57,314 nucleotides of DNA from an uncultured Mediterraneibacter sp. (GTDB lineage Bacteria > Bacillota > Clostridia > Lachnospirales > Lachnospiraceae). This document shows positions 1-57,314 of this stretch, one piece after another. The stretch covers positions 1 through 57,314 of the forward strand of contig CALWAR010000001.1 in assembly GCA_944375765.1 (NCBI GenBank). The letters run 5' to 3'. The number at the start of each line of letters is the position of its first letter. The first letter of the stretch is position 1. Made by a program: the position numbers and the translations under genes. The notes below the pieces were generated by a model that worked only from the letters and a program-made list of their open reading frames with translations, made no database searches and had not been told where the DNA came from.

Positions 1-435
1 CTCCTCATTTACCGGGAAGCCGATCCGGCCCATGCCTGTGTCCACTTTTATGTGGAGACAGACTGTCTTCCCCTGCTTTACCGCCTCTTTTGATATCGCC
101 AGTGCAGCCTCCTCTGTATATACGGCAGGACGGATGTCATATCTGACCATCTCTGCATACTGATCGGGGAACACACATCCGAGTATCAGGACAGGTTTTT
201 TGATCCCGTGCCGCTTAAGTTCGACTGCTTCTTCCAGACAGGCTACTGCGTACCCCCACACGTAAGAAAACTCTTCGAACATCTCTGCGACCGGAACTGC
301 GCCGTGGCCGTAGCCATCCGTCTTGACGACCGCAATCAGGCGGGTCCCCTCCCCGATTCTCTGTCTCATCTGGTTCATATTACAGGCGATAGCGTCGAGA
401 TCGATCTCGGCACATACCCGGTTATGCTGTTCCAT
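1..435 (-). CDS. alr: Alanine racemase, N-terminal part (cut by window edge)
   Basis: Makes D-alanine from L-alanine for peptidoglycan, using PLP in the cytoplasm. The 145 visible residues match the N-terminal half of the alanine racemase barrel: the AVVKTDGYGHG motif carries the PLP-binding lysine at about residue 38, and the KVDTGMGRIGF motif is near the cut end. The C-terminal half lies beyond the left edge. The start ATG at 435 follows the nnr stop by three bases, with a GGAG-type ribosome site inside the end of nnr. The nnr-alr pairing is common in Clostridia. The family is certain; whether the rest of the gene is intact cannot be seen. Confidence 0.95.
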   Translation of the reverse strand, partial: MEQHNRVCAEIDLDAIACNMNQMRQRIGEGTRLIAVVKTDGYGHGAVPVAEMFEEFSYVWGYAVACLEEAVELKRHGIKKPVLILGCVFPDQYAEMVRYDIRPAVYTEEAALAISKEAVKQGKTVCLHIKVDTGMGRIGFPVNEE

Positions 436-438
436 CTC

Positions 439-1935
439 TTATATCTCCTCCGCTTTTGTGATGCATCTTCCGATCCCATCTATGAGATCACGGGCAAGAA
501 CGCTGTAATTCCCTTTGGCGGCGCGCGCTTCGTCTCCGCCGCAGGCATGCAGGAACACGCCGAGCGAAGCGCTCTCATACGCGTTCATTCCCTGGGCGGC
601 CAGCCCTGTGATGACGCCGGCCAGGACGTCCCCTGAGCCTGCTTTCGCCATAGCCGGGTTTCCTGCAAGGTTGAGAAACGCGTGGCGTTTGCTGCTCTTT
701 ACAAGCGTCCGGCTGTCTTTTAACACGCATACCGCCGGATATTCCTCTGTAAACTGTGTGATGATCTCCATTCTCTTTCCTGCGATCTCTTTGACAGTAT
801 ATCCTGTAAGACGGGACATTTCTTTCATATGAGGCGTCAGGATGACCGGAGCTTTCATATTCTTTAAAAGTTCCATTCTCCTGCTCAGGATATTCAGGCC
901 GTCTGCATCTATGATGCATGGCACTGTGACATGTTCCAGAGTGCAGGTAAGGATCTGTTCGGAGATCTTTCCTGTTCCGAGCCCGCATCCGATGCAGACG
1001 ATATCCGCCCACTCAAGGAGGCTGCAAAGTTCGTCTCCGTCATACTCCTGATAACAGGAAACGACCGCCTCGGGCAGCATCTGCTGGAGCGCTTCCCGAT
1101 TGGCCCCGGACGTGTAGATGCGCACCAGACCGGCGCCCACCGCATACGCCGCTCCCGCTGACAGGAAAGCCGCCCCTGCCATGCCTTTGCTCCCGGTTAT
1201 CATAAGCACTTTTCCGTAAGTGCCTTTATGGGAATCCGCTCTTCTTGCCGGCATCAGATGTGGGATATCGCTTAAGTCATATGTGACGCATACATCTTTC
1301 TCCGCCTCAAAAAGCGCTGTGTCAATGCCGATGGGAACCGGTATCGACCGTCCGGCAAAGTTCTTGCCCGGATACAGCTCGCATCCAATCTTCACACACT
1401 CCATCGCCACTGTCAGTTCAGCCTGAAATGCCGTTCCGAGTATCTTCCCCGTCCGGGCACAGACTCCTGACGGGATATCCACAGCCGCCCTGCGGCATTT
1501 CTGCCTGTTCATCCACCGGATGATATCGCAGTATCTTCCGGTAATGTCGCGGCTTAAACCCACCCCGAATACAGCGTCTATTATAACAGTATATTCTCCA
1601 TCCGGGAGATCGGTGAACACTTTGATCCCCATCCTCTCCACAATGCTTTTCTGCACACGGCACTCCCCGCTCAGCGATGCTTCTTTTCCCGCAAAGAGTA
1701 CTTCCACATGCTCTCCATCTTCTTTGAGCAGCCTTGCGACTGCAAATCCGTCGCCGCCGTTGTTGCCGCTGCCGCAGACGACAAGAGCTCTTGACAGATC
1801 CATCCCGAACCCACGCATTGTCTCAACAGTTTTGAGCGCAGCGCGTTCCATCAGAACGAGAGACGGCATTCCGATCTCTTCTATCATATGACTGTCTGCT
1901 GTTTTCATCTGCGTCCCGTCCGGCAGATATCTCAT
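439..1935 (-). CDS. nnr: Bifunctional NAD(P)HX epimerase/dehydratase
   Basis: Repairs hydrated NADH and NADPH. The N-terminal domain (about 1-210) is the NnrE epimerase, with GSGNNGGDGFAVARL near residues 55-69. The C-terminal domain (about 220-490) is the ADP-dependent NnrD dehydratase, with GTYGKVLMITGS and AGSGDVLAG near 432. Length 498 matches the fused family. An in-frame ATG lies 13 codons upstream (1974), but the ATG at 1935 has AGGTGAGG just before it and begins with the usual MRYLPDGTQMK, so I chose it. It lies between rex and alr and probably shares transcripts with both. The nearby hairpin at 1979-1999 may reduce read-through from rex. Confidence 0.95.
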   Translation of the reverse strand: MRYLPDGTQMKTADSHMIEEIGMPSLVLMERAALKTVETMRGFGMDLSRALVVCGSGNNGGDGFAVARLLKEDGEHVEVLFAGKEASLSGECRVQKSIVERMGIKVFTDLPDGEYTVIIDAVFGVGLSRDITGRYCDIIRWMNRQKCRRAAVDIPSGVCARTGKILGTAFQAELTVAMECVKIGCELYPGKNFAGRSIPVPIGIDTALFEAEKDVCVTYDLSDIPHLMPARRADSHKGTYGKVLMITGSKGMAGAAFLSAGAAYAVGAGLVRIYTSGANREALQQMLPEAVVSCYQEYDGDELCSLLEWADIVCIGCGLGTGKISEQILTCTLEHVTVPCIIDADGLNILSRRMELLKNMKAPVILTPHMKEMSRLTGYTVKEIAGKRMEIITQFTEEYPAVCVLKDSRTLVKSSKRHAFLNLAGNPAMAKAGSGDVLAGVITGLAAQGMNAYESASLGVFLHACGGDEARAAKGNYSVLARDLIDGIGRCITKAEEI

Positions 1936-1978
1936 AGTCCTCACCTGTCTTTCTTTTGGTATACATATCCGCAATATA

Positions 1979-1999
1979 CCCCGCAGCTCTGCTGCGGGG
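1979..1999 (-). terminator. GC-rich hairpin between rex and nnr
   Basis: A perfect 9-bp stem (CCCCGCAGC against GCTGCGGGG) with a three-base loop lies between the rex stop and the nnr start. No run of U follows, so it may be a partial terminator or an RNA processing or stability site rather than a full stop. Confidence 0.5.
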
Positions 2000-2013
2000 T
2001 TACCGTTGTGTCC

Positions 2014-2658
2014 TTATTTTTTCCGTCCCTCTTTCTGCTGGCTGATATTGTATGAAAGCTGCATCAGGCTGTCAGAGAGATGTACGCTCTCGACGATCAC
2101 TCCTTTTGGGACAGTCAGATCAGTATGAGCGAAATTCCAGATCGCCTTGATCCCGTTTTCGACCAGTATGTCCGCAACTTCTATCGCTTTCGATTTCGGT
2201 ATCGTCAGCGCAGCGATCTCAATATCGTTGTGCGCGAGAAAATCGACCAGTTCATCCATCATCCTCACCTGGATGCCGCGGATCGAGACGCCCGCCAGTC
2301 TGGGGTTCACGTCAAACAGACTTCTCAATATGAACCCGCTCCGCTCAAAGGAAGCGTAATTTGCCAGCGCCTGTCCGAGATTCCCGGCTCCGATGATGAT
2401 AAAATCATGCGTTTTGTCAAGGCCCAGTATCTTGCCGATCTCGGTGTAGAGATACTTGACGTTATATCCGTATCCCTGCTGGCCGAATCCGCCGAAATTG
2501 TTCAGATCCTGACGTATCTGGGACGCCGTCACATGCATCTTTTTGCTCAGGTCGTTTGAGGATATCCTCTCGACGCCATCCTCCAGAAGATCTCCGAGAT
2601 ACCGGTAATATCTCGGAAGACGTGATATCACCGCCCGTGATATTTTCCTGTGTTCCAA
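2014..2658 (-). CDS. rex: Redox-sensing transcriptional repressor Rex
   Basis: Rex senses the NADH/NAD+ ratio and represses fermentation and NADH-reoxidation genes when NADH is low. The 214-residue protein has an N-terminal winged helix (about 10-75, with SSNDLSKKMHVTASQIRQDL) and a Rossmann domain whose GAGNLGQ loop is at 90-96. The C-terminal swapped helix ends in HLSDSLMQLSYNIS. It is first in a minus-strand unit followed by nnr and alr. An excellent sigma-A promoter lies 95 bases upstream. I looked for the family operator (TTGTTA with its mirror) at that promoter and found only half-sites, so autoregulation is not supported. Confidence 0.96.
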   Translation of the reverse strand: MEHRKISRAVISRLPRYYRYLGDLLEDGVERISSNDLSKKMHVTASQIRQDLNNFGGFGQQGYGYNVKYLYTEIGKILGLDKTHDFIIIGAGNLGQALANYASFERSGFILRSLFDVNPRLAGVSIRGIQVRMMDELVDFLAHNDIEIAALTIPKSKAIEVADILVENGIKAIWNFAHTDLTVPKGVIVESVHLSDSLMQLSYNISQQKEGRKK

Positions 2659-2752
2659 AGTCTACACCCTCCATCGCATGGCAATCCTCCAGCACATCTC
2701 CAGGCTGCTACGGATGGAATTGCTCATGATATATTCTCTTCATGCTTTGTTT

Positions 2753-2781
2753 ATTATATAAAATAGTTAATATTCTGTCAA
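2753..2781 (-). promoter_or_regulatory. Sigma-A promoter of rex
   Basis: On the minus strand TTGACA (2776-2781) is followed after exactly 17 bases by TATAAT (2753-2758). Both hexamers match consensus. The predicted start is near 2746, giving a leader of about 88 bases before rex. Confidence 0.9.
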
Positions 2782-2804
2782 TTTTTACTTGCAGGATTGT
2801 TCCC

Positions 2805-2862
2805 GCTAAAAAATAAAAAAAACGGATATACCCCTTGTAAGATCAAGGAGCCAGCCGTTTTT
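2805..2862 (-). terminator. Terminator of the nan operon
   Basis: Downstream of the RpiR gene the minus strand forms AAAAACGG...CCGTTTTT with an inner CCTTG/CAAGG stem, followed by a long T-rich tract. It separates the sialic-acid operon from the rex promoter. Confidence 0.8.
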
Positions 2863-2932
2863 CTTTTCATATTTTTATATCTGCATTTATACCGCCCGGA
2901 CGCCGCAAAGCTCTTATTACGCTGCCCGCATA

Positions 2933-3784
2933 TTAATAAAGCTTTTCTACGACAGCCTTTGACGTTTTCTTCAGGTTTTCGTTCGCCTCGTCTTTATACT
3001 GGTGGAAATATTCCTGAAACAAAAGATCCACCAGATAAAGCTGACTGATCTTCACTCCCAGTGATCCCCCGTCCAATGGACTTTCATCCGCGCCGCACAG
3101 GAGGATCTCATCTGCATACGCCGCAAGCGGCGATTTGCGGTAGCGGGTGATCGCTACAATTTTCGCCCCCGCCTCCTTTGCGATCCCTGCCACATAAACC
3201 GTATCTTTCGTGGCGCCGGAATACGAAAGGATGATCATGACGTCTCTTTCATCCATCATTGAGGCGGACATGGCCTGCATGTGGGAATCTTCAATACAGG
3301 AAGTCTTCTGAGTGATCCTGAGAAATCTGTTATTCGCCTCCCGGGCAGTCAGCAGACTGTGACCTATACCGAAAAATGCTATCCTCTGCGCTTCGTGGAT
3401 CAGTTTTACTACACGGTCGATCTGGCTTTGTTCAACGAGTTTGCGCGTCGCATTCAATGCGCTGATATGAGCGGCCAGAATATGGTCTGCCACCGGAGAA
3501 TCTTTTGTGATCTCTATGCCCTCGGTGTATGGATCCTGGCTCTCCCCCTCCGACAGGCAGAAAGAGAGGTTCATCTTAAACTCCTGATATCCCTTTACTT
3601 TCATCGTGCGGCAGAAGCGGTAGACACTGGCTTCTGCAACGCCACATTCGTCGGCCACATCCGTAATAGACATAAACAGCACCTTTTCGGGAGAAGACAT
3701 GACAAAATCCGCCACCTTTTTCTCTGCTTTTGTAAACCGTCCGTAGGATATTTTTATTTCATACAGAATATTATTTTCCCGCAT
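2933..3784 (-). CDS. RpiR/MurR-family regulator of the sialic-acid operon
   Basis: A 283-residue one-component regulator with an N-terminal RpiR-type helix-turn-helix (about 1-75, with SITDVADECGVAEASVYRFC) and a C-terminal SIS sugar-phosphate-binding domain (about 125-260, with FFGIGHSLLTAREANNR and ILSYSGATKDTV). It is the last gene of the nan operon, 34 bases after nanK. In Firmicutes, RpiR proteins in this position (NanR type) respond to amino-sugar phosphates such as ManNAc-6-P. From position alone I infer it controls the promoter at 9663-9691, where GAAA/TTTC and AACAAAAAT palindromes are present. Confidence 0.9.
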   Translation of the reverse strand: MRENNILYEIKISYGRFTKAEKKVADFVMSSPEKVLFMSITDVADECGVAEASVYRFCRTMKVKGYQEFKMNLSFCLSEGESQDPYTEGIEITKDSPVADHILAAHISALNATRKLVEQSQIDRVVKLIHEAQRIAFFGIGHSLLTAREANNRFLRITQKTSCIEDSHMQAMSASMMDERDVMIILSYSGATKDTVYVAGIAKEAGAKIVAITRYRKSPLAAYADEILLCGADESPLDGGSLGVKISQLYLVDLLFQEYFHQYKDEANENLKKTSKAVVEKLY

Positions 3785-3818
3785 AGCTCCTCCATATTTT
3801 CTGACGGATCAGGTATTC

Positions 3819-4712
3819 TCAGCTGTGGCCGTTCTCTGTCAGATGGACTGCTGCCCCTGTCATACCGGCGCAGTTCCCAAGCGCCGCTTTTCTGACACTT
3901 ATACCGCGAAAGCTTTCCATAAGATGTACTCCCAACAGTTTCCGCACTTCTTTTAAGACATACTCCTGTTCCATGACGCCTCCCCCAAGGATCACGCAGG
4001 ACGGATTGAGGATGTGTACCAGTGAAGCAAGACCATATACGACCTCTCTGATCCACCTGTCCACGCACTCTCTGACAGCCGGTTCTTCAAGGCGGTTAAA
4101 GACGGCTCTTCCATCTGTTATGCTGCCGCAGCATTTTTCTGCCGAACGCACCAGCGCTGTGACCGAAGCATATCTTTCATAACAGCCGCTGAAGATATCT
4201 TTTTCCGGCTCCCTCTCCTCCGGATGTACGACGATGGCGCCAAATTCACCCGCCGAAAACGAACTTCCCTCGTACAGCTTTCCTCCCGTGAAGATCGCGC
4301 CTCCCACACCGGTCCCATAGGTCAGGCAGATAAAATCTTTCTCTTCCCGGCCTGCGCCGAATCTTGCTTCTCCGAGCGCCGCCGCGTTCACATCATTGAG
4401 AACAGCAACAGGCTTTTCAAATTCATTTTCTAGTATACTCCTTATTTTCATTCCTGTATACCCCGGAATGTTATCGTTTGCATAAATAATCTGTCCTGAC
4501 CGGGAGTCCACCTGCCCCGCCGTACTGATCCCTATACCCTCAAAATCATGATGTTTTGCATACCGGCGTATGATCTGTACGGCCAGACCGGCCACATGCT
4601 TTCCACCTTTTTCCGCTTCCGTGGGCGTCTCCTGAATATCCGTCAGGCTGCCATCGCAAAAAATGCCGGATTTCACTGCCGTTCCGCCGATATCCAGGGT
4701 CATGATCTTCAT
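3819..4712 (-). CDS. nanK: ROK-family kinase, probable N-acetylmannosamine kinase
   Basis: Probably phosphorylates ManNAc to ManNAc-6-P with ATP. The 297-residue protein has the ROK phosphate loop DIGGT (7-11), the catalytic aspartate in VLNDVNAAALGEA (D107) and the TYGTGVGGAI loop (131-140). The usual ROK zinc site (CxCGxxGC plus a GH histidine) is missing: GEFGAIVV and IFSGCYERY stand in its place. Zinc-less ROK kinases exist, so this need not mean loss of function. Its ATG overlaps the nanE stop as ATGA, with GGGAGG upstream, which implies translational coupling. Substrate is inferred from context; another N-acylhexosamine is possible. Confidence 0.85.
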   Translation of the reverse strand: MKIMTLDIGGTAVKSGIFCDGSLTDIQETPTEAEKGGKHVAGLAVQIIRRYAKHHDFEGIGISTAGQVDSRSGQIIYANDNIPGYTGMKIRSILENEFEKPVAVLNDVNAAALGEARFGAGREEKDFICLTYGTGVGGAIFTGGKLYEGSSFSAGEFGAIVVHPEEREPEKDIFSGCYERYASVTALVRSAEKCCGSITDGRAVFNRLEEPAVRECVDRWIREVVYGLASLVHILNPSCVILGGGVMEQEYVLKEVRKLLGVHLMESFRGISVRKAALGNCAGMTGAAVHLTENGHS

Positions 4713-5446
4713 GGATGTACCTCCCGCTTTTGCTCATAGTTCTTTTCCGCCTCTATGGCAGCCATAAAACGCTGCGCGATCTCCAGAGGCCTTGTGATCG
4801 CTCCTCCCACTACCACAGCATATGCTCCTGCTTCCAGCATCTTCACCGCTTCCCGGGGATAGTGCACCTTTCCCTCTCCTATAACGGGAATGTCCACTGT
4901 TTTGGACAGACGTTGTACCAGTCCGTAATCCGGTCCGTCTTTCTGCGGGGAATAGGGAGTATACCCGCTCATTGTCGTTCCCACAAAATCAACGCCGGAT
5001 CTCCATGCCTCGACTCCTTCTTCATAAGTGGATATATCTGCCATGAGCAGGATATTCCCATGCCTCTCCCGGATCGTCTGGATCCACTCCCGTACTGACA
5101 ACCCGTCTCCCCTCTTCCGGTCTGTGCAGTCCAGGGCTATGATGTCGGCTTCTGCATCTGCCAGGGCGTCCACTTCTTTCATAGTCGGGGTGATGTATGG
5201 CTCATAATCATCGTAGACCTGTTTGATCAGCCCGATCACCGGCAGCCCGGTCTCCTCTTTTATGGCTGTAACATCCCGGACACTGTTGGTTCGAATGCAC
5301 TTTGCTCCCGCCTGCTTTGCCGCCCTTGCCATCAGATACATCACAGATTTTTCTTCTACATACAGGGGTTCCCCCGGAAGCGCCTGACAAGAGACGATCA
5401 GGCTTCCTTTTATACTATCGAGTATAGCTTCTTTTTCATATCTCAT
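4709..5446 (-). CDS. nanE: N-acetylmannosamine-6-phosphate 2-epimerase
   Basis: Converts ManNAc-6-P to GlcNAc-6-P. The 245-residue TIM-barrel protein shows NanE motifs in order: SLIVSCQALPGEPLY, GAKCIRTNS, PVIGLIKQ, IIALDCTDR, and IPVIGEGKVHYP followed by AVVVGGAITRP. An in-frame start 18 codons upstream (5500) would overlap nanA and has no ribosome site. The ATG at 5446 lies 13 bases after the nanA stop behind AAAGGCGGG, so I chose it. Its tight position between nanA and nanK strongly supports the sialic-acid pathway role. Confidence 0.94.
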   Translation of the reverse strand: MRYEKEAILDSIKGSLIVSCQALPGEPLYVEEKSVMYLMARAAKQAGAKCIRTNSVRDVTAIKEETGLPVIGLIKQVYDDYEPYITPTMKEVDALADAEADIIALDCTDRKRGDGLSVREWIQTIRERHGNILLMADISTYEEGVEAWRSGVDFVGTTMSGYTPYSPQKDGPDYGLVQRLSKTVDIPVIGEGKVHYPREAVKMLEAGAYAVVVGGAITRPLEIAQRFMAAIEAEKNYEQKREVHP

Positions 5447-5459
5447 TCTATCCCGCCTT

Positions 5460-6374
5460 TCAGCAAAAACGCTGTATTGACGCGCGGATCTGCTCCGCAC
5501 AGGCCTCTGCGATCTTCTCGTCGCCCGTCTCCATCCCGGGCAGTGGTCTGCGGACCGTACCGATATTCACGCCAAAGCTTTTTAAGATTTCTTTCTGGAC
5601 CGCATAGAGATTCGCCTTTGCCGTGCACATGTCATAGATGATCCCGCAGCATACATTCTGGATCTCCAGCGCTTTTTCCATCTCGCCTTTCAGAAAGTGT
5701 TCATAAATCTTCATATACAGTTCCGGCATGACCGCGTACGTCCCGCCGATGCCCCCGGCCGCCCCCATGGCAAGACCTGACAGGAGCTGTTCGTCAGGAC
5801 CGTTAAACACGATCATTTCTCCTTTTCCCTCCGCCAGGAACATCTGGATATCCTGGGCGGCAACAGAAGAATTTTTAACGCCGATCATCCTCGGATTCTT
5901 CCGCATTTCTCTCAGAAGATCCACCGTCAGCGCCACTCCGGCAAGCTGAGGGATGTTGTAAATGATGAAATCTGTATCCGGCGCGGCGCCGGATATATCG
6001 TTCCAGTACTGAGCGATGGCATAAGGAGGCAGATGAAAGTAAATGGGAGGGATTGCCGCAATGGCGTCTACCCCCAGACTCTGCGCGTGTTCTGCAAGGT
6101 GCATGCTGTCAGCCGTATTGTTGCAGGCCACATGGGCGATCACTGTCAGCCTGTCTCCCACTTCTTTCATCACGCTCTCCAGCGTTAATTTCCGTTCTTC
6201 CACACTCTGATAGATACATTCCCCGGAGGAACCCCCCACGTAGAGTCCTTTCACACCTTTCTCCGCCAGACAGGAAGCCAGCGCCGCCGTCCTTTCTGCA
6301 CTCACTTTTCCTGCGTCGTCATAGCAGGCGTAAAACGCGGGAATGATCCCTCTGTATTTATCAAATCTGTCCAT
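5460..6374 (-). CDS. nanA: N-acetylneuraminate lyase
   Basis: Class I aldolase expected to split sialic acid into ManNAc and pyruvate. The 304-residue barrel has GGSSGE (47-52, binding the pyruvate carboxylate), the YNIP tyrosine (Y139), and the Schiff-base lysine in GVKNSS (K167). FNGPDEQLLSG and GGTYAVMPELY correspond to the substrate-side loops of NanA. The family also includes dihydrodipicolinate synthase and other lyases, so sequence alone leaves some doubt. The adjoining nanE, nanK and sugar ABC transporter make sialic acid the best reading. Translation probably starts at 6374, 25 bases after the permease gene. Confidence 0.9.
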   Translation of the reverse strand: MDRFDKYRGIIPAFYACYDDAGKVSAERTAALASCLAEKGVKGLYVGGSSGECIYQSVEERKLTLESVMKEVGDRLTVIAHVACNNTADSMHLAEHAQSLGVDAIAAIPPIYFHLPPYAIAQYWNDISGAAPDTDFIIYNIPQLAGVALTVDLLREMRKNPRMIGVKNSSVAAQDIQMFLAEGKGEMIVFNGPDEQLLSGLAMGAAGGIGGTYAVMPELYMKIYEHFLKGEMEKALEIQNVCCGIIYDMCTAKANLYAVQKEILKSFGVNIGTVRRPLPGMETGDEKIAEACAEQIRASIQRFC

Positions 6375-6399
6375 ATCGCAGCCACATCCTTTCCGTATA

Positions 6400-7227
6400 T
6401 TATCCTTTCACCGCTCCCATTGTAATCCCTCTCGTAAAATATTTCTGGAACAAGAGGAAGATCGTAATGATCGGAACTGCCGCAAGAGCAGCGCCGGCCA
6501 TGATCAGCCCGAAATCTGTCGACATCTCTGCCTGCAGTTTCGCAATTCCCAGAGAAATGGTCAGCTTTGTCCTTGAGTTCAGCATGATCAGCTGGAGGAA
6601 ATAGTCATTCCAGCAGTTAATAAACGTAAAGATAGCAAGCGCTCCGATCCCCGGTTTTATGATAGGAAGCGCGATCTCCGTAAAGGTGCGGGCCTCCCCG
6701 GCCCCGTCGATCCTTGCCGCCTCCAGAAGCTCACCCGGTATGTTTTCCGAGAACTGCTTCATGAGAAACACGCCGAAAGGCCAGCCTACAGTCGGAAGGA
6801 TCACAGCCCACATCGTGTCATGAAGATGGAGAAACGCCATCTCACGCAGCAGCGGGATCAGGATCACCTGCTTTGGCAGCGCCATGGCACAGATAAATAT
6901 GCTGAACAGGAGCGTCCTTCCTATAAAACGCTTTTTTGCAAGCGCATATCCTGCCATAGACGCGGTCACGCAGGTCAGGATCATGGACACCACGGCCATG
7001 GCGACACTGTTAAACAGCCACAGGAGCGCCGGATTGTCAAACAGTCTCTCATAGTTGTCAAGGGTCGGAGACATCGGGAACCACTGCGGCACAGCGTCGT
7101 TAATGTCTGCCGCTGTCTTAACCGATCCGGTCAGGATCCAGTACAGCGGAAAAAGAAAGAGAAAAGCAAGAATGGCAAGAATAGCAACTGCCACCACTTT
7201 ATATGGCGTAATTTTTATTTTTTTCAT
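6400..7227 (-). CDS. Carbohydrate ABC transporter permease, second (MalG-like)
   Basis: A 275-residue inner-membrane subunit of a CUT1 sugar importer with six predicted transmembrane segments; the first is near 12-32. The EAA loop that contacts the ATPase is visible as EAARIDGAGEARTFTEIALP. It begins 14 bases after the first permease gene and precedes nanA. I infer that it imports sialic acid with its two neighbours. No ATPase gene is present in the operon, so a shared MsmK-type ATPase encoded elsewhere is probably used. Confidence 0.92.
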   Translation of the reverse strand: MKKIKITPYKVVAVAILAILAFLFLFPLYWILTGSVKTAADINDAVPQWFPMSPTLDNYERLFDNPALLWLFNSVAMAVVSMILTCVTASMAGYALAKKRFIGRTLLFSIFICAMALPKQVILIPLLREMAFLHLHDTMWAVILPTVGWPFGVFLMKQFSENIPGELLEAARIDGAGEARTFTEIALPIIKPGIGALAIFTFINCWNDYFLQLIMLNSRTKLTISLGIAKLQAEMSTDFGLIMAGAALAAVPIITIFLLFQKYFTRGITMGAVKG

Positions 7228-7241
7228 TGTCCTTTCCTCCT

Positions 7242-8150
7242 CTAATCATTCTTTCTTCCGGCTACCTTGAACTGGATCGCGGAGAAGACTGCTATGATAA
7301 TGGCGAGGATAACTCCCATTGCGTTTCCATATCCGTAACGGTACAGTCTGAATGCCTGATAATAAATATAATACATGATCGTTTCTGTGGAGTGGTTCGG
7401 TCCGCCCGAAGTCAGCAGCTGGATCAGAGCATAGCACTGGAAGCTGTTGATCGTTGTGATAACAAGGATATACAGCGTGGTAGGCATGATCTGAGGCCAT
7501 TTGATCTTCCAGAATACCTGACGGGACGTGGCTCCGTCCACCTGAGCCGCCTCAATGAGCGATTCGTCCACATTGCCCAGCGCGGATACGTACAGGACGA
7601 CCGGCTGTCCCACAGAAGTGGTGAGCAGGATCAGGATGATACACCAGATCGCCGTCCTCTCATCTCCAAGCCAGCTTATATCTGAATCAATAATGCCCGT
7701 CTCTCCCAGAACATAATTAAACAGTCCGGTATATCTGTTGAACATCCACTTCCACACAACGGTTACTGCAACCGTACCTGTCACTACGGGCAGGTAGAAG
7801 ATGCAGCGGAAAAAGGAGCATACCGCTCCGTTCATCTTATAGATCACGGAACTGACCCAAAGAGAAAATACCGTCACCACCGGCACTGCGACCACTACGA
7901 TGAGGATCGTGTTCAGCAGCGCTCTGATAAAAATTTCATCCTGGAACATCTCCACATAGTTGGAAAAACCTACAAATGCAAATTCGGTCATGGAATAGTT
8001 GAAAAAGCTGGTCACCAGACACATGACCATGGGCACGATAACGAATCCAACAAAGAAGATGAGCGCCGGCAGCAAAAACAGATATGCCGAGATCGTTTCC
8101 CGGCGTATAAGCGCTTTCTGCATGCCAGTCGGTTTCATTCGCTTATTCAC
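7242..8150 (-). CDS. Carbohydrate ABC transporter permease, first (MalF-like)
   Basis: A 302-residue CUT1 permease with six predicted transmembrane helices, an N-terminal cytoplasmic segment rich in Lys and Arg, and the EAA loop EAAQVDGATSRQVFWKIKWP. The start codon is GTG at 8150, preceded by AGGAGGG at good spacing. The 114-base gap to the binding-protein gene contains complementary GCGGAA/TTCCGC segments and TTCCGCTTTTT on the minus strand. These could form an attenuating hairpin that lets the binding protein be made in excess, a common layout. Confidence 0.92.
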   Translation of the reverse strand: MNKRMKPTGMQKALIRRETISAYLFLLPALIFFVGFVIVPMVMCLVTSFFNYSMTEFAFVGFSNYVEMFQDEIFIRALLNTILIVVVAVPVVTVFSLWVSSVIYKMNGAVCSFFRCIFYLPVVTGTVAVTVVWKWMFNRYTGLFNYVLGETGIIDSDISWLGDERTAIWCIILILLTTSVGQPVVLYVSALGNVDESLIEAAQVDGATSRQVFWKIKWPQIMPTTLYILVITTINSFQCYALIQLLTSGGPNHSTETIMYYIYYQAFRLYRYGYGNAMGVILAIIIAVFSAIQFKVAGRKND

Positions 8151-8264
8151 TTAAACATCCCTCCTGTTTTCTGCTCTTTCTGTAAAAAGCGGAAGCACAC
8201 CCAATTTTAGGATCGCAGTGTACTCCCGCCTTGTACATTCATCTGCTGTCACACAGCGGAAGCG

Positions 8265-9611
8265 TTAGTTTCCGCTTGCTGCCTGCGTTGCCGCACTTGA
8301 AGTCTCCACATATGCGTTCACAGATTCTGTCACGTCATTCCCATTGAAAATATTCTGAAGCATGTTCCACCATGCAGTACGCTGATCTGCCCAGCCCGGA
8401 GTTACATTGTAGTAATCGCCAAGGTACGGCATCATGGAATTAAACACTGTCATGCGCTCTTCCTGATCTGATCCTTCATATACGTTTCCAAAGGAGGAAC
8501 GTACCGGGAAGAATCCGGAAGCGATCACGCTCTGCGGCCCCTGTGTCTCATCATCGCATACAAACTGGATGAATTGCTTTGCAGCGTCGATCTTTGCCTC
8601 GTCTCCATTGTCAAAGATACCGAATCCGTAGATACCACCGTCAAGCTCCGGCACACCGTCGTCAGACGGGAATGTCATGGCATATGCGGTAAAATCGATC
8701 TGTTCTGCATAGTTTGATTCATTAGATGCATTCCATGCAAAGGACATAGCAACGGTTCCGTTTGCGAAAAGCTGAAGCTCATCTGCCGCCTGAAGGCCTG
8801 CGTCGTGGCTGAGCAGACCTGCCTGCTCCCAGTCAACGAGCTGCTGAAGACCTCTGATGCCTGCCTCGCTGTTCATTGTCCACTCTGTGTGATCCGCATT
8901 CGTAAACTCAGCGCTGTAAAGATTCCTTGCAAGGGCTCTTGTACCCTGGTCGCCGCCCTGTCCTCCGCAGTAGACGATACCGGTTGTCTCAACGCCCGCG
9001 TCTTTGAGCGCCTGCAGCGCATTTCCGAAGTCCTCAGTTGTCCATGTTCTTGTTTCCTCGTCTATGTACTGAAGAGCTCCTGCTTCTTCAAACACTTCAT
9101 AGTTGATCGCCATACAGTGCGCGTTCATACACAGCGGATACTCATAATATGCGCCGTCAGATGACCTGCAGGCATTTACCACAGCCTCGCTTACTGCAGA
9201 AATGTCTGAAATTGTTCCCTCATCCCAGAGGTCGCTCAGATCCACCATCCTGCCTGCCGCGCCCCATGTAGTCACAAGACGCTCCGGCCCCTCCATGATG
9301 ATGTCCGGCGCCGTCCCCGCTTCGATGGCAGCCGTCACCTGATCGTCGCCTGAGGTATAGTCCAGAAATTCCACAGAAACGGAAATGTCCGGATACTGCT
9401 CGTTAAATGCGGCTACAATGCCGTCCACTGTAGCGGAATCTCCCCAGGATCCGATAGGATAAGTCCACAGTGTGATCTCCGTCCCTTCTGAACCCCCGCT
9501 GTCATTCCCCTCTGCTGTGTTCTCTGAGCCTCCGTCTCCGCCGCAGGCTGATAATCCTGTCATCATCCCGGCACAAAGCAACAGAGACATCCATTTTTTC
9601 CAGTTTTTCAT
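8265..9611 (-). CDS. Extracellular solute-binding lipoprotein, probable sialic-acid binder
   Basis: A 448-residue family 1 sugar-binding protein. It starts with a lipoprotein signal: Lys-rich n-region, hydrophobic stretch, and lipobox LSAC with the lipidated Cys at 23. A Gly/Ser/Glu-rich linker follows. The mature part has ITLWTYPIGSWGD and VEFLDYTSGDDQVTAAIEAGTAPDI, typical of CUT1 binding proteins. It is the first gene of the nan operon behind a strong promoter and an AAAGGAGG site. The ligand is inferred from the downstream nanAEK genes. Confidence 0.92.
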   Translation of the reverse strand: MKNWKKWMSLLLCAGMMTGLSACGGDGGSENTAEGNDSGGSEGTEITLWTYPIGSWGDSATVDGIVAAFNEQYPDISVSVEFLDYTSGDDQVTAAIEAGTAPDIIMEGPERLVTTWGAAGRMVDLSDLWDEGTISDISAVSEAVVNACRSSDGAYYEYPLCMNAHCMAINYEVFEEAGALQYIDEETRTWTTEDFGNALQALKDAGVETTGIVYCGGQGGDQGTRALARNLYSAEFTNADHTEWTMNSEAGIRGLQQLVDWEQAGLLSHDAGLQAADELQLFANGTVAMSFAWNASNESNYAEQIDFTAYAMTFPSDDGVPELDGGIYGFGIFDNGDEAKIDAAKQFIQFVCDDETQGPQSVIASGFFPVRSSFGNVYEGSDQEERMTVFNSMMPYLGDYYNVTPGWADQRTAWWNMLQNIFNGNDVTESVNAYVETSSAATQAASGN

Positions 9612-9662
9612 AAAACATCCTCCTTTTTTTCTTTTGATTTAGTTGTTTTATCTGGTAAGTTT

Positions 9663-9691
9663 AATATATACGAAATAAAAATTTTTTTCAA
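9663..9691 (-). promoter_or_regulatory. Promoter of the nan operon with embedded palindrome
   Basis: On the minus strand TTGAAA (9686-9691) and TATATT (9663-9668) are separated by 17 bases. The spacer overlaps a near-palindrome, GAAA...TTTC at 9672-9689, of the kind expected for RpiR-family operators. The predicted leader is about 45 bases. Confidence 0.8.
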
Positions 9692-9702
9692 CTATTTTTT
9701 TT

Positions 9703-9726
9703 AACAAAAATTTTTTTATTTTTGTT
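9703..9726. promoter_or_regulatory. Perfect 9+9 inverted repeat upstream of the nan promoter
   Basis: AACAAAAAT (9703-9711) and ATTTTTGTT (9718-9726) form a perfect inverted repeat around a six-base T run. It lies upstream of both the nan promoter and the divergent ABC-F promoter. It is a candidate operator, with the caution that the whole region is AT-rich. Confidence 0.45.
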
Positions 9727-9760
9727 CATTATGACTAATTTGAAGCTGTTTTGAATTTTC

Positions 9761-9788
9761 TTGTTTTTTCAATTGTTTCGGTTATAAT
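9761..9788 (+). promoter_or_regulatory. Promoter of the ABC-F gene
   Basis: TTGTTT (9761-9766) and TATAAT (9783-9788) are 16 bases apart. A GAGGAGG ribosome site follows shortly before the ATG at 9815, giving a short leader of about 20 bases. Confidence 0.7.
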
Positions 9789-9814
9789 GGATATCTGAGA
9801 GGAGGAGTTCCGAT

Positions 9815-11731
9815 ATGATACTCGCATGTCATAATATTGAAAAATCTTTTGGCGACCGGGTGATCGTCCATGAGGGTTCTTTTCATATAGAAGAACGGGA
9901 AAAGGCCGCTCTGGTCGGTGTAAACGGCGCCGGAAAATCTACTATATTAAAAATGATCATGGATGAGGAGCCGCTTGACGGAGGGGATATTATTCTCGCC
10001 AAAGGAAAAACGATCGGTTATCTCGCCCAGCACCAGAATCTGCTCCCCGACGGTACGATCTATGAAGAGGTTCGTTCCGCAAAGGCGGATATTATTGAAA
10101 TGGAACAACGGATCCGTTCGATCGAACTGGAATTGGACTCTCTTTCCGGAAAGGAACTGGAAAGCCGTCTTGATACATACAACCGCCTGCAGTCCGAATT
10201 TGAATCCCGCAACGGATACGCCTGCGAAAGCGAGATCGTCGGCGTGCTCAAAGGACTCGGCTTTACAGAGGGGGATTTCAGCAAGAAGACCGACACCCTG
10301 TCAGGAGGTCAGAAGACGCGCGTGGCTCTGGGGAAGCTGCTGCTCACTGATCCGGACGTCCTTCTTCTGGACGAGCCTACCAATCACCTTGACCTTAATT
10401 CCATCGCATGGCTGGAAGCCTACCTGATCAACTATCCGGGAGCCGTTTTCATCGTATCCCACGACAGATATTTTCTGAACCGCGTCGTCACTAAAGTCGT
10501 AGAGATAGAAAACGGCGAAATCCGCATGTATATGGGTAATTATAAGGCATACTCCGTCAAAAAGCAGCAGCTTCGCGACGCAAGACTGAAAGAATACTTT
10601 AATCAGCAAAGAGAGATCAAACATCAGCAGGCAGTCATCGACAAGTTAAAATCCTTTAACCGTGAAAAGTCCATCCGCCGCGCAGAAAGCCGCGAAAAAA
10701 TGCTTGAAAAGATCAGACCGGTAGAAAAGCCTGCGGAAGTCAATACCGAAATGCATTTTACTCTTGAACCGTCCTGTGTCAGCGGCAATGACGTCCTGAC
10801 TGTGGAGCATCTTTCGAAACAGTTTGACGGTCAGATGCTTTTTCACGACGTCAGCTTTGAGATAAAACGCGGAGAACATGTAGCGGTGATCGGCGACAAC
10901 GGAACAGGCAAGACTACGCTTTTAAAGATATTGAATCAGGTTCAGGCTGCGGATACCGGCTCCTTTACGCTCGGCGCAAAAGTTCAGATCGGTTATTATG
11001 ACCAGGAACACCATGTGCTCCATGATGATAAAACGATATTTGAGGAGATCTCCGATGAATATCCGACGCTTACAAACACACAGATCCGTAACACGCTTGC
11101 CGCATTTCAATTTACAGGCGACGAAGTCTTTCAGGAGATACGTTCCTTAAGCGGAGGCGAAAAAGGCCGTGTATCTCTGGCGAAACTCATGCTCTCCGAG
11201 GCAAACTTCCTGATCCTGGATGAGCCCACCAATCATCTGGATATCGCGTCAAAAGAAATACTGGAAGAAGCTCTCAATAACTACAGCGGCACTGTGCTGT
11301 ATGTGTCTCATGACAGATATTTTATCAACAGTACTGCCACGAGGATACTTGAGCTCGTCAACCGGACTTTTGTAAACTATATCGGCAATTACGATTACTA
11401 TATCGAGAAGAAAGATGAACTGACACAGGCGTATGCACCTGCGGCCGGAACTACCGGAAAAAGTTCCGACGACACGCCGGGCTCATCTCGTCTGAACTGG
11501 CGGGAACAGAAAGAGCAGCAGGCAAAAGAGCGCAAGCGTAAAAACGACCTTAAGAAAGCCGAGGAAGAGATCAGCCGCCTGGAAGACCGTAACTCCCAGA
11601 TCGACCACGAAATGACGCTGGAAGAAGTCTACTCTAATTCCGTCAAATGCCAGGAACTGGCAGAAGAACACGCTGCAAACGAAAAAAGACTGGAGGAGCT
11701 GTACGAGATGTGGGAGATGCTGGCTGAGTGA
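9815..11731 (+). CDS. ABC-F family ATPase (YdiF-like)
   Basis: A 638-residue soluble protein with two ABC ATPase domains and no membrane part. Domain 1 has Walker A GVNGAGKS (35-42), signature LSGGQ and LLLDEPTNHLD. Domain 2 has GDNGTGKT, LSGGEKGR and LILDEPTNHLD. A charged linker of about 80 residues lies between them, and the C-terminus is a long Glu/Lys coiled coil (about 545-638). ABC-F proteins act on ribosomes; some give antibiotic protection and others help translation. The C-terminal coiled coil and overall layout fit the housekeeping YdiF/Uup types better than a resistance factor. It is transcribed alone, divergent from the nan operon. Confidence 0.93.
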   Translation: MILACHNIEKSFGDRVIVHEGSFHIEEREKAALVGVNGAGKSTILKMIMDEEPLDGGDIILAKGKTIGYLAQHQNLLPDGTIYEEVRSAKADIIEMEQRIRSIELELDSLSGKELESRLDTYNRLQSEFESRNGYACESEIVGVLKGLGFTEGDFSKKTDTLSGGQKTRVALGKLLLTDPDVLLLDEPTNHLDLNSIAWLEAYLINYPGAVFIVSHDRYFLNRVVTKVVEIENGEIRMYMGNYKAYSVKKQQLRDARLKEYFNQQREIKHQQAVIDKLKSFNREKSIRRAESREKMLEKIRPVEKPAEVNTEMHFTLEPSCVSGNDVLTVEHLSKQFDGQMLFHDVSFEIKRGEHVAVIGDNGTGKTTLLKILNQVQAADTGSFTLGAKVQIGYYDQEHHVLHDDKTIFEEISDEYPTLTNTQIRNTLAAFQFTGDEVFQEIRSLSGGEKGRVSLAKLMLSEANFLILDEPTNHLDIASKEILEEALNNYSGTVLYVSHDRYFINSTATRILELVNRTFVNYIGNYDYYIEKKDELTQAYAPAAGTTGKSSDDTPGSSRLNWREQKEQQAKERKRKNDLKKAEEEISRLEDRNSQIDHEMTLEEVYSNSVKCQELAEEHAANEKRLEELYEMWEMLAE

Positions 11732-12105
11732 ACTTCGTGTTTGCCGGGGAGACTGCCGATGATATAAGATCCGAAAACGGGCGGAGATGAGTCACGGAAA
11801 TACTTTTTTTGCGAGGAACGGCATGTGCTTCAGGCTCCGCTCCATAATCTGAGAAAAACTAAAGGATCTGAAATCTGATGAAAAGCAAAGCCGCAAAATG
11901 GACAACTCGCTTTTGGCTCAGACAGTCCATTTTGCGGCTTAACATCAGCTTCCAGCTCCTTAACTTTTTCTGACAGATTATTCCGAAGTCGCCTTCCCCA
12001 CATACCGCTCATCTCATTTAAGTCTTCCTGCACCTCATCTCTATCCGTTTTCTGCTTTGTCTCATCCGGCAGTCACTCCAACAAAACCGAAAGCTAAAAA
12101 GCCGT
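11732..12105. repeat. Large palindromic repeat, copy 1 (minus orientation)
   Basis: An imperfect inverted repeat whose arms extend about 165-175 bases each side, starting at the stop of the ABC-F gene. The apex is a perfect 16-bp stem, 11888-11903 against 11925-11940, with a 21-base loop. Read on the minus strand, the loop contains TGTCTGAG and CGAGTT. Further out, arms pair again: CGGTATGTG with CACATGCCG (12006-11998 with 11830-11822), and the GACTGCCG/CGGCAGTC region near 11751 and 12065. It shares conserved blocks with copies at 12158 and 15092. The unit fills half of the gap between two convergent genes. No credible coding region is present; a short open frame across the loop is a by-product. 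Confidence 0.8.
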
Positions 12106-12157
12106 TTGAAAGAGGCGCGTAGTTGATAAACTTTGCCCTTTCGATCGGTTTTCTGTA

Positions 12158-12526
12158 AATTCCGCGATTGCCGGGGAGGCACTTCCGATTGGATGAACGC
12201 AGAAAATCAAATGGATACAGCCGACATGATGCACCTTTCGGACAGTCGGGATCGTAATGCGGCCGGTGACTGTGTAAGGTCGTTAGTCAAAGTTAAAGCC
12301 TGTGGTATGGCGTTAATCAGGCAAATGAAGTTGTCTGAGTAAAACGAGTTCTTCATTTGCCTGATTGCTTTTAGCCACATCGCAGGCTTGTTACTTTGTC
12401 TTATGGCCTGTAACCGGAGCCGGAAGCATTACGATCCCGACTGTTCCGAATATATGCGTCACTCCACTGTATCCGCCTGATTTTCGGACGATTTATTAAG
12501 TAAAGTCTCCACGGCAAACACGAATT
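12158..12526. repeat. Large palindromic repeat, copy 2 (plus orientation)
   Basis: The second copy has a perfect 16-bp apical stem (12315-12330 with 12351-12366) and a 20-base loop containing TGTCTGAG and CGAGTT. A near-perfect outer stem of about 23 bp pairs ACAGTCGGGATCGTAATGC (ending at 12260) with its complement near 12424-12445. Imperfect pairing continues to 12158 and 12526. Conserved blocks outside the apex are CGGTGACTGTG, AAAGTTAA, TTTTAGCCA, TTGTTACTTTG and ACCGGAGCC. It ends three bases before the stop of the convergent membrane-protein gene. Confidence 0.82.
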
Positions 12527-12528
12527 TC

Positions 12529-12927
12529 TTACTTCTTCCTGCACATGGGATACCACAGTACGGCCGCCGCAAAGCTGACGCCCGCCAGTCCTCCTGCAAT
12601 TATGCATCTCAGATACTCTGCCGGCCCGGACGCCGTCATAATTATTCCTGCAAAGCAGACTCCTGCGATCACGGGATGGCAGATGAGCCAAAGGGCATTG
12701 ACACATCCGATGAAATATTTCATGAGTCTGATGTTCAGACAGTAAAGAACCAGAGGGACGATGTAACTTCCTCCGCACATTATAAGATTGAAGTACATCC
12801 CGGCGCTTCCAAACCGTGTGCCGTTCCCTGTTTTCGCAAGCGGCGTAAGCGTCACTGCAATGAGTTCACAGCCAAACAGCACAGCCGCTATTACTGTCCA
12901 GAGGATCACCCTTTCTTTTTCTTTCAT
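12529..12927 (-). CDS. Small membrane protein of unknown function
   Basis: A 132-residue protein with four hydrophobic segments (about 8-28, 44-64, 68-95 and 105-126), a charged MKEKER start and a CRKK end, so it probably sits in the membrane with both ends inside. I do not recognise the family. It is divergent from the LytTR two-component genes and is not an AgrB-type protease (too short, no conserved His/Cys pair). A TGTTATGAT extended -10 (12974-12979 on the minus strand) lies just downstream of two TGTCATTT repeats, so the adjacent response regulator may control it. The ribosome site is AAGGGG before the ATG at 12927. Confidence 0.75.
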   Translation of the reverse strand: MKEKERVILWTVIAAVLFGCELIAVTLTPLAKTGNGTRFGSAGMYFNLIMCGGSYIVPLVLYCLNIRLMKYFIGCVNALWLICHPVIAGVCFAGIIMTASGPAEYLRCIIAGGLAGVSFAAAVLWYPMCRKK

Positions 12928-13007
12928 GCTATTTTCCCCTTTCCATTCCGATTTCTATCGGGATTTTTTAGCTATCATAACAGAAAAAGCCGGTAATATT
13001 GCGGGGC

Positions 13008-13083
13008 TGTCATTTCCGGTATATCCGCATGTCATTTTTGAACGCTTTGGGCGCTTGTCTGTCTTGTGCAAAAGAATTATACT
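13008..13083 (+). promoter_or_regulatory. Promoter of the LytTR operon with two direct repeats
   Basis: TTGTCT (13055-13060) and TATACT (13078-13083) have a 17-base spacer. Upstream lie two direct repeats of TGTCATTT at 13008-13015 and 13030-13037, spaced 22 bases start to start (two helical turns). This is the layout used by LytTR-domain regulators. The repeats also sit just upstream of the divergent promoter of the membrane-protein gene. Confidence 0.65.
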
Positions 13084-13116
13084 GTTATTAAATACAAAGA
13101 TCCGGAGGAATATATC

Positions 13117-13827
13117 ATGTTATCTGTCGCCATCTGCGAAGACAATGTCCCGGTACAGTCTCAGCTTGAAAACTATATACATGAACTGTTCAGCAGCTGT
13201 CCGGTGGAGGTCTTTTCTTCCGGCGAAGAGCTGCTCTCCTGCCTTGAGGAAAAAGAAAACAACTTTTCCATTTATCTGATGGATATCTCTCTCCCCGGAA
13301 TTTCCGGGATCGAGACTGCTGCGGCCATAAGAGCCCGTGATCCATATGCTCTGATCCTGTATATCACCGATTACAGAGAGTATGTGTACCAGGTCTTTGA
13401 GACGCTTCCTTACCGCTTTATCCTCAAACCTGTCGACAAAAACATATTCCAGAAATCACTGTCCGACGCCATGAATTACTGTACGGACCGGAAGAAAATG
13501 TTTCTCTTTCACATTGACCGGTCACAATATCAGATCCCTCTGCAGGAGATCGTATATTTTGAATCGCATCTTCGCCGTATTACACTCCATACCCAGAAAG
13601 AAGCCTACACTTTCTACGGACGGCTTCAGGATCTGACCGCCGGACTCAATCCGATGCTTTTTGTGCGTACACATGCTTCTTATATTGTAAATATGGAGTA
13701 TATACGTGTTGTCCGCGAGACAGAAGCCGAACTGCAGACCGGCGAACGCATCCCTGTCAGCCGGAAGCACCGCACTTCTGTCCGTTCAGAGCATCTGAAA
13801 TATATGAAATGGAGAACAACGCAATGA
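13117..13827 (+). CDS. LytTR-family response regulator
   Basis: A 236-residue two-domain regulator. The receiver domain (1-120) has the acidic pair E8/D9, the phospho-acceptor in YLMDISLPG (D56) and the conserved Lys in LKPVDK. The C-terminal LytTR DNA-binding domain (about 135-230) has IVYFESHLRRITLHT, FVRTHASYIVN and IPVSRKH. An earlier ATG at 13066 is possible, but the ATG at 13117 follows CCGGAGG and gives the normal receiver start. Its stop overlaps the kinase start as ATGA. Such pairs usually sense peptides or cell-envelope states; no peptide precursor was found nearby. Confidence 0.94.
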   Translation: MLSVAICEDNVPVQSQLENYIHELFSSCPVEVFSSGEELLSCLEEKENNFSIYLMDISLPGISGIETAAAIRARDPYALILYITDYREYVYQVFETLPYRFILKPVDKNIFQKSLSDAMNYCTDRKKMFLFHIDRSQYQIPLQEIVYFESHLRRITLHTQKEAYTFYGRLQDLTAGLNPMLFVRTHASYIVNMEYIRVVRETEAELQTGERIPVSRKHRTSVRSEHLKYMKWRTTQ

Positions 13828-15110
13828 TATACTTCACACATTATGATATTTATCTCAATACCTTTCTCTGTGTGATCGACATGATCGTTATCATGGAGCT
13901 CCGGGAACGCATCTACGGCCGTATCATGCGCCTGCGCGGCGTATGCATCGCACTGTCCGCCGCACTTGCAGTGCTGATCATGATCCTGCCGGAATCATAC
14001 AGAAATACTTACCTCACTCTCCCTGTCAGCATGGTACTGCTCCCCTTTTATCCGAAGAATCTTAAGAAGAAACTGCTGTTTGAAGTCTGTCTGTTTTCAA
14101 GCGTCTTCACGTATATGATGACTCTCAATGACATCACAAACATGACTCCCCGTTTCAGTGAACGGGTGATAACGTATATCGCCCTCTATCATGCAGGCCT
14201 CTGGATCCTCCTGTTTGTCGTTCTGAGACTGTGCAGAAATATAGATACAGACATCCCCCTGTCATTGTGGTCTGTCTTTCTCCTGATACCAGTCTGCATC
14301 TTTGCAAGTTCGGCTGCCCTGATCCCTCTTTTGGGCAGCAGTTACCTGTCGAGACCAGAGTCCGACATACTGCACCTGATCGTTCAGGCAACGTTTTTGT
14401 TCATTAATCTTGCACTTCTGGAGTTTTTGCAGAAATTCACAGGATACTTTCAGAAAGAAAAAGAACAGAGCCTTCTCAGACAGCAGCTCCAGTATCAGGA
14501 AAGTCATTATCAGCACCTGATCCGTTCGTCCGAACAGATACAAAAGATTCGCCATGATATGAAAAATCATCTTCAGACGCTGTCGATCCTGTATCATGAG
14601 AACAGAACCGATGAACTGCAGGAATATCTTCGTCAGACTTACGAACTGCTCGACAATTCCGGGCAGATCATATCCACAGGGAACCCGTCATTTGACGCGG
14701 TCCTTAATATCAAACTGGCGGAAATGGCCAAAACCGGTATTTCCTGCTCTCCCGCTCTCTCGATCCCCCGTGGACTGGCTCTGCCATTCTCCGATACAGT
14801 GACCATACTGGGAAATCTGCTCGATAACGCAATAAATTCATGCACTGCCTCTTCGACCGTAACCCTCTCGGTCACATGGCAGCAGGGGACACTCTTCCTG
14901 CACATGGAGAATCCGTGCACAGCCGCCGAAAAAGCTCCTTACGGGATCGGAATGAAAAATGTAGAAGAGACAGTAAAGAAACACTCCGGTACTATGAGCA
15001 CAGAAGTAAAAGACGGAAAATACATAACAGATCTCATACTCTACAAAATAGAGATACGACACACAGAAGAAACTCCTGATTTGATAACTCTTTCATCCAT
15101 GGAAGGATAA
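13824..15110 (+). CDS. GHKL sensor histidine kinase (AgrC-like class)
   Basis: A 428-residue membrane kinase with about six hydrophobic segments in residues 1-205 and a cytoplasmic kinase core. The phospho-acceptor motif is RHDMKNHL (H244), the N box is NLLDNAINSC (N335), and GIGMKNV is the G box. I chose the ATG at 13824, which overlaps the regulator stop and has GGAG upstream. A start at 13809 has no ribosome site. The last five codons and stop lie inside the left arm of palindromic repeat copy 3, so the mRNA ends in that structure. The signal is unknown. Confidence 0.92.
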   Translation: MIYFTHYDIYLNTFLCVIDMIVIMELRERIYGRIMRLRGVCIALSAALAVLIMILPESYRNTYLTLPVSMVLLPFYPKNLKKKLLFEVCLFSSVFTYMMTLNDITNMTPRFSERVITYIALYHAGLWILLFVVLRLCRNIDTDIPLSLWSVFLLIPVCIFASSAALIPLLGSSYLSRPESDILHLIVQATFLFINLALLEFLQKFTGYFQKEKEQSLLRQQLQYQESHYQHLIRSSEQIQKIRHDMKNHLQTLSILYHENRTDELQEYLRQTYELLDNSGQIISTGNPSFDAVLNIKLAEMAKTGISCSPALSIPRGLALPFSDTVTILGNLLDNAINSCTASSTVTLSVTWQQGTLFLHMENPCTAAEKAPYGIGMKNVEETVKKHSGTMSTEVKDGKYITDLILYKIEIRHTEETPDLITLSSMEG

Positions 15111-15299
15111 TGAGGTCGGCGACTGTGGAGGGGAATTATGAAAAGTTAAAAGCAGGGAAATGGCATTAAGTGGAAAAATGCGGTTGTCTGAGCTTGCGAG
15201 TTCCGCATTTTTTCACTTGTTTTTAGCCATTTTCCTGCTTTGTTACTTTGAGTTATTTCCTGCAACCGGAGCCGAAATCATTATCCCTCCATGGATGAA
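15092..15299. repeat. Large palindromic repeat, copy 3 (plus orientation)
   Basis: The third copy has a 16-bp apical stem with one G-T pair (15168-15183 with 15203-15218) and a 19-base loop carrying TGTCTGAG and CGAGTT. The outer arms TTCATCCATGGA...GGATAATGA (from 15092) and their complement (to 15299) are almost perfect. It shares CGGCGACTGTG, AAAGTTAA, TGGCATTA, TTTTAGCCA, TTGTTACTTTG and ACCGGAGCCG with copy 2. It spans the whole gap between the kinase gene and convergent degV, and overlaps the kinase stop. It may act as a two-way terminator. Confidence 0.82.
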
Positions 15300-15304
15300 T
15301 ACGT

Positions 15305-16168
15305 TTACCTCTTATTCCCCATACAGAACACCGCTACGACTCCCGGCCCTGTATGGCTTCCGATCACGGTTCCGATATTGTTTATCAGGATATTGTCGAT
15401 CCCCATCTTCTCGCGAACAAGCTTCGCCACATATTCTGCATCGTCAAGACAGTCCCCGTGAGTGATCATGATGATGTCGTTATCCCATCCTTTAGACTGT
15501 TCGACCGCCATATCTACGATCCTGTTGAGTGATTTCTTTCGTCCCCGCTCTTTTCCGATCACCTGGAGTTTTCCGTTGTCGTCCATATGTATGATCGGTT
15601 TTATCTGAACCAGCGTTCCGAGTACAGCCGTTGTCTTGGACACACGGCCGCCCCTGTGCAGGTGGTTCAGGTCGTCTACTGTCACGTCATGACAGATATG
15701 GAGTTTATTCTCTTCCACCCACTCTGAGAGTTCGTCGATCGTCATTCCTTTTTCTTTCTGCTGGAGCGCTTTGTACAGAAGGAGACCCTCGCCAAGGCAG
15801 GCGCAGAGCGTATCGATCACGATCACTTTCGCCTCGGGGTACTTCTCCTGAAGAGTCTCTCCCGCGATCTTCATGCTGTTCAGAGTTCCGCTTAAAGCGG
15901 ATGAGAAGCCCAGATGCAGGATGTCTTTCCCGTCTTTTAAGAATGGCTCCAGCAGATCTGCCGCCTCTTCGGGGTTTACCTGGGAAGTAGTGGACATCTT
16001 CCCCTCTCTTAATTTTGCAAAAAACTCTTTTGCCGTCAGCCCTTCCATATCTGTATATGTCTCGCCGTCGATCGTGTACCTTAACGGGACTACGGGGACA
16101 TTTCTCTCCTCGAGCCACTCTTTTGGCAGATCAACAGTACTGTTCACTGTGATCACATATTCTCTCAT
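15305..16168 (-). CDS. DegV family fatty-acid-binding protein
   Basis: A 287-residue DegV protein. Members such as FakB bind a fatty acid and present it to the FakA kinase for use in phospholipids. Characteristic segments are TVDLPKEW near the start, STTSQVNPEEA, LHLGFSSALSGTLNS, DTLCACLGEG, LNHLHRGGRVSK and a C-terminal IGSHTGPGVVAVFC. No FakA gene is nearby. It has its own promoter at 16240-16268 and an AGGAGG site before the ATG. A short hairpin (CTGCATA...TGTGCAG) lies in the leader. Which fatty acid it binds cannot be told. Confidence 0.93.
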   Translation of the reverse strand: MREYVITVNSTVDLPKEWLEERNVPVVPLRYTIDGETYTDMEGLTAKEFFAKLREGKMSTTSQVNPEEAADLLEPFLKDGKDILHLGFSSALSGTLNSMKIAGETLQEKYPEAKVIVIDTLCACLGEGLLLYKALQQKEKGMTIDELSEWVEENKLHICHDVTVDDLNHLHRGGRVSKTTAVLGTLVQIKPIIHMDDNGKLQVIGKERGRKKSLNRIVDMAVEQSKGWDNDIIMITHGDCLDDAEYVAKLVREKMGIDNILINNIGTVIGSHTGPGVVAVFCMGNKR

Positions 16169-16239
16169 TGCTGTTTCCTCCTAAATATTGCTGTTCTTTT
16201 GCTCTGCACAAAAATATGCAGAATATCACCGCTTTATCT

Positions 16240-16268
16240 ATCATATCACCTTTTAGAGCGTTTATCAA
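16240..16268 (-). promoter_or_regulatory. Promoter of degV
   Basis: TTGATA (16263-16268) and TATGAT (16240-16245) on the minus strand, 17-base spacer. The leader is about 65 bases. Confidence 0.75.
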
Positions 16269-16316
16269 AATATTTTAACAATTTCTCCAAAATGTAAGGC
16301 AACCTGTAAAAACATC

Positions 16317-17684
16317 CTAATTCAGTTTTACATTCAGATAGTTCCGTCCGGACAATGTCTTATTAAATATGAGGAAACAGAGTACCAGGATACTTCCCGC
16401 GATAAATCCATACAGATTGAACAGCGCCGTCAGGACAAGGAGCATCAGCCTCATGAATTTCAGAGCATAGCCCAGCTCAAAATTCGGCTGCGTATAGTTT
16501 GCCACAGCTACGAATGCCATATAGAGCATGACTTCAGAGTTAAACCATCCTGACTGCACGGAAAATTCGCCCATGACGATACCGGCGATCACGCTCAGAG
16601 GCGTGCTGAGCATAGTAGGCGTGTTCATCGCCGCAAGCCGAAGTCCGTCGATCGAGATCTCCAGCAGCAGGAACTGAAAGATCAGAGGGATATTCACCGT
16701 ATCCCTTACCGCGACGAACTCGAATACTTCCGGGAGCCACTCCAGATTCTGCATAAAGAGAAGATACAGCGGGGTAAAAAATACCGTGGCGACCGTGATA
16801 AGCGTCCGCGTCACTTTCAGATAGACTGCCGTCACCGTAGGGAAGTAATAGTCGTTCGCCTCCTCGATCATATCCAGTATCGAGGTGGGGAGGATCATTG
16901 CCGACGGCGAATTGTCCACCAGGATGATCACTTTCCCTTCCAGAAGACACGCCGCGGCGGTGTCGGGCCGCTCCGTGTATTTGAATTTCGGGAACGGGTT
17001 GAACCATTTCCGCTTAAAGAGGGCTTCCGCCAGGCTCTGCTGGTTCATACGCAGATCGTCGAGCTGCAGGCTTTCGATCCTTTTTTTCAGATTGTTCAGA
17101 AGTTCCTTGTCTACGCGGTCGCTCATATAGCAGATCGCGATATCCGTGCGGGAAGCCTGTCCTGCCTCCGTCATTTCCATTACGAGGTGGGGATCTCGTA
17201 TCCTCCTTCTCATCAGCGCCGTGTTGAAGACGATCGTCTCTACAAAGCCGTCTCTGGAACCCCGCAGCGATTTGTCTTTGTCCGGTTCATCCACACTGCG
17301 CGCCGGATAAGTACGGCAGTCCAGAATAATACATTCTTTATATCCGTCTATAAACAGACATGCAGGTCCCGAGAGCACATTCCGTATGACGTCGTCAAAA
17401 TCCTCTGCGATATCGACCTCCACATAGGGCACATGTTTCTGTATGAACCCCTCCGCGTCCCCGGGCATATCCTCTTCTGTCACAGACAGAAAAGAGTCCA
17501 TGATCTTTAACATGACTTCATCTTTGATGAATCCGTCAATATAATAGAACACGGACGTCTTCCCGCCTATGACGATATCCCTGCGGATAATGTCAAAGCT
17601 CTCTGTCACCGGGAGGATCTCGTTCATATATCTGATATTATCCTCAAATGAGGAACTGAGTTTTCTGCTGTTCTTTTCTACCAT
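16317..17684 (-). CDS. Spore germination protein, GerA family
   Basis: A 455-residue GerAA/SpoVAF-type protein. The soluble N-terminal half (to about 265) includes FIDGYKECIILDCRTYPAR and the conserved GPACLFIDG region. The membrane half has several helices, including the VAVRDTVNIPLIFQFLLLEISIDGLRLA segment, TPTMLSTPLSVIAGIVMG and NFELGYALKFMRLMLL. GerA subunits detect germinants or help release dipicolinate. No GerB or GerC partner is adjacent. The C-terminus stops soon after the last helix and is a little shorter than usual. I chose the ATG at 17684 because AAAGGAG is nine bases upstream; an ATG at 17711 has no such site. Confidence 0.9.
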   Translation of the reverse strand: MVEKNSRKLSSSFEDNIRYMNEILPVTESFDIIRRDIVIGGKTSVFYYIDGFIKDEVMLKIMDSFLSVTEEDMPGDAEGFIQKHVPYVEVDIAEDFDDVIRNVLSGPACLFIDGYKECIILDCRTYPARSVDEPDKDKSLRGSRDGFVETIVFNTALMRRRIRDPHLVMEMTEAGQASRTDIAICYMSDRVDKELLNNLKKRIESLQLDDLRMNQQSLAEALFKRKWFNPFPKFKYTERPDTAAACLLEGKVIILVDNSPSAMILPTSILDMIEEANDYYFPTVTAVYLKVTRTLITVATVFFTPLYLLFMQNLEWLPEVFEFVAVRDTVNIPLIFQFLLLEISIDGLRLAAMNTPTMLSTPLSVIAGIVMGEFSVQSGWFNSEVMLYMAFVAVANYTQPNFELGYALKFMRLMLLVLTALFNLYGFIAGSILVLCFLIFNKTLSGRNYLNVKLN

Positions 17685-17780
17685 AGACATCGTCTCCTTT
17701 CCGCCCGCCATATTCAGCGCGGCAGCAGCGGTATCTATGGTTATCTTTCCCTGATGAGCACGAAATATGCGGAAATAATT

Positions 17781-18449
17781 CTATTCTTCTTCAAGATATC
17801 CCGCTTTTTTCATTTTCTCAATCACCTGAGCCTGGCGCTCTCTTGCCAGTTTCGGGCTTGCGACCGGATTGTAATTCGTCGGAGCATTCGGTATCCCGGC
17901 CAGGAGGGTGCACTCGTCAAAATCCATCTCCGAGGGCGGCTTCCCAAAGTATCCCCAGGATGCGTCTGCAACGCAGTAATACCCGTTTCCGAAAAAGATC
18001 GAATTGACATACAGTTCAAATATCTTGTCCTTGTCAAGGACAGACTCGATCTTAAACGCCATAAAAAGCTCTGAAATCTTCCTCACGATCTTCTTATCCT
18101 GTGTAAAATACTGATTCTTCGCAAGCTGCTGGGTGATCGTACTTCCGCCCTCCACATAGGATCCGGCTCTGACGTCGTTGATCAGAGCTCTCCCCGTAGC
18201 GATCGGATCGAATCCCGAATGCGAATAGAAGCGCTTGTCCTCCACCGCCAGCACGGCGTCAATGTAAGTCTGCGGCAGTTCGTCGATCGTTGTATAATTG
18301 TCGATGGATTCGATCCTGGCCGCCATCTCTTCTATACTTTTTTCATCCAGTGCTTCTCTGTAATCCCTGTATCCTTTCACACAGAGCACACCGACCAGGA
18401 TGACGATGGCCACAAAAAGGAAAGAACACAGACGTTTTATCCATTTCAT
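17781..18449 (-). CDS. Monofunctional GT51 peptidoglycan glycosyltransferase
   Basis: Polymerises lipid II into glycan strands. The 222-residue protein has an N-terminal membrane anchor (about 8-26) and a GT51 domain: EDKRFYSHSGFD with the catalytic glutamate (E70), GGSTITQQLAKN (101-112), and RKISELFMAFKIE. It ends with NAPTNYNP and a short helical tail. There is no transpeptidase domain, so it resembles MtgA or the isolated front half of a class A penicillin-binding protein. It lies about 96 bases upstream of the gerA gene and could be cotranscribed with it. Confidence 0.92.
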   Translation of the reverse strand: MKWIKRLCSFLFVAIVILVGVLCVKGYRDYREALDEKSIEEMAARIESIDNYTTIDELPQTYIDAVLAVEDKRFYSHSGFDPIATGRALINDVRAGSYVEGGSTITQQLAKNQYFTQDKKIVRKISELFMAFKIESVLDKDKIFELYVNSIFFGNGYYCVADASWGYFGKPPSEMDFDECTLLAGIPNAPTNYNPVASPKLARERQAQVIEKMKKAGYLEEE

Positions 18450-18549
18450 CGTATATGAATGCTCCTTTTATATATCAAGTATATCGGACGAATCTGTGTT
18501 CTTCCATTACATTTTCTTACGATTTTCTAAAAAATATGACATTATTGTA

Positions 18550-18610
18550 AGCCGCTTTATTTCCGCGGGCAACGAACCAGGCGGACATGCCTGCATGTCC
18601 ATTTGGCGAC
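18550..18610 (-). repeat. Dispersed hairpin repeat, copy 1
   Basis: An intergenic sequence containing GGACATGC/GCATGTCC (18583-18600, two-base loop) inside a longer imperfect hairpin. On the minus strand it matches 37030-37086 at about 44 of 54 positions by eye, including TCGCCAAA, GACATGCAGGCAT, TCGTTG and AATAAA. Confidence 0.6.
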
Positions 18611-18620
18611 TGCCGCGAGG

Positions 18621-18656
18621 GTCAAATACCCCGATGCTTACATCGGGGTATTTGAC
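18621..18656. terminator. Perfect 16-bp palindrome overlapping the dUTPase stop
   Basis: GTCAAATACCCCGATG (18621-18636) is repeated inverted at 18641-18656, with a four-base loop that contains the TAA stop of the dUTPase gene. There is no T run after either arm, so termination by the standard mechanism is uncertain; it may protect the 3' end of the mRNA. Confidence 0.6.
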
Positions 18657-19165
18657 TTGGTAGTACTTCCAAATCCGCCGTTTCTGATCTCCGTCGCGTC
18701 GTCGTCGAGCGTGATACCGTATTCCACGAAGATACCCTGCATAAATCCCTCTCCCGCTTTTAGTTCAAGCGTTTTGTCTTCATTACTGTCATTGGTGATC
18801 TTCGAGAAAATGTGTCCCTCATTGTCCGAATAATAATAATCGCTGTCGATGATGCCTACTGTATTATTAAGCTGAAGACGGTATTTGAAACCGAGCCCGC
18901 TTCTCGGATAGCACTTAAGCACCCACTCCGGTTCCATCCACACACGGACGCCGGTAGGGATCTTTATCGTCTCACCCGGTCTGAGGGCGATATCCGCCGG
19001 AGCAAAAAAATCATATCCTGCGCTCCCCGCCGTTGCCCGTCCCGGCAGCCGAATCCCATCGTAGATTTCCCGTATCCTGTCTCTGTCTGTAATGCCGAGG
19101 GTATCTCCCCACCCTTCCAGAAACTGTTCAAAACTTACTTTTTCAAATTTTGCGATCCTCTTCAT
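18638..19165 (-). CDS. dut: dUTPase-like deoxyuridine triphosphatase
   Basis: Hydrolyses dUTP to dUMP, keeping uracil out of DNA. The 175-residue protein carries the trimeric dUTPase motifs in order: AGSAGYDFF (46-54), PRSGLG (87-92), NNTVGIIDSDY (100-110) with the catalytic aspartate, an acidic ITNDSNEDK stretch, and GGFGSTTKSN (163-172). An extra segment of about 40 residues precedes motif 1, longer than in the E. coli enzyme but seen in clostridial forms. The ATG at 19165 follows AAGGAG. The last codons are built into the left arm of a perfect palindrome. Confidence 0.92.
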   Translation of the reverse strand: MKRIAKFEKVSFEQFLEGWGDTLGITDRDRIREIYDGIRLPGRATAGSAGYDFFAPADIALRPGETIKIPTGVRVWMEPEWVLKCYPRSGLGFKYRLQLNNTVGIIDSDYYYSDNEGHIFSKITNDSNEDKTLELKAGEGFMQGIFVEYGITLDDDATEIRNGGFGSTTKSNTPM

Positions 19166-19234
19166 CTGACTTCTCCTTGTATAATTCCTTTTCTTCTGTA
19201 TCTGTTATTTCAGCGTCTGCTTTTTCCCCGGTTC

Positions 19235-20410
19235 CTATTTGCGGAAGATGCCGGACTGATCGAGCACATCCAGTATTTCCCCGATTGTTTTCTCATCCAC
19301 TACAAGAGCCATCCTGACATAGCCCTCACCGCCGGGACCAAATGCGCTTCCCGGCGTCACGATCACGCCGGTCCTCTCCATCAGCCTCATGCAGAAGTCC
19401 GCAGAGGAATCATATCCTCCGGGAATCTTTGCCCACACGAACATAGTTCCCCGGCTGTCCGGCACATTCCAGCCGATCCGCCGTAAGCCCCCGCAGAGAG
19501 CGCGGTTCCGTCTTCCGTATTCCTGCCTCTGTTCTTCTATAAAATCATCCGGACCTGTAAGAGCTGCGATGGCTGCATACTGTACCGGATAAAAGATGCC
19601 GTAATCGATCTGTGACCGCAGCAGACGGAATTTACTGATGATATCTTTATTTCCCACCACAAATGAGATCCTGGCGCCGGTCAGATTGTATGATTTGGAA
19701 AGAGAATAAAGCTCAGCTCCCACTTCTTTCGCGCCCTTGTAGGATAAAAATGACTTGCCGGGCTTCTCCGCATATGTAATATCCGAATAGGCATTGTCAT
19801 GCAGGATCACGATATCATTTTTCTTTGCAAAAGCGATCAGTTTTTCGTAAAAGTCATCCGGGGCGCACACGCAGACCGGGTTCAGCGGATAAGATACGAT
19901 CATATATTTTGTCTTTTTCAGCGTTTCTTCCTGAATACTGTCAAGATCCGGCAGGTATCCTGTCTCTTCCCTGATCTCATAATACCGCACATCCGCTCCT
20001 GCCATGATCCCGCTCATCTCAAACATCGGATAACCCGGATCCGGCACGAGGATCACATCGCCCGGATCACAGAAGATCATGCCGATGTGCGCCATCGCCT
20101 CCTGGGAACCGTAGACGGACATCACTTCATCTGTGCTGATCTCCACGCCGAAACGCTTTTTGTAACGATACTGTACCGCCTCTAAAAGCTCCGGCAGATC
20201 TGCCAGTGAATATTTATAATTCTCCGGCTTTGCACACGCCTCCTGCATAGCTTTCATCACATGGGGCGCGGGCTTAAAGTCCGGCGTCCCCACGGACAGA
20301 TTATAGACTTTGCGTCCCTCTTTTATAAGTTCTTCCTTTTTCTCGTTGAGAGCGCCGAATATCCCCTGTTTAAAATCATTGATCATACTTGAAAAATGAC
20401 TGTTGTCCAC
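19235..20410 (-). CDS. Class I/II PLP aminotransferase
   Basis: A 391-residue fold-type I aminotransferase. Visible features are NLSVGTPDF near 37-45, YGSQEAMAH, PDPGYPMFE, the NPVCVC region (normally NPTG), HDNAYSDITY with the PLP-contacting Asp (D205), and SLSKSYNLTGAR with the PLP lysine (K239). It resembles the DapL/MalY-like aminotransferase group, but the exact substrate cannot be assigned. The start is GTG at 20410 behind GGGAGG. The gene stands alone with its own promoter (20515-20544). Confidence 0.9.
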   Translation of the reverse strand: MDNSHFSSMINDFKQGIFGALNEKKEELIKEGRKVYNLSVGTPDFKPAPHVMKAMQEACAKPENYKYSLADLPELLEAVQYRYKKRFGVEISTDEVMSVYGSQEAMAHIGMIFCDPGDVILVPDPGYPMFEMSGIMAGADVRYYEIREETGYLPDLDSIQEETLKKTKYMIVSYPLNPVCVCAPDDFYEKLIAFAKKNDIVILHDNAYSDITYAEKPGKSFLSYKGAKEVGAELYSLSKSYNLTGARISFVVGNKDIISKFRLLRSQIDYGIFYPVQYAAIAALTGPDDFIEEQRQEYGRRNRALCGGLRRIGWNVPDSRGTMFVWAKIPGGYDSSADFCMRLMERTGVIVTPGSAFGPGGEGYVRMALVVDEKTIGEILDVLDQSGIFRK

Positions 20411-20514
20411 TTAAGATACCTCCCTTGTGATCATTCATGCCGTATGCAGCGCAAACCGCATTGTAAGGACAGTCTCCTCTGAGCTGCCCTGTACCCTGTA
20501 CAGTCACAAGACAG

Positions 20515-20544
20515 ATTATAACATATCTCACGGCAAAACGCCAA
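20515..20544 (-). promoter_or_regulatory. Promoter of the aminotransferase gene
   Basis: TTGGCG (20539-20544) and TATAAT (20515-20520) on the minus strand, 18-base spacer. The leader of about 100 bases contains the imperfect palindrome TGTACAGGGTACA. The -35 lies inside the upstream operon's terminator stem. Confidence 0.7.
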
Positions 20545-20582
20545 TCTCCGGAAGTGCCAAAAGGAGCCAAAAGATGGCGTTT
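20536..20582 (-). terminator. Hairpin ending the PadR operon
   Basis: AAACGCCA (20536-20543) pairs with TGGCGTTT (20575-20582), with an inner CTCC/GGAG pair. A short T run follows on the minus strand. The rest of the stretch 20583-20662 shows nothing I can name. Confidence 0.55.
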
Positions 20583-20662
20583 GTTCTCCCTCTCTCCAAC
20601 AAACAAATGGATTGCTACAGTACACCCTCTAAGAGACTCCTTTATGAAATACTTAGAGATGT

Positions 20663-20746
20663 CTATTTGCTATAAATTGCGCAGATAACAGCCACAAAAA
20701 GTCCCGATAGAATCCACGGAAATGCTGCCTGAAAAAATTCATACAT
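20663..20746 (-). CDS. 27-residue membrane peptide
   Basis: A very short gene with a strong CAGGAGG ribosome site seven to eight bases before its ATG at 20746. The product starts MYEFFQAAFPWILSGLF and continues as one hydrophobic helix, ending CAIYSK before a TAG stop. It lies 31 bases after the DUF2812 gene and is probably cotranscribed with it and with padR. Single-helix peptides of this kind often accompany membrane regulators, but its function is unknown. The strong ribosome site and operon position are the main evidence that it is real. Confidence 0.65.
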   Translation of the reverse strand: MYEFFQAAFPWILSGLFVAVICAIYSK

Positions 20747-20776
20747 TTGTATTTACCTCCTGCTTTCTATTCAAAA

Positions 20777-21310
20777 CTATTTTCTGTTGCTCTTATACTG
20801 ATTGTATTGCACAAAGAATATAGCGAATATCACAAGATACATTAACAAAGCACCACCTGCAAAAAATGCAACAAGATAGTTATGCGTACTAAAAAAATGG
20901 AAAAAAAACTGCGGGAATATTGCAAAGAATATAACTAACAGTGGAACCATTCTACCTTTCAATACACGTTGCATCATATAAAGTCTTGATTCTTCATCAC
21001 AGAAAATTTCTTCTGCCATACCATCTTCGGCAACTGCTTTTCTGAAATAACTGTAGCCAACATAATCCTGTATGTATTCCCAACCGCAATCATCAAACAT
21101 TTTCAAGTATTCATCTTTATGTGTAAGTCCGTCTTTGTTATAGTCAAGTTGATATACCACATCTTGAGGAACACATTTTTCAAAATAATACTTTCCAAAG
21201 CCCGTTACCTTAATAAATTTCCAACCCGACTTGTGCATTTCCCGCAAATAATCCTGCTCTTTTTCATATTCAAATATTGTAAACCATTTGTATTGTTTTT
21301 TTAATTCCAT
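20777..21310 (-). CDS. DUF2812 membrane protein
   Basis: A 177-residue protein. The N-terminal part (about 1-120) is soluble and rich in aromatic residues, with YKWFTIFEYEKEQDYLREMHKSGWKF, a hallmark of DUF2812. Two hydrophobic helices follow (about 120-165). The gene starts two bases after the padR stop, and DUF2812 genes in Firmicutes are very often paired with a PadR repressor. The function is unknown; the pair may form a membrane-linked sensor or anti-regulator. Codons here are AT-rich compared with neighbouring genes. Confidence 0.88.
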   Translation of the reverse strand: MELKKQYKWFTIFEYEKEQDYLREMHKSGWKFIKVTGFGKYYFEKCVPQDVVYQLDYNKDGLTHKDEYLKMFDDCGWEYIQDYVGYSYFRKAVAEDGMAEEIFCDEESRLYMMQRVLKGRMVPLLVIFFAIFPQFFFHFFSTHNYLVAFFAGGALLMYLVIFAIFFVQYNQYKSNRK

Positions 21311-21311
21311 T

Positions 21312-21626
21312 CTACCTTTCCTCCTGAACTATCTTATATAAGCGTTCAATTCGTCTCATTTCAATCTGCAAAACTTCTAACCCCAAATCTGTGATTTGAT
21401 AGATTTTTCGTTTATCCTCTTCGCGAACAAAACGGATTACATTGTCTTTTTCCATTTTTGACAAACTCCCGTACATCGTGCCGGGCGTAAGTTTAATAGC
21501 ACCATCTGTCATTTTTTCAACCATTTTAACAATGCCATATCCGTGATTAGGTTTTCGCAAACACAATAAGATAAAAAAAGCAGTTTCCGTCATAGGAACA
21601 TATACTTTTTTTATATGCTGGTCCAT
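21312..21626 (-). CDS. PadR-family transcriptional repressor
   Basis: A 104-residue winged-helix repressor of the short PadR type: TETAFFILLCLRKPNHGYGIVKMVE (helix-turn-helix), TPGTMYGSLSKMEKDN, and the wing IRFVREEDKRKIYQITDLG, followed by a dimerising C-terminal helix. It heads a three-gene unit with DUF2812 and the 27-residue peptide. The ATG at 21626 follows GAGAGGGGG. Three CGATA motifs overlap its promoter, suggesting autoregulation. Confidence 0.93.
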   Translation of the reverse strand: MDQHIKKVYVPMTETAFFILLCLRKPNHGYGIVKMVEKMTDGAIKLTPGTMYGSLSKMEKDNVIRFVREEDKRKIYQITDLGLEVLQIEMRRIERLYKIVQEER

Positions 21627-21653
21627 TTTATATACCCCCTCTCAGTTTCAGTA

Positions 21654-21708
21654 CGATATATTGCATTTCGATATATGTATTATATCACAGTACGATACAA
21701 AAATTCAA
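21654..21708 (-). promoter_or_regulatory. padR promoter with three CGATA motifs
   Basis: TTGAAT (21703-21708) and TATAAT (21679-21684) on the minus strand, 18-base spacer. CGATA occurs on the plus strand at 21654, 21669 and 21693, in the contexts TACGATATAT, TTCGATATAT and TACGATAC. These are candidate PadR half-sites covering the promoter and start. Confidence 0.6.
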
Positions 21709-21732
21709 TACTTTTCCATATAAAATTTTTCT

Positions 21733-21776
21733 AAAAAAAGACGGTAAAACCGACATGTTAATGACAGCTTACCGCC
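21733..21776 (-). terminator. Terminator of metA
   Basis: On the minus strand GGCGGTAA (21776-21769) pairs with TTACCGTC (21747-21740), followed by seven T. Confidence 0.75.
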
Positions 21777-21817
21777 CTGTAATACGAGGCTTTTCTGTAT
21801 AAAATTTACTACACCAT

Positions 21818-22738
21818 TTAAAACGGCGTCCCGTACAGATCGTACGGAGTCACCTGATACACGTAATAGTTCAGCCAGTTCGTGTAGAGATTGTTGGCGT
21901 GGGAACGCCATGTCAGGAGAGGCTTATTTTCAGGATCATCCTCAGGATAATAATTCTCCGGTATCTGCGGATCCATGCCTTTTCCCCTGTCTCTTATGTA
22001 TTCTGTGTCAAGTGTGACACGGTCATATTCGGGGTGTCCCATAACGAATACCTGTCGCCCACCCTGCGCCATACACAGAAATACGCCTGCCTGAAGCGAA
22101 TCCGCAAGGATAGTGATCCGCTCATCCGCCTCAAGAAGATCCTGGGGCACTTCCGTGTATCTCGAATGAGGCGCCATAAACACATCGTCGAATCCTCTCA
22201 CGAGAGGGATCTTCCTGTTCCTCACCCGATGCCGGTACACGCCGGAGAGCTTCTTTGGAAGTTCCCTTTTATCGATACCGAAATGATAATAGATCCCCGC
22301 CTGCGCTCCCCAACACAGATGCAGAGTAGAAGTCACGTTCGTTTTCGACCACTTCATGATCTCCTTTAATTCTTCCCAGTAGTCTACCTCTTCAAAAGCC
22401 AGACGCTCTACAGGCGCTCCGGTGATGATGAAGCCGTCGAACTTTTTATCCCTTATACCCTCAAAAGGTTCGTAAAACTTATAGATATGACTTGTGGATG
22501 TATTCTTCGATACATGACTTGTCATGCGCACGAATGTTACATCTACCTGGAGCGGCGTGTTGGAAAGAGACCTCAGGATCTGGAGCTCCGTATCCTCTTT
22601 CAGAGGCATCAGGTTAAGCAGTCCGATACTGATCGGACGGATATCCTGATGCGCTGCCCTGTACTCATCCATTACAAATATATTTTCCTGTTCCAGTATC
22701 TCTTTTACCGGAAGATCATTCTGTACCCGGATCGGCAT
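21818..22738 (-). CDS. metA: Homoserine O-acetyltransferase (MetA type)
   Basis: Activates homoserine for methionine synthesis. The 306-residue protein has the MetA catalytic cysteine in HLCWGAQAG (C142) and MGHPEYD with H235 and E237. Residue 111, in TGAPVERLAF, is Glu. Published work on MetA specificity ties Glu at 111 to acetyl-CoA use and Gly to succinyl-CoA, so this is probably an acetyltransferase in spite of the MetA name. It is a single-gene unit with its own promoter and terminator. The leader is only about 60 bases, too short for a SAM riboswitch. Confidence 0.95.
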   Translation of the reverse strand: MPIRVQNDLPVKEILEQENIFVMDEYRAAHQDIRPISIGLLNLMPLKEDTELQILRSLSNTPLQVDVTFVRMTSHVSKNTSTSHIYKFYEPFEGIRDKKFDGFIITGAPVERLAFEEVDYWEELKEIMKWSKTNVTSTLHLCWGAQAGIYYHFGIDKRELPKKLSGVYRHRVRNRKIPLVRGFDDVFMAPHSRYTEVPQDLLEADERITILADSLQAGVFLCMAQGGRQVFVMGHPEYDRVTLDTEYIRDRGKGMDPQIPENYYPEDDPENKPLLTWRSHANNLYTNWLNYYVYQVTPYDLYGTPF

Positions 22739-22803
22739 TATGACTCTCCTCTTCTGTCATTATGTATTTCCGGCGCTCTCCCGCGCCGGACTGCGATAGT
22801 AAG

Positions 22804-22833
22804 ATTATAACGCTTATCTCATCTCACCGTCAA
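22804..22833 (-). promoter_or_regulatory. Promoter of metA
   Basis: TTGACG (22828-22833) and TATAAT (22804-22809) on the minus strand, 18-base spacer. It overlaps the end of the DUF1540 gene. A strong hairpin, CCGGCGC/GCGCCGG (22770-22789), lies in the leader. Confidence 0.75.
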
Positions 22834-23150
22834 CCGCAATGGCACTGGAATGTAGCACATTCTGTACCATCCGCTGTTGTTGCGCTTCCGCCCTCCACGC
22901 TGATCTTACCTGCATGACATTTACACTGCTCGTTATACATACAGTTTGTCGCCTTGCAGTCGATAGCGGAGCGGTCGGATGCCGTATTCATAGAATTGGA
23001 ATAGCTTCCCTCTTTTCTCTCCTGAAAGCTGTCGCAGCATGTCTCCTGCGGATTCTTTGCGTTCTCTCCTCCCACCTGGATCTTGTCAAGGGCACAGAGA
23101 TACTGCTGATTGTGTACACATGTCTGTACGGTACATTTTAATTCCGGCAT
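22830..23150 (-). CDS. Protein with two DUF1540 cysteine motifs
   Basis: A 106-residue small protein made of two DUF1540 repeats. Each has the pattern C-x5-C-x-(N)-x5-C and a later CxTF- or CDSF-like end: CTVQTCVHNQQYLCALDKI...ETCCDSF, and CKATNCMYNEQCKCHAGKI...TECATF. The regular cysteines suggest metal binding. DUF1540 proteins are common in spore-forming Clostridia; their function is unknown. I chose the ATG at 23150 behind GGAGG; an in-frame start at 23201 would add 17 residues without a ribosome site. Confidence 0.88.
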   Translation of the reverse strand: MPELKCTVQTCVHNQQYLCALDKIQVGGENAKNPQETCCDSFQERKEGSYSNSMNTASDRSAIDCKATNCMYNEQCKCHAGKISVEGGSATTADGTECATFQCHCG

Positions 23151-23219
23151 AATGATACCTCCTCTTTCTTCAGATTCAGGATCATTATTCCCTTTTATCA
23201 CGCAAATTATACTTTCAGA

Positions 23220-24089
23220 TCATATCCTGACGCGTTCCCGGTCCGGATGTTCCCCCGACCATCCTGCCTGAGGCATTGTCGCCAGTCTCCAGATATCCTC
23301 CTGCTCCATCTCGAAAGAATACAGGTCGAGATTCTCTTTCATCCTTTTTATTGAAGAAGACTTCGGCAAAGGGATAATCTCTCTCTGGACTGCAAATTTC
23401 AGGCAGATCTGCGCCGGCGTCACACCGTATTTCTCCGCCGTCTCCAATACCAGAGGCTCTTCCAGCACTCTCTGACGGCCGATCGGGCTCCACGCCTGAA
23501 CAATGATATCTCTTTCCTTACAGTACTGTACAACGGCCTCCTGACTATAGCCGGGATGATACTCGATCTGGTTCACTGCAGGTCTGACTGTACAGTCTTT
23601 CAGGATATTTTCGATGTGGTGCGGAAGGAAATTGCTCAGGCCGATAGCGCGCACCTTTCCCGTCTGGTATAATTCCTCCATAGCCTTCCACGTCTCTCTA
23701 TCTAACTGCTTCCAGTCCTTGTAACCCGGCTCCGGAAGCGGCCAGTGGATCAGGTACAGATCCAGATAATCTGTATTCAGATTCTCCAAAGTGCGTTCAA
23801 AAGCATCTTTAACGTTCTCATATCCCATCTCTGTTTTCCAGAGTTTGCTGGCGATAAAGATCTCGTCTCTGGAAATACCGCTCTCTCTGACGGCCTGCGC
23901 CAGATATGTCTCTGTTCCATAGAACGATGCCGTATCAAAATATCTGTATCCTGCTTCGATCGCAGTGCGGATCACATCCGCGCTCTTCCCATCCGCCGCT
24001 TTATATGTTCCGAACGCTATGGCAGGTAACTCCACACCATTATTTAGTATATAATGTTCCGCTTTATTTAATCCGTATCTGTTTTTCAT
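23220..24089 (-). CDS. Aldo/keto reductase
   Basis: A 289-residue NADPH-dependent reductase of the AKR5 type. The catalytic tetrad is visible as D52 and Y57 (FDTASFYG), K82 (ASKLW) and H115 (LIHWP). NADPH-binding segments are IGLSNF, NQIEYHPG, QAWSPIG and IPLPKSSSIKRMKENLD. These enzymes reduce aldehydes or keto-acids such as 2,5-diketogluconate or methylglyoxal. The substrate is not evident. It is flanked by the DUF218 gene ten bases upstream, so the two may be cotranscribed. Confidence 0.93.
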   Translation of the reverse strand: MKNRYGLNKAEHYILNNGVELPAIAFGTYKAADGKSADVIRTAIEAGYRYFDTASFYGTETYLAQAVRESGISRDEIFIASKLWKTEMGYENVKDAFERTLENLNTDYLDLYLIHWPLPEPGYKDWKQLDRETWKAMEELYQTGKVRAIGLSNFLPHHIENILKDCTVRPAVNQIEYHPGYSQEAVVQYCKERDIIVQAWSPIGRQRVLEEPLVLETAEKYGVTPAQICLKFAVQREIIPLPKSSSIKRMKENLDLYSFEMEQEDIWRLATMPQAGWSGEHPDRERVRI

Positions 24090-24099
24090 CTTTCTTTCC

Positions 24100-24825
24100 T
24101 CATTTTTTCCTCATTTTCAGCCATATATGTACAACTGCAAAAAATTCTCTCATCAGATAATTAAGTTGAAATACCGGATTTGAACTGGCAGGAATCTTAT
24201 GAACATTCCGATACCCTTCCTGACGTGCGATCAGGAGCGCACGGTACATATGGAACCCGTTTGTCACGATCCCGATATCCTCCCGCTTAGGATCTGTATA
24301 TTTTTTGCTGTATCTTAAGTTTTCTCTGGTCGATGTAGACTGGTCTTCTCTGATGATCCTTTTGCTGCTGATCCCGGCGGAGATCAGATGGTCTGCCATT
24401 GCATCCGCTTCAGATATCGCCTCTCCCGGTCCCTGGCCTCCGGAAACGATGACCCGTGTATCCGGATACTTTTTCAGATACATGACAGCCTTGTCCAGAC
24501 GCCGTTTCAGCGAATCCGTGATCTTCTTTCCCCTTACCTGGGCTCCCAGGACAATAATGCAGTCCACTTTCCTGTCGCATCGGGAGAACATGCCGGAAAT
24601 AATCCGTACTTCCACTATGATGAGGAAGACCCAGCCCGCCGTGCAGAACGCCGACAGAAAAGTATACATGCATGCAGGAAGCGGCGTACATCCCAAAGCA
24701 AGATGCACGCCGCCCGCCAGCAGCCAGAAGACTGCAAAAGTAGATCTGAGCTTTCGTGAATACCATACAAGTATAAGGTAATATATTATACACAAAGTGC
24801 CTGTGATCAGAAAATAATCTTTCAT
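24100..24825 (-). CDS. YdcF/SanA-like DUF218 membrane protein
   Basis: A 241-residue protein with about three hydrophobic segments in residues 1-80, then a DUF218 domain: IIVLGAQVRGKKITDSLKRRLD, VIVSGGQGPGEAISEADAM, EDQSTSTRENL and IVTNGFHMYRAL. DUF218 proteins (YdcF, SanA, ElyC) are linked to envelope integrity and antibiotic tolerance, with no settled reaction. The start directly follows the SEC-C gene stop, and an aldo/keto reductase gene follows. Confidence 0.9.
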   Translation of the reverse strand: MKDYFLITGTLCIIYYLILVWYSRKLRSTFAVFWLLAGGVHLALGCTPLPACMYTFLSAFCTAGWVFLIIVEVRIISGMFSRCDRKVDCIIVLGAQVRGKKITDSLKRRLDKAVMYLKKYPDTRVIVSGGQGPGEAISEADAMADHLISAGISSKRIIREDQSTSTRENLRYSKKYTDPKREDIGIVTNGFHMYRALLIARQEGYRNVHKIPASSNPVFQLNYLMREFFAVVHIWLKMRKK

Positions 24826-25341
24826 TTATGCATTTCTTCCGCAACACTTTTTATATTTCCTGCCGCTGCCGCACGGACATGGATCGTTTCTCCCGATCTT
24901 TTTCGGCTTTCGGACAGTGCCTGACGCTTTCTGCTCTCTGTAGAGACGCTTCCTCGTCTCCTCGTCAAAGATGGACTCCCACTGAGGAAGCTCATAGAGC
25001 CAGTCAGCCTTTGCATCGACCATGTTCTTATAAAGCTTCTCCTTATCGAATCCGAGACTGACTTCAGTGTCTTCGGTCATAGTCTCGATCGGATTCGGAG
25101 TTTTAAGACTGTCATTGATCCCGTCAAGGAATCCGACCATTGTCATGACGTCCTGTCCGTATTTTTCTGCCAGCTCTTTTACTGTTCCCTTTACTTCTGT
25201 ATCAGGTTCCTTAAGAATCTTTTCATAGATCTCTTTTTCTATAGAAAAATAATTGCTCCAGAGTCTCTCAAGCTGATCTTTTGGCATTGTCTGGTCGTAA
25301 GCCATACCGCGCCACCGGTCCAGTAAACTTTTTTCACTCAT
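24826..25341 (-). CDS. SEC-C motif protein
   Basis: A 171-residue cytoplasmic protein. Residues 1-145 are helical, charged and unassigned. The C-terminal 25 residues form a SEC-C zinc finger, [18 protein letters not shown], as at the end of SecA. In stand-alone proteins this motif may contact SecB, ribosomes or nucleic acid. It is first in a unit with DUF218 and aldo/keto reductase genes. Start at 25341 with AAAGGAG nearby and a promoter at 25386-25414. Confidence 0.88.
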
Positions 25342-25385
25342 TGTATATTACTCCTTTATCTGTATCTGAAAATCTGTCGGGAATC

Positions 25386-25414
25386 ATTATATACCAATTT
25401 CTGTTTGCCGTAAA
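25386..25414 (-). promoter_or_regulatory. Promoter of the SEC-C gene
   Basis: TTTACG (25409-25414) and TATAAT (25386-25391) on the minus strand, 17-base spacer. The -35 overlaps that of the divergent promoter. Confidence 0.65.
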
Positions 25415-25433
25415 CTGTTATTTTGGTTATACT
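25405..25433 (+). promoter_or_regulatory. Promoter of the 74-residue membrane protein
   Basis: TTGCCG (25405-25410) and TATACT (25428-25433), 17-base spacer. A perfect palindrome follows at the expected start site. Confidence 0.65.
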
Positions 25434-25441
25434 GTAGTTGC

Positions 25442-25457
25442 ATCGGTACGTACCGAT
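25442..25457. promoter_or_regulatory. Perfect 16-base palindrome at the start site
   Basis: ATCGGTACGTACCGAT is a perfect two-fold palindrome immediately downstream of a -10 element, the typical place of a repressor operator. The binding protein is unknown. Confidence 0.5.
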
Positions 25458-25490
25458 ATCAGAATATGACAGTCAGGAGGGACTTACCTA

Positions 25491-25715
25491 ATGAACAGAT
25501 TAAAACGCATCCTCGCTCTGGCCGGCGCAGTTCTTCTCGCCGCCATGTATGGCGCCACGCTGGTCTTTGCCCTGATCGACTCGCCCGCCGCCGCAGGACT
25601 TTTCAGAGCGGCTGTCGCAGCCACGATACTTATTCCTGTCCTTCTGTATGCATATATCTTCGTGGCGCGTCTGCTCGGACAAAGAGACCGTGATGACGAT
25701 GACACGCCGGGATAA
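25491..25715 (+). CDS. Small two-helix membrane protein
   Basis: A 74-residue protein with two hydrophobic helices (about 5-28 and 35-62), a basic MNRLKR start and an acidic RDRDDDD tail. The ATG is preceded by CAGGAGGG at somewhat long spacing. It has its own promoter and a candidate operator. No family is recognised; short proteins of this shape are frequent in Lachnospiraceae. Confidence 0.75.
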   Translation: MNRLKRILALAGAVLLAAMYGATLVFALIDSPAAAGLFRAAVAATILIPVLLYAYIFVARLLGQRDRDDDDTPG

Positions 25716-25730
25716 AACGCCGAAAAGCGG

Positions 25731-25889
25731 TCAGACATACAGAAGTTCTGCCAGTTTCAGAGCAGTCTCCGTCTCTTTGATATGTTCTGTCCCCAATATA
25801 GTCTCAGACGGATCCATCGCTTGTCTCTTTTTCAGGTATTCTTCCATCGATATCATATTTCTTGCCGTTTCGCTGCTGTCTTGACACAT
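25731..25889 (-). CDS. 52-residue protein of unknown function
   Basis: A short gene starting at the ATG at 25889 behind AAGGAGG at ideal spacing, ending TGA at 25731. The product starts MCQDSSETARNMISMEEYLKK and is hydrophilic and helical, with no membrane segment. It lies about 110 bases after purA on the same strand, and is convergent with the 74-residue gene, which ends 16 bases away. The strong ribosome site is the main support. Confidence 0.65.
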   Translation of the reverse strand: MCQDSSETARNMISMEEYLKKRQAMDPSETILGTEHIKETETALKLAELLYV

Positions 25890-25996
25890 AAAAATACCTC
25901 CTTGTCTTAAATCTCAGCCTTATATTTTATGTTCAGGACAGCACGATTATGACTCTTTTTTATATGATCGATATCCGGCTTTTCCGGCCCCATCCT

Positions 25997-27277
25997 TTAT
26001 CGGTCGCGGTAAATGATGTCCTCTCTTCCGGGACCGTTGCTTATCATCGCGATCGGATAGCCGATCTCTTTTTCTATAAATTCAATATAGTTCCTGCAGT
26101 TCTCAGGGAGATCCTCATATTTTCTGATCCCACGGATATCAGACTTCCATCCCGGAAGCTTTTTGATCACAGGTTTCGCTTTTTCGAGAAGATGTGTAAC
26201 AGGGAAGTCTGTCGTCACCTCTCCGTTGATCTCATAGCCTACGCATACAGGGATCTCATCTAAATATCCCAGCACATCGAGCACTGTGAACGCTACGTCC
26301 GTCGTCCCCTGCATACGGCATCCGTATCTGGAAGCAACGCAGTCAAACCAGCCGACGCGTCTCGGACGTCCCGTCGTAGCGCCGTACTCTCCCCCGTCTC
26401 CGCCTCTTTTTCTAAGTTCTTCAGCCTCATCCCCGAATATCTCGCTGACGAAAGCTCCGGCTCCTACAGCGCTTGAATACGCTTTGCACACCGTGATGAT
26501 CTGTCGGATCTCATAAGGCGGGATGCCCGCGCCGATCGCTCCGTATGCCGCAAGTGTAGATGAGGATGTGACCATCGGGTAGATCCCGTGATCCGGATCT
26601 TTCAGAGAGCCAAGCTGCCCTTCCAGCAGGATGTTTTTGCCCTCTTTGAGCGCGTTGTGGAGATAGAGCGATACATCACACACATAAGGCTCGATCATCT
26701 CTTTATAGCTGATAAGTTCTTTATACAATTCGTCAGGATCGATCAATGGTTTGTGGTAGAGATGCTCAAGGAGCACGTTTTTCTGTTCGGCCACGCGGAC
26801 GACTTTCTCTCTGAGCAGCTCATCGTCAAAAAGCTCGCTCACCTGGAAGCCGATCTTGGAATATTTGTCCGAATAAAACGGCGCGATGCCTGATTTCGTC
26901 GAGCCAAAAGACCTGCCGCCTAGGCGCTCTTCTTCGTACGCGTCGAAATTCCTGTGATAGGACATCACCATCTGCGCCCTTTCGGACACAAGGATCTTCG
27001 GCATCGGAACGCCTCTGTCTACTATAGACCTGATCTCCGAAAACAGTCTCGGCACATCAAGCGCCACCCCGTTTCCGATGATGCTGGTCGTATGGCTGTA
27101 AAAGACGCCGGACGGCAGTGTATGCAGCGCAAATTTGCCATAGTCATTAACGATCGTATGACCTGCGTTCGCTCCACCCTGAAAACGTACGATGATATCG
27201 GACTCCTTTCCGAGCATATCGGTGATCTTGCCCTTGCCCTCATCGCCCCAATTTGCACCTACTACTGCTTTTACCAT
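25997..27277 (-). CDS. purA: Adenylosuccinate synthetase
   Basis: Joins IMP and aspartate using GTP in AMP synthesis. The 426-residue protein has the GTP loop GDEGKGK (11-17, D12), H40 in NAGHT, TGRPRRVGW and the GTP-binding end GYPIAMISNGPGRED. Several motifs depart from the usual: FGSTKSGIAP for GTTKKGIGP, and LEGQLGSLKDPDHG for FEGAQGTLLDIDHG. This looks like a divergent subfamily, not a broken gene, since the active-site residues I can identify are present. It has its own strong promoter. Confidence 0.95.
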   Translation of the reverse strand: MVKAVVGANWGDEGKGKITDMLGKESDIIVRFQGGANAGHTIVNDYGKFALHTLPSGVFYSHTTSIIGNGVALDVPRLFSEIRSIVDRGVPMPKILVSERAQMVMSYHRNFDAYEEERLGGRSFGSTKSGIAPFYSDKYSKIGFQVSELFDDELLREKVVRVAEQKNVLLEHLYHKPLIDPDELYKELISYKEMIEPYVCDVSLYLHNALKEGKNILLEGQLGSLKDPDHGIYPMVTSSSTLAAYGAIGAGIPPYEIRQIITVCKAYSSAVGAGAFVSEIFGDEAEELRKRGGDGGEYGATTGRPRRVGWFDCVASRYGCRMQGTTDVAFTVLDVLGYLDEIPVCVGYEINGEVTTDFPVTHLLEKAKPVIKKLPGWKSDIRGIRKYEDLPENCRNYIEFIEKEIGYPIAMISNGPGREDIIYRDR

Positions 27278-27338
27278 TTTGATTCCTCCTGCGTATCGTG
27301 CTTGTAAATATATGGCAGCGGCAAAAGCCGCCGTTAGA

Positions 27339-27367
27339 ATTATACTATAGTTTTGTCGTTCTGTAAA
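27339..27367 (-). promoter_or_regulatory. Promoter of purA
   Basis: TTTACA (27362-27367) and TATAAT (27339-27344) on the minus strand, 17-base spacer. The leader holds the hairpin GCGGC-TTTT-GCCGC (about 27315-27332). No purine riboswitch fold is seen. Confidence 0.8.
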
Positions 27368-27430
27368 ATGTTATTTCGGTTTTTCCGGATGGCTCGGGCT
27401 GAACTATTACTGTTTTACCGTCTTTTTCTA

Positions 27431-27459
27431 TTGTCTTTTCCCGCAAAAAGTATTACAAT
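27431..27459 (+). promoter_or_regulatory. Promoter of the 84-residue protein gene
   Basis: TTGTCT (27431-27436) and TACAAT (27454-27459), 17-base spacer, about 70 bases before the start codon. Confidence 0.65.
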
Positions 27460-27528
27460 AGTTAGCATATCCGGGATGTTCTCTTTTCATTATCGGAGCA
27501 CATCTTCTGACAGAAAGGAGACTTTACA

Positions 27529-27783
27529 TTGAAAAAATTGATCAAATGGTTCAGTATCTTTGCTGTGATCGGGGCAGCGATCGGACTCGCCATTGCATAT
27601 TTCTGCAAGGACAGTTCGGATGATCTTTCGGAAGACAGGGAAGATCTTACAGAGGATGAAGATTTTGATCTGGATGCAGATCTCCGGCCCGCCCAGAGAG
27701 AATATGTCTCTCTCAAAAAAGAGACGGAGGAAAATGCATCAGAAACGCCAGAGAACGGCTCCGACGGGCCGAAAGACGACTGA
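27529..27783 (+). CDS. Membrane-anchored acidic protein
   Basis: An 84-residue protein with one N-terminal membrane helix (about 5-25) and a strongly acidic tail (runs of Asp and Glu around 28-52). The start is TTG at 27529, supported by AAAGGAG ten bases upstream. Layout is like YtxH-type general stress proteins, but similarity is not strong enough to name it. It ends at a two-way terminator shared with the convergent MocR gene. Confidence 0.72.
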   Translation: MKKLIKWFSIFAVIGAAIGLAIAYFCKDSSDDLSEDREDLTEDEDFDLDADLRPAQREYVSLKKETEENASETPENGSDGPKDD

Positions 27784-27829
27784 CGTTATGCCAGCCAGTC
27801 CTGTAAGCGCCAGAAAGATCGATATAAGA

Positions 27830-27858
27830 CAAAAAGCCGGGAGCACCCGGCTTTCTTT
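27830..27858. terminator. Two-way terminator
   Basis: AAAGCCGGG (27833-27841) and CCCGGCTTT (27846-27854), with A and T runs on the outer sides, between two convergent genes. Confidence 0.85.
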
Positions 27859-27859
27859 G

Positions 27860-29263
27860 TTATCTGCACCAGGCTTTTCTCAAAAGCCCTGCAGCCTCTC
27901 TTATCTTTTCTTCGCTCATATTGGCATATCCCAGGAGTATGACCGTCTCATCCGTGTCCCGGGGACAGTCCACGTAATATCCCGACAGACCGTAGACTTT
28001 CACGCCACTCTCCGCCGCAAGATGTATGAGTTCCTCTTCGCTTCTCCCGTCTTTAAAATGCAGAAGAAGATGAACTCCGGCATTCTCCCCTGATATATTA
28101 AGACCGCCGCCCAGCTTTTTTAATTCTGCCAGGAGCGTATCATGCCTGCTGCGGTAGAGGGCCCTCATCTTGTTCAGATGACGTTCGTAGTATCCTTCCT
28201 CGATGAATTTACAGAGTATCATCTGATCCACTCTGGACACGGTTGAACTGATAAACCCGCACCGTTCTCTGTATATTTCATATACTGGTTCCGGGAGCAC
28301 CAGATAGCTCATGCGGATCGCCGGCGCTATCGACTTTGAAAAAGTGCCTATATAGATCACTTTACCGTTTCTGTCGTATCCCTGGAGCGCGGGGATCGGC
28401 TTTCCTTTATACCGGAACTCGCTGTCGTAATCATCCTCTATGATATATCGCCCTTCTTTTTTTTCCGCCCAGCCCAGCAGATCCATACGGCGTCGGATCG
28501 GCATGACAGTCCCCAGAGGATACTGATGCGACGGCATCACAAATGCAATATCCGCGCCTGACCTTTCCAGTTCCTCCACGATCATTCCCTTTTCATCCAT
28601 ATCCACCGTACACACTTCGCAGGAAAGGTTTGCAAACAGACGGTACGCCTGCTTATAAGTCGGATTCTCCAGAGCCACTTTGTGATCCGTTCCGATCACT
28701 GCGCACAGCAGCATCATAAGATAATCATTCCCGGCGCCCACGATGATCTGTTCCGGCAGACACTCCACCCCGCGCGCCTGATGAAGATAGCTGCTGATGG
28801 CATTTCTAAGTCCCGGATCCCCCTGGGGACACCCGAGGCGGAAGAGTTCGGCTCTGTCCTCCCCCAGACTCTCTCTGGCGAGTTTCCTCCATGTATTATA
28901 CGGAAAGCTGTTCAGATCGACGCCGTTCGGCGTGAAATCATAGAGATATTTCCTGCTTTCCCCGCCTGCGGGCGGAGTCTTCGCAGGCGTCTGCCGTTCG
29001 ATCCTGTAGAGTCCTTCGATCTGTGATACAAAATATCCCCGGTATGGCTGAGATTCGATATACCCTTCCGAAAGGAGCTGCTCATAAGCCAGTTCTACCG
29101 TACTCCTGCTCACGTCAAGATGGCGGCTGAGAGCACGGGTAGAGGGCAGTCTCTCGCCGCTTGAGATCCTGCCCCGCCTTATCTCCTCTTTTATATAACC
29201 GTAGATCTGCTCGTACAGAGGCGTCTTCGTCTCCGGCTTCAGATTGATCGTCAGTTCATACAT
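27860..29263 (-). CDS. pdxR: MocR/PdxR family regulator
   Basis: A 467-residue fusion of a GntR-type winged helix (about 10-75, with GERLPSTRALSRHLDVSRSTV) and an aminotransferase-like domain. PLP-site residues are D278 in DDYDSEF and K310 in GTFSKSIAP. Regulators of this class sense PLP and activate pyridoxal or amino-acid genes. No pdxS or pdxT gene is in the window, so the target is unknown and the symbol is by family only. It lies just downstream of glnS (14 bases) and may be transcribed with it. Confidence 0.88.
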   Translation of the reverse strand: MYELTINLKPETKTPLYEQIYGYIKEEIRRGRISSGERLPSTRALSRHLDVSRSTVELAYEQLLSEGYIESQPYRGYFVSQIEGLYRIERQTPAKTPPAGGESRKYLYDFTPNGVDLNSFPYNTWRKLARESLGEDRAELFRLGCPQGDPGLRNAISSYLHQARGVECLPEQIIVGAGNDYLMMLLCAVIGTDHKVALENPTYKQAYRLFANLSCEVCTVDMDEKGMIVEELERSGADIAFVMPSHQYPLGTVMPIRRRMDLLGWAEKKEGRYIIEDDYDSEFRYKGKPIPALQGYDRNGKVIYIGTFSKSIAPAIRMSYLVLPEPVYEIYRERCGFISSTVSRVDQMILCKFIEEGYYERHLNKMRALYRSRHDTLLAELKKLGGGLNISGENAGVHLLLHFKDGRSEEELIHLAAESGVKVYGLSGYYVDCPRDTDETVILLGYANMSEEKIREAAGLLRKAWCR

Positions 29264-29276
29264 ATCACGCTTCTCA

Positions 29277-30944
29277 TTATTTCGGCAGTTTAAACGAGCT
29301 CTTCAGCGACACGATCCTGTTGAACACAAGATGCTCCGGAGACGAGTCACGGGCGTCGATGCAGAAGTAGCCGTTGCGCACGAACTGGAAACTGTCGTAT
29401 GCCCCATAGCCTTCAAAGCTCGGTTCCACATATGCGTCTTTCACAACTGTCAGTGAATCCGGGTTCAGGTTCAAAGTGCCGTCCTCTTTATTATAGACGC
29501 CTTTTTCCTCGTCGATCAGATTCTCATACAGGCGTACCTCCGCTCTCTGCACATGTGACGCCGGAACCCAGTGGATGGTTCCCTTGACCTTTCTTCCGGT
29601 AAATCCGCTGCCGGCCTTTGTCTCGGGATCATATGTGCAGTGAACCACCGTCACTCTTCCGTCGTCGTCTTTCTCAAAACCAACGCACCTGACAAAATAG
29701 GCGTGCATCAGCCGCACTTCATTTCCGGGGAAAAGACGGAAATACTTTTTCGGCGGTTCTTCCATAAAGTCGTCTCTTTCAATATAAAGTTCACGCCCAA
29801 ACGGGACTTTCCTGCTGCCCAGTTCTTCATTTTCCAGATTATTGGCAACGTCAAGATACTCTGTCTGATCTTCGGGATAATTGTCGATGACCAGCCTGAC
29901 AGGATCAAGGACAGCCATCATACGCGGACGCTTCATCTTAAGGTCTTCTCTGATGCAGTACTCCAGCATCGCGTAGTCCACAGAGCTCTGTGCCTTTGAC
30001 ACTCCGCAGAGGTCTATGAACATTCTGATCGACTCCGGTGTGAAGCCGCGCCTGCGCAGTGCGGCGATCGATACAAGACGCGGATCGTCCCATCCGTCCA
30101 CGATCCCGTCCTCCACAAGTTTCTTGATATATCGTTTTCCCGTCACGACATTGGTAAGATACAGCTTTGCAAACTCTATCTGCCTTGGAGGGTTCTCAAA
30201 TCCGCACTCCCGGACTACCCAGTCATAGAGCGGTCTGTGATCCTCGAATTCGAGCGTGCAGATCGAATGTGTGATGCCCTCGATCGCATCCTCGATGGGA
30301 TGCGCAAAGTCGTACATCGGATAAATGCACCACTTGTCCCCTGTGTTATGATGCGTCATGCGGGCCACACGGTAGATGACCGGATCTCTCATGTTGATGT
30401 TAGGCGACGCCATATCGATCTTTGCGCGCAGCACTTTCTCGCCGTCCGCATATTTCCCGTCCCGCATCTCTTCAAACAGCTTCAGGTTCTCCTCGACAGA
30501 ACGTCCGCGGTAAGGGCTCTCTTTGCCGGGTTCCGTCAGCGTCCCACGGTACTCTCTCATCTCCTCTGCAGTCAGGTCGCATACAAATGCCTTTCCTTTC
30601 CTGATCAGTCCGACTGCACACTCGTACATCTGGTCAAAATAATCGGAGGCAAAATAGAGATGTTCGCCCCAGTCTGCCCCAAGCCATCTGATATCCTCTT
30701 TGATGGAATCAACAAACTCCGTCTTTTCCTTTGTCGGATTCGTATCGTCAAACCGCATGTGGAATGTCCCGCCGTATTCTCTGGCCAGACCGTAGTTTAA
30801 AAGAATGGACTTCGCATGTCCGATATGGAGATATCCGTTCGGTTCGGGCGGGAACCGCGTGCACACATGATCGTAAACACCCGCCGACAGGTCTTTTTCT
30901 ATCTCCTGCTCGATAAAATTCTTAGAAACAGCTTCGTTTTCCAT
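29277..30944 (-). CDS. glnS: Glutaminyl-tRNA synthetase
   Basis: Charges tRNA-Gln directly. The 555-residue class I enzyme has [13 protein letters not shown] (HIGH at 40-43), [11 protein letters not shown], the GWDDPRL segment and a C-terminal beta-barrel with [12 protein letters not shown]. The KMSKR-equivalent loop reads VVTGKRYI, while the E. coli enzyme has VMSKRKL. The leader contains a nested hairpin (about 30964-31000, ACGCAGA...TCTGCGT with an inner GCGGG/CCCGC). A likely promoter, TTGTGG-17-TAAGAT, lies upstream. Many Firmicutes lack GlnRS, so its presence is informative about lineage. Confidence 0.95.
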
Positions 30945-31060
30945 TGTCTCCTCCTCTGATCACGCAGACAGTAGCGCGGGAAAAGCCCGCTCTGCGTTCA
31001 TAGAAGTTATCTTACCATAAAACGCCGCAGACCACAAGTGCAGAAGCCGTCCGCAGTCTG

Positions 31061-31411
31061 TCACAGCAAAGCCTCTGCCCTGCCCCTCTCAAAATACTTT
31101 CCCACATCCGAGAGAAGGCTGGCAAAATAAAGACTCAGCATGGGATCGATATCCGGGTGATCTCTCCTGAGATCATACTCCTGCACCCCGATGAATCTTG
31201 TGTGCGACGCTTTCCAGTCCCGCTCGAGCACAGGCAGAAAGTCCTCGATATCATCCGTCCCTACGAAGAAGAATATCTCGATATTATTCTTCATCGTATC
31301 AAAATACCGGTAAAAATCCGGCAGTTCACCCTGTTCCATGTTTCTGATGAATTCCATCAGCCTGACTAATCCGTCTCGTAAATCCTTTAGCTCCTCTCTT
31401 CCCATCTTCAT
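31061..31411 (-). CDS. Hypothetical protein, 116 residues
   Basis: A soluble, charged protein with mixed helices and the aromatic segment DFYRYFDTMKNNIEIFFFVG. No family is recognised. The ATG at 31411 has GGAGG upstream; an in-frame start at 31444 lacks one. An extended -10, TGCTATACT (31456-31464), lies upstream. It precedes glnS on the same strand with a gap of about 116 bases. Confidence 0.75.
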   Translation of the reverse strand: MKMGREELKDLRDGLVRLMEFIRNMEQGELPDFYRYFDTMKNNIEIFFFVGTDDIEDFLPVLERDWKASHTRFIGVQEYDLRRDHPDIDPMLSLYFASLLSDVGKYFERGRAEALL

Positions 31412-31513
31412 ATCTTTTCCTCCAGCCCGGGCCGGAAACACCACTATTTCCTACAAGTATAGCATACCCCAAAGATAAGGGAACGAAATGACAGAGATCA
31501 TTGCATTTTTCTC

Positions 31514-31543
31514 TTGACAATACAATATCGGCTGGTGTATATT
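31514..31543 (+). promoter_or_regulatory. Promoter of tRNA-Thr
   Basis: TTGACA (31514-31519) and TATATT (31538-31543), 18-base spacer, about 27 bases before the mature tRNA. Confidence 0.8.
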
Positions 31544-31569
31544 AATCCATGCGTATAGACGCAGGTCAT

Positions 31570-31642
<73 letters not shown>

Positions 31643-32089
31643 TTACAGTTGTTCAGAATCCAGCAGTATGGTGAACGGGCCGTCATTTATAAGGCTTACT
31701 TCCATCTCTGCCCCAAAGCTTCCGGTCTGTACTTCCTGTACAGACTTTTTACATTCCTGTATCACATATTCATAGAGACGCTCGGCCTTGTCCGGCGCCC
31801 CCGCTTCGATAAAGCTCGGCCTGTTCCCCTTTTTACAGTTGGCATACAGCGTGAACTGAGACACAAGCAGGAGACTTCCTCCCACATCGGCAAGCGAGAG
31901 GTTCGTCTTGCCGTTCTCGTCCTCAAATATCCTCAGTCCGGTCATTTTCTTTATCATTTTATCTGCCGTCTGTTCTGTATCGCTGTCGCACACGCCGATC
32001 AGAACAAGATACCCTTTCTGTATCCTGCCGATCACCTGTCCGTCTGCCGAAACAGACGCTTCTTTTACCCGTTGGATCACAAATCGCAT
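31643..32089 (-). CDS. dtd: D-aminoacyl-tRNA deacylase
   Basis: Removes D-amino acids wrongly attached to tRNA. The 148-residue protein has the DTD active-site motif SQFTLYA and a C-terminal [11 protein letters not shown], corresponding to the cross-subunit Gly-cisPro (GP) motif. It starts [14 protein letters not shown], typical of the family. The stop codon directly abuts the 3' end of convergent tRNA-Thr, so no separate terminator fits between them. Confidence 0.95.
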
Positions 32090-32124
32090 CTCTGTTGTCT
32101 CTCCTGTCTTTATTCCTGTTATCT

Positions 32125-32967
32125 TTATTTGTTCTTTCTTTCACCGATCCCGAAATGCATGAGCACGAGCGCGATCACCGCGAGAGGTATGCTCCCCAGG
32201 ATAATCAGGCCGACCAGGATATCCGGCAGGAATCTGCTCTCGAGATCAATCAGCACTGTCCCGAAGAAGTTAAACAGCGCATGCATAGCCATCGGGACGA
32301 AAAGGCTTTCGTAGCGCCATGCGAGATATCCGAGCAGGAATCCGAACAGCGCCGTATAGATCCCCTGGACGAGGTTCATGTGGAATACGCCGAACAAGAC
32401 AGCCTGGATCAGATTCGCCGCCAGGAAACAGGCGCCGCCTCGCCTTAAATACTGCAGGATCAGCCCCCGGAAGATCGTTTCCTCCACCAGCGGCGGAAGG
32501 ACCAGCGTTGCTACTGCCCATACAAGAGAATATTCCGAAAGTCCGGAAGTCTCCACGAGGTCTGTATAGTTCTCCATCGCGGACGGCATGAGCATCATGA
32601 TAAGTCCCATCAGCAAAGAGACGATATGCTGGACCGCAAATGTCAGCGGCACCAGCCAGATGAAGCACGACGGGCTGAGTTTTTTCGTCTGGGCCGTCAG
32701 GAACCGGTCTGCCCCCACCGGCGCGATAAATGCAAAATAATACCAGAGCAGGAATACCGATCCGGTTATCACATAGATCAGGCACGAATACAGGTTCAGA
32801 TTGTCCAGCAGGTATTCATAGACCATATCTATCCCGCCTGCCCCGCCGATCACAGCGCCAAACAGAGCCGATCCGACCGAGAGCAGCAGCCCGCTGCCGT
32901 TGATCAGGATCATCGTGAACACGAACACCAGAACAGCCAGCACGTAGTTTACACCTTTTTTCATCAT
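32125..32967 (-). CDS. CPBP-family intramembrane protease
   Basis: A 280-residue membrane protein with about eight hydrophobic helices. The CPBP (Abi) motifs are present: EETIFRG with the catalytic glutamates (about 162-163), [11 protein letters not shown] (His near 196) and HALFNFFG. Relatives process prenylated proteins or give self-immunity to bacteriocins; the target is unknown. I chose the ATG at 32967, ten bases after AAAGGAG; 32991 is less likely. It follows sigH by about 46 bases. Confidence 0.9.
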
Positions 32968-33013
32968 TTTTAATCTTCTCCTTTGTTGCATATCGTATTG
33001 TATTTTTCGGAGT

Positions 33014-33640
33014 TTATCCGTTTCGTCGGAGCATCTTTTCTGCTTTTCCCCTTATCCTCTGTATCGCATTGTCGACAGACTTGGGGCTTTTGTCAAGAAG
33101 CTCGGCTATCTTCCTGTAATCTGTTCCCAGAAGATGGAGATACAGGACATGGTTCTCAAAAGGACTCAGACTGTCCTTTAGCTGTTCTACGAAAGCTTCC
33201 GTATATTCTCTTCCAAAATAGAGCGCCTCCGGATCCGTCTCCTGCTCTGGTTCGATCGTGTCGATCAGAGGCATTTTCTTCCCGTCGTGCTGCACTTCAC
33301 TCTCCTCATACAATGAAATATATGAGTTGAGCGGCAGATGCTTTTTCCTCTTTGACGCCTCGATCGCGCTGTACATCTGCCGCGATACACAAAGCTCTGC
33401 AAAACTTGAAAAAGACGCTCCCTGCTCCTTGTCATAGTCGCGCACCGCCTTGATAAGCCCTATCATCCCCTCCTGGATCAGATCCTCGTTCTCACCGCCC
33501 AAAAGGAACATCGCACGCGCCTTTTTCCTTACCATCGGTTTATACTTGTTCATGAGGTGATCCATGATCTCTCTGTCGCCGTTTATCATCTCTTCAATGA
33601 GCTGCTCGTCCGTCATCCTGTCATATTTTCCCATATCCAT
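33014..33640 (-). CDS. sigH: RNA polymerase sigma factor SigH
   Basis: A 208-residue sigma factor of the Spo0H type, which directs early sporulation and transition-phase genes. Region 2 has MNKYKPMVRKKARAMFLLGGENEDLIQEGMIGLIKAVRDYD, and region 4 has LLGTDYRKIAELLDKSPKSVDNAIQRIRGK. Its place after mrnC and rlmB is the conserved Firmicutes order (cysE-cysS-mrnC-rlmB-sigH). Start at 33640 or two codons downstream; both follow GGCGGGTGG. Confidence 0.94.
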   Translation of the reverse strand: MDMGKYDRMTDEQLIEEMINGDREIMDHLMNKYKPMVRKKARAMFLLGGENEDLIQEGMIGLIKAVRDYDKEQGASFSSFAELCVSRQMYSAIEASKRKKHLPLNSYISLYEESEVQHDGKKMPLIDTIEPEQETDPEALYFGREYTEAFVEQLKDSLSPFENHVLYLHLLGTDYRKIAELLDKSPKSVDNAIQRIRGKAEKMLRRNG

Positions 33641-33685
33641 CCACCCGCCTTTGGCAGAATATCATTTCCATATCGTCAGACTTTC

Positions 33686-34462
33686 TTATCTTTTGAGCCT
33701 CTGTCTCACGATCTCATAACAGAGCACGCCGCCTGCGACCGAGGCATTCAGAGAAGAGATCTCGCCTTTCATCGGAATACCGGCGGTATAGTCGCACTTT
33801 TCTTTCACAAGTCGGCTCACGCCCTCTCCCTCACTCCCGATCACCAGTCCGATGGGGCCGCTCAGATTCAGATCATACATCGTCTCTCCGTCCATATCTG
33901 CGCATACGAACCACAGCCCCCGCTTTTTTAGTTCTTCTATCGTCCTTACGAGATTCGTCACTTTCGCCACCGGGGTGTAGTTCAGCGCTCCGGCGGACGT
34001 CCTGGCCACAGTTGCAGTAAGTCCCGAAGCCCGTCTCTTCGGGATGACCACACCGTGCGCGCCGACGATATTGGCCGTGCGGATGAGCGCGCCCAGATTG
34101 TGCGGATCTTCGATGCCGTCAAGCAGGATGAGAAACGGATCTTCCTTTCGCTCCTCTGCAATCCGGAACATATCTTCGATATCCGAATATTCATACGCGG
34201 CCGCACAGGCGATCACTCCCTGGTGTTTCCCTGTCAAAGAGAGCTGATCCAGACGTTCCCTGGTCACAAAATTCAGGATCGTATCGTGCTTTCTGGCTTC
34301 CCGGACGATCGAACGCACCGGTCCGTCCTGGCATTGGTCCAGGACAAAGAGTTTGTCTATCGGCCTGCCGGATCGGAACGCTTCCAGAACAGCGTTCCGT
34401 CCTTCTATCATCAGCGTATGCCCGTTGTCACCTGCTGTATCTGTACTGTTGAATCTCTGCAT
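33686..34462 (-). CDS. rlmB: 23S rRNA 2'-O-methyltransferase RlmB
   Basis: SpoU-family enzyme that methylates a conserved guanosine in 23S rRNA (G2251 in E. coli). The 258-residue protein has an N-terminal substrate-binding part (IEGRNAVLEAFRSG) and the SpoU knot motifs NLGALIRTAN, GLVIGSEGEGV and IPMKGEISSLNASVA. It starts two bases after the mrnC stop, within the cys-sigH operon. Confidence 0.94.
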   Translation of the reverse strand: MQRFNSTDTAGDNGHTLMIEGRNAVLEAFRSGRPIDKLFVLDQCQDGPVRSIVREARKHDTILNFVTRERLDQLSLTGKHQGVIACAAAYEYSDIEDMFRIAEERKEDPFLILLDGIEDPHNLGALIRTANIVGAHGVVIPKRRASGLTATVARTSAGALNYTPVAKVTNLVRTIEELKKRGLWFVCADMDGETMYDLNLSGPIGLVIGSEGEGVSRLVKEKCDYTAGIPMKGEISSLNASVAGGVLCYEIVRQRLKR

Positions 34463-34464
34463 CT

Positions 34465-34917
34465 TTAATCCTCTTTCTTTTCTTCCATAGCTTTCAGTCC
34501 GATCGATATCAGTTCGGTCAGCCTTTCATACTCTCCGCTCAGATAAAGATACCCTGTCAGAGCCTCAAACCCTGTCGCCCTGCGGTAATCAGTAATGGAC
34601 TGATTCTTCGCAGGAGTCACACTGCGGGCGTTTCTCCCGCGGCGGTACACCGCATGCTCCTCTTCGGTAAGATGATCCTGGATCGTCCGCATCATATAGG
34701 ACTGAGCAGACGCCTGAACATACCTGCTTGTCTCCTCATGGAGTTTGTGGACCTGCCGTTTCCCTTTCCCGGCTGTCATAAGCCGGACGATGAGATCGAA
34801 CACGCCGTCTCCGATATACGCCAGCACAAGCGGGGAACATTCTTTTGGATCTGCGTGCATCATGCCCGGTATATCCTGAATATAGTGTTCCAGTCCGTAT
34901 CCTATGCCTTTTTCCAT
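34465..34917 (-). CDS. mrnC: Mini-ribonuclease 3
   Basis: RNase III-like nuclease without a double-strand-RNA-binding domain, which matures 23S rRNA in Firmicutes. The 150-residue protein has [11 protein letters not shown] (D37 and neighbours), ASAQSYMM, and [10 protein letters not shown] carrying the second acidic site. It overlaps the end of cysS by 16 bases, showing tight coupling. Confidence 0.94.
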
Positions 34918-36308
34918 TTTACCCCTTCCCGCGTATCCTCCAGGATGATCCCCTTTGACAGCAGTTCGTCTCTTATCTGGTCTGCAAGAGCGAAGTTCTT
35001 TTCCTTTCTTGCGGCCTGGCGCTTCTCTATCATCGCCTCGATCTCCTCATCGAGTATCTCTTCCCCTTTGTCAATGATGATGCCGAGCACGTCTGTCAGC
35101 GTAAAAAGACGTTCATTCAGCCCGTCCAGGCACTCTTTCGATCTGCTTCCATCCGCCGTCGTATTGATATATTTCACGAGTTCAAAGACAGCCGCTATGG
35201 CGTCTGCGGTGTTAAAGTCATCGTCCATCGCGGTCTCGAATCCGCGCACATATTTATCCGCACTGTCAAGGATCACCTTTTCCTCCTCCGTCAGTTCGCC
35301 CTCTTTGGCGTTTCCGGCAAGAAAACGCAGATTCTTTGCGGCTGTAAGTATGCGCTCCAGACCGTTCTTCGCAGCGTCCATAAGATCCGCGCTGAAATTA
35401 AGCGGGCTTCTGTAGTGCGCGCTCAGCATAAAGAAACGGAGCACCTGGAGATCGTATTTTTCACTGATCTCACGGACAGTAAAAAAGTTGCCCAGAGATT
35501 TTGACATCTTGCGGTTATCGATATTAAGGAAACCGTTATGCATCCAGTATCTGGCAAATTCTTTCCCGTTAGCGGCTTCGCTCTGCGCGATCTCGTTCTC
35601 ATGGTGCGGGAAGATAAGGTCCTCCCCGCCCGCGTGGATATCGATCTGTTCTCCGAGATACTTCTTCGACATCTCCGAGCATTCGATATGCCATCCCGGA
35701 CGCCCCTCGCTCCACGGAGATTCCCATGCAGGCTCGCCCTCTTTCTTCGGCTTCCAGAGCACGAAGTCGAGCGGCTCCTCTTTCTCATCCTCTCCTGTGA
35801 CGAGCAGAGCCCTGCCGCCTGACTGCAGATCATCCAGGTTCTTATGGGAAAGTTTACCGTAGTCTTTGAATTTTCTCGTACGGTAATATACAGTGCCGTT
35901 TTTCTCATAGGCATATCCTTTATCGATCAGCGTCCGGATCATGTCGACCATGCCGCATATCTCCTCTGTGGCAAGGGGATTCTTCGTGGCAGGCCTGATG
36001 TTCATAGCTTCCATATCTTTCCTGCACTCTGCAATGTAACGCTTCGATACCTCGGCCGCCGTAGTGCCCTCTTCAATTGCTTTTTTTATGATCTTGTCAT
36101 CCACATCCGTGAAATTCGATACAAAGTTCACATCATATCCTCTGTACTCAAAGTACCGTCTGACAGTGTCAAACACGATCATCGGACGCGCATTTCCTAT
36201 ATGGATAAGATTGTATACGGTAGGTCCGCACACATACATTTTCACCTTTCCCTCCTCGAGAGGTATGAATTCTTCCTTTCTCTTTGACAGTGTGTTATAG
36301 ATCTTCAT
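34902..36308 (-). CDS. cysS: Cysteinyl-tRNA synthetase
   Basis: A 468-residue class I enzyme that charges tRNA-Cys. It shows YVCGPTVYN with a zinc cysteine (C27), HIGN (36-39), GWHIECSEM, the HHENEIAQ zinc segment and KMSKSLGNF. It overlaps cysE by 14 bases and mrnC by 16. The operon starts with a T-box that reads a Cys codon, so expression should rise when uncharged tRNA-Cys builds up. Confidence 0.97.
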
Positions 36309-36981
36309 CGTCTACTCCTTTCTTTTCCATGCATCTGAGCTCTTTTATGAGATTTTTGAGTTTGCTGTGCAGCCGGATGTTCTCCTCCTGCAGTTTTCTG
36401 ATATCGTTGAGTACCGGATCGGGGAGATGCACCTGATCCATATCAAAGCGCGGCACTTTCTTATTGTCCATGCGGACGATACGTCCCGGCACGCCCACGA
36501 CCGTACAGTTGGGCGGAACTTCCTCGAGCACCACGGAGCCCGCTCCGATCTTGGAATTCTCTCCTATCGTGAAAGATCCCAGTATCTTGGCTCCTGCGCT
36601 CACCATCACATTGTCCTCCAGCGTGGGGTGACGTTTGCCCTGCTCTTTCCCCGTGCCGCCGAGCGTCACTCCCTGATACAGCGTGACATTATCCCCTATG
36701 ACAGTCGTCTCTCCGATGATCACACCGCTCCCGTGGTCAATGAACAGACCTTTTCCGATCGTTGCGCCAGGATGGATCTCGATCCCGGTCTTGCGCGCTC
36801 CCCTCTGGGATATCCATCTCGCCCAGAAGTAATGCCCTCTCAGATACAGCTTATGAGCCAGCCGGTATCTTAAGATCGCGCGGAAGCTGGGATAGAGGAA
36901 CACTTCCATATTTGATTTGATTGCGGGATCCCGTTCGCGGATCACCTGTATCTCTTCTCTGATATATGATATAATGCCCAT
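36295..36981 (-). CDS. cysE: Serine O-acetyltransferase
   Basis: Makes O-acetylserine for cysteine synthesis. The 228-residue protein has an N-terminal helical part (1-65) and a left-handed hexapeptide beta-helix: [33 protein letters not shown] and [25 protein letters not shown]-terminal helix follows. It is the first gene after the T-box and overlaps cysS. Gene order and the Cys-type specifier support control by cysteine supply. Confidence 0.96.
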
Positions 36982-37029
36982 TTTTCTCTCCTTACTGAAA
37001 GCCTGTCAGGAGTTTCCCCCGAAAAAGTT

Positions 37030-37086
37030 TTCGCCAAACAGACATGCAGGCATCTACGCCCGGCTCGTTGTTCGCAGGAATAAAAT
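37030..37086 (+). repeat. Dispersed hairpin repeat, copy 2
   Basis: Matches the minus strand of 18550-18610 at about 44 of 54 positions. It contains TCGCCAAA, GACATGCAGGCAT, TCGTTG and AATAAA. It lies between the T-box terminator and cysE, on the strand opposite to their transcription. Confidence 0.6.
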
Positions 37087-37335
37087 AACTCCGCCTCAGT
37101 TAAGAGACGAAGTCATATCCGCGGTTCCACTCTATTAAAAGGATCGTTCCTTTCACTCAGGCTGCATGTAACGTATGCGGTACGTATCCCGCTACTGCTG
37201 TCTTCACGGGATCGGCTCCCGGACGCACTTCACATCTCCTCCGCACAAGGATGCTTGCAGCCGACGGCATCCTCTCTCTGTGAACTTCTGAACATGCTAC
37301 TCTTTCCGTTCTCAGCCTTTACTTTTCTGACATAT
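37087..37335 (-). promoter_or_regulatory. Cysteine T-box leader of the cysE-cysS operon
   Basis: A tRNA-sensing leader of about 250 bases. The T-box sequence AGAGTGGAACCGCGG is at 37119-37133 on the minus strand. The terminator stem pairs 37104-37114 with 37087-37097 and is followed by TTATTTTATT. In stem I, GAAGTGCGTCCGGGAGC places the specifier TGC (Cys) at 37225-37227; AGAGAGGATG and TGCAAGCATCC form other stem I parts. When tRNA-Cys is uncharged it should pair with the T-box bulge and allow read-through into cysE. Confidence 0.92.
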
Positions 37336-37340
37336 ACCCT

Positions 37341-37369
37341 ATATTATGAAAATTTTCCTTTTTTGTCAA
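37341..37369 (-). promoter_or_regulatory. Promoter of the T-box cys operon
   Basis: TTGACA (37364-37369) and TAATAT (37341-37346) on the minus strand, 17-base spacer. The start fits the beginning of the T-box leader. Confidence 0.8.
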
Positions 37370-37414
37370 CTGTAACCATCCTGTTTCTTAATACCGGGGT
37401 TCCTGATGCGGCCT

Positions 37415-38605
37415 CTATACGACCTCATTCAGGAACACTCTCGTGATCTTTGTGATCTTTGCAAGTTCCTTTGCCAGATGCTCCGTCATCACAACGTTCT
37501 CCCGGTCTTTGATATCTTCCGCTTCCGCCCGCCCGAACAACAGTTCCGTCAGCTCGGCAATGGGCACTACTCCTTCCGAATCCTCTGTCTCCCTCACATG
37601 GAGCCCTGTCTCGCCCTGCCCGCTCGACACCCTCCACACTCTGCTGTTCTGCCGGATCAGAGGATCGATCACTGCAAAAGAGCAGTCGACCTCCCTGGCT
37701 TCATCCACCGACATCGCTTTAAGGAATTCCGGCAGGCATATGATCCTCGCCATTATGACCGGCTTTTTCTCCCTGCTGATACAGTCTATGTTCTCAGGGC
37801 AGGCGTAGATCTTCACACCGCTCCCGGCTCCGCCGCCGGGATCGCCGCCTGTTCCGGCTTTACATCTGCCGTCTCTGCGCACTTCATCCGCAAGTTCGCT
37901 GACAGAGCGGAAGAATTCTTTTTCATAGCCCGGTCGGCAGAGCGGCTCCCGGATCTCCAGCACATCTTCGGCCGCGTAGGCATAGACGCCGCAAAGGCTG
38001 CCGTTTTTCTTTATGAGACGCACGCCGCCCCGTTCGCTCTGCTGTTCCATGATCATCGTCTGATAATACTCGCTGTCACGCACTGTGCATACCTGCCATC
38101 TGCCGGCAAAGTACCGGTCGAAGAAATCGGCGATCTCTCCCGACTGCCACAGCGCAGCGTCTGTATGGTCGCACTCTCCCTCTGTCTGTTCGGAGAGTCC
38201 GGGCACGCCGACGTCCTGATCATAGATAAAGCGGAAATCGTACGGCGTATAGATGGCTTCCGCTGCAGGCATCAGAAAAGTAAAAGGCATCTTCTTCTCA
38301 TACATGTCATTCAGAGCCGTCCTTAAGAGCGCTCCCATGTACCCCCGGCCGCGATACGGTTCCCTCGTAGATACGGCGATGATGTATGCAGACGGAGATT
38401 CTGTCCCTTCGATAGTCAGCCTGTAAGGATTCAGATGGAGCATAGAACAGATCCGGCCGTCCTCCTCGACAACATAGATATCATTTTCTTTTGCCTTTAT
38501 ATAGTAATAATAATCAAGAAAGGCGCCTGTATCTTCCGTAAAAACTTCCTCCCAGAGTTCTCTGGTTTTTCCGTGCTCACTCCGGTCCAGTTTACGCAGG
38601 AGCAT
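37415..38605 (-). CDS. GNAT N-acetyltransferase, Eis-like
   Basis: A 396-residue protein. The N-terminal GNAT domain has the acetyl-CoA loop REPYRGRGYMGALL (about 80-95) and AAEAIYTPYDF. The C-terminal part (about 270-390) is a sterol-carrier-like fold with RIICLPEFLKAM, as in Eis proteins. Eis relatives acetylate amines including aminoglycosides, but the substrate here is unknown. The stop codon sits in a hairpin (about 37397-37432, TTCCTGA/TCAGGAA) without a T run. Confidence 0.85.
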   Translation of the reverse strand: MLLRKLDRSEHGKTRELWEEVFTEDTGAFLDYYYYIKAKENDIYVVEEDGRICSMLHLNPYRLTIEGTESPSAYIIAVSTREPYRGRGYMGALLRTALNDMYEKKMPFTFLMPAAEAIYTPYDFRFIYDQDVGVPGLSEQTEGECDHTDAALWQSGEIADFFDRYFAGRWQVCTVRDSEYYQTMIMEQQSERGGVRLIKKNGSLCGVYAYAAEDVLEIREPLCRPGYEKEFFRSVSELADEVRRDGRCKAGTGGDPGGGAGSGVKIYACPENIDCISREKKPVIMARIICLPEFLKAMSVDEAREVDCSFAVIDPLIRQNSRVWRVSSGQGETGLHVRETEDSEGVVPIAELTELLFGRAEAEDIKDRENVVMTEHLAKELAKITKITRVFLNEVV

Positions 38606-38623
38606 ATCCCCACTCCTTTCCGG

Positions 38624-39166
38624 TCACATCTGCCGATGCGGGCAGCATCCGCCGCATCCTGATCTTTCGGTCACATCGATACTCCTGTAATTCGTATATC
38701 TCTCAACAATGCAGACTGCATGAGAGGATATCCCCTCTCCTTCGCCTGTAAATCCCAGCCCCTCTTCTGTAGTCGCTTTCACATTGACCTGATCTGTCTC
38801 TATTCCCAGACCGGAAGCGATGTTCTCTCTCATCTGATCGATATATGGCCGCATCTTCGGGCGCTGAGCTATTATCACGGAGTCGATATTCTCGATCACA
38901 TACCCGTTTTCCTCCAGAAGATCTCCCACATGTTCCAGAAGGCGCAGGCTCGATATCCCTCTGTACTTCGGATCCGTATCCGGAAAATGCTTCCCGATAT
39001 CCCCGAGAGCCGCAGCCCCGAGCAGTGCGTCCATTATCGCGTGAAGGAGCACATCCGCGTCAGAATGCCCCAGCAGTCCCTTTTCCCACGGGATCTCTAC
39101 CCCTCCCATGATAAGCTTTCTTCCGGGCACAAGCCGGTGAACGTCATATCCCATACCAATGCGCAT
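38624..39166 (-). CDS. ispF: 2-C-methyl-D-erythritol 2,4-cyclodiphosphate synthase
   Basis: MEP isoprenoid pathway enzyme. Zinc ligands D8 and H10 (GYDVH) and the [26 protein letters not shown] segment are present, as are [11 protein letters not shown] and [20 protein letters not shown]. At 180 residues it is about 20 longer than usual. The extra tail reads [20 protein letters not shown] plus three residues, with three cysteines. No other MEP genes are in view. It is 18 bases upstream of the GNAT gene, so the two are probably cotranscribed. Confidence 0.95.
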
Positions 39167-39194
39167 ATCTGTCTCTCCTCCTGATCATCCTCTG

Positions 39195-39464
39195 CTATTC
39201 TTCTTCATGATCATTTCCGTTCTCTTCTTCCATAATATCTCTCCCGTCCTCTGCCTGTTGTTCCTCTTTTCTTATATCGAGTACTTTCTTAAGGCTGAAG
39301 ACTGCATATCCGGCGCCGACTATAAGGAAGATCACAGCCACAATGATCATGAACGCCATATTGCCCGGACGTTCGTTTATCATCTGTATGAGTATGCCGG
39401 CCCCCAGATAGGCGAGATAACCGCCAAGTACGATCCGAAATGCATAGAAAGCTTTTTTGTTCAT
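39195..39464 (-). CDS. Small two-helix membrane protein
   Basis: An 89-residue protein with two membrane helices (about 5-25 and 35-58) and a very acidic tail (EEQQAEDGRDIMEEENGND). Unknown family. The ATG at 39464 is eight bases after GGAGG; an upstream in-frame ATG at 39491 has no such site. It lies 28 bases upstream of ispF on the same strand. Confidence 0.75.
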   Translation of the reverse strand: MNKKAFYAFRIVLGGYLAYLGAGILIQMINERPGNMAFMIIVAVIFLIVGAGYAVFSLKKVLDIRKEEQQAEDGRDIMEEENGNDHEEE

Positions 39465-39516
39465 TATCCGATCCTCCGTGTCTTGTCTCACTAAAATTTC
39501 TGTGCTCTATTCCAAC

Positions 39517-39544
39517 AAAGGGATCCACAAATGCGGATCCCTTT
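39517..39544 (-). terminator. Terminator after the tRNA pair
   Basis: AAAGGGATCC (39517-39526) pairs with GGATCCCTTT (39535-39544). The T run on the minus strand is short. Confidence 0.65.
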
Positions 39545-39548
39545 TCAG

Positions 39549-39622
39549 TAGCGGAAACTGGATTTGAACCAGCGACACCACGGGTATGAACCGTGTGCTC
39601 TAGCCAACTGAGCTATTCCGCC
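39549..39622 (-). tRNA. tRNA-Met (anticodon CAT)
   Basis: A 74-base cloverleaf. The acceptor GGCGGAA pairs with TTCCGCT (one G-T), the anticodon arm is CACGG-TTCATAC-CCGTG, and the T loop is TTCAAAT. The sequence resembles elongator tRNA-Met of Firmicutes; a lysidine-type tRNA-Ile is less likely. Second gene of a two-tRNA unit. Confidence 0.92.
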
Positions 39623-39637
39623 ATATTCAGATATATA

Positions 39638-39710
39638 TGGGACCTATAGGGCTCGAACCTATGACCCTCTGCTTGTAAGGCAGATGCTCTCCCAGCTGAG
39701 CTAAGATCCC
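39638..39710 (-). tRNA. tRNA-Val (anticodon TAC)
   Basis: A 73-base cloverleaf. The acceptor GGGATCT pairs with AGGTCCC, the anticodon arm is TCTGC-CTTACAA-GCAGA with anticodon TAC, and the T loop is TTCGAGC. First gene of a two-tRNA unit with tRNA-Met. Confidence 0.95.
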
Positions 39711-39717
39711 ATATTTT

Positions 39718-39783
39718 AGCGGGTTTCAGAGTCTTTCTGTAACCCGCTTTGCTATTATACTATCACCATCTGTCAAATGTCAA
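39718..39783 (-). promoter_or_regulatory. tRNA promoter and leader hairpin
   Basis: TTGACA (39778-39783) and TATAAT (39754-39759), 18-base spacer, on the minus strand. A hairpin, AGCGGGTT/AACCCGCT (39718-39748), separates the promoter from tRNA-Val and may be a processing site or a terminator for purL. Confidence 0.75.
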
Positions 39784-39797
39784 CAGTTTTTTGGAAA

Positions 39798-42700
39798 CTA
39801 TCTGAAATAATTTACACCGGACTCGAATATCCTCATATCCTGCTCTCCGTAAATATTTACAGCTACTGATCTGTCACGGCGCTCCGAGTGGGCCATCTTG
39901 CCGAGTACACGCCCGTCAGGACTGATGATGCCCTCCACTGCGCAGTATGAACCGTTTACGTTCCACTCCTCGTCCATGCTGATATGCCCTTCCGGATCAC
40001 AGTACTGTGTCGCGATCTGCCCGTTGTCAAACAGACGCTGCATCCACTCCCGGTCTGCGACAAAACGCCCCTCGCCGTGTGACGCCGGATTTGTGTACAC
40101 GCCGCCGAGTTCTGTGCCGGCCAGCCACGGGGATTTGTTCGTCACTACTTTCATGTAGACCATCCTGGAGATGTGCCTGCCGACAGTATTATATGTCAGC
40201 GTAGGCGAATCTTCCGTCTGTCCGACGATCTTCCCATGAGGAACGAGGCCGAGTTTTATAAGCGCCTGGAATCCGTTGCAGATCCCGAGAGCAAGACCGT
40301 CACGCTCATTCAGCAGTTTTTCCACAGCCTCTTTTATCCTGTCGTTCTGGAAAGCCGTGGCAAAGAATTTTGCCGATCCGTCCGGCTCGTCCCCCGCGCT
40401 GAACCCGCCCGGGAACATGATCATCTGCGCCTGTGAGATCGCTTTCTCAAACTCTTCTACAGAGGCCCTGATATCCTGCGCGTCCAGATTTCGGAAAACT
40501 TTCGTCAGGACTTTTGCTCCCGCGCGCCCGAATGCCCGCGCACTGTCGTATTCACAGTTCGTTCCCGGGAAGACCGGTATGAACACTGTGGGCTGTCCGA
40601 TCTTATGGCTGCAGATGTGGATGCTGTCTGCATCATACAGCTTATCTCCGATCGGCTCATCCCGGTTCTCTCCTGACTTAGTGGCGAACACTTTCTCCAG
40701 CGTACCCGTCCATGCATCCACGGCCTCCTGCATGCCGATCCTGACATTACCATACTCAAACGCATCTGTCTTTGTCACCTCTCCGATTACTGTATACGTG
40801 ATCTGAAGGCTGCCTGCCTGACCGTCTTCAACCTCCGCTATGATATCGCCGAATGCAGGCGCAAAGAGATCCCGCGGATCCATATTGTGCTCCAGCTTCA
40901 CACCCATACGGTTGCCAAATGCCATCCGGCTCACGGCGGCGATGACTCCGTGGCGGTCAAGAGCATATGCCGATACCACTCTGCCGTCTCTTATATCCCC
41001 GATAAGCTTCTCGTACTGGTCCATGACCTGTCCGTATACCGGAAGGTCGTCCCCGTCCCTTTCGATCCTGAGCCATACCAGCTTATTCCCCGGCTTTTTG
41101 AGTTCAGGAGTGATGATATCTCCCGACAGGGCCATGTCCACCGCAAAGGACACAAGCGTAGGCGGAACATCGATATCCTGGAACGTGCCGGACATACTGT
41201 CCTTTCCTCCGATCGACGGAAGACCGAAACCGATCTGCGCCGCATAGGCTCCGAGGAGAGCGGCAAAAGGCTGGCTCCAGCGCTTCGGATCTTCTGTCAT
41301 GCGGCGGAAATACTCCTGGAAAGTAAAGCGGATCTTCCGGGGATCTCCGCCGGCTGCAACGATCTTTGCGATCGATTCCACTACCGCATATACCGCGCCG
41401 TGATACGGACTCCAGCTTGACAGATAAGGATCGAATCCGTAACTCATCATAGAGACACTGTCCGTGCTTCCCGTCTGCACCGGGACTTTAGCCACCATAG
41501 CCTGCGTCTCCGTCATCTGATATTTTCCCCCATGAGGCATAAACACAGAGCCCGCTCCGATGGAGCCGTCGAACATCTCCACAAGCCCTTTCTGAGAGCA
41601 CACGTTAAGATCGCTCAGTGTATCGAGCCACGCCTGTCTTACGTCCGGAATCTCTCTTCTGTTAAACAGGCTCTCTTCACGTTTCGGCATCTCGACTTCG
41701 ACACCTGTCTCCTGATGCGCCCCGTTCGTATTGAGAAAAACACGGGAGATATTTACGATCTCCCTGCCTCTCCAGATAAGCACCAGCCGCGGATCTTCTG
41801 TCACTGTCGCAACTGTGGTCGCTTCGAGGTTCTCTTCTTTTGCATACTCCATAAACTTTGCGACGTCTTTGGGATCTACCACTACCGCCATGCGCTCCTG
41901 AGATTCTGAGATCGCAATCTCAGTCCCGTCAAGTCCCGCATACTTTTTCGGGACTTTGTCAAGCTCTATCCGCAGACCGTCCGCAAGTTCGCCGATAGCT
42001 ACAGACACGCCTCCCGCGCCGAAATCGTTGCATTTCTTGATAAGGCGGCTCACTTCCTCGCGGCGGAACAGTCTCTGGATCTTTCTCTCTGTTGGCGGAT
42101 TCCCTTTCTGGACTTCTGCTCCGCACGTCTCGATCGACTCCTCGGTATGCACTTTTGAAGATCCGGTCGCGCCGCCGCATCCGTCGCGTCCCGTCCTCCC
42201 GCCGAGCAGGATGATGATATCTCCCGGTTCTGAATCCTCACGGATGACCGCGCGCCTCGGAGCAGCGCCAAGGACAGCGCCGATCTCCATCCGCTTCGCC
42301 ACATAGTCGGGATGATAGATCTCTTTTACAAGCCCGGTCGCAAGTCCGATCTGATTTCCGTAAGAACTGTATCCGTGAGCAGCCTCGCGCACCAGCTTCT
42401 TCTGCGGCAGTTTGCCTTTCATCGTGTCTTTCACGGACACCGTAGGATCCGCCGCGCCTGTCACGCGCATTGCCTGATATACATACGTCCTGCCCGAGAG
42501 CGGATCCCGGATCGCTCCGCCAAGACATGTAGCGGCGCCGCCGAACGGTTCGATCTCCGTCGGATGGTTGTGCGTCTCGTTTTTAAAATTGATCAGCCAC
42601 TCTTCCTCAGCGCCGTCCACCCGGATCGGGACAACGATACTGCAGGCGTTGATCTCATCGGACTCCTCCTGGTCTTCCAGTTTCCCTTCTCTTTTCAATC

Positions 42701-43553
42701 TTCTCATAGCCATGAGCGCCAGATCCATAAGACAGATGAACTTGTCCTCTCTTCCGGCGAATATCTGGCTGTGATCTTTTAAATATTCCCGGTAAGTCGC
42801 TTCGATCGGCTCCCGGTAATCTCCCTCATCAAATTTTACTTCCTTAAGTTCTGTGGAAAAGGTCGTATGACGGCAGTGATCGGACCAGTAGGTGTCAAGG
42901 ACACGGATCTCCGTCACGGTCGGATTTCTGCGTTCTTCACCCGCATAGTAATCCTGTATGTGCAGGAAGTCTTTAAAAGTCATGGCAAGCCCAAGAGAAT
43001 CATACAGTTCCTTAAGCTCACTTCGCGGCATGTCTTTAAAACCGTCAAATATCGCGATATCTTCCGGTTCCTCAAATGTCGTCACAAGGGTATCCGGCTT
43101 CTCCTCCGACGCTTCCCTTGAATCCACCGGATTGATGCAGTGGTTCTTTACAGCTTCAAACTCTGCGTCTGAGATGTCTCCCTCGATCACATAAGCAGTC
43201 GCCGTGCGGATCACCGGCTCCTCATCTTCCCTGATAAGGCGGATGCATTGTTCGGCAGAGTCCGCTCTCTGGTCGAACTGCCCCGGAAGATATTCTACTG
43301 AGAAGCTGCGTTCATCCGCACCGCACGGAAAGGTCTCCCGGTAAAGAATATCTACGGGCGGCTCTGAGAAGACTCCGCTGCACGCTTTCTCAAATGTATC
43401 GTCAGAGATGTTCTCAACGTCATAGCGGATCAGGACGCGCACTCCCGTAACATTCATGATACCGAGATAACGTCTGATCTCGTGGCGCAGTTCTTTCGCC
43501 GCAACTGCATAATCGGTTTTTTTCTCAACAAATACGCGTTTTACACTGCTCAT
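39798..43553 (-). CDS. purL: Phosphoribosylformylglycinamidine synthase, single-chain
   Basis: Converts FGAR to FGAM using ATP and glutamine in purine synthesis. The 1251-residue protein combines the PurS-like N-terminus, two PurM-like synthetase halves (SDHCRHTTF, FKNETHNHPTEIEPFGGAATCLGG, GGKDSMSGTF), and a C-terminal glutaminase (FPGTNCEYDSARAF, GGFSAGDEPDGSAKF, the nucleophile Cys in LGICNGFQ, SHGEGRF). I chose the ATG at 43553 behind AAAGGAG; the longer frame from 43622 has no ribosome site. No other pur genes except distant purA are in the window. Confidence 0.96.
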   Translation of the reverse strand: MSSVKRVFVEKKTDYAVAAKELRHEIRRYLGIMNVTGVRVLIRYDVENISDDTFEKACSGVFSEPPVDILYRETFPCGADERSFSVEYLPGQFDQRADSAEQCIRLIREDEEPVIRTATAYVIEGDISDAEFEAVKNHCINPVDSREASEEKPDTLVTTFEEPEDIAIFDGFKDMPRSELKELYDSLGLAMTFKDFLHIQDYYAGEERRNPTVTEIRVLDTYWSDHCRHTTFSTELKEVKFDEGDYREPIEATYREYLKDHSQIFAGREDKFICLMDLALMAMRRLKREGKLEDQEESDEINACSIVVPIRVDGAEEEWLINFKNETHNHPTEIEPFGGAATCLGGAIRDPLSGRTYVYQAMRVTGAADPTVSVKDTMKGKLPQKKLVREAAHGYSSYGNQIGLATGLVKEIYHPDYVAKRMEIGAVLGAAPRRAVIREDSEPGDIIILLGGRTGRDGCGGATGSSKVHTEESIETCGAEVQKGNPPTERKIQRLFRREEVSRLIKKCNDFGAGGVSVAIGELADGLRIELDKVPKKYAGLDGTEIAISESQERMAVVVDPKDVAKFMEYAKEENLEATTVATVTEDPRLVLIWRGREIVNISRVFLNTNGAHQETGVEVEMPKREESLFNRREIPDVRQAWLDTLSDLNVCSQKGLVEMFDGSIGAGSVFMPHGGKYQMTETQAMVAKVPVQTGSTDSVSMMSYGFDPYLSSWSPYHGAVYAVVESIAKIVAAGGDPRKIRFTFQEYFRRMTEDPKRWSQPFAALLGAYAAQIGFGLPSIGGKDSMSGTFQDIDVPPTLVSFAVDMALSGDIITPELKKPGNKLVWLRIERDGDDLPVYGQVMDQYEKLIGDIRDGRVVSAYALDRHGVIAAVSRMAFGNRMGVKLEHNMDPRDLFAPAFGDIIAEVEDGQAGSLQITYTVIGEVTKTDAFEYGNVRIGMQEAVDAWTGTLEKVFATKSGENRDEPIGDKLYDADSIHICSHKIGQPTVFIPVFPGTNCEYDSARAFGRAGAKVLTKVFRNLDAQDIRASVEEFEKAISQAQMIMFPGGFSAGDEPDGSAKFFATAFQNDRIKEAVEKLLNERDGLALGICNGFQALIKLGLVPHGKIVGQTEDSPTLTYNTVGRHISRMVYMKVVTNKSPWLAGTELGGVYTNPASHGEGRFVADREWMQRLFDNGQIATQYCDPEGHISMDEEWNVNGSYCAVEGIISPDGRVLGKMAHSERRDRSVAVNIYGEQDMRIFESGVNYFR

Positions 43554-43632
43554 ACAAAATCTCCTTTGCTTGATTATTCGTGTCTTTTGCACCTCTTCTG
43601 CTGTCTGCCCATATCGTACCACACTTCACTTC

Positions 43633-43678
43633 ATTAGTATAATTAATATAACTAAAGTTATTTATAAGTAATACTAAT
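43633..43678. promoter_or_regulatory. Nested AT-rich palindrome upstream of purL
   Basis: ATTAGTAT (43633-43640) and ATACTAAT (43671-43678) enclose ATAACT-AA-AGTTAT (43648-43661). The unit overlaps the stop of the TIGR01906 gene and lies 80-125 bases before the purL start. It may be an operator or weak terminator; the region also holds -10-like sequences, but I could not place a convincing promoter. Confidence 0.4.
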
Positions 43679-44363
43679 TTTTCTTCCTTTTAATAAATCG
43701 GGGCAGAAAGCTCAGGATCAGGAGAACAATAAGCCCTGCCACAAATATCGCTCCGATCCGCATGACCATGTCATAAAAGAGTCCTTCCGGAAGCATACGG
43801 ATCATATAGTCTTCCGCCGGATCAAACAGCCACAGATCATTGTCAAAGAAAATGTGGTGGAACTGCACAAAGACCGCATTAAAATCTGACAGGCAGGCAA
43901 TACCGAGCAGCAGGACCGCCGCCCCTGTCACTCCAAGCGAGATCTGATACCCTGCAGGGATGATCTTTTTGATATCTGCTTTTGATGCGGCAAGAAATAT
44001 AATACACAGCACAGCAAGGACGCACGCGCCGAGGCGTATGTTCAGTCCCCCGATAAACAGGTCGCGTACTTCCGCCATGTGGAAACGGTCCTGTTCATTG
44101 AAAAAATCCTGCTCCTCTCCTTCCACAGTGGTGATTACCGAAAGTGTATCCCCCTCTCCGCGGAGATAATCCATCATCTCATGCGTCACATACATCACGT
44201 CTTCCATAGTCATGTCAAGGTCCGCCAGGACATCGTACTTTTCATACTCCTCCTGATATACATTGAAATCGGCATACATGGCGGCCTCAAAACTGGTAAA
44301 GAAAAGTGCAGTGATGATCGAGAATCCAAGGATCACCCCGACGGCCCATTGTATTTTTTTCAT
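43674..44363 (-). CDS. TIGR01906 family integral membrane protein
   Basis: A 229-residue membrane protein with four hydrophobic helices (about 7-28, 108-128, 143-163 and 203-223). The outer loop has EDVMYVTHEMMDYLRG, and FHHIFFDNDLWLFDP precedes the last helix; both are hallmarks of TIGR01906, which is widespread in Clostridia and lactobacilli with no known function. It is divergent from the LysR gene and lies upstream of purL on the same strand. Confidence 0.9.
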   Translation of the reverse strand: MKKIQWAVGVILGFSIITALFFTSFEAAMYADFNVYQEEYEKYDVLADLDMTMEDVMYVTHEMMDYLRGEGDTLSVITTVEGEEQDFFNEQDRFHMAEVRDLFIGGLNIRLGACVLAVLCIIFLAASKADIKKIIPAGYQISLGVTGAAVLLLGIACLSDFNAVFVQFHHIFFDNDLWLFDPAEDYMIRMLPEGLFYDMVMRIGAIFVAGLIVLLILSFLPRFIKRKKN

Positions 44364-44390
44364 CTCAGCTTACCCCTTTCAGCAGTATTA

Positions 44391-44419
44391 TTGTAATTTC
44401 TCCATATTTCCCTTATAAT
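44391..44419 (+). promoter_or_regulatory. Promoter of the LysR gene
   Basis: TTGTAA (44391-44396) and TATAAT (44414-44419), 17-base spacer, about 30 bases before the start. Confidence 0.75.
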
Positions 44420-44448
44420 AGGCTTATCATTTATTAGGAGGTCTTATA

Positions 44449-45339
44449 ATGGTTGACATTAATTACGAGCTCTATAAAGTATTCTATCACGTAGCTTCAA
44501 CCCTCAATTTTTCCGAAGCTTCCAAGCAGCTTTTCATCTCCCAGTCGGCTGTCAGCCAGTCCATCAAGACGCTGGAGCGCAAGCTGGATCAGAGACTGTT
44601 CATAAGAAGTACAAAAAAGGTGCAGCTCACTCCCGAAGGAGAGATCCTCATGCGGCATATCGAGCCCGCCATGAATCTGATCCAGAAAGGAGAAAACCAG
44701 CTTCTCGACTCCTCGTCTACAGGCGGGCAGATCCGTATCGGCGCAAGCGATACAATATGCCGGTATTTTCTGATCCCCTATCTGGAACGTTTTCACAAAG
44801 CATTCCCGGGGGCCCACATCAAAGTCGTCAATCAGACTTCCACAAAATGCGCCGAGCTTCTCAGGAACGGGCTCGTTGATATCATTGTGGTGAATTATCC
44901 GAACAACCATCTCGGAACTGCATCTTCTGTCCTGAAGATACGGAAGTTTAAGGACGTCTTTATCGCAGGCACACCTTTCCGCGAGTTAAAAGACAGAACG
45001 CTGTCTTTCGCAGAACTCCTCCGCTACCCCATCCTCATGCTGGATAAAAACAGCACGACAAACGAGTTCCTCCACCACGTGTTCCAGCAGCATCAGCTAG
45101 ATCTCGTCCCCGAGATCGAACTTACGAGCAACGATCTTCTGATAGACCTGGCACGCATAGGGCTTGGGATCGCTTTCGTACCGGACTACTGTATCTCGGA
45201 TACAGGCGATGAACTTTTCCTGCTCAGAACGAAAGAGGATATGCCCGCCAGAGAACTCGCTGTGGCATACAACGAGCATCTGCCTCTTTCAAAGGCGTCT
45301 GTGGAATTCCTGAGCTATTTCCAGAATGAATCCATATAA
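44449..45339 (+). CDS. LysR-family transcriptional regulator
   Basis: A 296-residue regulator with the N-terminal LysR helix-turn-helix (about 1-60, with LNFSEASKQLFISQSAVSQSIKTLE) and a two-lobed effector domain (about 90-290, with IRIGASDTICRYFLIPYLERF). The effector and targets are unknown; LysR proteins often control a divergent neighbour, here the TIGR01906 gene. AGGAGG precedes the ATG. The 3' end overlaps the end of the convergent helicase gene by 25 bases. Confidence 0.93.
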   Translation: MVDINYELYKVFYHVASTLNFSEASKQLFISQSAVSQSIKTLERKLDQRLFIRSTKKVQLTPEGEILMRHIEPAMNLIQKGENQLLDSSSTGGQIRIGASDTICRYFLIPYLERFHKAFPGAHIKVVNQTSTKCAELLRNGLVDIIVVNYPNNHLGTASSVLKIRKFKDVFIAGTPFRELKDRTLSFAELLRYPILMLDKNSTTNEFLHHVFQQHQLDLVPEIELTSNDLLIDLARIGLGIAFVPDYCISDTGDELFLLRTKEDMPARELAVAYNEHLPLSKASVEFLSYFQNESI

Positions 45340-47684
45340 CCGCGCAGCTTTGGCAGGCTGCAGATATGAGAATTCTCCCATTCTCCTGGCAACGCCTCGC
45401 GATACTGACGCTGCAGAAACCGGTCGTCAAGCAGCAGGATCACGCCCCTGTCCGTCTCTGTACGTATCACCCGTCCGGCCGACTGCAGTACTTTGTTCAT
45501 CCCGGGATAGAGGTATGCATAGTCAAACCCTCTCATGCCCTTTTCATCGAAATACTTCCGGATGATCTCACGGTCATTGCACACCTGGGGCAGTCCTGTC
45601 CCCACGATGACCGCCCCGATCAGCCTGTCTTCCGCAAGGTCTATCCCCTCGGAAAACACGCCGCCCATAACGCAGAAACCTATAAGGCTGCCGTCATGAT
45701 CTTTCTCAAATTCTTTCAGGAACTCCTCGCGCTCTTTCTCTCCCATATACTGAGACTGACAGATCACATCCGCACCGGCATACGCTGCGTCAAACTCTTT
45801 GTATACATCTTCCATAAAGCTGTATGACGGGAAAAAGGCCATGTAATTCCCCGTTCTGCATCTGACCGTCTCCGCGATATACCGGGCAAACTTCCGGTAC
45901 ATCTCCGGGCCTCTCATCGTATATCTTGTACTCACGTCTCTCCCCTGAAGGAGCAGTCTGTTCTCGTTTGGGAAGGGGGATCTGGCATAGATCGCATAGT
46001 CGTCTTTTTCCACCGAGAGCAGGCTTTTATAGTAATGTATCGGAAGAAGCGTTGCCGAAAAGAACACTGTTCCCCTGCCGTACGAGAGATAGTCCTGCAG
46101 GTTCTCTGCCGGGTTCACACAGAAGAGTTTTACTTTGAACCTGCCGTTCTCTTCAAGCTCGCTGTAGATCACGTAGTTGTCGTCAAGGATTTCATGGATA
46201 CTGACAAAATCCTTTACCTTAAAATACAGCTCCAGCACGCTCTCTCTTATCTTTTCATCAGCAGGCGCGTCAAGAAAATCTTCCATCACAGTCAGAAGGT
46301 TCATTAATTTGAGCGCGATATGAGAGACGCTGTTCAGGATCTGATAATTCTCACATTCTCTTTTAAGCTCCAGGAACAGCCTGTTGACTCCATCAAGCTG
46401 TCTTGTCAGCTTCGGACCGGTATGTCTTACTTTACGCTTCAGTTCAAGAAAATCTTCTTTGTACAGGACTGCGCTGTACATTTCCCTGCCGCGCTCCACC
46501 AGATTGTGAGCTTCGTCGATAAGGAAGATATAACCGCCCCCGGAGCTTTCGGAAAAGAATCGCTTCAGACGGGCATTCGGATCGAATGCATAGTTATAGT
46601 CGCAGATCACGGCGTCAACCCATGCCGCAATGTCAAGCGACAGCTCAAAAGGACAGACACAGAACTTCTCCGCCTGCCGCCTGATCGCCGCCTGGTCGAT
46701 CTGTCCGCTCTCCTCCCCGCCCGTCAGGATATCATATACCGCATCATTTACCCGGTCGAAGTGCCCTTTCGCATACGGACAGGCGTCAGGATTGCAGACC
46801 GTCTCTTCACAGAAGCATATCTTTTCCTTTGCTGTGAGCGTGATGACTTTCATTCTGAGTCCCCGGTCTTTTAAAATGGAAAACGCCTGTTCCGCCACCG
46901 TTCTCGTGATCGTCTTTGCCGTCAGATAGAAGACCTTTCCGCTTAGTCCCTCGCCGACTGCCTTTACTGCGGGGAATACTGCGGACATCGTCTTTCCTAC
47001 TCCGGTAGGCGCCTGGACAAACAGCTTCTTTTCCCTTAGTATCGTGCGGTAGACAGCCGCAGCAACGTCTCTCTGGCCCGGCCTGTATGGAAACGGAAAC
47101 TCCACGCTTTTGATCGATACGTTGCGTTCTTTTTCCCATCTGATCTGAAAGACCGCCCATTTTTCATACTGCCGGATCAGATCGGCAAACCACTCTGCAA
47201 GTTCCTCGCGCGTATAACTGCTGACAAACTTTTTCATATCTTCGGTATCCAGATTACAATACGTCATCTGGACGTCGATCTGCTCCAGTCCGTTTTGCTC
47301 CGCATAGATGCAGGCGTAGCATTTCGCCTGTGCAAGATGGACGCCGACAGGCTCTTTAATATGTTCCAGATCTCTCAGCACGCCTTTGATCTCATCGACA
47401 GTCACTTGCGGGTTCCCGTCTTTCTCACGGATGATGATTCCGTCAGCGCGCCCCTCCACCTGGAGTATAAACTCGTCGCAGGATACCTGTGTCTTCAGGT
47501 TCACCTCCGCATGATACTCCGGTCCCATCCGTCTCTGTATCTTCCGGTGCAGGCGCCCGCCCATCAGCATTGCTTCCCGCTCCATACCGCCGGACACTCT
47601 GTTGTCGATGTCACCGCCGCGCATTATAAACTCAACCAGACTGCGCACGGATACGCGTACAGTCTTTCTCTCTTCACTTTCCAA
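45315..47684 (-). CDS. Rad3/DinG-like iron-sulfur helicase with N-terminal nuclease-like domain
   Basis: A 789-residue DNA helicase. Residues about 1-175 look like a PD-(D/E)xK/Cas4-type nuclease fold: VEGRADGIII (D81) and TVDEIKG (E98, K100). The XPD/DinG helicase follows, with Walker A APTGVGKT (225-232), an iron-sulfur cysteine group (C290, C292, C297, C302, and C342/C344), the DEAH box IDEAHN (389-394), GTVFFSATLLP, and motif VI QSAGRVIRT. Such enzymes act in DNA repair. It lies 174 bases downstream of the DUF4130 gene, possibly in the same unit. Start at 47684. Confidence 0.9.
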   Translation of the reverse strand: MESEERKTVRVSVRSLVEFIMRGGDIDNRVSGGMEREAMLMGGRLHRKIQRRMGPEYHAEVNLKTQVSCDEFILQVEGRADGIIIREKDGNPQVTVDEIKGVLRDLEHIKEPVGVHLAQAKCYACIYAEQNGLEQIDVQMTYCNLDTEDMKKFVSSYTREELAEWFADLIRQYEKWAVFQIRWEKERNVSIKSVEFPFPYRPGQRDVAAAVYRTILREKKLFVQAPTGVGKTMSAVFPAVKAVGEGLSGKVFYLTAKTITRTVAEQAFSILKDRGLRMKVITLTAKEKICFCEETVCNPDACPYAKGHFDRVNDAVYDILTGGEESGQIDQAAIRRQAEKFCVCPFELSLDIAAWVDAVICDYNYAFDPNARLKRFFSESSGGGYIFLIDEAHNLVERGREMYSAVLYKEDFLELKRKVRHTGPKLTRQLDGVNRLFLELKRECENYQILNSVSHIALKLMNLLTVMEDFLDAPADEKIRESVLELYFKVKDFVSIHEILDDNYVIYSELEENGRFKVKLFCVNPAENLQDYLSYGRGTVFFSATLLPIHYYKSLLSVEKDDYAIYARSPFPNENRLLLQGRDVSTRYTMRGPEMYRKFARYIAETVRCRTGNYMAFFPSYSFMEDVYKEFDAAYAGADVICQSQYMGEKEREEFLKEFEKDHDGSLIGFCVMGGVFSEGIDLAEDRLIGAVIVGTGLPQVCNDREIIRKYFDEKGMRGFDYAYLYPGMNKVLQSAGRVIRTETDRGVILLLDDRFLQRQYREALPGEWENSHICSLPKLRGYMDSFWK

Positions 47685-47858
47685 TTTAACGCTGCCGCCT
47701 CTTCCATAAGTATCGTGTTATCAGCCGTGAACGACACGCTGATGTTACTATCATAATCTCATTTTACATTTTATACAACTCTTTTCTCTCGCGTCGGCAG
47801 CGCGCTGTCCGAAAGGGACGGGCCGTCTCCCGTCCGGCAGACGGCTCCAGACTGCTTC

Positions 47859-48629
47859 TTACTTTTCTTCCGCGAACTCCGTCATCTCCGGCCGGAAGCG
47901 AAAGGGAAGATGATTCCTCTGACATTTCGGGTTTTCCCTCTCCCTGACAGAGATCGAGGAAAAAAATATCTGCCAAAGTTTCTCGTAATCTTTCTCATTT
48001 TCCGACACTCTTTCCAGAGCATCCGCATCCGCCATGCCGCCCCACACGAGAGCCCATCTTTCCTGCTTTTTGTGTACAAGGAACACCTCGTGCACCTTAT
48101 CGTATATCATCCAGTTTTCCAGAGGAAACCGGTCGGCAAAGTGATCGGCGATGCAGGTAAGGATCTGAGCTTTCGGGCTGATCTCCGAGAACAGGATCCC
48201 GCTGTCCAGTTCCCGGAACCGGATAAATTCCTCATACATGTGGGCTTCGTTTGACACGCTCCGGCTCATGGCAAACACTTTCGCCACATCCTGGTCTCCC
48301 AGATGTTCCATGATCCTGCGGCTGTCTTCAATCCTCCTTGCCGCCTGCATCGTGCGGAATACGGCCGTGCCTTTTTCACAGTCTTCTGAGAGGAGCGCGT
48401 GGTAAATATCCCAGTATGTGTTGTATCCCATATAGCGCCTGATCATACGTTCCAGACGGCGCGCTTTCTGCTCCGTCTCCACCACAGTTTTATACTGGCA
48501 GAACAACTGCTGCTGTGCCCTGCCCTTAAGAGAGATCCCCGCATCCCCGTCGCGGTTCTCCGCCCATGCGTCATGGAGCGCCGAATACAGTCCTGTTATC
48601 GTATCTGTACATATGTAGATCTGCCTCAT
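47859..48629 (-). CDS. DUF4130 / TIGR03915 DNA-metabolism protein
   Basis: A 256-residue soluble protein of the DUF4130 family, called a probable DNA metabolism protein in TIGR03915. It starts IYICTDTITGLYSALHDAW and has YMGYNTYWDIYHALLSED, HMYEEFIRFREL and HFADRFPLENWMIYDKVH, all family-typical. Its start overlaps the radical-SAM stop by four bases. In many bacteria this family is either next to TIGR03916 radical-SAM proteins or fused to a uracil-DNA glycosylase domain. The biochemical role is not established. Confidence 0.9.
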   Translation of the reverse strand: MRQIYICTDTITGLYSALHDAWAENRDGDAGISLKGRAQQQLFCQYKTVVETEQKARRLERMIRRYMGYNTYWDIYHALLSEDCEKGTAVFRTMQAARRIEDSRRIMEHLGDQDVAKVFAMSRSVSNEAHMYEEFIRFRELDSGILFSEISPKAQILTCIADHFADRFPLENWMIYDKVHEVFLVHKKQERWALVWGGMADADALERVSENEKDYEKLWQIFFSSISVRERENPKCQRNHLPFRFRPEMTEFAEEK

Positions 48630-49945
48630 CTTATATCCACCCCGTTAAAATTCATATCGTCAAAGAGGGAAAGCTGTCTGAACGTGATCCCGTCTGATCC
48701 TCCGAGAAGTTTGTCCCTCGTATTCAGCAGGTTTCGCGTGATATAGTCTTCATCCATGCGGACCGGATACATCATGCGTCCGCCGCAGGTGATAAAATAA
48801 AGCGCCCGTTTGAGCACCACGCCTGTCTTTTTCAGGTCATCGAACGTAAGCTGTCCCATCTTTCTCGCTTTTACGATCCTTACTGCGGATTTGTATCCGA
48901 TCCCCGGGACACGGAGCAGCATCCTGTAATCCGCCCTGTTCACCTCTACCGGAAACTGTTCCAGATGCCTGAGCGCCCAGCAGCATTTGGGATCCAGGAG
49001 CACGTTAAAATTCGGGTTGTCCTCGTCCAGAAGCTCGGCCGCCTCAAAATGATAAAACCGCAGGAGCCAGTCGGCCTGATACAGCCGGTGTTCCCTGAGA
49101 AGAGGCGGCTTATCGCCGGGCAGCACCGGCAGCGCACTGTCTTTGTTCACCGGCACGAACGCAGAATAAAATACCCTTTTGAGATCAAACTTTTTATACA
49201 GCGACTCGGCGACATTCAGAATCTGACGGTCCGTCTCAGGCGTAGCCCCTATGATCATCTGCGTGCTCTGTCCCGCCGGGACAAAACGGGGCGCGTTCCT
49301 GTACAGAGCGATCTCCTGTCTGTTCTCCTCGGAAAGATTCTGTACAAGACGCATGGGAGTCAGTATGTTCCTGCGCGATTTGTGCGGAGCCAGAAGCCGG
49401 AGACTCCCGGCAGTGGGAAGTTCCAGGTTCACGCTCATCCTGTCGGCCAGATAACCGGTCAGCCTTATCAGACGCTGGTTCGCCCCCGGTATGGCCTTTA
49501 CATGGATATATCCCTGGAATCTGCACACATGTCTGAGCCTGTACAGCGTGGCATAGATCAGCTCCATCGTGTAGTCCGGGCTTTTCAGGACGCCCGAACT
49601 CAGGAACAGCCCCTCGATGTAATTGCGCCTGTAGAACTCCATAGTGAGAGTGCACACTTCTTCCGGTGTAAACGACGCTCTTACGATATCGTTCGACGAA
49701 CGGTTCACACAATATCTGCAGTCATAGATACACTCGTTTGTAAATAATATCTTGAGCAGAGATATACAGCGTCCGTCAGAAGAAAAACTGTGGCATATGC
49801 CCGCTTTGCTGCAATTCCCCATCCCTGTCCCGTCCCCTTTCCTGTCCACTCCGCTCGAAGTGCACGAGACATCATACTTTGCCGCGTCAGATAAGACATC
49901 CAGCTTCTCCTCAAGTGTCATGCCCGTATGTATCCTGTCCTGCAT
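48626..49945 (-). CDS. Putative DNA modification/repair radical-SAM protein (TIGR03916)
   Basis: A 439-residue radical-SAM enzyme. The cluster motif is NECIYDCRYC (C72, C76, C79), preceded by extra cysteines (about 28, 45, 51 and 60) that could hold another cluster. A C-terminal helix-hairpin-helix, LLRVPGIGYKSAVRIVKAR, suggests DNA binding. I chose the ATG at 49945, seven bases after AGGAGG; a start at 49993 is less likely. It overlaps the DUF4130 gene. The promoter carries two LexA-type boxes, which fits a damage-inducible repair role. The reaction is unknown. Confidence 0.92.
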   Translation of the reverse strand: MQDRIHTGMTLEEKLDVLSDAAKYDVSCTSSGVDRKGDGTGMGNCSKAGICHSFSSDGRCISLLKILFTNECIYDCRYCVNRSSNDIVRASFTPEEVCTLTMEFYRRNYIEGLFLSSGVLKSPDYTMELIYATLYRLRHVCRFQGYIHVKAIPGANQRLIRLTGYLADRMSVNLELPTAGSLRLLAPHKSRRNILTPMRLVQNLSEENRQEIALYRNAPRFVPAGQSTQMIIGATPETDRQILNVAESLYKKFDLKRVFYSAFVPVNKDSALPVLPGDKPPLLREHRLYQADWLLRFYHFEAAELLDEDNPNFNVLLDPKCCWALRHLEQFPVEVNRADYRMLLRVPGIGYKSAVRIVKARKMGQLTFDDLKKTGVVLKRALYFITCGGRMMYPVRMDEDYITRNLLNTRDKLLGGSDGITFRQLSLFDDMNFNGVDIR

Positions 49946-49960
49946 TTCCCGTCCTCCTGT

Positions 49961-50010
49961 CGAACATCTGTTCTTTCTATAATGATAGCACATACGTTCG
50001 ATTAATGCAA
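49961..50010 (-). promoter_or_regulatory. Promoter of the radical-SAM operon with two LexA-type boxes
   Basis: On the minus strand TTGCAT (50005-50010) and TATCAT (49982-49987) are 17 bases apart. The spacer holds CGAACGTATGTGC (49988-50000), one base from the GAAC-N4-GTTC core. A second box, CGAACATCTGTTC on the plus strand (49961-49973), has a perfect GAAC-N4-GTTC core at the transcript start. The Gram-positive SOS consensus is CGAACRNRYGTTYC. Confidence 0.75.
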
Positions 50011-50042
50011 GAGAAAGATCTCAATTTGTATTGTATCCCTCT

Positions 50043-50087
50043 AAAACAAAAAAACAGACACCCGGAAAACTCCGCGAGTGTCTGTTT
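50043..50087 (-). terminator. Terminator of ptsI
   Basis: AAACAGACAC (50052-50061) pairs with GTGTCTGTTT (50078-50087), followed on the minus strand by a long T run. Confidence 0.9.
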
Positions 50088-50103
50088 CATCTTCTTATTA
50101 CGT

Positions 50104-51726
50104 TTATTCGCACTCTCTGATGCGTTTCCTTAAAGGAAGAACCATCGACGGAGATACAGACAGTTCGTCCAGCCCCATCTTAAGGAACTCTTCCGTAAGC
50201 TCAAGATCTGCTCCCAGCTCGCCGCAAATACCGATCCAGGCCCCCTCCGCATGAGCGCTTTCAGCCGCCATACGGATCATTGCCAGCACAGCCGGGTGGT
50301 GAGGATCATAGAACTCATCCAGCTTGGAGTTCTGACGGTCGATCGCCAGCGTGTACTGCGTCAGATCGTTTGTCCCGACGCTGAAGAAGTCCACTTCTTT
50401 CGCGAGGTCACGGCTCACCATGACAGAAGCCGGCGTCTCGATCATGATGCCAAGTTCTACATCTTCCTTATAAGGAATGCCTTCGTTTTTCAGTTCTCCT
50501 TTCACCTCAGCGATGATCTCCTTTATCCTGAGAACCTCGCTGACAGAAATAATCATCGGGAACATGACAGAGATATTGCCGTACACGGCTGCCCGGTAAA
50601 GCGCGCGGAGCTGCGTCTTGAATATCTCCGGCCTGGTAAGACAGATGCGGATCGCACGATAGCCGAGCGCCGGGTTCTCCTCCTTGTCCAGTCCGAAGTA
50701 ATCTACCTGCTTGTCAGCGCCGATATCCAGGGTGCGAATGATGACTTTCTTGCCCGCCATACTCTCCGCCACCTGCTTGTACACTGCAAACTGCTGCTCC
50801 TCCGTCGGGAAATCCGTGTTCTCCAGGTACAAAAACTCGCTCCTGAAAAGCCCGATCCCTCCGGCGTCATTCTTGAGGACGGCTCCCAGATCGGATACAT
50901 TCCCGATATTTGCATAGACATTGATCTTCTGCCCGCTCTTTGTGACATTCTCTTTTCCTTTGAGCTGCTCCAGCAGGGCTTTCTGCTCGAGATCTTTCGC
51001 CCGCTTTTCCTGCATCTCTTTCATCGTCTCCTCATCGGGATCGATATAGAGAGTGCCGGTAAAACCGTCGATGATCGCATCCCTGCCGCTGTACTTCTGC
51101 GTAAGATCTTCTCCAAGGCTGATGACTGCCGGTATATTCATAGTACGTGCCAGGATTGCCGTGTGTGAATTGGACGACCCATACATCGTTGCAAAACCAA
51201 GAACCTTGCTCTTATCGAGCTGGACTGTCTCGCTCGGCGCCAGATCGTCCGCCGCGATGATACACGGCTCTGTCATCTCTTTGAAACCCACATTCACTCC
51301 GCAGAGGATATCAAGGACACGCTCCGAAACGTCTTTCACGTCCGCTGCCCGCCCCTGCATGTAGGCGTCATCCATGGCCGCAAACATCTTCGCAAAGTTA
51401 TCAGCCGTCGTAGCGACCGCAAACTCCGCGTTCACTTCCTGGGTGCGGATGATATTCTCGATCGACTCCAGATAATCCAGGTCCTCAAGCATCATCTGAT
51501 GGATCTCAAAGATCATGGCGTTCGCTTCGCCGACATCGTCAAGAGCCTTATTGTACAGCCCTTTTAACTGGGCCACCGCAGTATCCTTTGCCTCCTGGAA
51601 TCTCTTCCACTCTGCGTCCACATCATCGACGTGGGTCCTCTTGATCACTTTATCATTTCTCTGATAAAACAAAAGTTTTCCGATCGCCACACCGCCGAAT
51701 ACACTTTTACCGCTAATCGTAATCAT
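50104..51726 (-). CDS. ptsI: PTS enzyme I
   Basis: Phosphoenolpyruvate-protein phosphotransferase, passing phosphate from PEP to HPr. The 540-residue protein has the phospho-histidine motif GSSNSHTAILART (H188), an HPr-binding helical region (about 30-145), and the PEP-binding barrel with GIGLFRSEFLYLE, IRTLDIGADK, GTNDLTQYTLAIDR and the catalytic Cys in GICGELGAD. It lies 25 bases after ptsH. Confidence 0.96.
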   Translation of the reverse strand: MITISGKSVFGGVAIGKLLFYQRNDKVIKRTHVDDVDAEWKRFQEAKDTAVAQLKGLYNKALDDVGEANAMIFEIHQMMLEDLDYLESIENIIRTQEVNAEFAVATTADNFAKMFAAMDDAYMQGRAADVKDVSERVLDILCGVNVGFKEMTEPCIIAADDLAPSETVQLDKSKVLGFATMYGSSNSHTAILARTMNIPAVISLGEDLTQKYSGRDAIIDGFTGTLYIDPDEETMKEMQEKRAKDLEQKALLEQLKGKENVTKSGQKINVYANIGNVSDLGAVLKNDAGGIGLFRSEFLYLENTDFPTEEQQFAVYKQVAESMAGKKVIIRTLDIGADKQVDYFGLDKEENPALGYRAIRICLTRPEIFKTQLRALYRAAVYGNISVMFPMIISVSEVLRIKEIIAEVKGELKNEGIPYKEDVELGIMIETPASVMVSRDLAKEVDFFSVGTNDLTQYTLAIDRQNSKLDEFYDPHHPAVLAMIRMAAESAHAEGAWIGICGELGADLELTEEFLKMGLDELSVSPSMVLPLRKRIRECE

Positions 51727-51751
51727 GATTTACAGAATCTCCTCACCTGAC

Positions 51752-52009
51752 TTATAAATTCTCCTTGAAGAACTTCTCCAGTTCTGCGATCGCCGTATCT
51801 TCATCAGCGCCTTCCACAGTGACCGTCACTTCCTCGCCCGTCTTTACGCCCAGGCCCATGACTCCGAAGATCCTCTTTGCGTCAGCGCTCTTGTCCCCTT
51901 TAGCGATCTTAACAGCCGACTGATAGCCTGCAGCCTGTTTTACAAGGATGCCTGCCGGTCTTGCGTGGATCCCTTCCGGATCTGTGATCACATATTTAAA
52001 TTTTTTCAT
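51752..52009 (-). CDS. ptsH: HPr phosphocarrier protein
   Basis: An 85-residue HPr. The catalytic histidine is H15 in GIHARPAG. The usual regulatory serine at position 46 (in most Firmicutes, before IMGVMSL) is replaced by Arg: the segment reads AKRIFGVMGL, with R46. Phosphorylation by HPr kinase at that site is therefore not expected, so this HPr should not act as the CcpA cofactor in the standard way. It heads the ptsHI unit with a strong promoter and AAAGGAGG. Confidence 0.95.
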   Translation of the reverse strand: MKKFKYVITDPEGIHARPAGILVKQAAGYQSAVKIAKGDKSADAKRIFGVMGLGVKTGEEVTVTVEGADEDTAIAELEKFFKENL

Positions 52010-52046
52010 AGTTATATGTCCTCCTTTAACTTTTCATTCTTGTTTT

Positions 52047-52075
52047 AGTATATAACACAATAGATAAATTTTCAA
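52047..52075 (-). promoter_or_regulatory. Promoter of ptsHI
   Basis: TTGAAA (52070-52075) and TATACT (52047-52052) on the minus strand, 17-base spacer. Confidence 0.8.
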
Positions 52076-52166
52076 TTACAGATTGCCTGAGGATTTGTGT
52101 TTTTGCACAAAATACTCAGCAGGCACGGCTCTTTTGTTTATTTTTACGAAACAGGCCAGATATCGA

Positions 52167-52230
52167 TTGACTATCATTGTTAAACATGCTACACTGAGAC
52201 GGTATCAGTTCGATGTACGGGCTGATACCG
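52167..52230 (+). promoter_or_regulatory. Promoter and leader hairpin of the cold-shock gene
   Basis: TTGACT (52167-52172) and TACACT (52190-52195), 17-base spacer. The leader starts with a stable hairpin, CGGTATCAG (52200-52208) with CTGATACCG (52222-52230), followed by an AT-rich stretch to the ribosome site. The start lies about 65 bases downstream. The hairpin may affect cold-dependent stability or translation. Confidence 0.7.
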
Positions 52231-52266
52231 CAACTTATTTATTTTTTCTTTATGGAGGGCAACACA

Positions 52267-52464
52267 ATGACAGGTACAGTGAAATGGTTTAACAACCAGA
52301 AAGGCTACGGATTCATCTCTGATTCTGAGGGCAACGATATCTTTGTTCACTACTCAGGACTTGTAATGGACGGATTCAAGACTCTGGAAGAGGGCCAGGC
52401 TGTCGAGTTCGAAGTAACAGAAGGTTCCAAGGGGCCGCAGGCAACGAATGTAGTAAAACTTTAA
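52267..52464 (+). CDS. Cold-shock domain protein
   Basis: A 65-residue single-strand nucleic-acid binder of the CspA family. RNP1 is KGYGFI (12-17), RNP2 is DIFVHY (24-29), and the N-terminus MTGTVKWFN is typical. The ATG at 52267 is seven bases after GGAGGG. It acts as an RNA chaperone; whether it is cold-induced cannot be told. Single gene, ended by the terminator at 52542-52586. Confidence 0.96.
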
Positions 52465-52541
52465 TCAGATTTTTTAATGTACCTTTAATATATAAACCGA
52501 CTAGATTTATATAAAAAAGCATTACAGAGAAATGAGATTAA

Positions 52542-52586
52542 AAAAGAGAACCGTCCGGCTGGTGTTCTGCCGGACGGTTCTCTTTT
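52542..52586. terminator. Strong two-way terminator
   Basis: A perfect 18-bp stem, 52542-52559 with 52569-52586 (core GAACCGTCCGGC), with A and T runs outside. It lies between the cold-shock gene and the convergent ACT-protein gene. The stretch 52465-52541 shows only AT-rich sequence. Confidence 0.92.
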
Positions 52587-52598
52587 CGTCGTTTCATT

Positions 52599-53042
52599 TT
52601 ACAGTCTGACGTTGGACACGTAGGCGTCCGGCGCTTCCCACACGTCGAAACCGCTGCCTCTTAAGATATCAACAACTCTGGCCGGATCGTCGCACTTGAG
52701 CACAGCGGACGCATCCGTGCCGTTTGCAAAGGCATACATGTATTCGACATTCACATCGCCCTCAACAATCTGATGCATCGCACGGCTCAAAGATCCCGTC
52801 TCATGCGGCACCCTCAGCGCGACAACATCGGTCAGCATGGCTGTGATGCCATTGTCTTTCAGCACGGCTTTTCCCTTATTCGGATCAGAAACGATCATCC
52901 TGAGCATTCCATATTCTGCCGTATCAGCCAGGCTGAGCGCAACGATATTGACGTCGTTTCCCGCCAGGACGGAGAGCACTTCGTCAAGACGGCCTTCACG
53001 GTTCTCAAGAAATACGGATAACTGTTGGATCGTGATTCCCAT
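52599..53042 (-). CDS. ACT-domain protein, downstream copy
   Basis: A 147-residue protein of two ACT domains (about 1-70 and 72-140). It starts ITIQQLSVFLENREGRLDEVLSVL and has a second motif, LRVPHETGSLSRAMHQIV. ACT pairs bind amino acids and regulate enzymes. It lies 16 bases after the arylacetate-CoA ligase gene and resembles the ACT protein at 54421-54849. I infer that it senses an aromatic or branched amino acid for this pathway. Confidence 0.9.
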   Translation of the reverse strand: MGITIQQLSVFLENREGRLDEVLSVLAGNDVNIVALSLADTAEYGMLRMIVSDPNKGKAVLKDNGITAMLTDVVALRVPHETGSLSRAMHQIVEGDVNVEYMYAFANGTDASAVLKCDDPARVVDILRGSGFDVWEAPDAYVSNVRL

Positions 53043-53058
53043 AACTTCTACCTCCCTT

Positions 53059-54390
53059 TTACAGATTTCTGTTGTCGACTACGCGGACCGCCTTGCCCTC
53101 GCTCCTCTGGATGGACTTCGGCTCGACAAGTTTCACGCGTACAGAGACGCCAAGCGCCTGTCTTAATGTAGCCGCGATCCTGCTGCGCAGTGCGTCCAGC
53201 TTTCTGATCTCGTCAGAAAATACTCTCTCATCGACTTCTACCATGACAGTGAGCACGTCCATATTGTCCTCTCTGTCTACGATCATCATATAATGCGGCG
53301 CTATCACTCCGCCCATAGACAAAAGCGCCGTCTCGACCTGAGTCGGGAATACATTGACGCCTCTGATGACTTTCATATCGTCTGTCCTTCCTGTGAACTT
53401 GGAGATTCTCGGAAGCGTCCTCCCGCATTCGCACGGACTGTGGTCGATGCTCGTAAGATCTTTTGTGCGGTAGCGGATCAGCGGCATCGCCTCTTTTGCA
53501 AGCGTGGTGAACACAAGTTCTCCCGTCTCGCCGTCCTCACATTTTTCATGTGTGGAGGGATTGAGTACTTCAGGATAGAAATAATCCGCGTGTACATGGA
53601 GTCCTGCTTTGTGGATGCAGTCCTGCGCGACGCCCGGTCCCGTGATCTCACATAATCCATAAATATCAAAGCAGTTGATATGGAGGATGCTCTCGATCTT
53701 CTTTCGCATCTCCTCGGTCCACGGCTCTGCGCCATGAATCCCCGCTTTCAGTTTCATATGATCGACAAGTCCTGCCTCCTGGATGGACTCCGCGAGATAC
53801 AGTGCATAGGACGGCGTACACGCAAATGCAGTCGCTCCAAGATCCTCCATGACCATCATCTGACGTTTTGTATTTCCTGCGGACATAGGGATCGCAGTCG
53901 CCCCAAGAGCCTTTGCGCCGTAATCAAGTCCCAGGCCTCCTGTGAAAAGTCCATATCCGTAGCACACATGGATGATGTCCTCGTCCGTCAGTCCGGCCAT
54001 TGCAAGACCGCGCGCCACACACTCTCCCCACACTTCCACATCTTTCTGTGAATACGGGGCGATCGTGAGTTTTCCTGTCGTTCCGGAAGTTCCCTGAACA
54101 CGCACGACGTCTTTCATCGGAATCGCGAGGAGTCCGAACGGATAATTGTTCTTCAGATCCTCTTTTGTTGTGAACGGAAGTTTCTCAATGTCCTCGATAG
54201 ATTTGATATCTCCCGGTTCCACGCCTCTTTGCTGCATTTTCTTTCGGTAGAAATCCACGTTTTCATATACTTTTTTAACGACCTCTGTCAGTCGTCTGTT
54301 CTGCAGGTCTGCCATCTCATCCCTGCTCATACACTCGATCTTTGGATCGCGGATGCGTTCCACCCAGTTTTCCAGCGCTACACCTGCCAT
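53059..54390 (-). CDS. Phenylacetate-CoA ligase family protein
   Basis: A 443-residue AMP-forming acyl-CoA ligase of the PaaK group. It shows the phosphate loop VQGTSGTTGKLT, YGYGLFTGGLGLDYGAKALG, DIYGLCEITGPG, PLIRYRTKDLT and the C-terminal GRTDDMKVIRGVNVFPTQVE. It probably joins arylacetates such as phenylacetate or indoleacetate to CoA, or works in reverse to make ATP. It lies between two ACT genes, downstream of iorA and iorB; a second ligase is cut by the right edge. Confidence 0.93.
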   Translation of the reverse strand: MAGVALENWVERIRDPKIECMSRDEMADLQNRRLTEVVKKVYENVDFYRKKMQQRGVEPGDIKSIEDIEKLPFTTKEDLKNNYPFGLLAIPMKDVVRVQGTSGTTGKLTIAPYSQKDVEVWGECVARGLAMAGLTDEDIIHVCYGYGLFTGGLGLDYGAKALGATAIPMSAGNTKRQMMVMEDLGATAFACTPSYALYLAESIQEAGLVDHMKLKAGIHGAEPWTEEMRKKIESILHINCFDIYGLCEITGPGVAQDCIHKAGLHVHADYFYPEVLNPSTHEKCEDGETGELVFTTLAKEAMPLIRYRTKDLTSIDHSPCECGRTLPRISKFTGRTDDMKVIRGVNVFPTQVETALLSMGGVIAPHYMMIVDREDNMDVLTVMVEVDERVFSDEIRKLDALRSRIAATLRQALGVSVRVKLVEPKSIQRSEGKAVRVVDNRNL

Positions 54391-54420
54391 TTTCTTTCTT
54401 ATCTCCTTTAATTATATTTA

Positions 54421-54849
54421 TTATAGTTCTTCTTCCTCCATGATCTTCACACCAGCAGCCTCAAGAACTTTCTCGGCCTGCTCGAAATCATCTGTATGAA
54501 ATACCATGACCGGAGCTTTTCCCTCGCGTATTACAAAAGAATAAATATAATCTATGTTGATCTTTCCGTCTGCAAGTATTTTAAGCATCTGGTTGAGGTT
54601 GCCCTGTTCGTCTTTGAGCTCCACGCCGGTCACGTCGCTCACTCTTGTGACAAATCCCTTTTCTGTCAGACTGCTCTTTGCACAGACCGGATCGTCAACA
54701 ACAAGACGCATGATCCCGAACTCCGGGGTGTCGAAAGTAGAGATCGCACGGATGTTCACGCCTGCCTCTGTCAGAACCGACGTCACATTCATCATACTGC
54801 CCGGCTGATTTTCCACGAATACCGATATCTGCCTGATCATTGTTATCAC
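54421..54849 (-). CDS. ACT-domain protein, upstream copy
   Basis: A 142-residue protein with two ACT domains. It starts MIRQISVFVENQPGSMMNVTSVLTEAGVNIRA, and the second half has GVELKDEQGNLNQMLKILADGKINIDYIYSF. Similar in layout to the ACT protein at 52599. It lies between iorB and the ligase gene. A start two or three codons later is also possible; the given start follows AAGGCGGTG. Confidence 0.9.
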   Translation of the reverse strand: MITMIRQISVFVENQPGSMMNVTSVLTEAGVNIRAISTFDTPEFGIMRLVVDDPVCAKSSLTEKGFVTRVSDVTGVELKDEQGNLNQMLKILADGKINIDYIYSFVIREGKAPVMVFHTDDFEQAEKVLEAAGVKIMEEEEL

Positions 54850-54900
54850 CGCCTTTCCCTGTAATATTCTGATTTATCGTAATTTACGGATTTGCCGGCT

Positions 54901-55473
54901 CTATTTCAGTCCGTATCCTACATCGAACGCTTTCTTATTGATCTCGATCGTCTTCGGGGGCACGGTCTTCTCGATCACATCGTACCACTGCTCTTTTGTG
55001 AAATCCATATGCTGTGCCGCAACGCCGAGCACGATCAGGTTAAATACTTTCGGATTCCCCAGTTTTCTTGACTCTTCTGTAGCGTCCACCTTATAGACTT
55101 TGTACTCCTTTTCCAGATCCTCCAGGATATTCTCCGGATACTTCGCATTCCCGATCACAACCGGCATCGGATCGATACGCCAGTCGTTGGCGATGAGCGC
55201 GCCGTCTTTCTTAAGAAAATGTGCGTATCTGAGCGCCTCAAGCCGCTCAAAGGCAATGATCACATCCGCCTGTCCTTCCTCTACAATCGGCTCTGCCACC
55301 TTGTCTCCGTAACGGACAAAAGTAACGACGCTCCCGCCTCTCTGGGCCATTCCGTGAACCTCAGAGAGCTTCACGTCATATCCGCCCGCGATGGTGAGCC
55401 CTCCCAGGATACGGCTGGTGAGCAGCGTTCCCTGTCCGCCCACACCGACGATCATGATATTTTTGACTGCCAT
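54901..55473 (-). CDS. iorB: Indolepyruvate ferredoxin oxidoreductase, beta subunit
   Basis: The 190-residue gamma-type domain subunit that, with IorA, oxidises aryl-pyruvates to aryl-acetyl-CoA, passing electrons to ferredoxin. Typical segments are NIMIVGVGGQGTLLTSRILGG, SEVHGMAQRGGSVVTFVRYG and ADVIIAFERLEALRY. It starts three bases after the iorA stop. Confidence 0.95.
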   Translation of the reverse strand: MAVKNIMIVGVGGQGTLLTSRILGGLTIAGGYDVKLSEVHGMAQRGGSVVTFVRYGDKVAEPIVEEGQADVIIAFERLEALRYAHFLKKDGALIANDWRIDPMPVVIGNAKYPENILEDLEKEYKVYKVDATEESRKLGNPKVFNLIVLGVAAQHMDFTKEQWYDVIEKTVPPKTIEINKKAFDVGYGLK

Positions 55474-55476
55474 GGT

Positions 55477-57222
55477 CTACTCACCCTCCTTTACAAGTTC
55501 TATTGCGTCAAATTTACACAGATCTTTACACAGTCCGCAGCCGGTGCACATCGTATCGTCGATATGGATCGTGCCGTCTGCGTTCTTTGTCATGGCCGGA
55601 CATCCCGGTTTCATACACATGCCGCATTTCTTACATTTATCTTCATGTGCGACATAGAGCGGTTTTTTCCTCTTATCGAGAAGCACGCACGGAGTCTTCG
55701 TGATAATGACGGACACTTCGTCTTTTGCCGCTTCTTCTTTGATCGTCTTCTCAAGAAGCGGAAGATCGAACGCATTGATCTCAAAGACATTCTTTACTCC
55801 CATGGCCCTGCAGATGCCCGGTATGCTGATCGCATAGGCCGGATCTCCCTGCAGCGTCTTTCCGGTCGCCGCGTGATCCTGATGCCCTGTCATGCCCGTG
55901 GTGGAATTATCAAGGATGATCACTGTGCCGGTGGCGTTATTATACACCATGTTCATCAGAGAGTTCACACCTGTGTGCATAAATGTAGAATCTCCGATTA
56001 CTGCCACCCAGTTCTTTATGTAATCTTTTCCCTTTGCCTTCTCCATCCCGTGAAGTGTCGAGATACTGGAGCCCATGCACATTGTCGTGTCGATCACGCT
56101 CAGAGGAGCCACTGCTCCAAGCGTATAGCAGCCGATATCTCCCGCCGCATGCATTTTTAACTTGTTAAGTATATGGAACACGCTCCTGTGAGGACATCCC
56201 GGACAGAGGATCGGCGGTCTTCCCGGCGCCGCTGCCGGTTCTTTGATATCAGGCTCCTGTTTCAGGATCGCTTTTCTGAGCATGTTGGCGCTGTATTCAC
56301 CCTGCACAGTGAAGATCTCCTTGCCGATGGCTTTGATCCCCCAGGATTTTACCTGCTCCTCTATCACCGGATCAAGTTCCTCTACTATATATAATGTGTC
56401 TACTTTAGACGCAAAATCTTCGATCAGTTTTCTTGGGAGCGGATTGACCATGCCCAGTTTCAGGACAGATACCTGCGGCATTGCCTCTTTTACATACTGG
56501 TATGGAATACCGCTCGTGATGACGCCGATCTTCGTGTCGTTCATCTCCACGCGGTTGATGGGCAGTGTGTCTGCCGCTTCTGCAAGTTCCAGATTGCGCT
56601 TCTCGATCTCAATGTGGCGCACTTTTGCATTGCCCGGCATCATGACATTTTTCTGGATATTCTTCTCATATACCTTATCTTCGGGAGTCGCACGCTCCTG
56701 AAGTTCCACAATGCCCTGGGAATGTGCCAGTCTTGTCGTCGTCCGGAAGATAAACGGACGGTCAAACTGTTCGCTGAGTTCAAACGCTATCTTGAAGTAG
56801 TCTTTCGCCTCTGCGCTGTCTGACGGTTCGATCACAGGGATCTGCGCCGCTCTTGCGACCATTCTTGTATCCTGCTCATTCTGGGAACTGTAAAGTCCCG
56901 GGTCATCCGCCACAACTATGACAAGACCGCCGTTTACTCCCATGTAAGAGACAGAATACAGCGGATCTGCAGCCACGTTCAGTCCCACATGTTTCATACA
57001 TGCCATGGCGCGCACGCCTGCAAGGCTGGCTCCCACTGCAACTTCCGCCGCCACTTTCTCATTGGGCGCCCACTCTTCATATACATCGTCTTTGTACTGG
57101 ACAAGATATTCGCTGATCTCCGTACTCGGAGTTCCCGGATAAGCAGATGAGACTTTCACTCCGGCCTCATAAGCGCCCCGGGCGATTGCTTCATTGCCCA
57201 GCATGATCACTTTTTCTCCCAT
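55477..57222 (-). CDS. iorA: Indolepyruvate ferredoxin oxidoreductase, alpha subunit
   Basis: A 581-residue TPP enzyme that decarboxylates indolepyruvate and other aryl-pyruvates. The N-terminal half has GNEAIARGAYEAGVKVSSAYPGTPSTEI, and the TPP half has LCPGCPHRSVFH, GDIGCYTLG and VAVIGDSTFMHTG. Two 4Fe-4S ferredoxin motifs end it: CKKCGMCMKPGCPAM and CTGCGLCKDLCKF. I chose the ATG at 57222, 11 bases after AAAGGA; the ATG at 57234 has the ribosome site directly against it. It starts just after the upstream ligase stop, showing coupling. Confidence 0.95.
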   Translation of the reverse strand: MGEKVIMLGNEAIARGAYEAGVKVSSAYPGTPSTEISEYLVQYKDDVYEEWAPNEKVAAEVAVGASLAGVRAMACMKHVGLNVAADPLYSVSYMGVNGGLVIVVADDPGLYSSQNEQDTRMVARAAQIPVIEPSDSAEAKDYFKIAFELSEQFDRPFIFRTTTRLAHSQGIVELQERATPEDKVYEKNIQKNVMMPGNAKVRHIEIEKRNLELAEAADTLPINRVEMNDTKIGVITSGIPYQYVKEAMPQVSVLKLGMVNPLPRKLIEDFASKVDTLYIVEELDPVIEEQVKSWGIKAIGKEIFTVQGEYSANMLRKAILKQEPDIKEPAAAPGRPPILCPGCPHRSVFHILNKLKMHAAGDIGCYTLGAVAPLSVIDTTMCMGSSISTLHGMEKAKGKDYIKNWVAVIGDSTFMHTGVNSLMNMVYNNATGTVIILDNSTTGMTGHQDHAATGKTLQGDPAYAISIPGICRAMGVKNVFEINAFDLPLLEKTIKEEAAKDEVSVIITKTPCVLLDKRKKPLYVAHEDKCKKCGMCMKPGCPAMTKNADGTIHIDDTMCTGCGLCKDLCKFDAIELVKEGE

Positions 57223-57223
57223 A

Positions 57224-57314
57224 TCATAAACCATCCTTTCGTAAATCTGTCACTCTCTTCGCCTTGCCCTCGAACCTCTGCAGAGAATTCGGAGCCACAA
57301 GCCTGATCTGCGTA
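57224..57314 (-). CDS. C-terminal end of a second phenylacetate-CoA ligase (cut by window edge)
   Basis: Thirty codons ending in TGA at 57224. The product ends IRLVAPNSLQRFEGKAKRV and then TDLRKDGL, clearly related to the end of the ligase at 53059 (VKLVEPKSIQRSEGKAVRV). The rest lies beyond the right edge. It is immediately upstream of iorA, so two ligases flank the oxidoreductase. Confidence 0.85.
   Translation of the reverse strand, partial: TQIRLVAPNSLQRFEGKAKRVTDLRKDGL

What the first reader, a model, noticed from the sequence alone, without database searches (positions are those of the whole stretch)
11732..15299. Family of three giant palindromes with a conserved apical loop and variable stems
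Three inverted repeats (11732-12105, 12158-12526, 15092-15299) each have a 16-bp apical stem and a 19-21 base loop. In all three the loop keeps TGTCTGAG and CGAGTT, joined by a variable piece (CCAAAAG, TAAAA, CTTG) whose end bases change together (C-G, T-A, C-G). The stem sequences differ fully between copies yet pair in each, which is covariation in a single genome. Outer blocks (GGYGACT, AAAGTTAA, TTTTAGCCA, TTACTTTG, GGAGCC) are shared. All copies sit between convergent genes. This suggests a structured RNA, two-way terminator or mobile palindromic element present in many copies in the genome. From general memory, the Rfam skipping-rope motif is one described long hairpin family to compare with; I cannot confirm a match.
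Basis: partly seen in the sequence, partly recalled or inferred. Interest (0 to 1): 0.72.

Follow-up and report, generated by a model that had tools for sequence, protein, structure and literature searches.

The report
Dispersed giant DNA hairpins after genes
These three giant hairpins belong to a scattered, multi-copy family of DNA elements that mostly sit right behind the stop codons of unrelated genes, and they matter because they look like a mobile family, absent from the RNA-family library searched, that has taken the place of ordinary transcription terminators.

Summary
In detail: three giant palindromes with a shared cap (TGTCTGAG..CGAGTT) and differing stems. They belong to a dispersed family: 15 cap matches in this genome, control 0; model matches in 28 of 37 genomes of the genus, own included, and 1 of 24 others. 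Caps also occur patchily in other Bacillota (12 of 398 genomes) and in the phylum of a Desulfobacterales genome (14 of 297). No Rfam 15 family matches.

The elements have inverted terminal repeats, no coding capacity, and occur singly (~370 bp) or as back-to-back pairs (~580-800 bp). In this genome 13 of 15 ends abut a stop codon. At two loci, relatives without the element mostly carry a short terminator-like hairpin there. Stem mismatches show only a modest G.T over A.C excess (71 vs 52), so the covariation is poor evidence for an RNA.

Best reading: non-autonomous palindromic mobile DNA that colonises gene 3' ends, replaces native terminators and probably serves as the new transcript end. 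Mobiliser, insertion chemistry and termination are inferred. An RNA remains a rival; 'always between convergent genes' is not general.

The parts
11732..12528 (.). Two-hairpin element filling the space between the stop codon of the ABC-F gene and that of the convergent DUF5391 gene; ends ACTTCGTGTTTGCCGGGGAGA (11732-11752) and, inverted, AATTCGTGTTTGCCGTGGAGA (12506-12526)
   Evidence: (I3)
11732..12105 (-). Hairpin copy 1; cap TGTCTGAGCCAAAAGCGAGTT at 11904-11924 on the minus strand
   Evidence: two near-complete relatives in the genome (C63, C84; 93% and 91%)
12158..12526 (+). Hairpin copy 2; cap TGTCTGAGTAAAACGAGTT at 12332-12350
   Evidence: R1 174.9 bits at 12265-12421
15092..15299 (+). 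Hairpin copy 3, a shorter version without the outer repeat; cap TGTCTGAGCTTGCGAGTT at 15185-15202; left arm overlaps the last codons of the kinase gene
   Evidence: R1 156 bits at 15118-15273
9815..11731 (+). ABC-F type ATPase gene whose stop codon the element abuts
   Evidence: Pfam ABC_tran, ABC_tran_Xtn, ABC_tran_CTD; most full-length orthologs align to the last residue, with or without an element behind them
12529..12927 (-). DUF5391 protein gene, convergent neighbour
13809..15110 (+). GHKL sensor kinase gene; its end overlaps the left arm of copy 3
15305..16168 (-). DegV gene, convergent neighbour of copy 3

Best explanation
These are non-autonomous mobile DNA elements ('giant-hairpin MITE-like elements'). 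Each unit is a long, near-perfect palindrome closed by an inverted terminal repeat of about 20 bp (AATTCGTGTTTGCCGGGGAGA in this genome), with a conserved cap (TGTCTGAG-N-CGAGTT) and a row of conserved internal-loop blocks; units stand alone or as back-to-back pairs. They colonise the 3' ends of genes, mostly settling directly behind the stop codon, and the native terminator is lost; the element then probably serves as the new end for the neighbouring transcripts. Stem sequence drifts while the two arms stay complementary, through selection for the palindrome or through copying of one arm from the other (undecided). Shown: family, patchy multi-copy spread, terminal repeats, lack of coding, stop-codon position, element-free loci with short native DNA instead, weak strand preference of stem mismatches. 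Inferred: transposition in trans by an unidentified enzyme, replacement of the terminator, termination activity.
For: Multi-copy: 15 cap matches, control 0; 15 terminal-repeat matches, control 0; several contigs start or end inside copies. Patchy spread: 28 of 37 genus genomes, own included, 1 of 24 others; 12 of 398 and 14 of 297 genomes in two surveys, own and G082 included, nine of them with 6-21 caps, control 0 in each. Units: 20 of 24 facing end pairs measure 367-391 or 576-795 bp, longest open stretch 63-123 codons; the other four measure 234, 515, 2138 and 2992. Ends: 13 of 15 within 8 bases of a stop codon of an ORF with at least 141 open codons. Presence/absence, bases between matched flank pieces: C134 locus 735 here, 694, 366, 365, 310, 287 with element or remnant against 151 and 113; C80/C45 locus 718 and 717 against 108, 93, 80, 44. 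The same end sequence closes different inner hairpins (types B, C, D; by eye). Stem mismatches G.T 71 / A.C 52.
Against: No mobilising enzyme found: Y1 transposase is absent from three of nine element-bearing genomes and present in six of seven genomes without R1 matches. No constant target-site duplication seen by eye at the loci compared. No clean insertion into an otherwise intact site was seen: native intergenic DNA is missing, so replacement or later deletion must be assumed. Cap-strand excess of G.T: 166 vs 69, 29 pairs against 11 in the model alignment, 89:61, 111:68 and 21:8; some support for an RNA or single-stranded role of that strand. In unpaired copies the two sides are alike: stop codon within 150 bases on the gene-sense side in 21 of 38, on the other in 16 of 38 (16 and 15 with the stricter ORF limit), so the one-sided bias comes mostly from the pairs. 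Arm copying is favoured by only one of four sets. At C80 the element cuts into the gene's last codons.
Confidence: 0.55

Rival explanations
1. A structured non-coding RNA (or 3'-UTR RNA element) transcribed from one strand, with conserved loop blocks that bind a protein; the multi-copy spread is secondary.
For: 33 of 54 pairs with two-sided changes; conserved cap and blocks shared with a Desulfobacterales genome; G.T exceeds A.C 166:69 in the model alignment and 21:8 in apical stems.
Against: Model-free mismatch count is 71:52, and G.T is only 21 of 784 apical pairs; patchy, multi-copy distribution; no promoter-like site within the window copies; transcripts running in from the gene would carry the strand opposite to the cap.
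Confidence: 0.2
2. Conserved native two-way terminators / 3'-end stabilisers, inherited vertically and homogenised by recombination between copies, not mobile as such.
For: Hairpins or remnants directly behind the ABC-F gene in 12 of 29 relatives read, with different stems and types (by eye); stop-to-stop fit; no intrinsic terminator found between the window's convergent genes.
Against: Relatives at C134 and C80/C45 have short native DNA, mostly a plain hairpin, instead; terminal repeats shared by unrelated inner hairpins; exact cap pattern in only 11 of 267 genera surveyed.
Confidence: 0.17
3. REP/REPIN-like hairpins moved by a RAYT-type (Y1) transposase acting on single-stranded DNA.
For: Inverted pairs, position at gene 3' ends, hairpin with conserved head.
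Against: No Y1_Tnp match in G000, G087 and G082, all with many copies, but matches in G001, G028 and G035, which have no R1 match; size is about ten times a REP (REP size recalled).
Confidence: 0.05
4. Assembly artefact of a metagenome-assembled genome.
For: Contigs end in copies; L017 looks chimeric.
Against: Same elements in better assembled genomes, e.g. G087 (one 3.3-Mb contig, 23 caps) and G020 (about 60 contigs, 23 matches).
Confidence: 0.02

Closest known systems
MITEs (miniature inverted-repeat transposable elements; features recalled)
   Same: Short, non-coding, multi-copy, inverted terminal repeats, intergenic
   Different: Whole body is a giant palindrome with conserved cap and variable stems; no constant target-site duplication seen; abuts stop codons; no autonomous partner found
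REP / BIME / REPIN elements (PMC3116915, search listing and start of abstract seen only; the rest recalled)
   Same: Palindromic, dispersed, inverted pairs, 3' ends of genes
   Different: 200-370 nt instead of a few tens; no link with a Y1 transposase
Rfam skipping-rope RNA (RF02924)
   Same: Hairpin-rich intergenic element; one copy in the same genome
   Different: 80-position, branched model with other conserved letters; no match to our copies
Paired DNA-uptake sequences as terminators (PMC1852404, search listing and start of abstract seen only; the rest recalled)
   Same: Dispersed repeats whose inverted pairs act as terminators
   Different: Those are short; these are giant hairpins without a T-run
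Integron attC sites (recalled)
   Same: Palindrome behind a stop codon, structure kept while stem sequence varies
   Different: Dispersed behind unrelated genes, not in a cassette array; attC boxes and integrase were not searched

Membership tests
MITE | Inverted terminal repeats | tested here: met
   (I3)
MITE | No coding capacity | tested here: met
   longest open stretch 63-123 codons in the 20 units of 367-391 or 576-795 bp
MITE | Many copies per genome | tested here: met
MITE | Target-site duplication | tested here: inconclusive
   no constant duplication by eye at loci; no clean empty site
MITE | Related autonomous transposon with the same ends | tested here: inconclusive
   none recognised among fetched loci (the 2138- and 2992-bp rows were not examined further); no whole-genome test
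REP/RAYT | RAYT / Y1 transposase in the genome | tested here: not met
   none in G000, G082, G087 (G000 is 92.8% complete)
skipping-rope RNA RF02924 | Match to the covariance model | tested here: not met
Any other Rfam 15 family | Match at gathering score | tested here: not met
   window and 23 other loci; only other RNAs found
Intrinsic terminator | GC-rich stem followed by a T-run | tested here: not met
   none of the 4 hits lies in 11732-12528 or 15092-15304
Intrinsic terminator | Ends transcripts in the cell | not testable with these tools
   needs Term-seq or a reporter
Integron attC | attC end boxes and an integron integrase | not tested
   features recalled; boxes not scanned, integrase not searched

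The most novel reading that the evidence does not exclude
A cross-phylum class of palindromic mobile DNA that spreads by taking the place of native transcription terminators from stop codon to stop codon, is recognised as a folded single DNA strand through its conserved cap (tandem G.A pairs around a short loop), and keeps its arms complementary by copying one arm from the other, so that it shows RNA-like covariation without being an RNA.
Probability: 0.2. Interest if true: 0.85.

Novelty: new variant of a known kind. Interest (0 to 1): 0.6.

Why it matters
If right, many gene 3' ends in gut Lachnospiraceae and some other bacteria are occupied by a mobile hairpin family that replaces ordinary terminators, which bears on transcript ends and genome annotation. 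It is also a warning for RNA discovery: stems that covary strongly across copies need not be RNA, and counting G.T against A.C mismatches gives a cheap check.

Tried and rejected
Skipping-rope RNA: one match elsewhere in the genome, none at the copies. Rfam at E up to 10 on 11600-15400: two chance-level hits. Y1/RAYT transposase as the mover: no correlation. A gene hidden between the two hairpins: an apparent conserved peptide turned out to be a third, very conserved hairpin type (C) read in frame, with frame shifts between copies. Plasmid and phage DNA searches (one query each): no match. Cap in viral contigs: 36 stretches with 38 caps; 8 of 38 have a stem score of 8 or more, one of them (L241) only over 25 positions, so many of the rest may be chance. 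Literature by sequence strings and by topic: nothing recognised as this family in the listings; one search listed one paper with the word skipping-rope, papers on template switching. One- versus two-sided changes: B67 set 58 single / 17 double below 5%, 108/97 at 5-10%, 244/390 at 10-15%; An76/tabaqchaliae 120/11 and 87/19 at 5-10 and 10-15%; G082 195/97 at 15-25%; own genome 91/2 at 10-15% (2 sequence pairs) and 378/76 at 15-25%. Only 11 distinct tRNAs were at hand as an RNA control for the mismatch test, too few to use. Of its 115 matches, 89 were used (66 of the 89 there); left out were second-strand reads, truncated and weak matches. One search used the first 97 rows of alignment A2.
Full report
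What is there. The window holds three giant palindromes. Copies 1 and 2 together fill 11732-12528, the space between the stop codons of an ABC-F gene and a convergent DUF5391 gene; copy 3 (15092-15299) lies between a GHKL kinase gene and a convergent DegV gene. The folds are far better than shuffles (z -10.6, -16.0, -11.8).

The family. The cap pattern occurs at 15 places in the genome and never in the reversed control. An 11-copy alignment (A1) shows 33 of 54 predicted pairs with two-sided changes. The covariance model R1 built from it gives 30 matches in the genome, second-strand reads included (150 of 586 candidates scored). Among relatives 29 of 61 genomes match: 28 of 37 of the same genus, own included, and 1 of 24 from other families of the order (stricter filters and at most 49 candidates scored per genome, so counts are lower bounds). 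A Desulfobacterales genome (G082) holds 9 caps, each at the tip of a long hairpin with a TTTTAGC-type block or a variant of it. Nine of ten genomes or records searched through loci have the cap. Surveys with the stricter cap pattern: 12 of 398 genomes of the window's phylum (11 of 267 genera, own included) and 14 of 297 genomes of G082's phylum (G082 included); nine of these 26 have 6-21 copies, eleven have a single one, control 0 in every genome. Twenty further places were fetched; by eye most show a long hairpin around the cap, but several are cut by a contig end and in L370 and L381 the cap is not at the tip of a long stem. No Rfam 15 family matches at the copies; skipping-rope is a different element with one copy on contig C83.

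Anatomy. On the strand opposite to the cap (gene-sense) the element starts after a stop codon with (A)ATTCGTGTTTGCCGGGGAGAC or a host-specific version of it, and ends with the inverse. In this genome 13 of 15 such ends lie within 8 bases of the stop codon of an ORF of at least 141 open codons, sometimes sharing letters with it; one of the two exceptions faces the start of a sigma-factor-like gene (my reading of the translation). In the looser, 40 of 89 places with the short motif TTCGTGTTTG (one mismatch allowed, chance matches included) have such a stop of an ORF of 60 or more codons. Twenty of 24 facing end pairs give units of 367-391 bp (one hairpin) or 576-795 bp (two), with no ORF of note; the rest measure 234, 515, 2138 and 2992. 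Of 16 neighbouring hairpins at most 1,024 bases apart, 15 are back to back (-,+) and one is (-,-). Over 66 hits with enough flank, a stop of an ORF of 100 or more codons lies within 150 bases on the gene-sense side in 43, on the other side in 23, on both in 16; random positions in the same loci give 101, 86 and 22 of 430. For the 38 unpaired hits the figures are 21, 16 and 11 (16, 15 and 7 with 150 codons), so single copies are near gene ends on either side and the bias comes mostly from pairs. Convergent pairs are enriched but not the rule (18 of 49 clusters). In two Blautia loci a native terminator-like hairpin with a T-run stands between the stop codon and the element (L085, L147).

Element-free sites. 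Downstream of the ABC-F gene, 12 of the 29 relatives read carry such hairpins or remnants, of different stems and types, and in 7 the DegV gene follows closely instead (by eye; 30 of 57 matches were fetched, own included). Flanks of seven own-genome loci were searched in ten relatives and 20 stretches fetched. Distances below are bases between matched flank pieces. At the C134 locus (seven of ten relatives measurable) it is 735 here, 694 in G004, 366 in G036 and 365 in G002 (one hairpin, from stop codon to stop codon), 310 in G076 and 287 in G074 (remnants), and 151 and 113 in G070 and G009, which have a short plain hairpin. At the C80/C45 locus (seven measurable; in this genome the two gene ends lie on different contigs) G004 and G066 have 718 and 717, G064 2312 (not fetched), while G074, G020, G009 and G070 have 108, 93, 80 and 44, in the first three with a hairpin that overlaps the stop codon. 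In G004 and G066 the right arm of that native hairpin and the DNA behind it are gone. At C80 in this genome the element reaches into the last codons of the gene, so the stop-codon fit is not absolute. Different inner hairpins (types B, C, D) share the same end sequence, and a further type (E) occupies the copy-3 site in G036 and G004 (by eye).

RNA or DNA? In folds that allow Watson-Crick pairs only, distinct single mismatches inside helices are G.T 71, A.C 52, others 70 on the cap strand (G082 alone 3 and 1, G087 8 and 7). An RNA on the cap strand should tolerate G.U much better than A.C. Looser flank rules give 89:61 and 111:68, apical stems 21:8 of 784 pairs, and the model-based alignment 166:69, 29 pairs against 11, so a preference for the cap strand remains. 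Apical stems differ widely in sequence and yet are 93% Watson-Crick (56 distinct stems). In one of four sets (B67) two-sided changes exceed one-sided ones at 10-15% divergence; in the other three one-sided changes prevail. Copying of one arm from the other by template switching (a process named in PMC8604942; start of abstract seen) is thus possible, not shown. I lean to DNA-level function, without proof.

Function. Between the window's convergent genes no intrinsic terminator is found by the simple scan (its 4 hits in the region are near the shuffled mean of 2.9 and none lies in the element DNA), and where the element sits the native one is lost. The likeliest role for the host is as a transcript end in both directions; for the element, persistence at a harmless site. 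The mobiliser is unknown: Y1 transposases are absent from three of nine element-bearing genomes and present in six of seven without R1 matches, no autonomous copy was recognised, and no constant target duplication was apparent.

Verdict. A real, widespread, apparently undescribed family, closest to MITEs and REP-like elements but unlike both in size, variable stems, conserved cap and stop-to-stop placement. 'Undescribed' rests on Rfam and on the paper searches in the held library only, of which I saw listings.

Noticed in passing
L193:3635-3980, L190, L047, L131, L115, L141 and others: A second hairpin type (C) with very similar sequence across species (around GGAGCGTTCCGAATACACCTCGTTCTCCATG) stands in the partner position of the pairs; no Rfam match to it at gathering score in the 8 loci scanned.
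   Followed up: partly
G036:C15:45570-45790, G004:C80:24650-24880, L196: A further hairpin type (E) with block GAGCGCGTCTTTTGCGCTCTTATGTACCGC or a variant, at the copy-3 site or behind the ABC-F gene.
   Followed up: no
L079, between hairpins at 6183-6340 and 7097-7252: A reading frame that looks VanZ-like by eye lies between the two hairpins of a pair; not tested against a library.
   Followed up: no
G000:C83:56140-56208: One skipping-rope RNA (RF02924), 44.9 bits, in the same genome.
   Followed up: yes
window 37100-37322 (-): T-box leader, 123.8 bits.
   Followed up: no
L311 (G087:C2:2149200-2154200): Four caps in one orientation, spaced 558, 731 and 558 bases, with almost the same sequence; one copy runs into an N.
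   Followed up: no
L378, L379, L380, L187: Outside Lachnospiraceae the hairpin is followed by a T-rich block (CTTTCTTTTGCTTCTTC... or similar), perhaps a partner terminator.
   Followed up: no
G004:C40:18170-19410: At the C63 locus G004 has about 1.2 kb of other, apparently coding DNA instead of the element.
   Followed up: no
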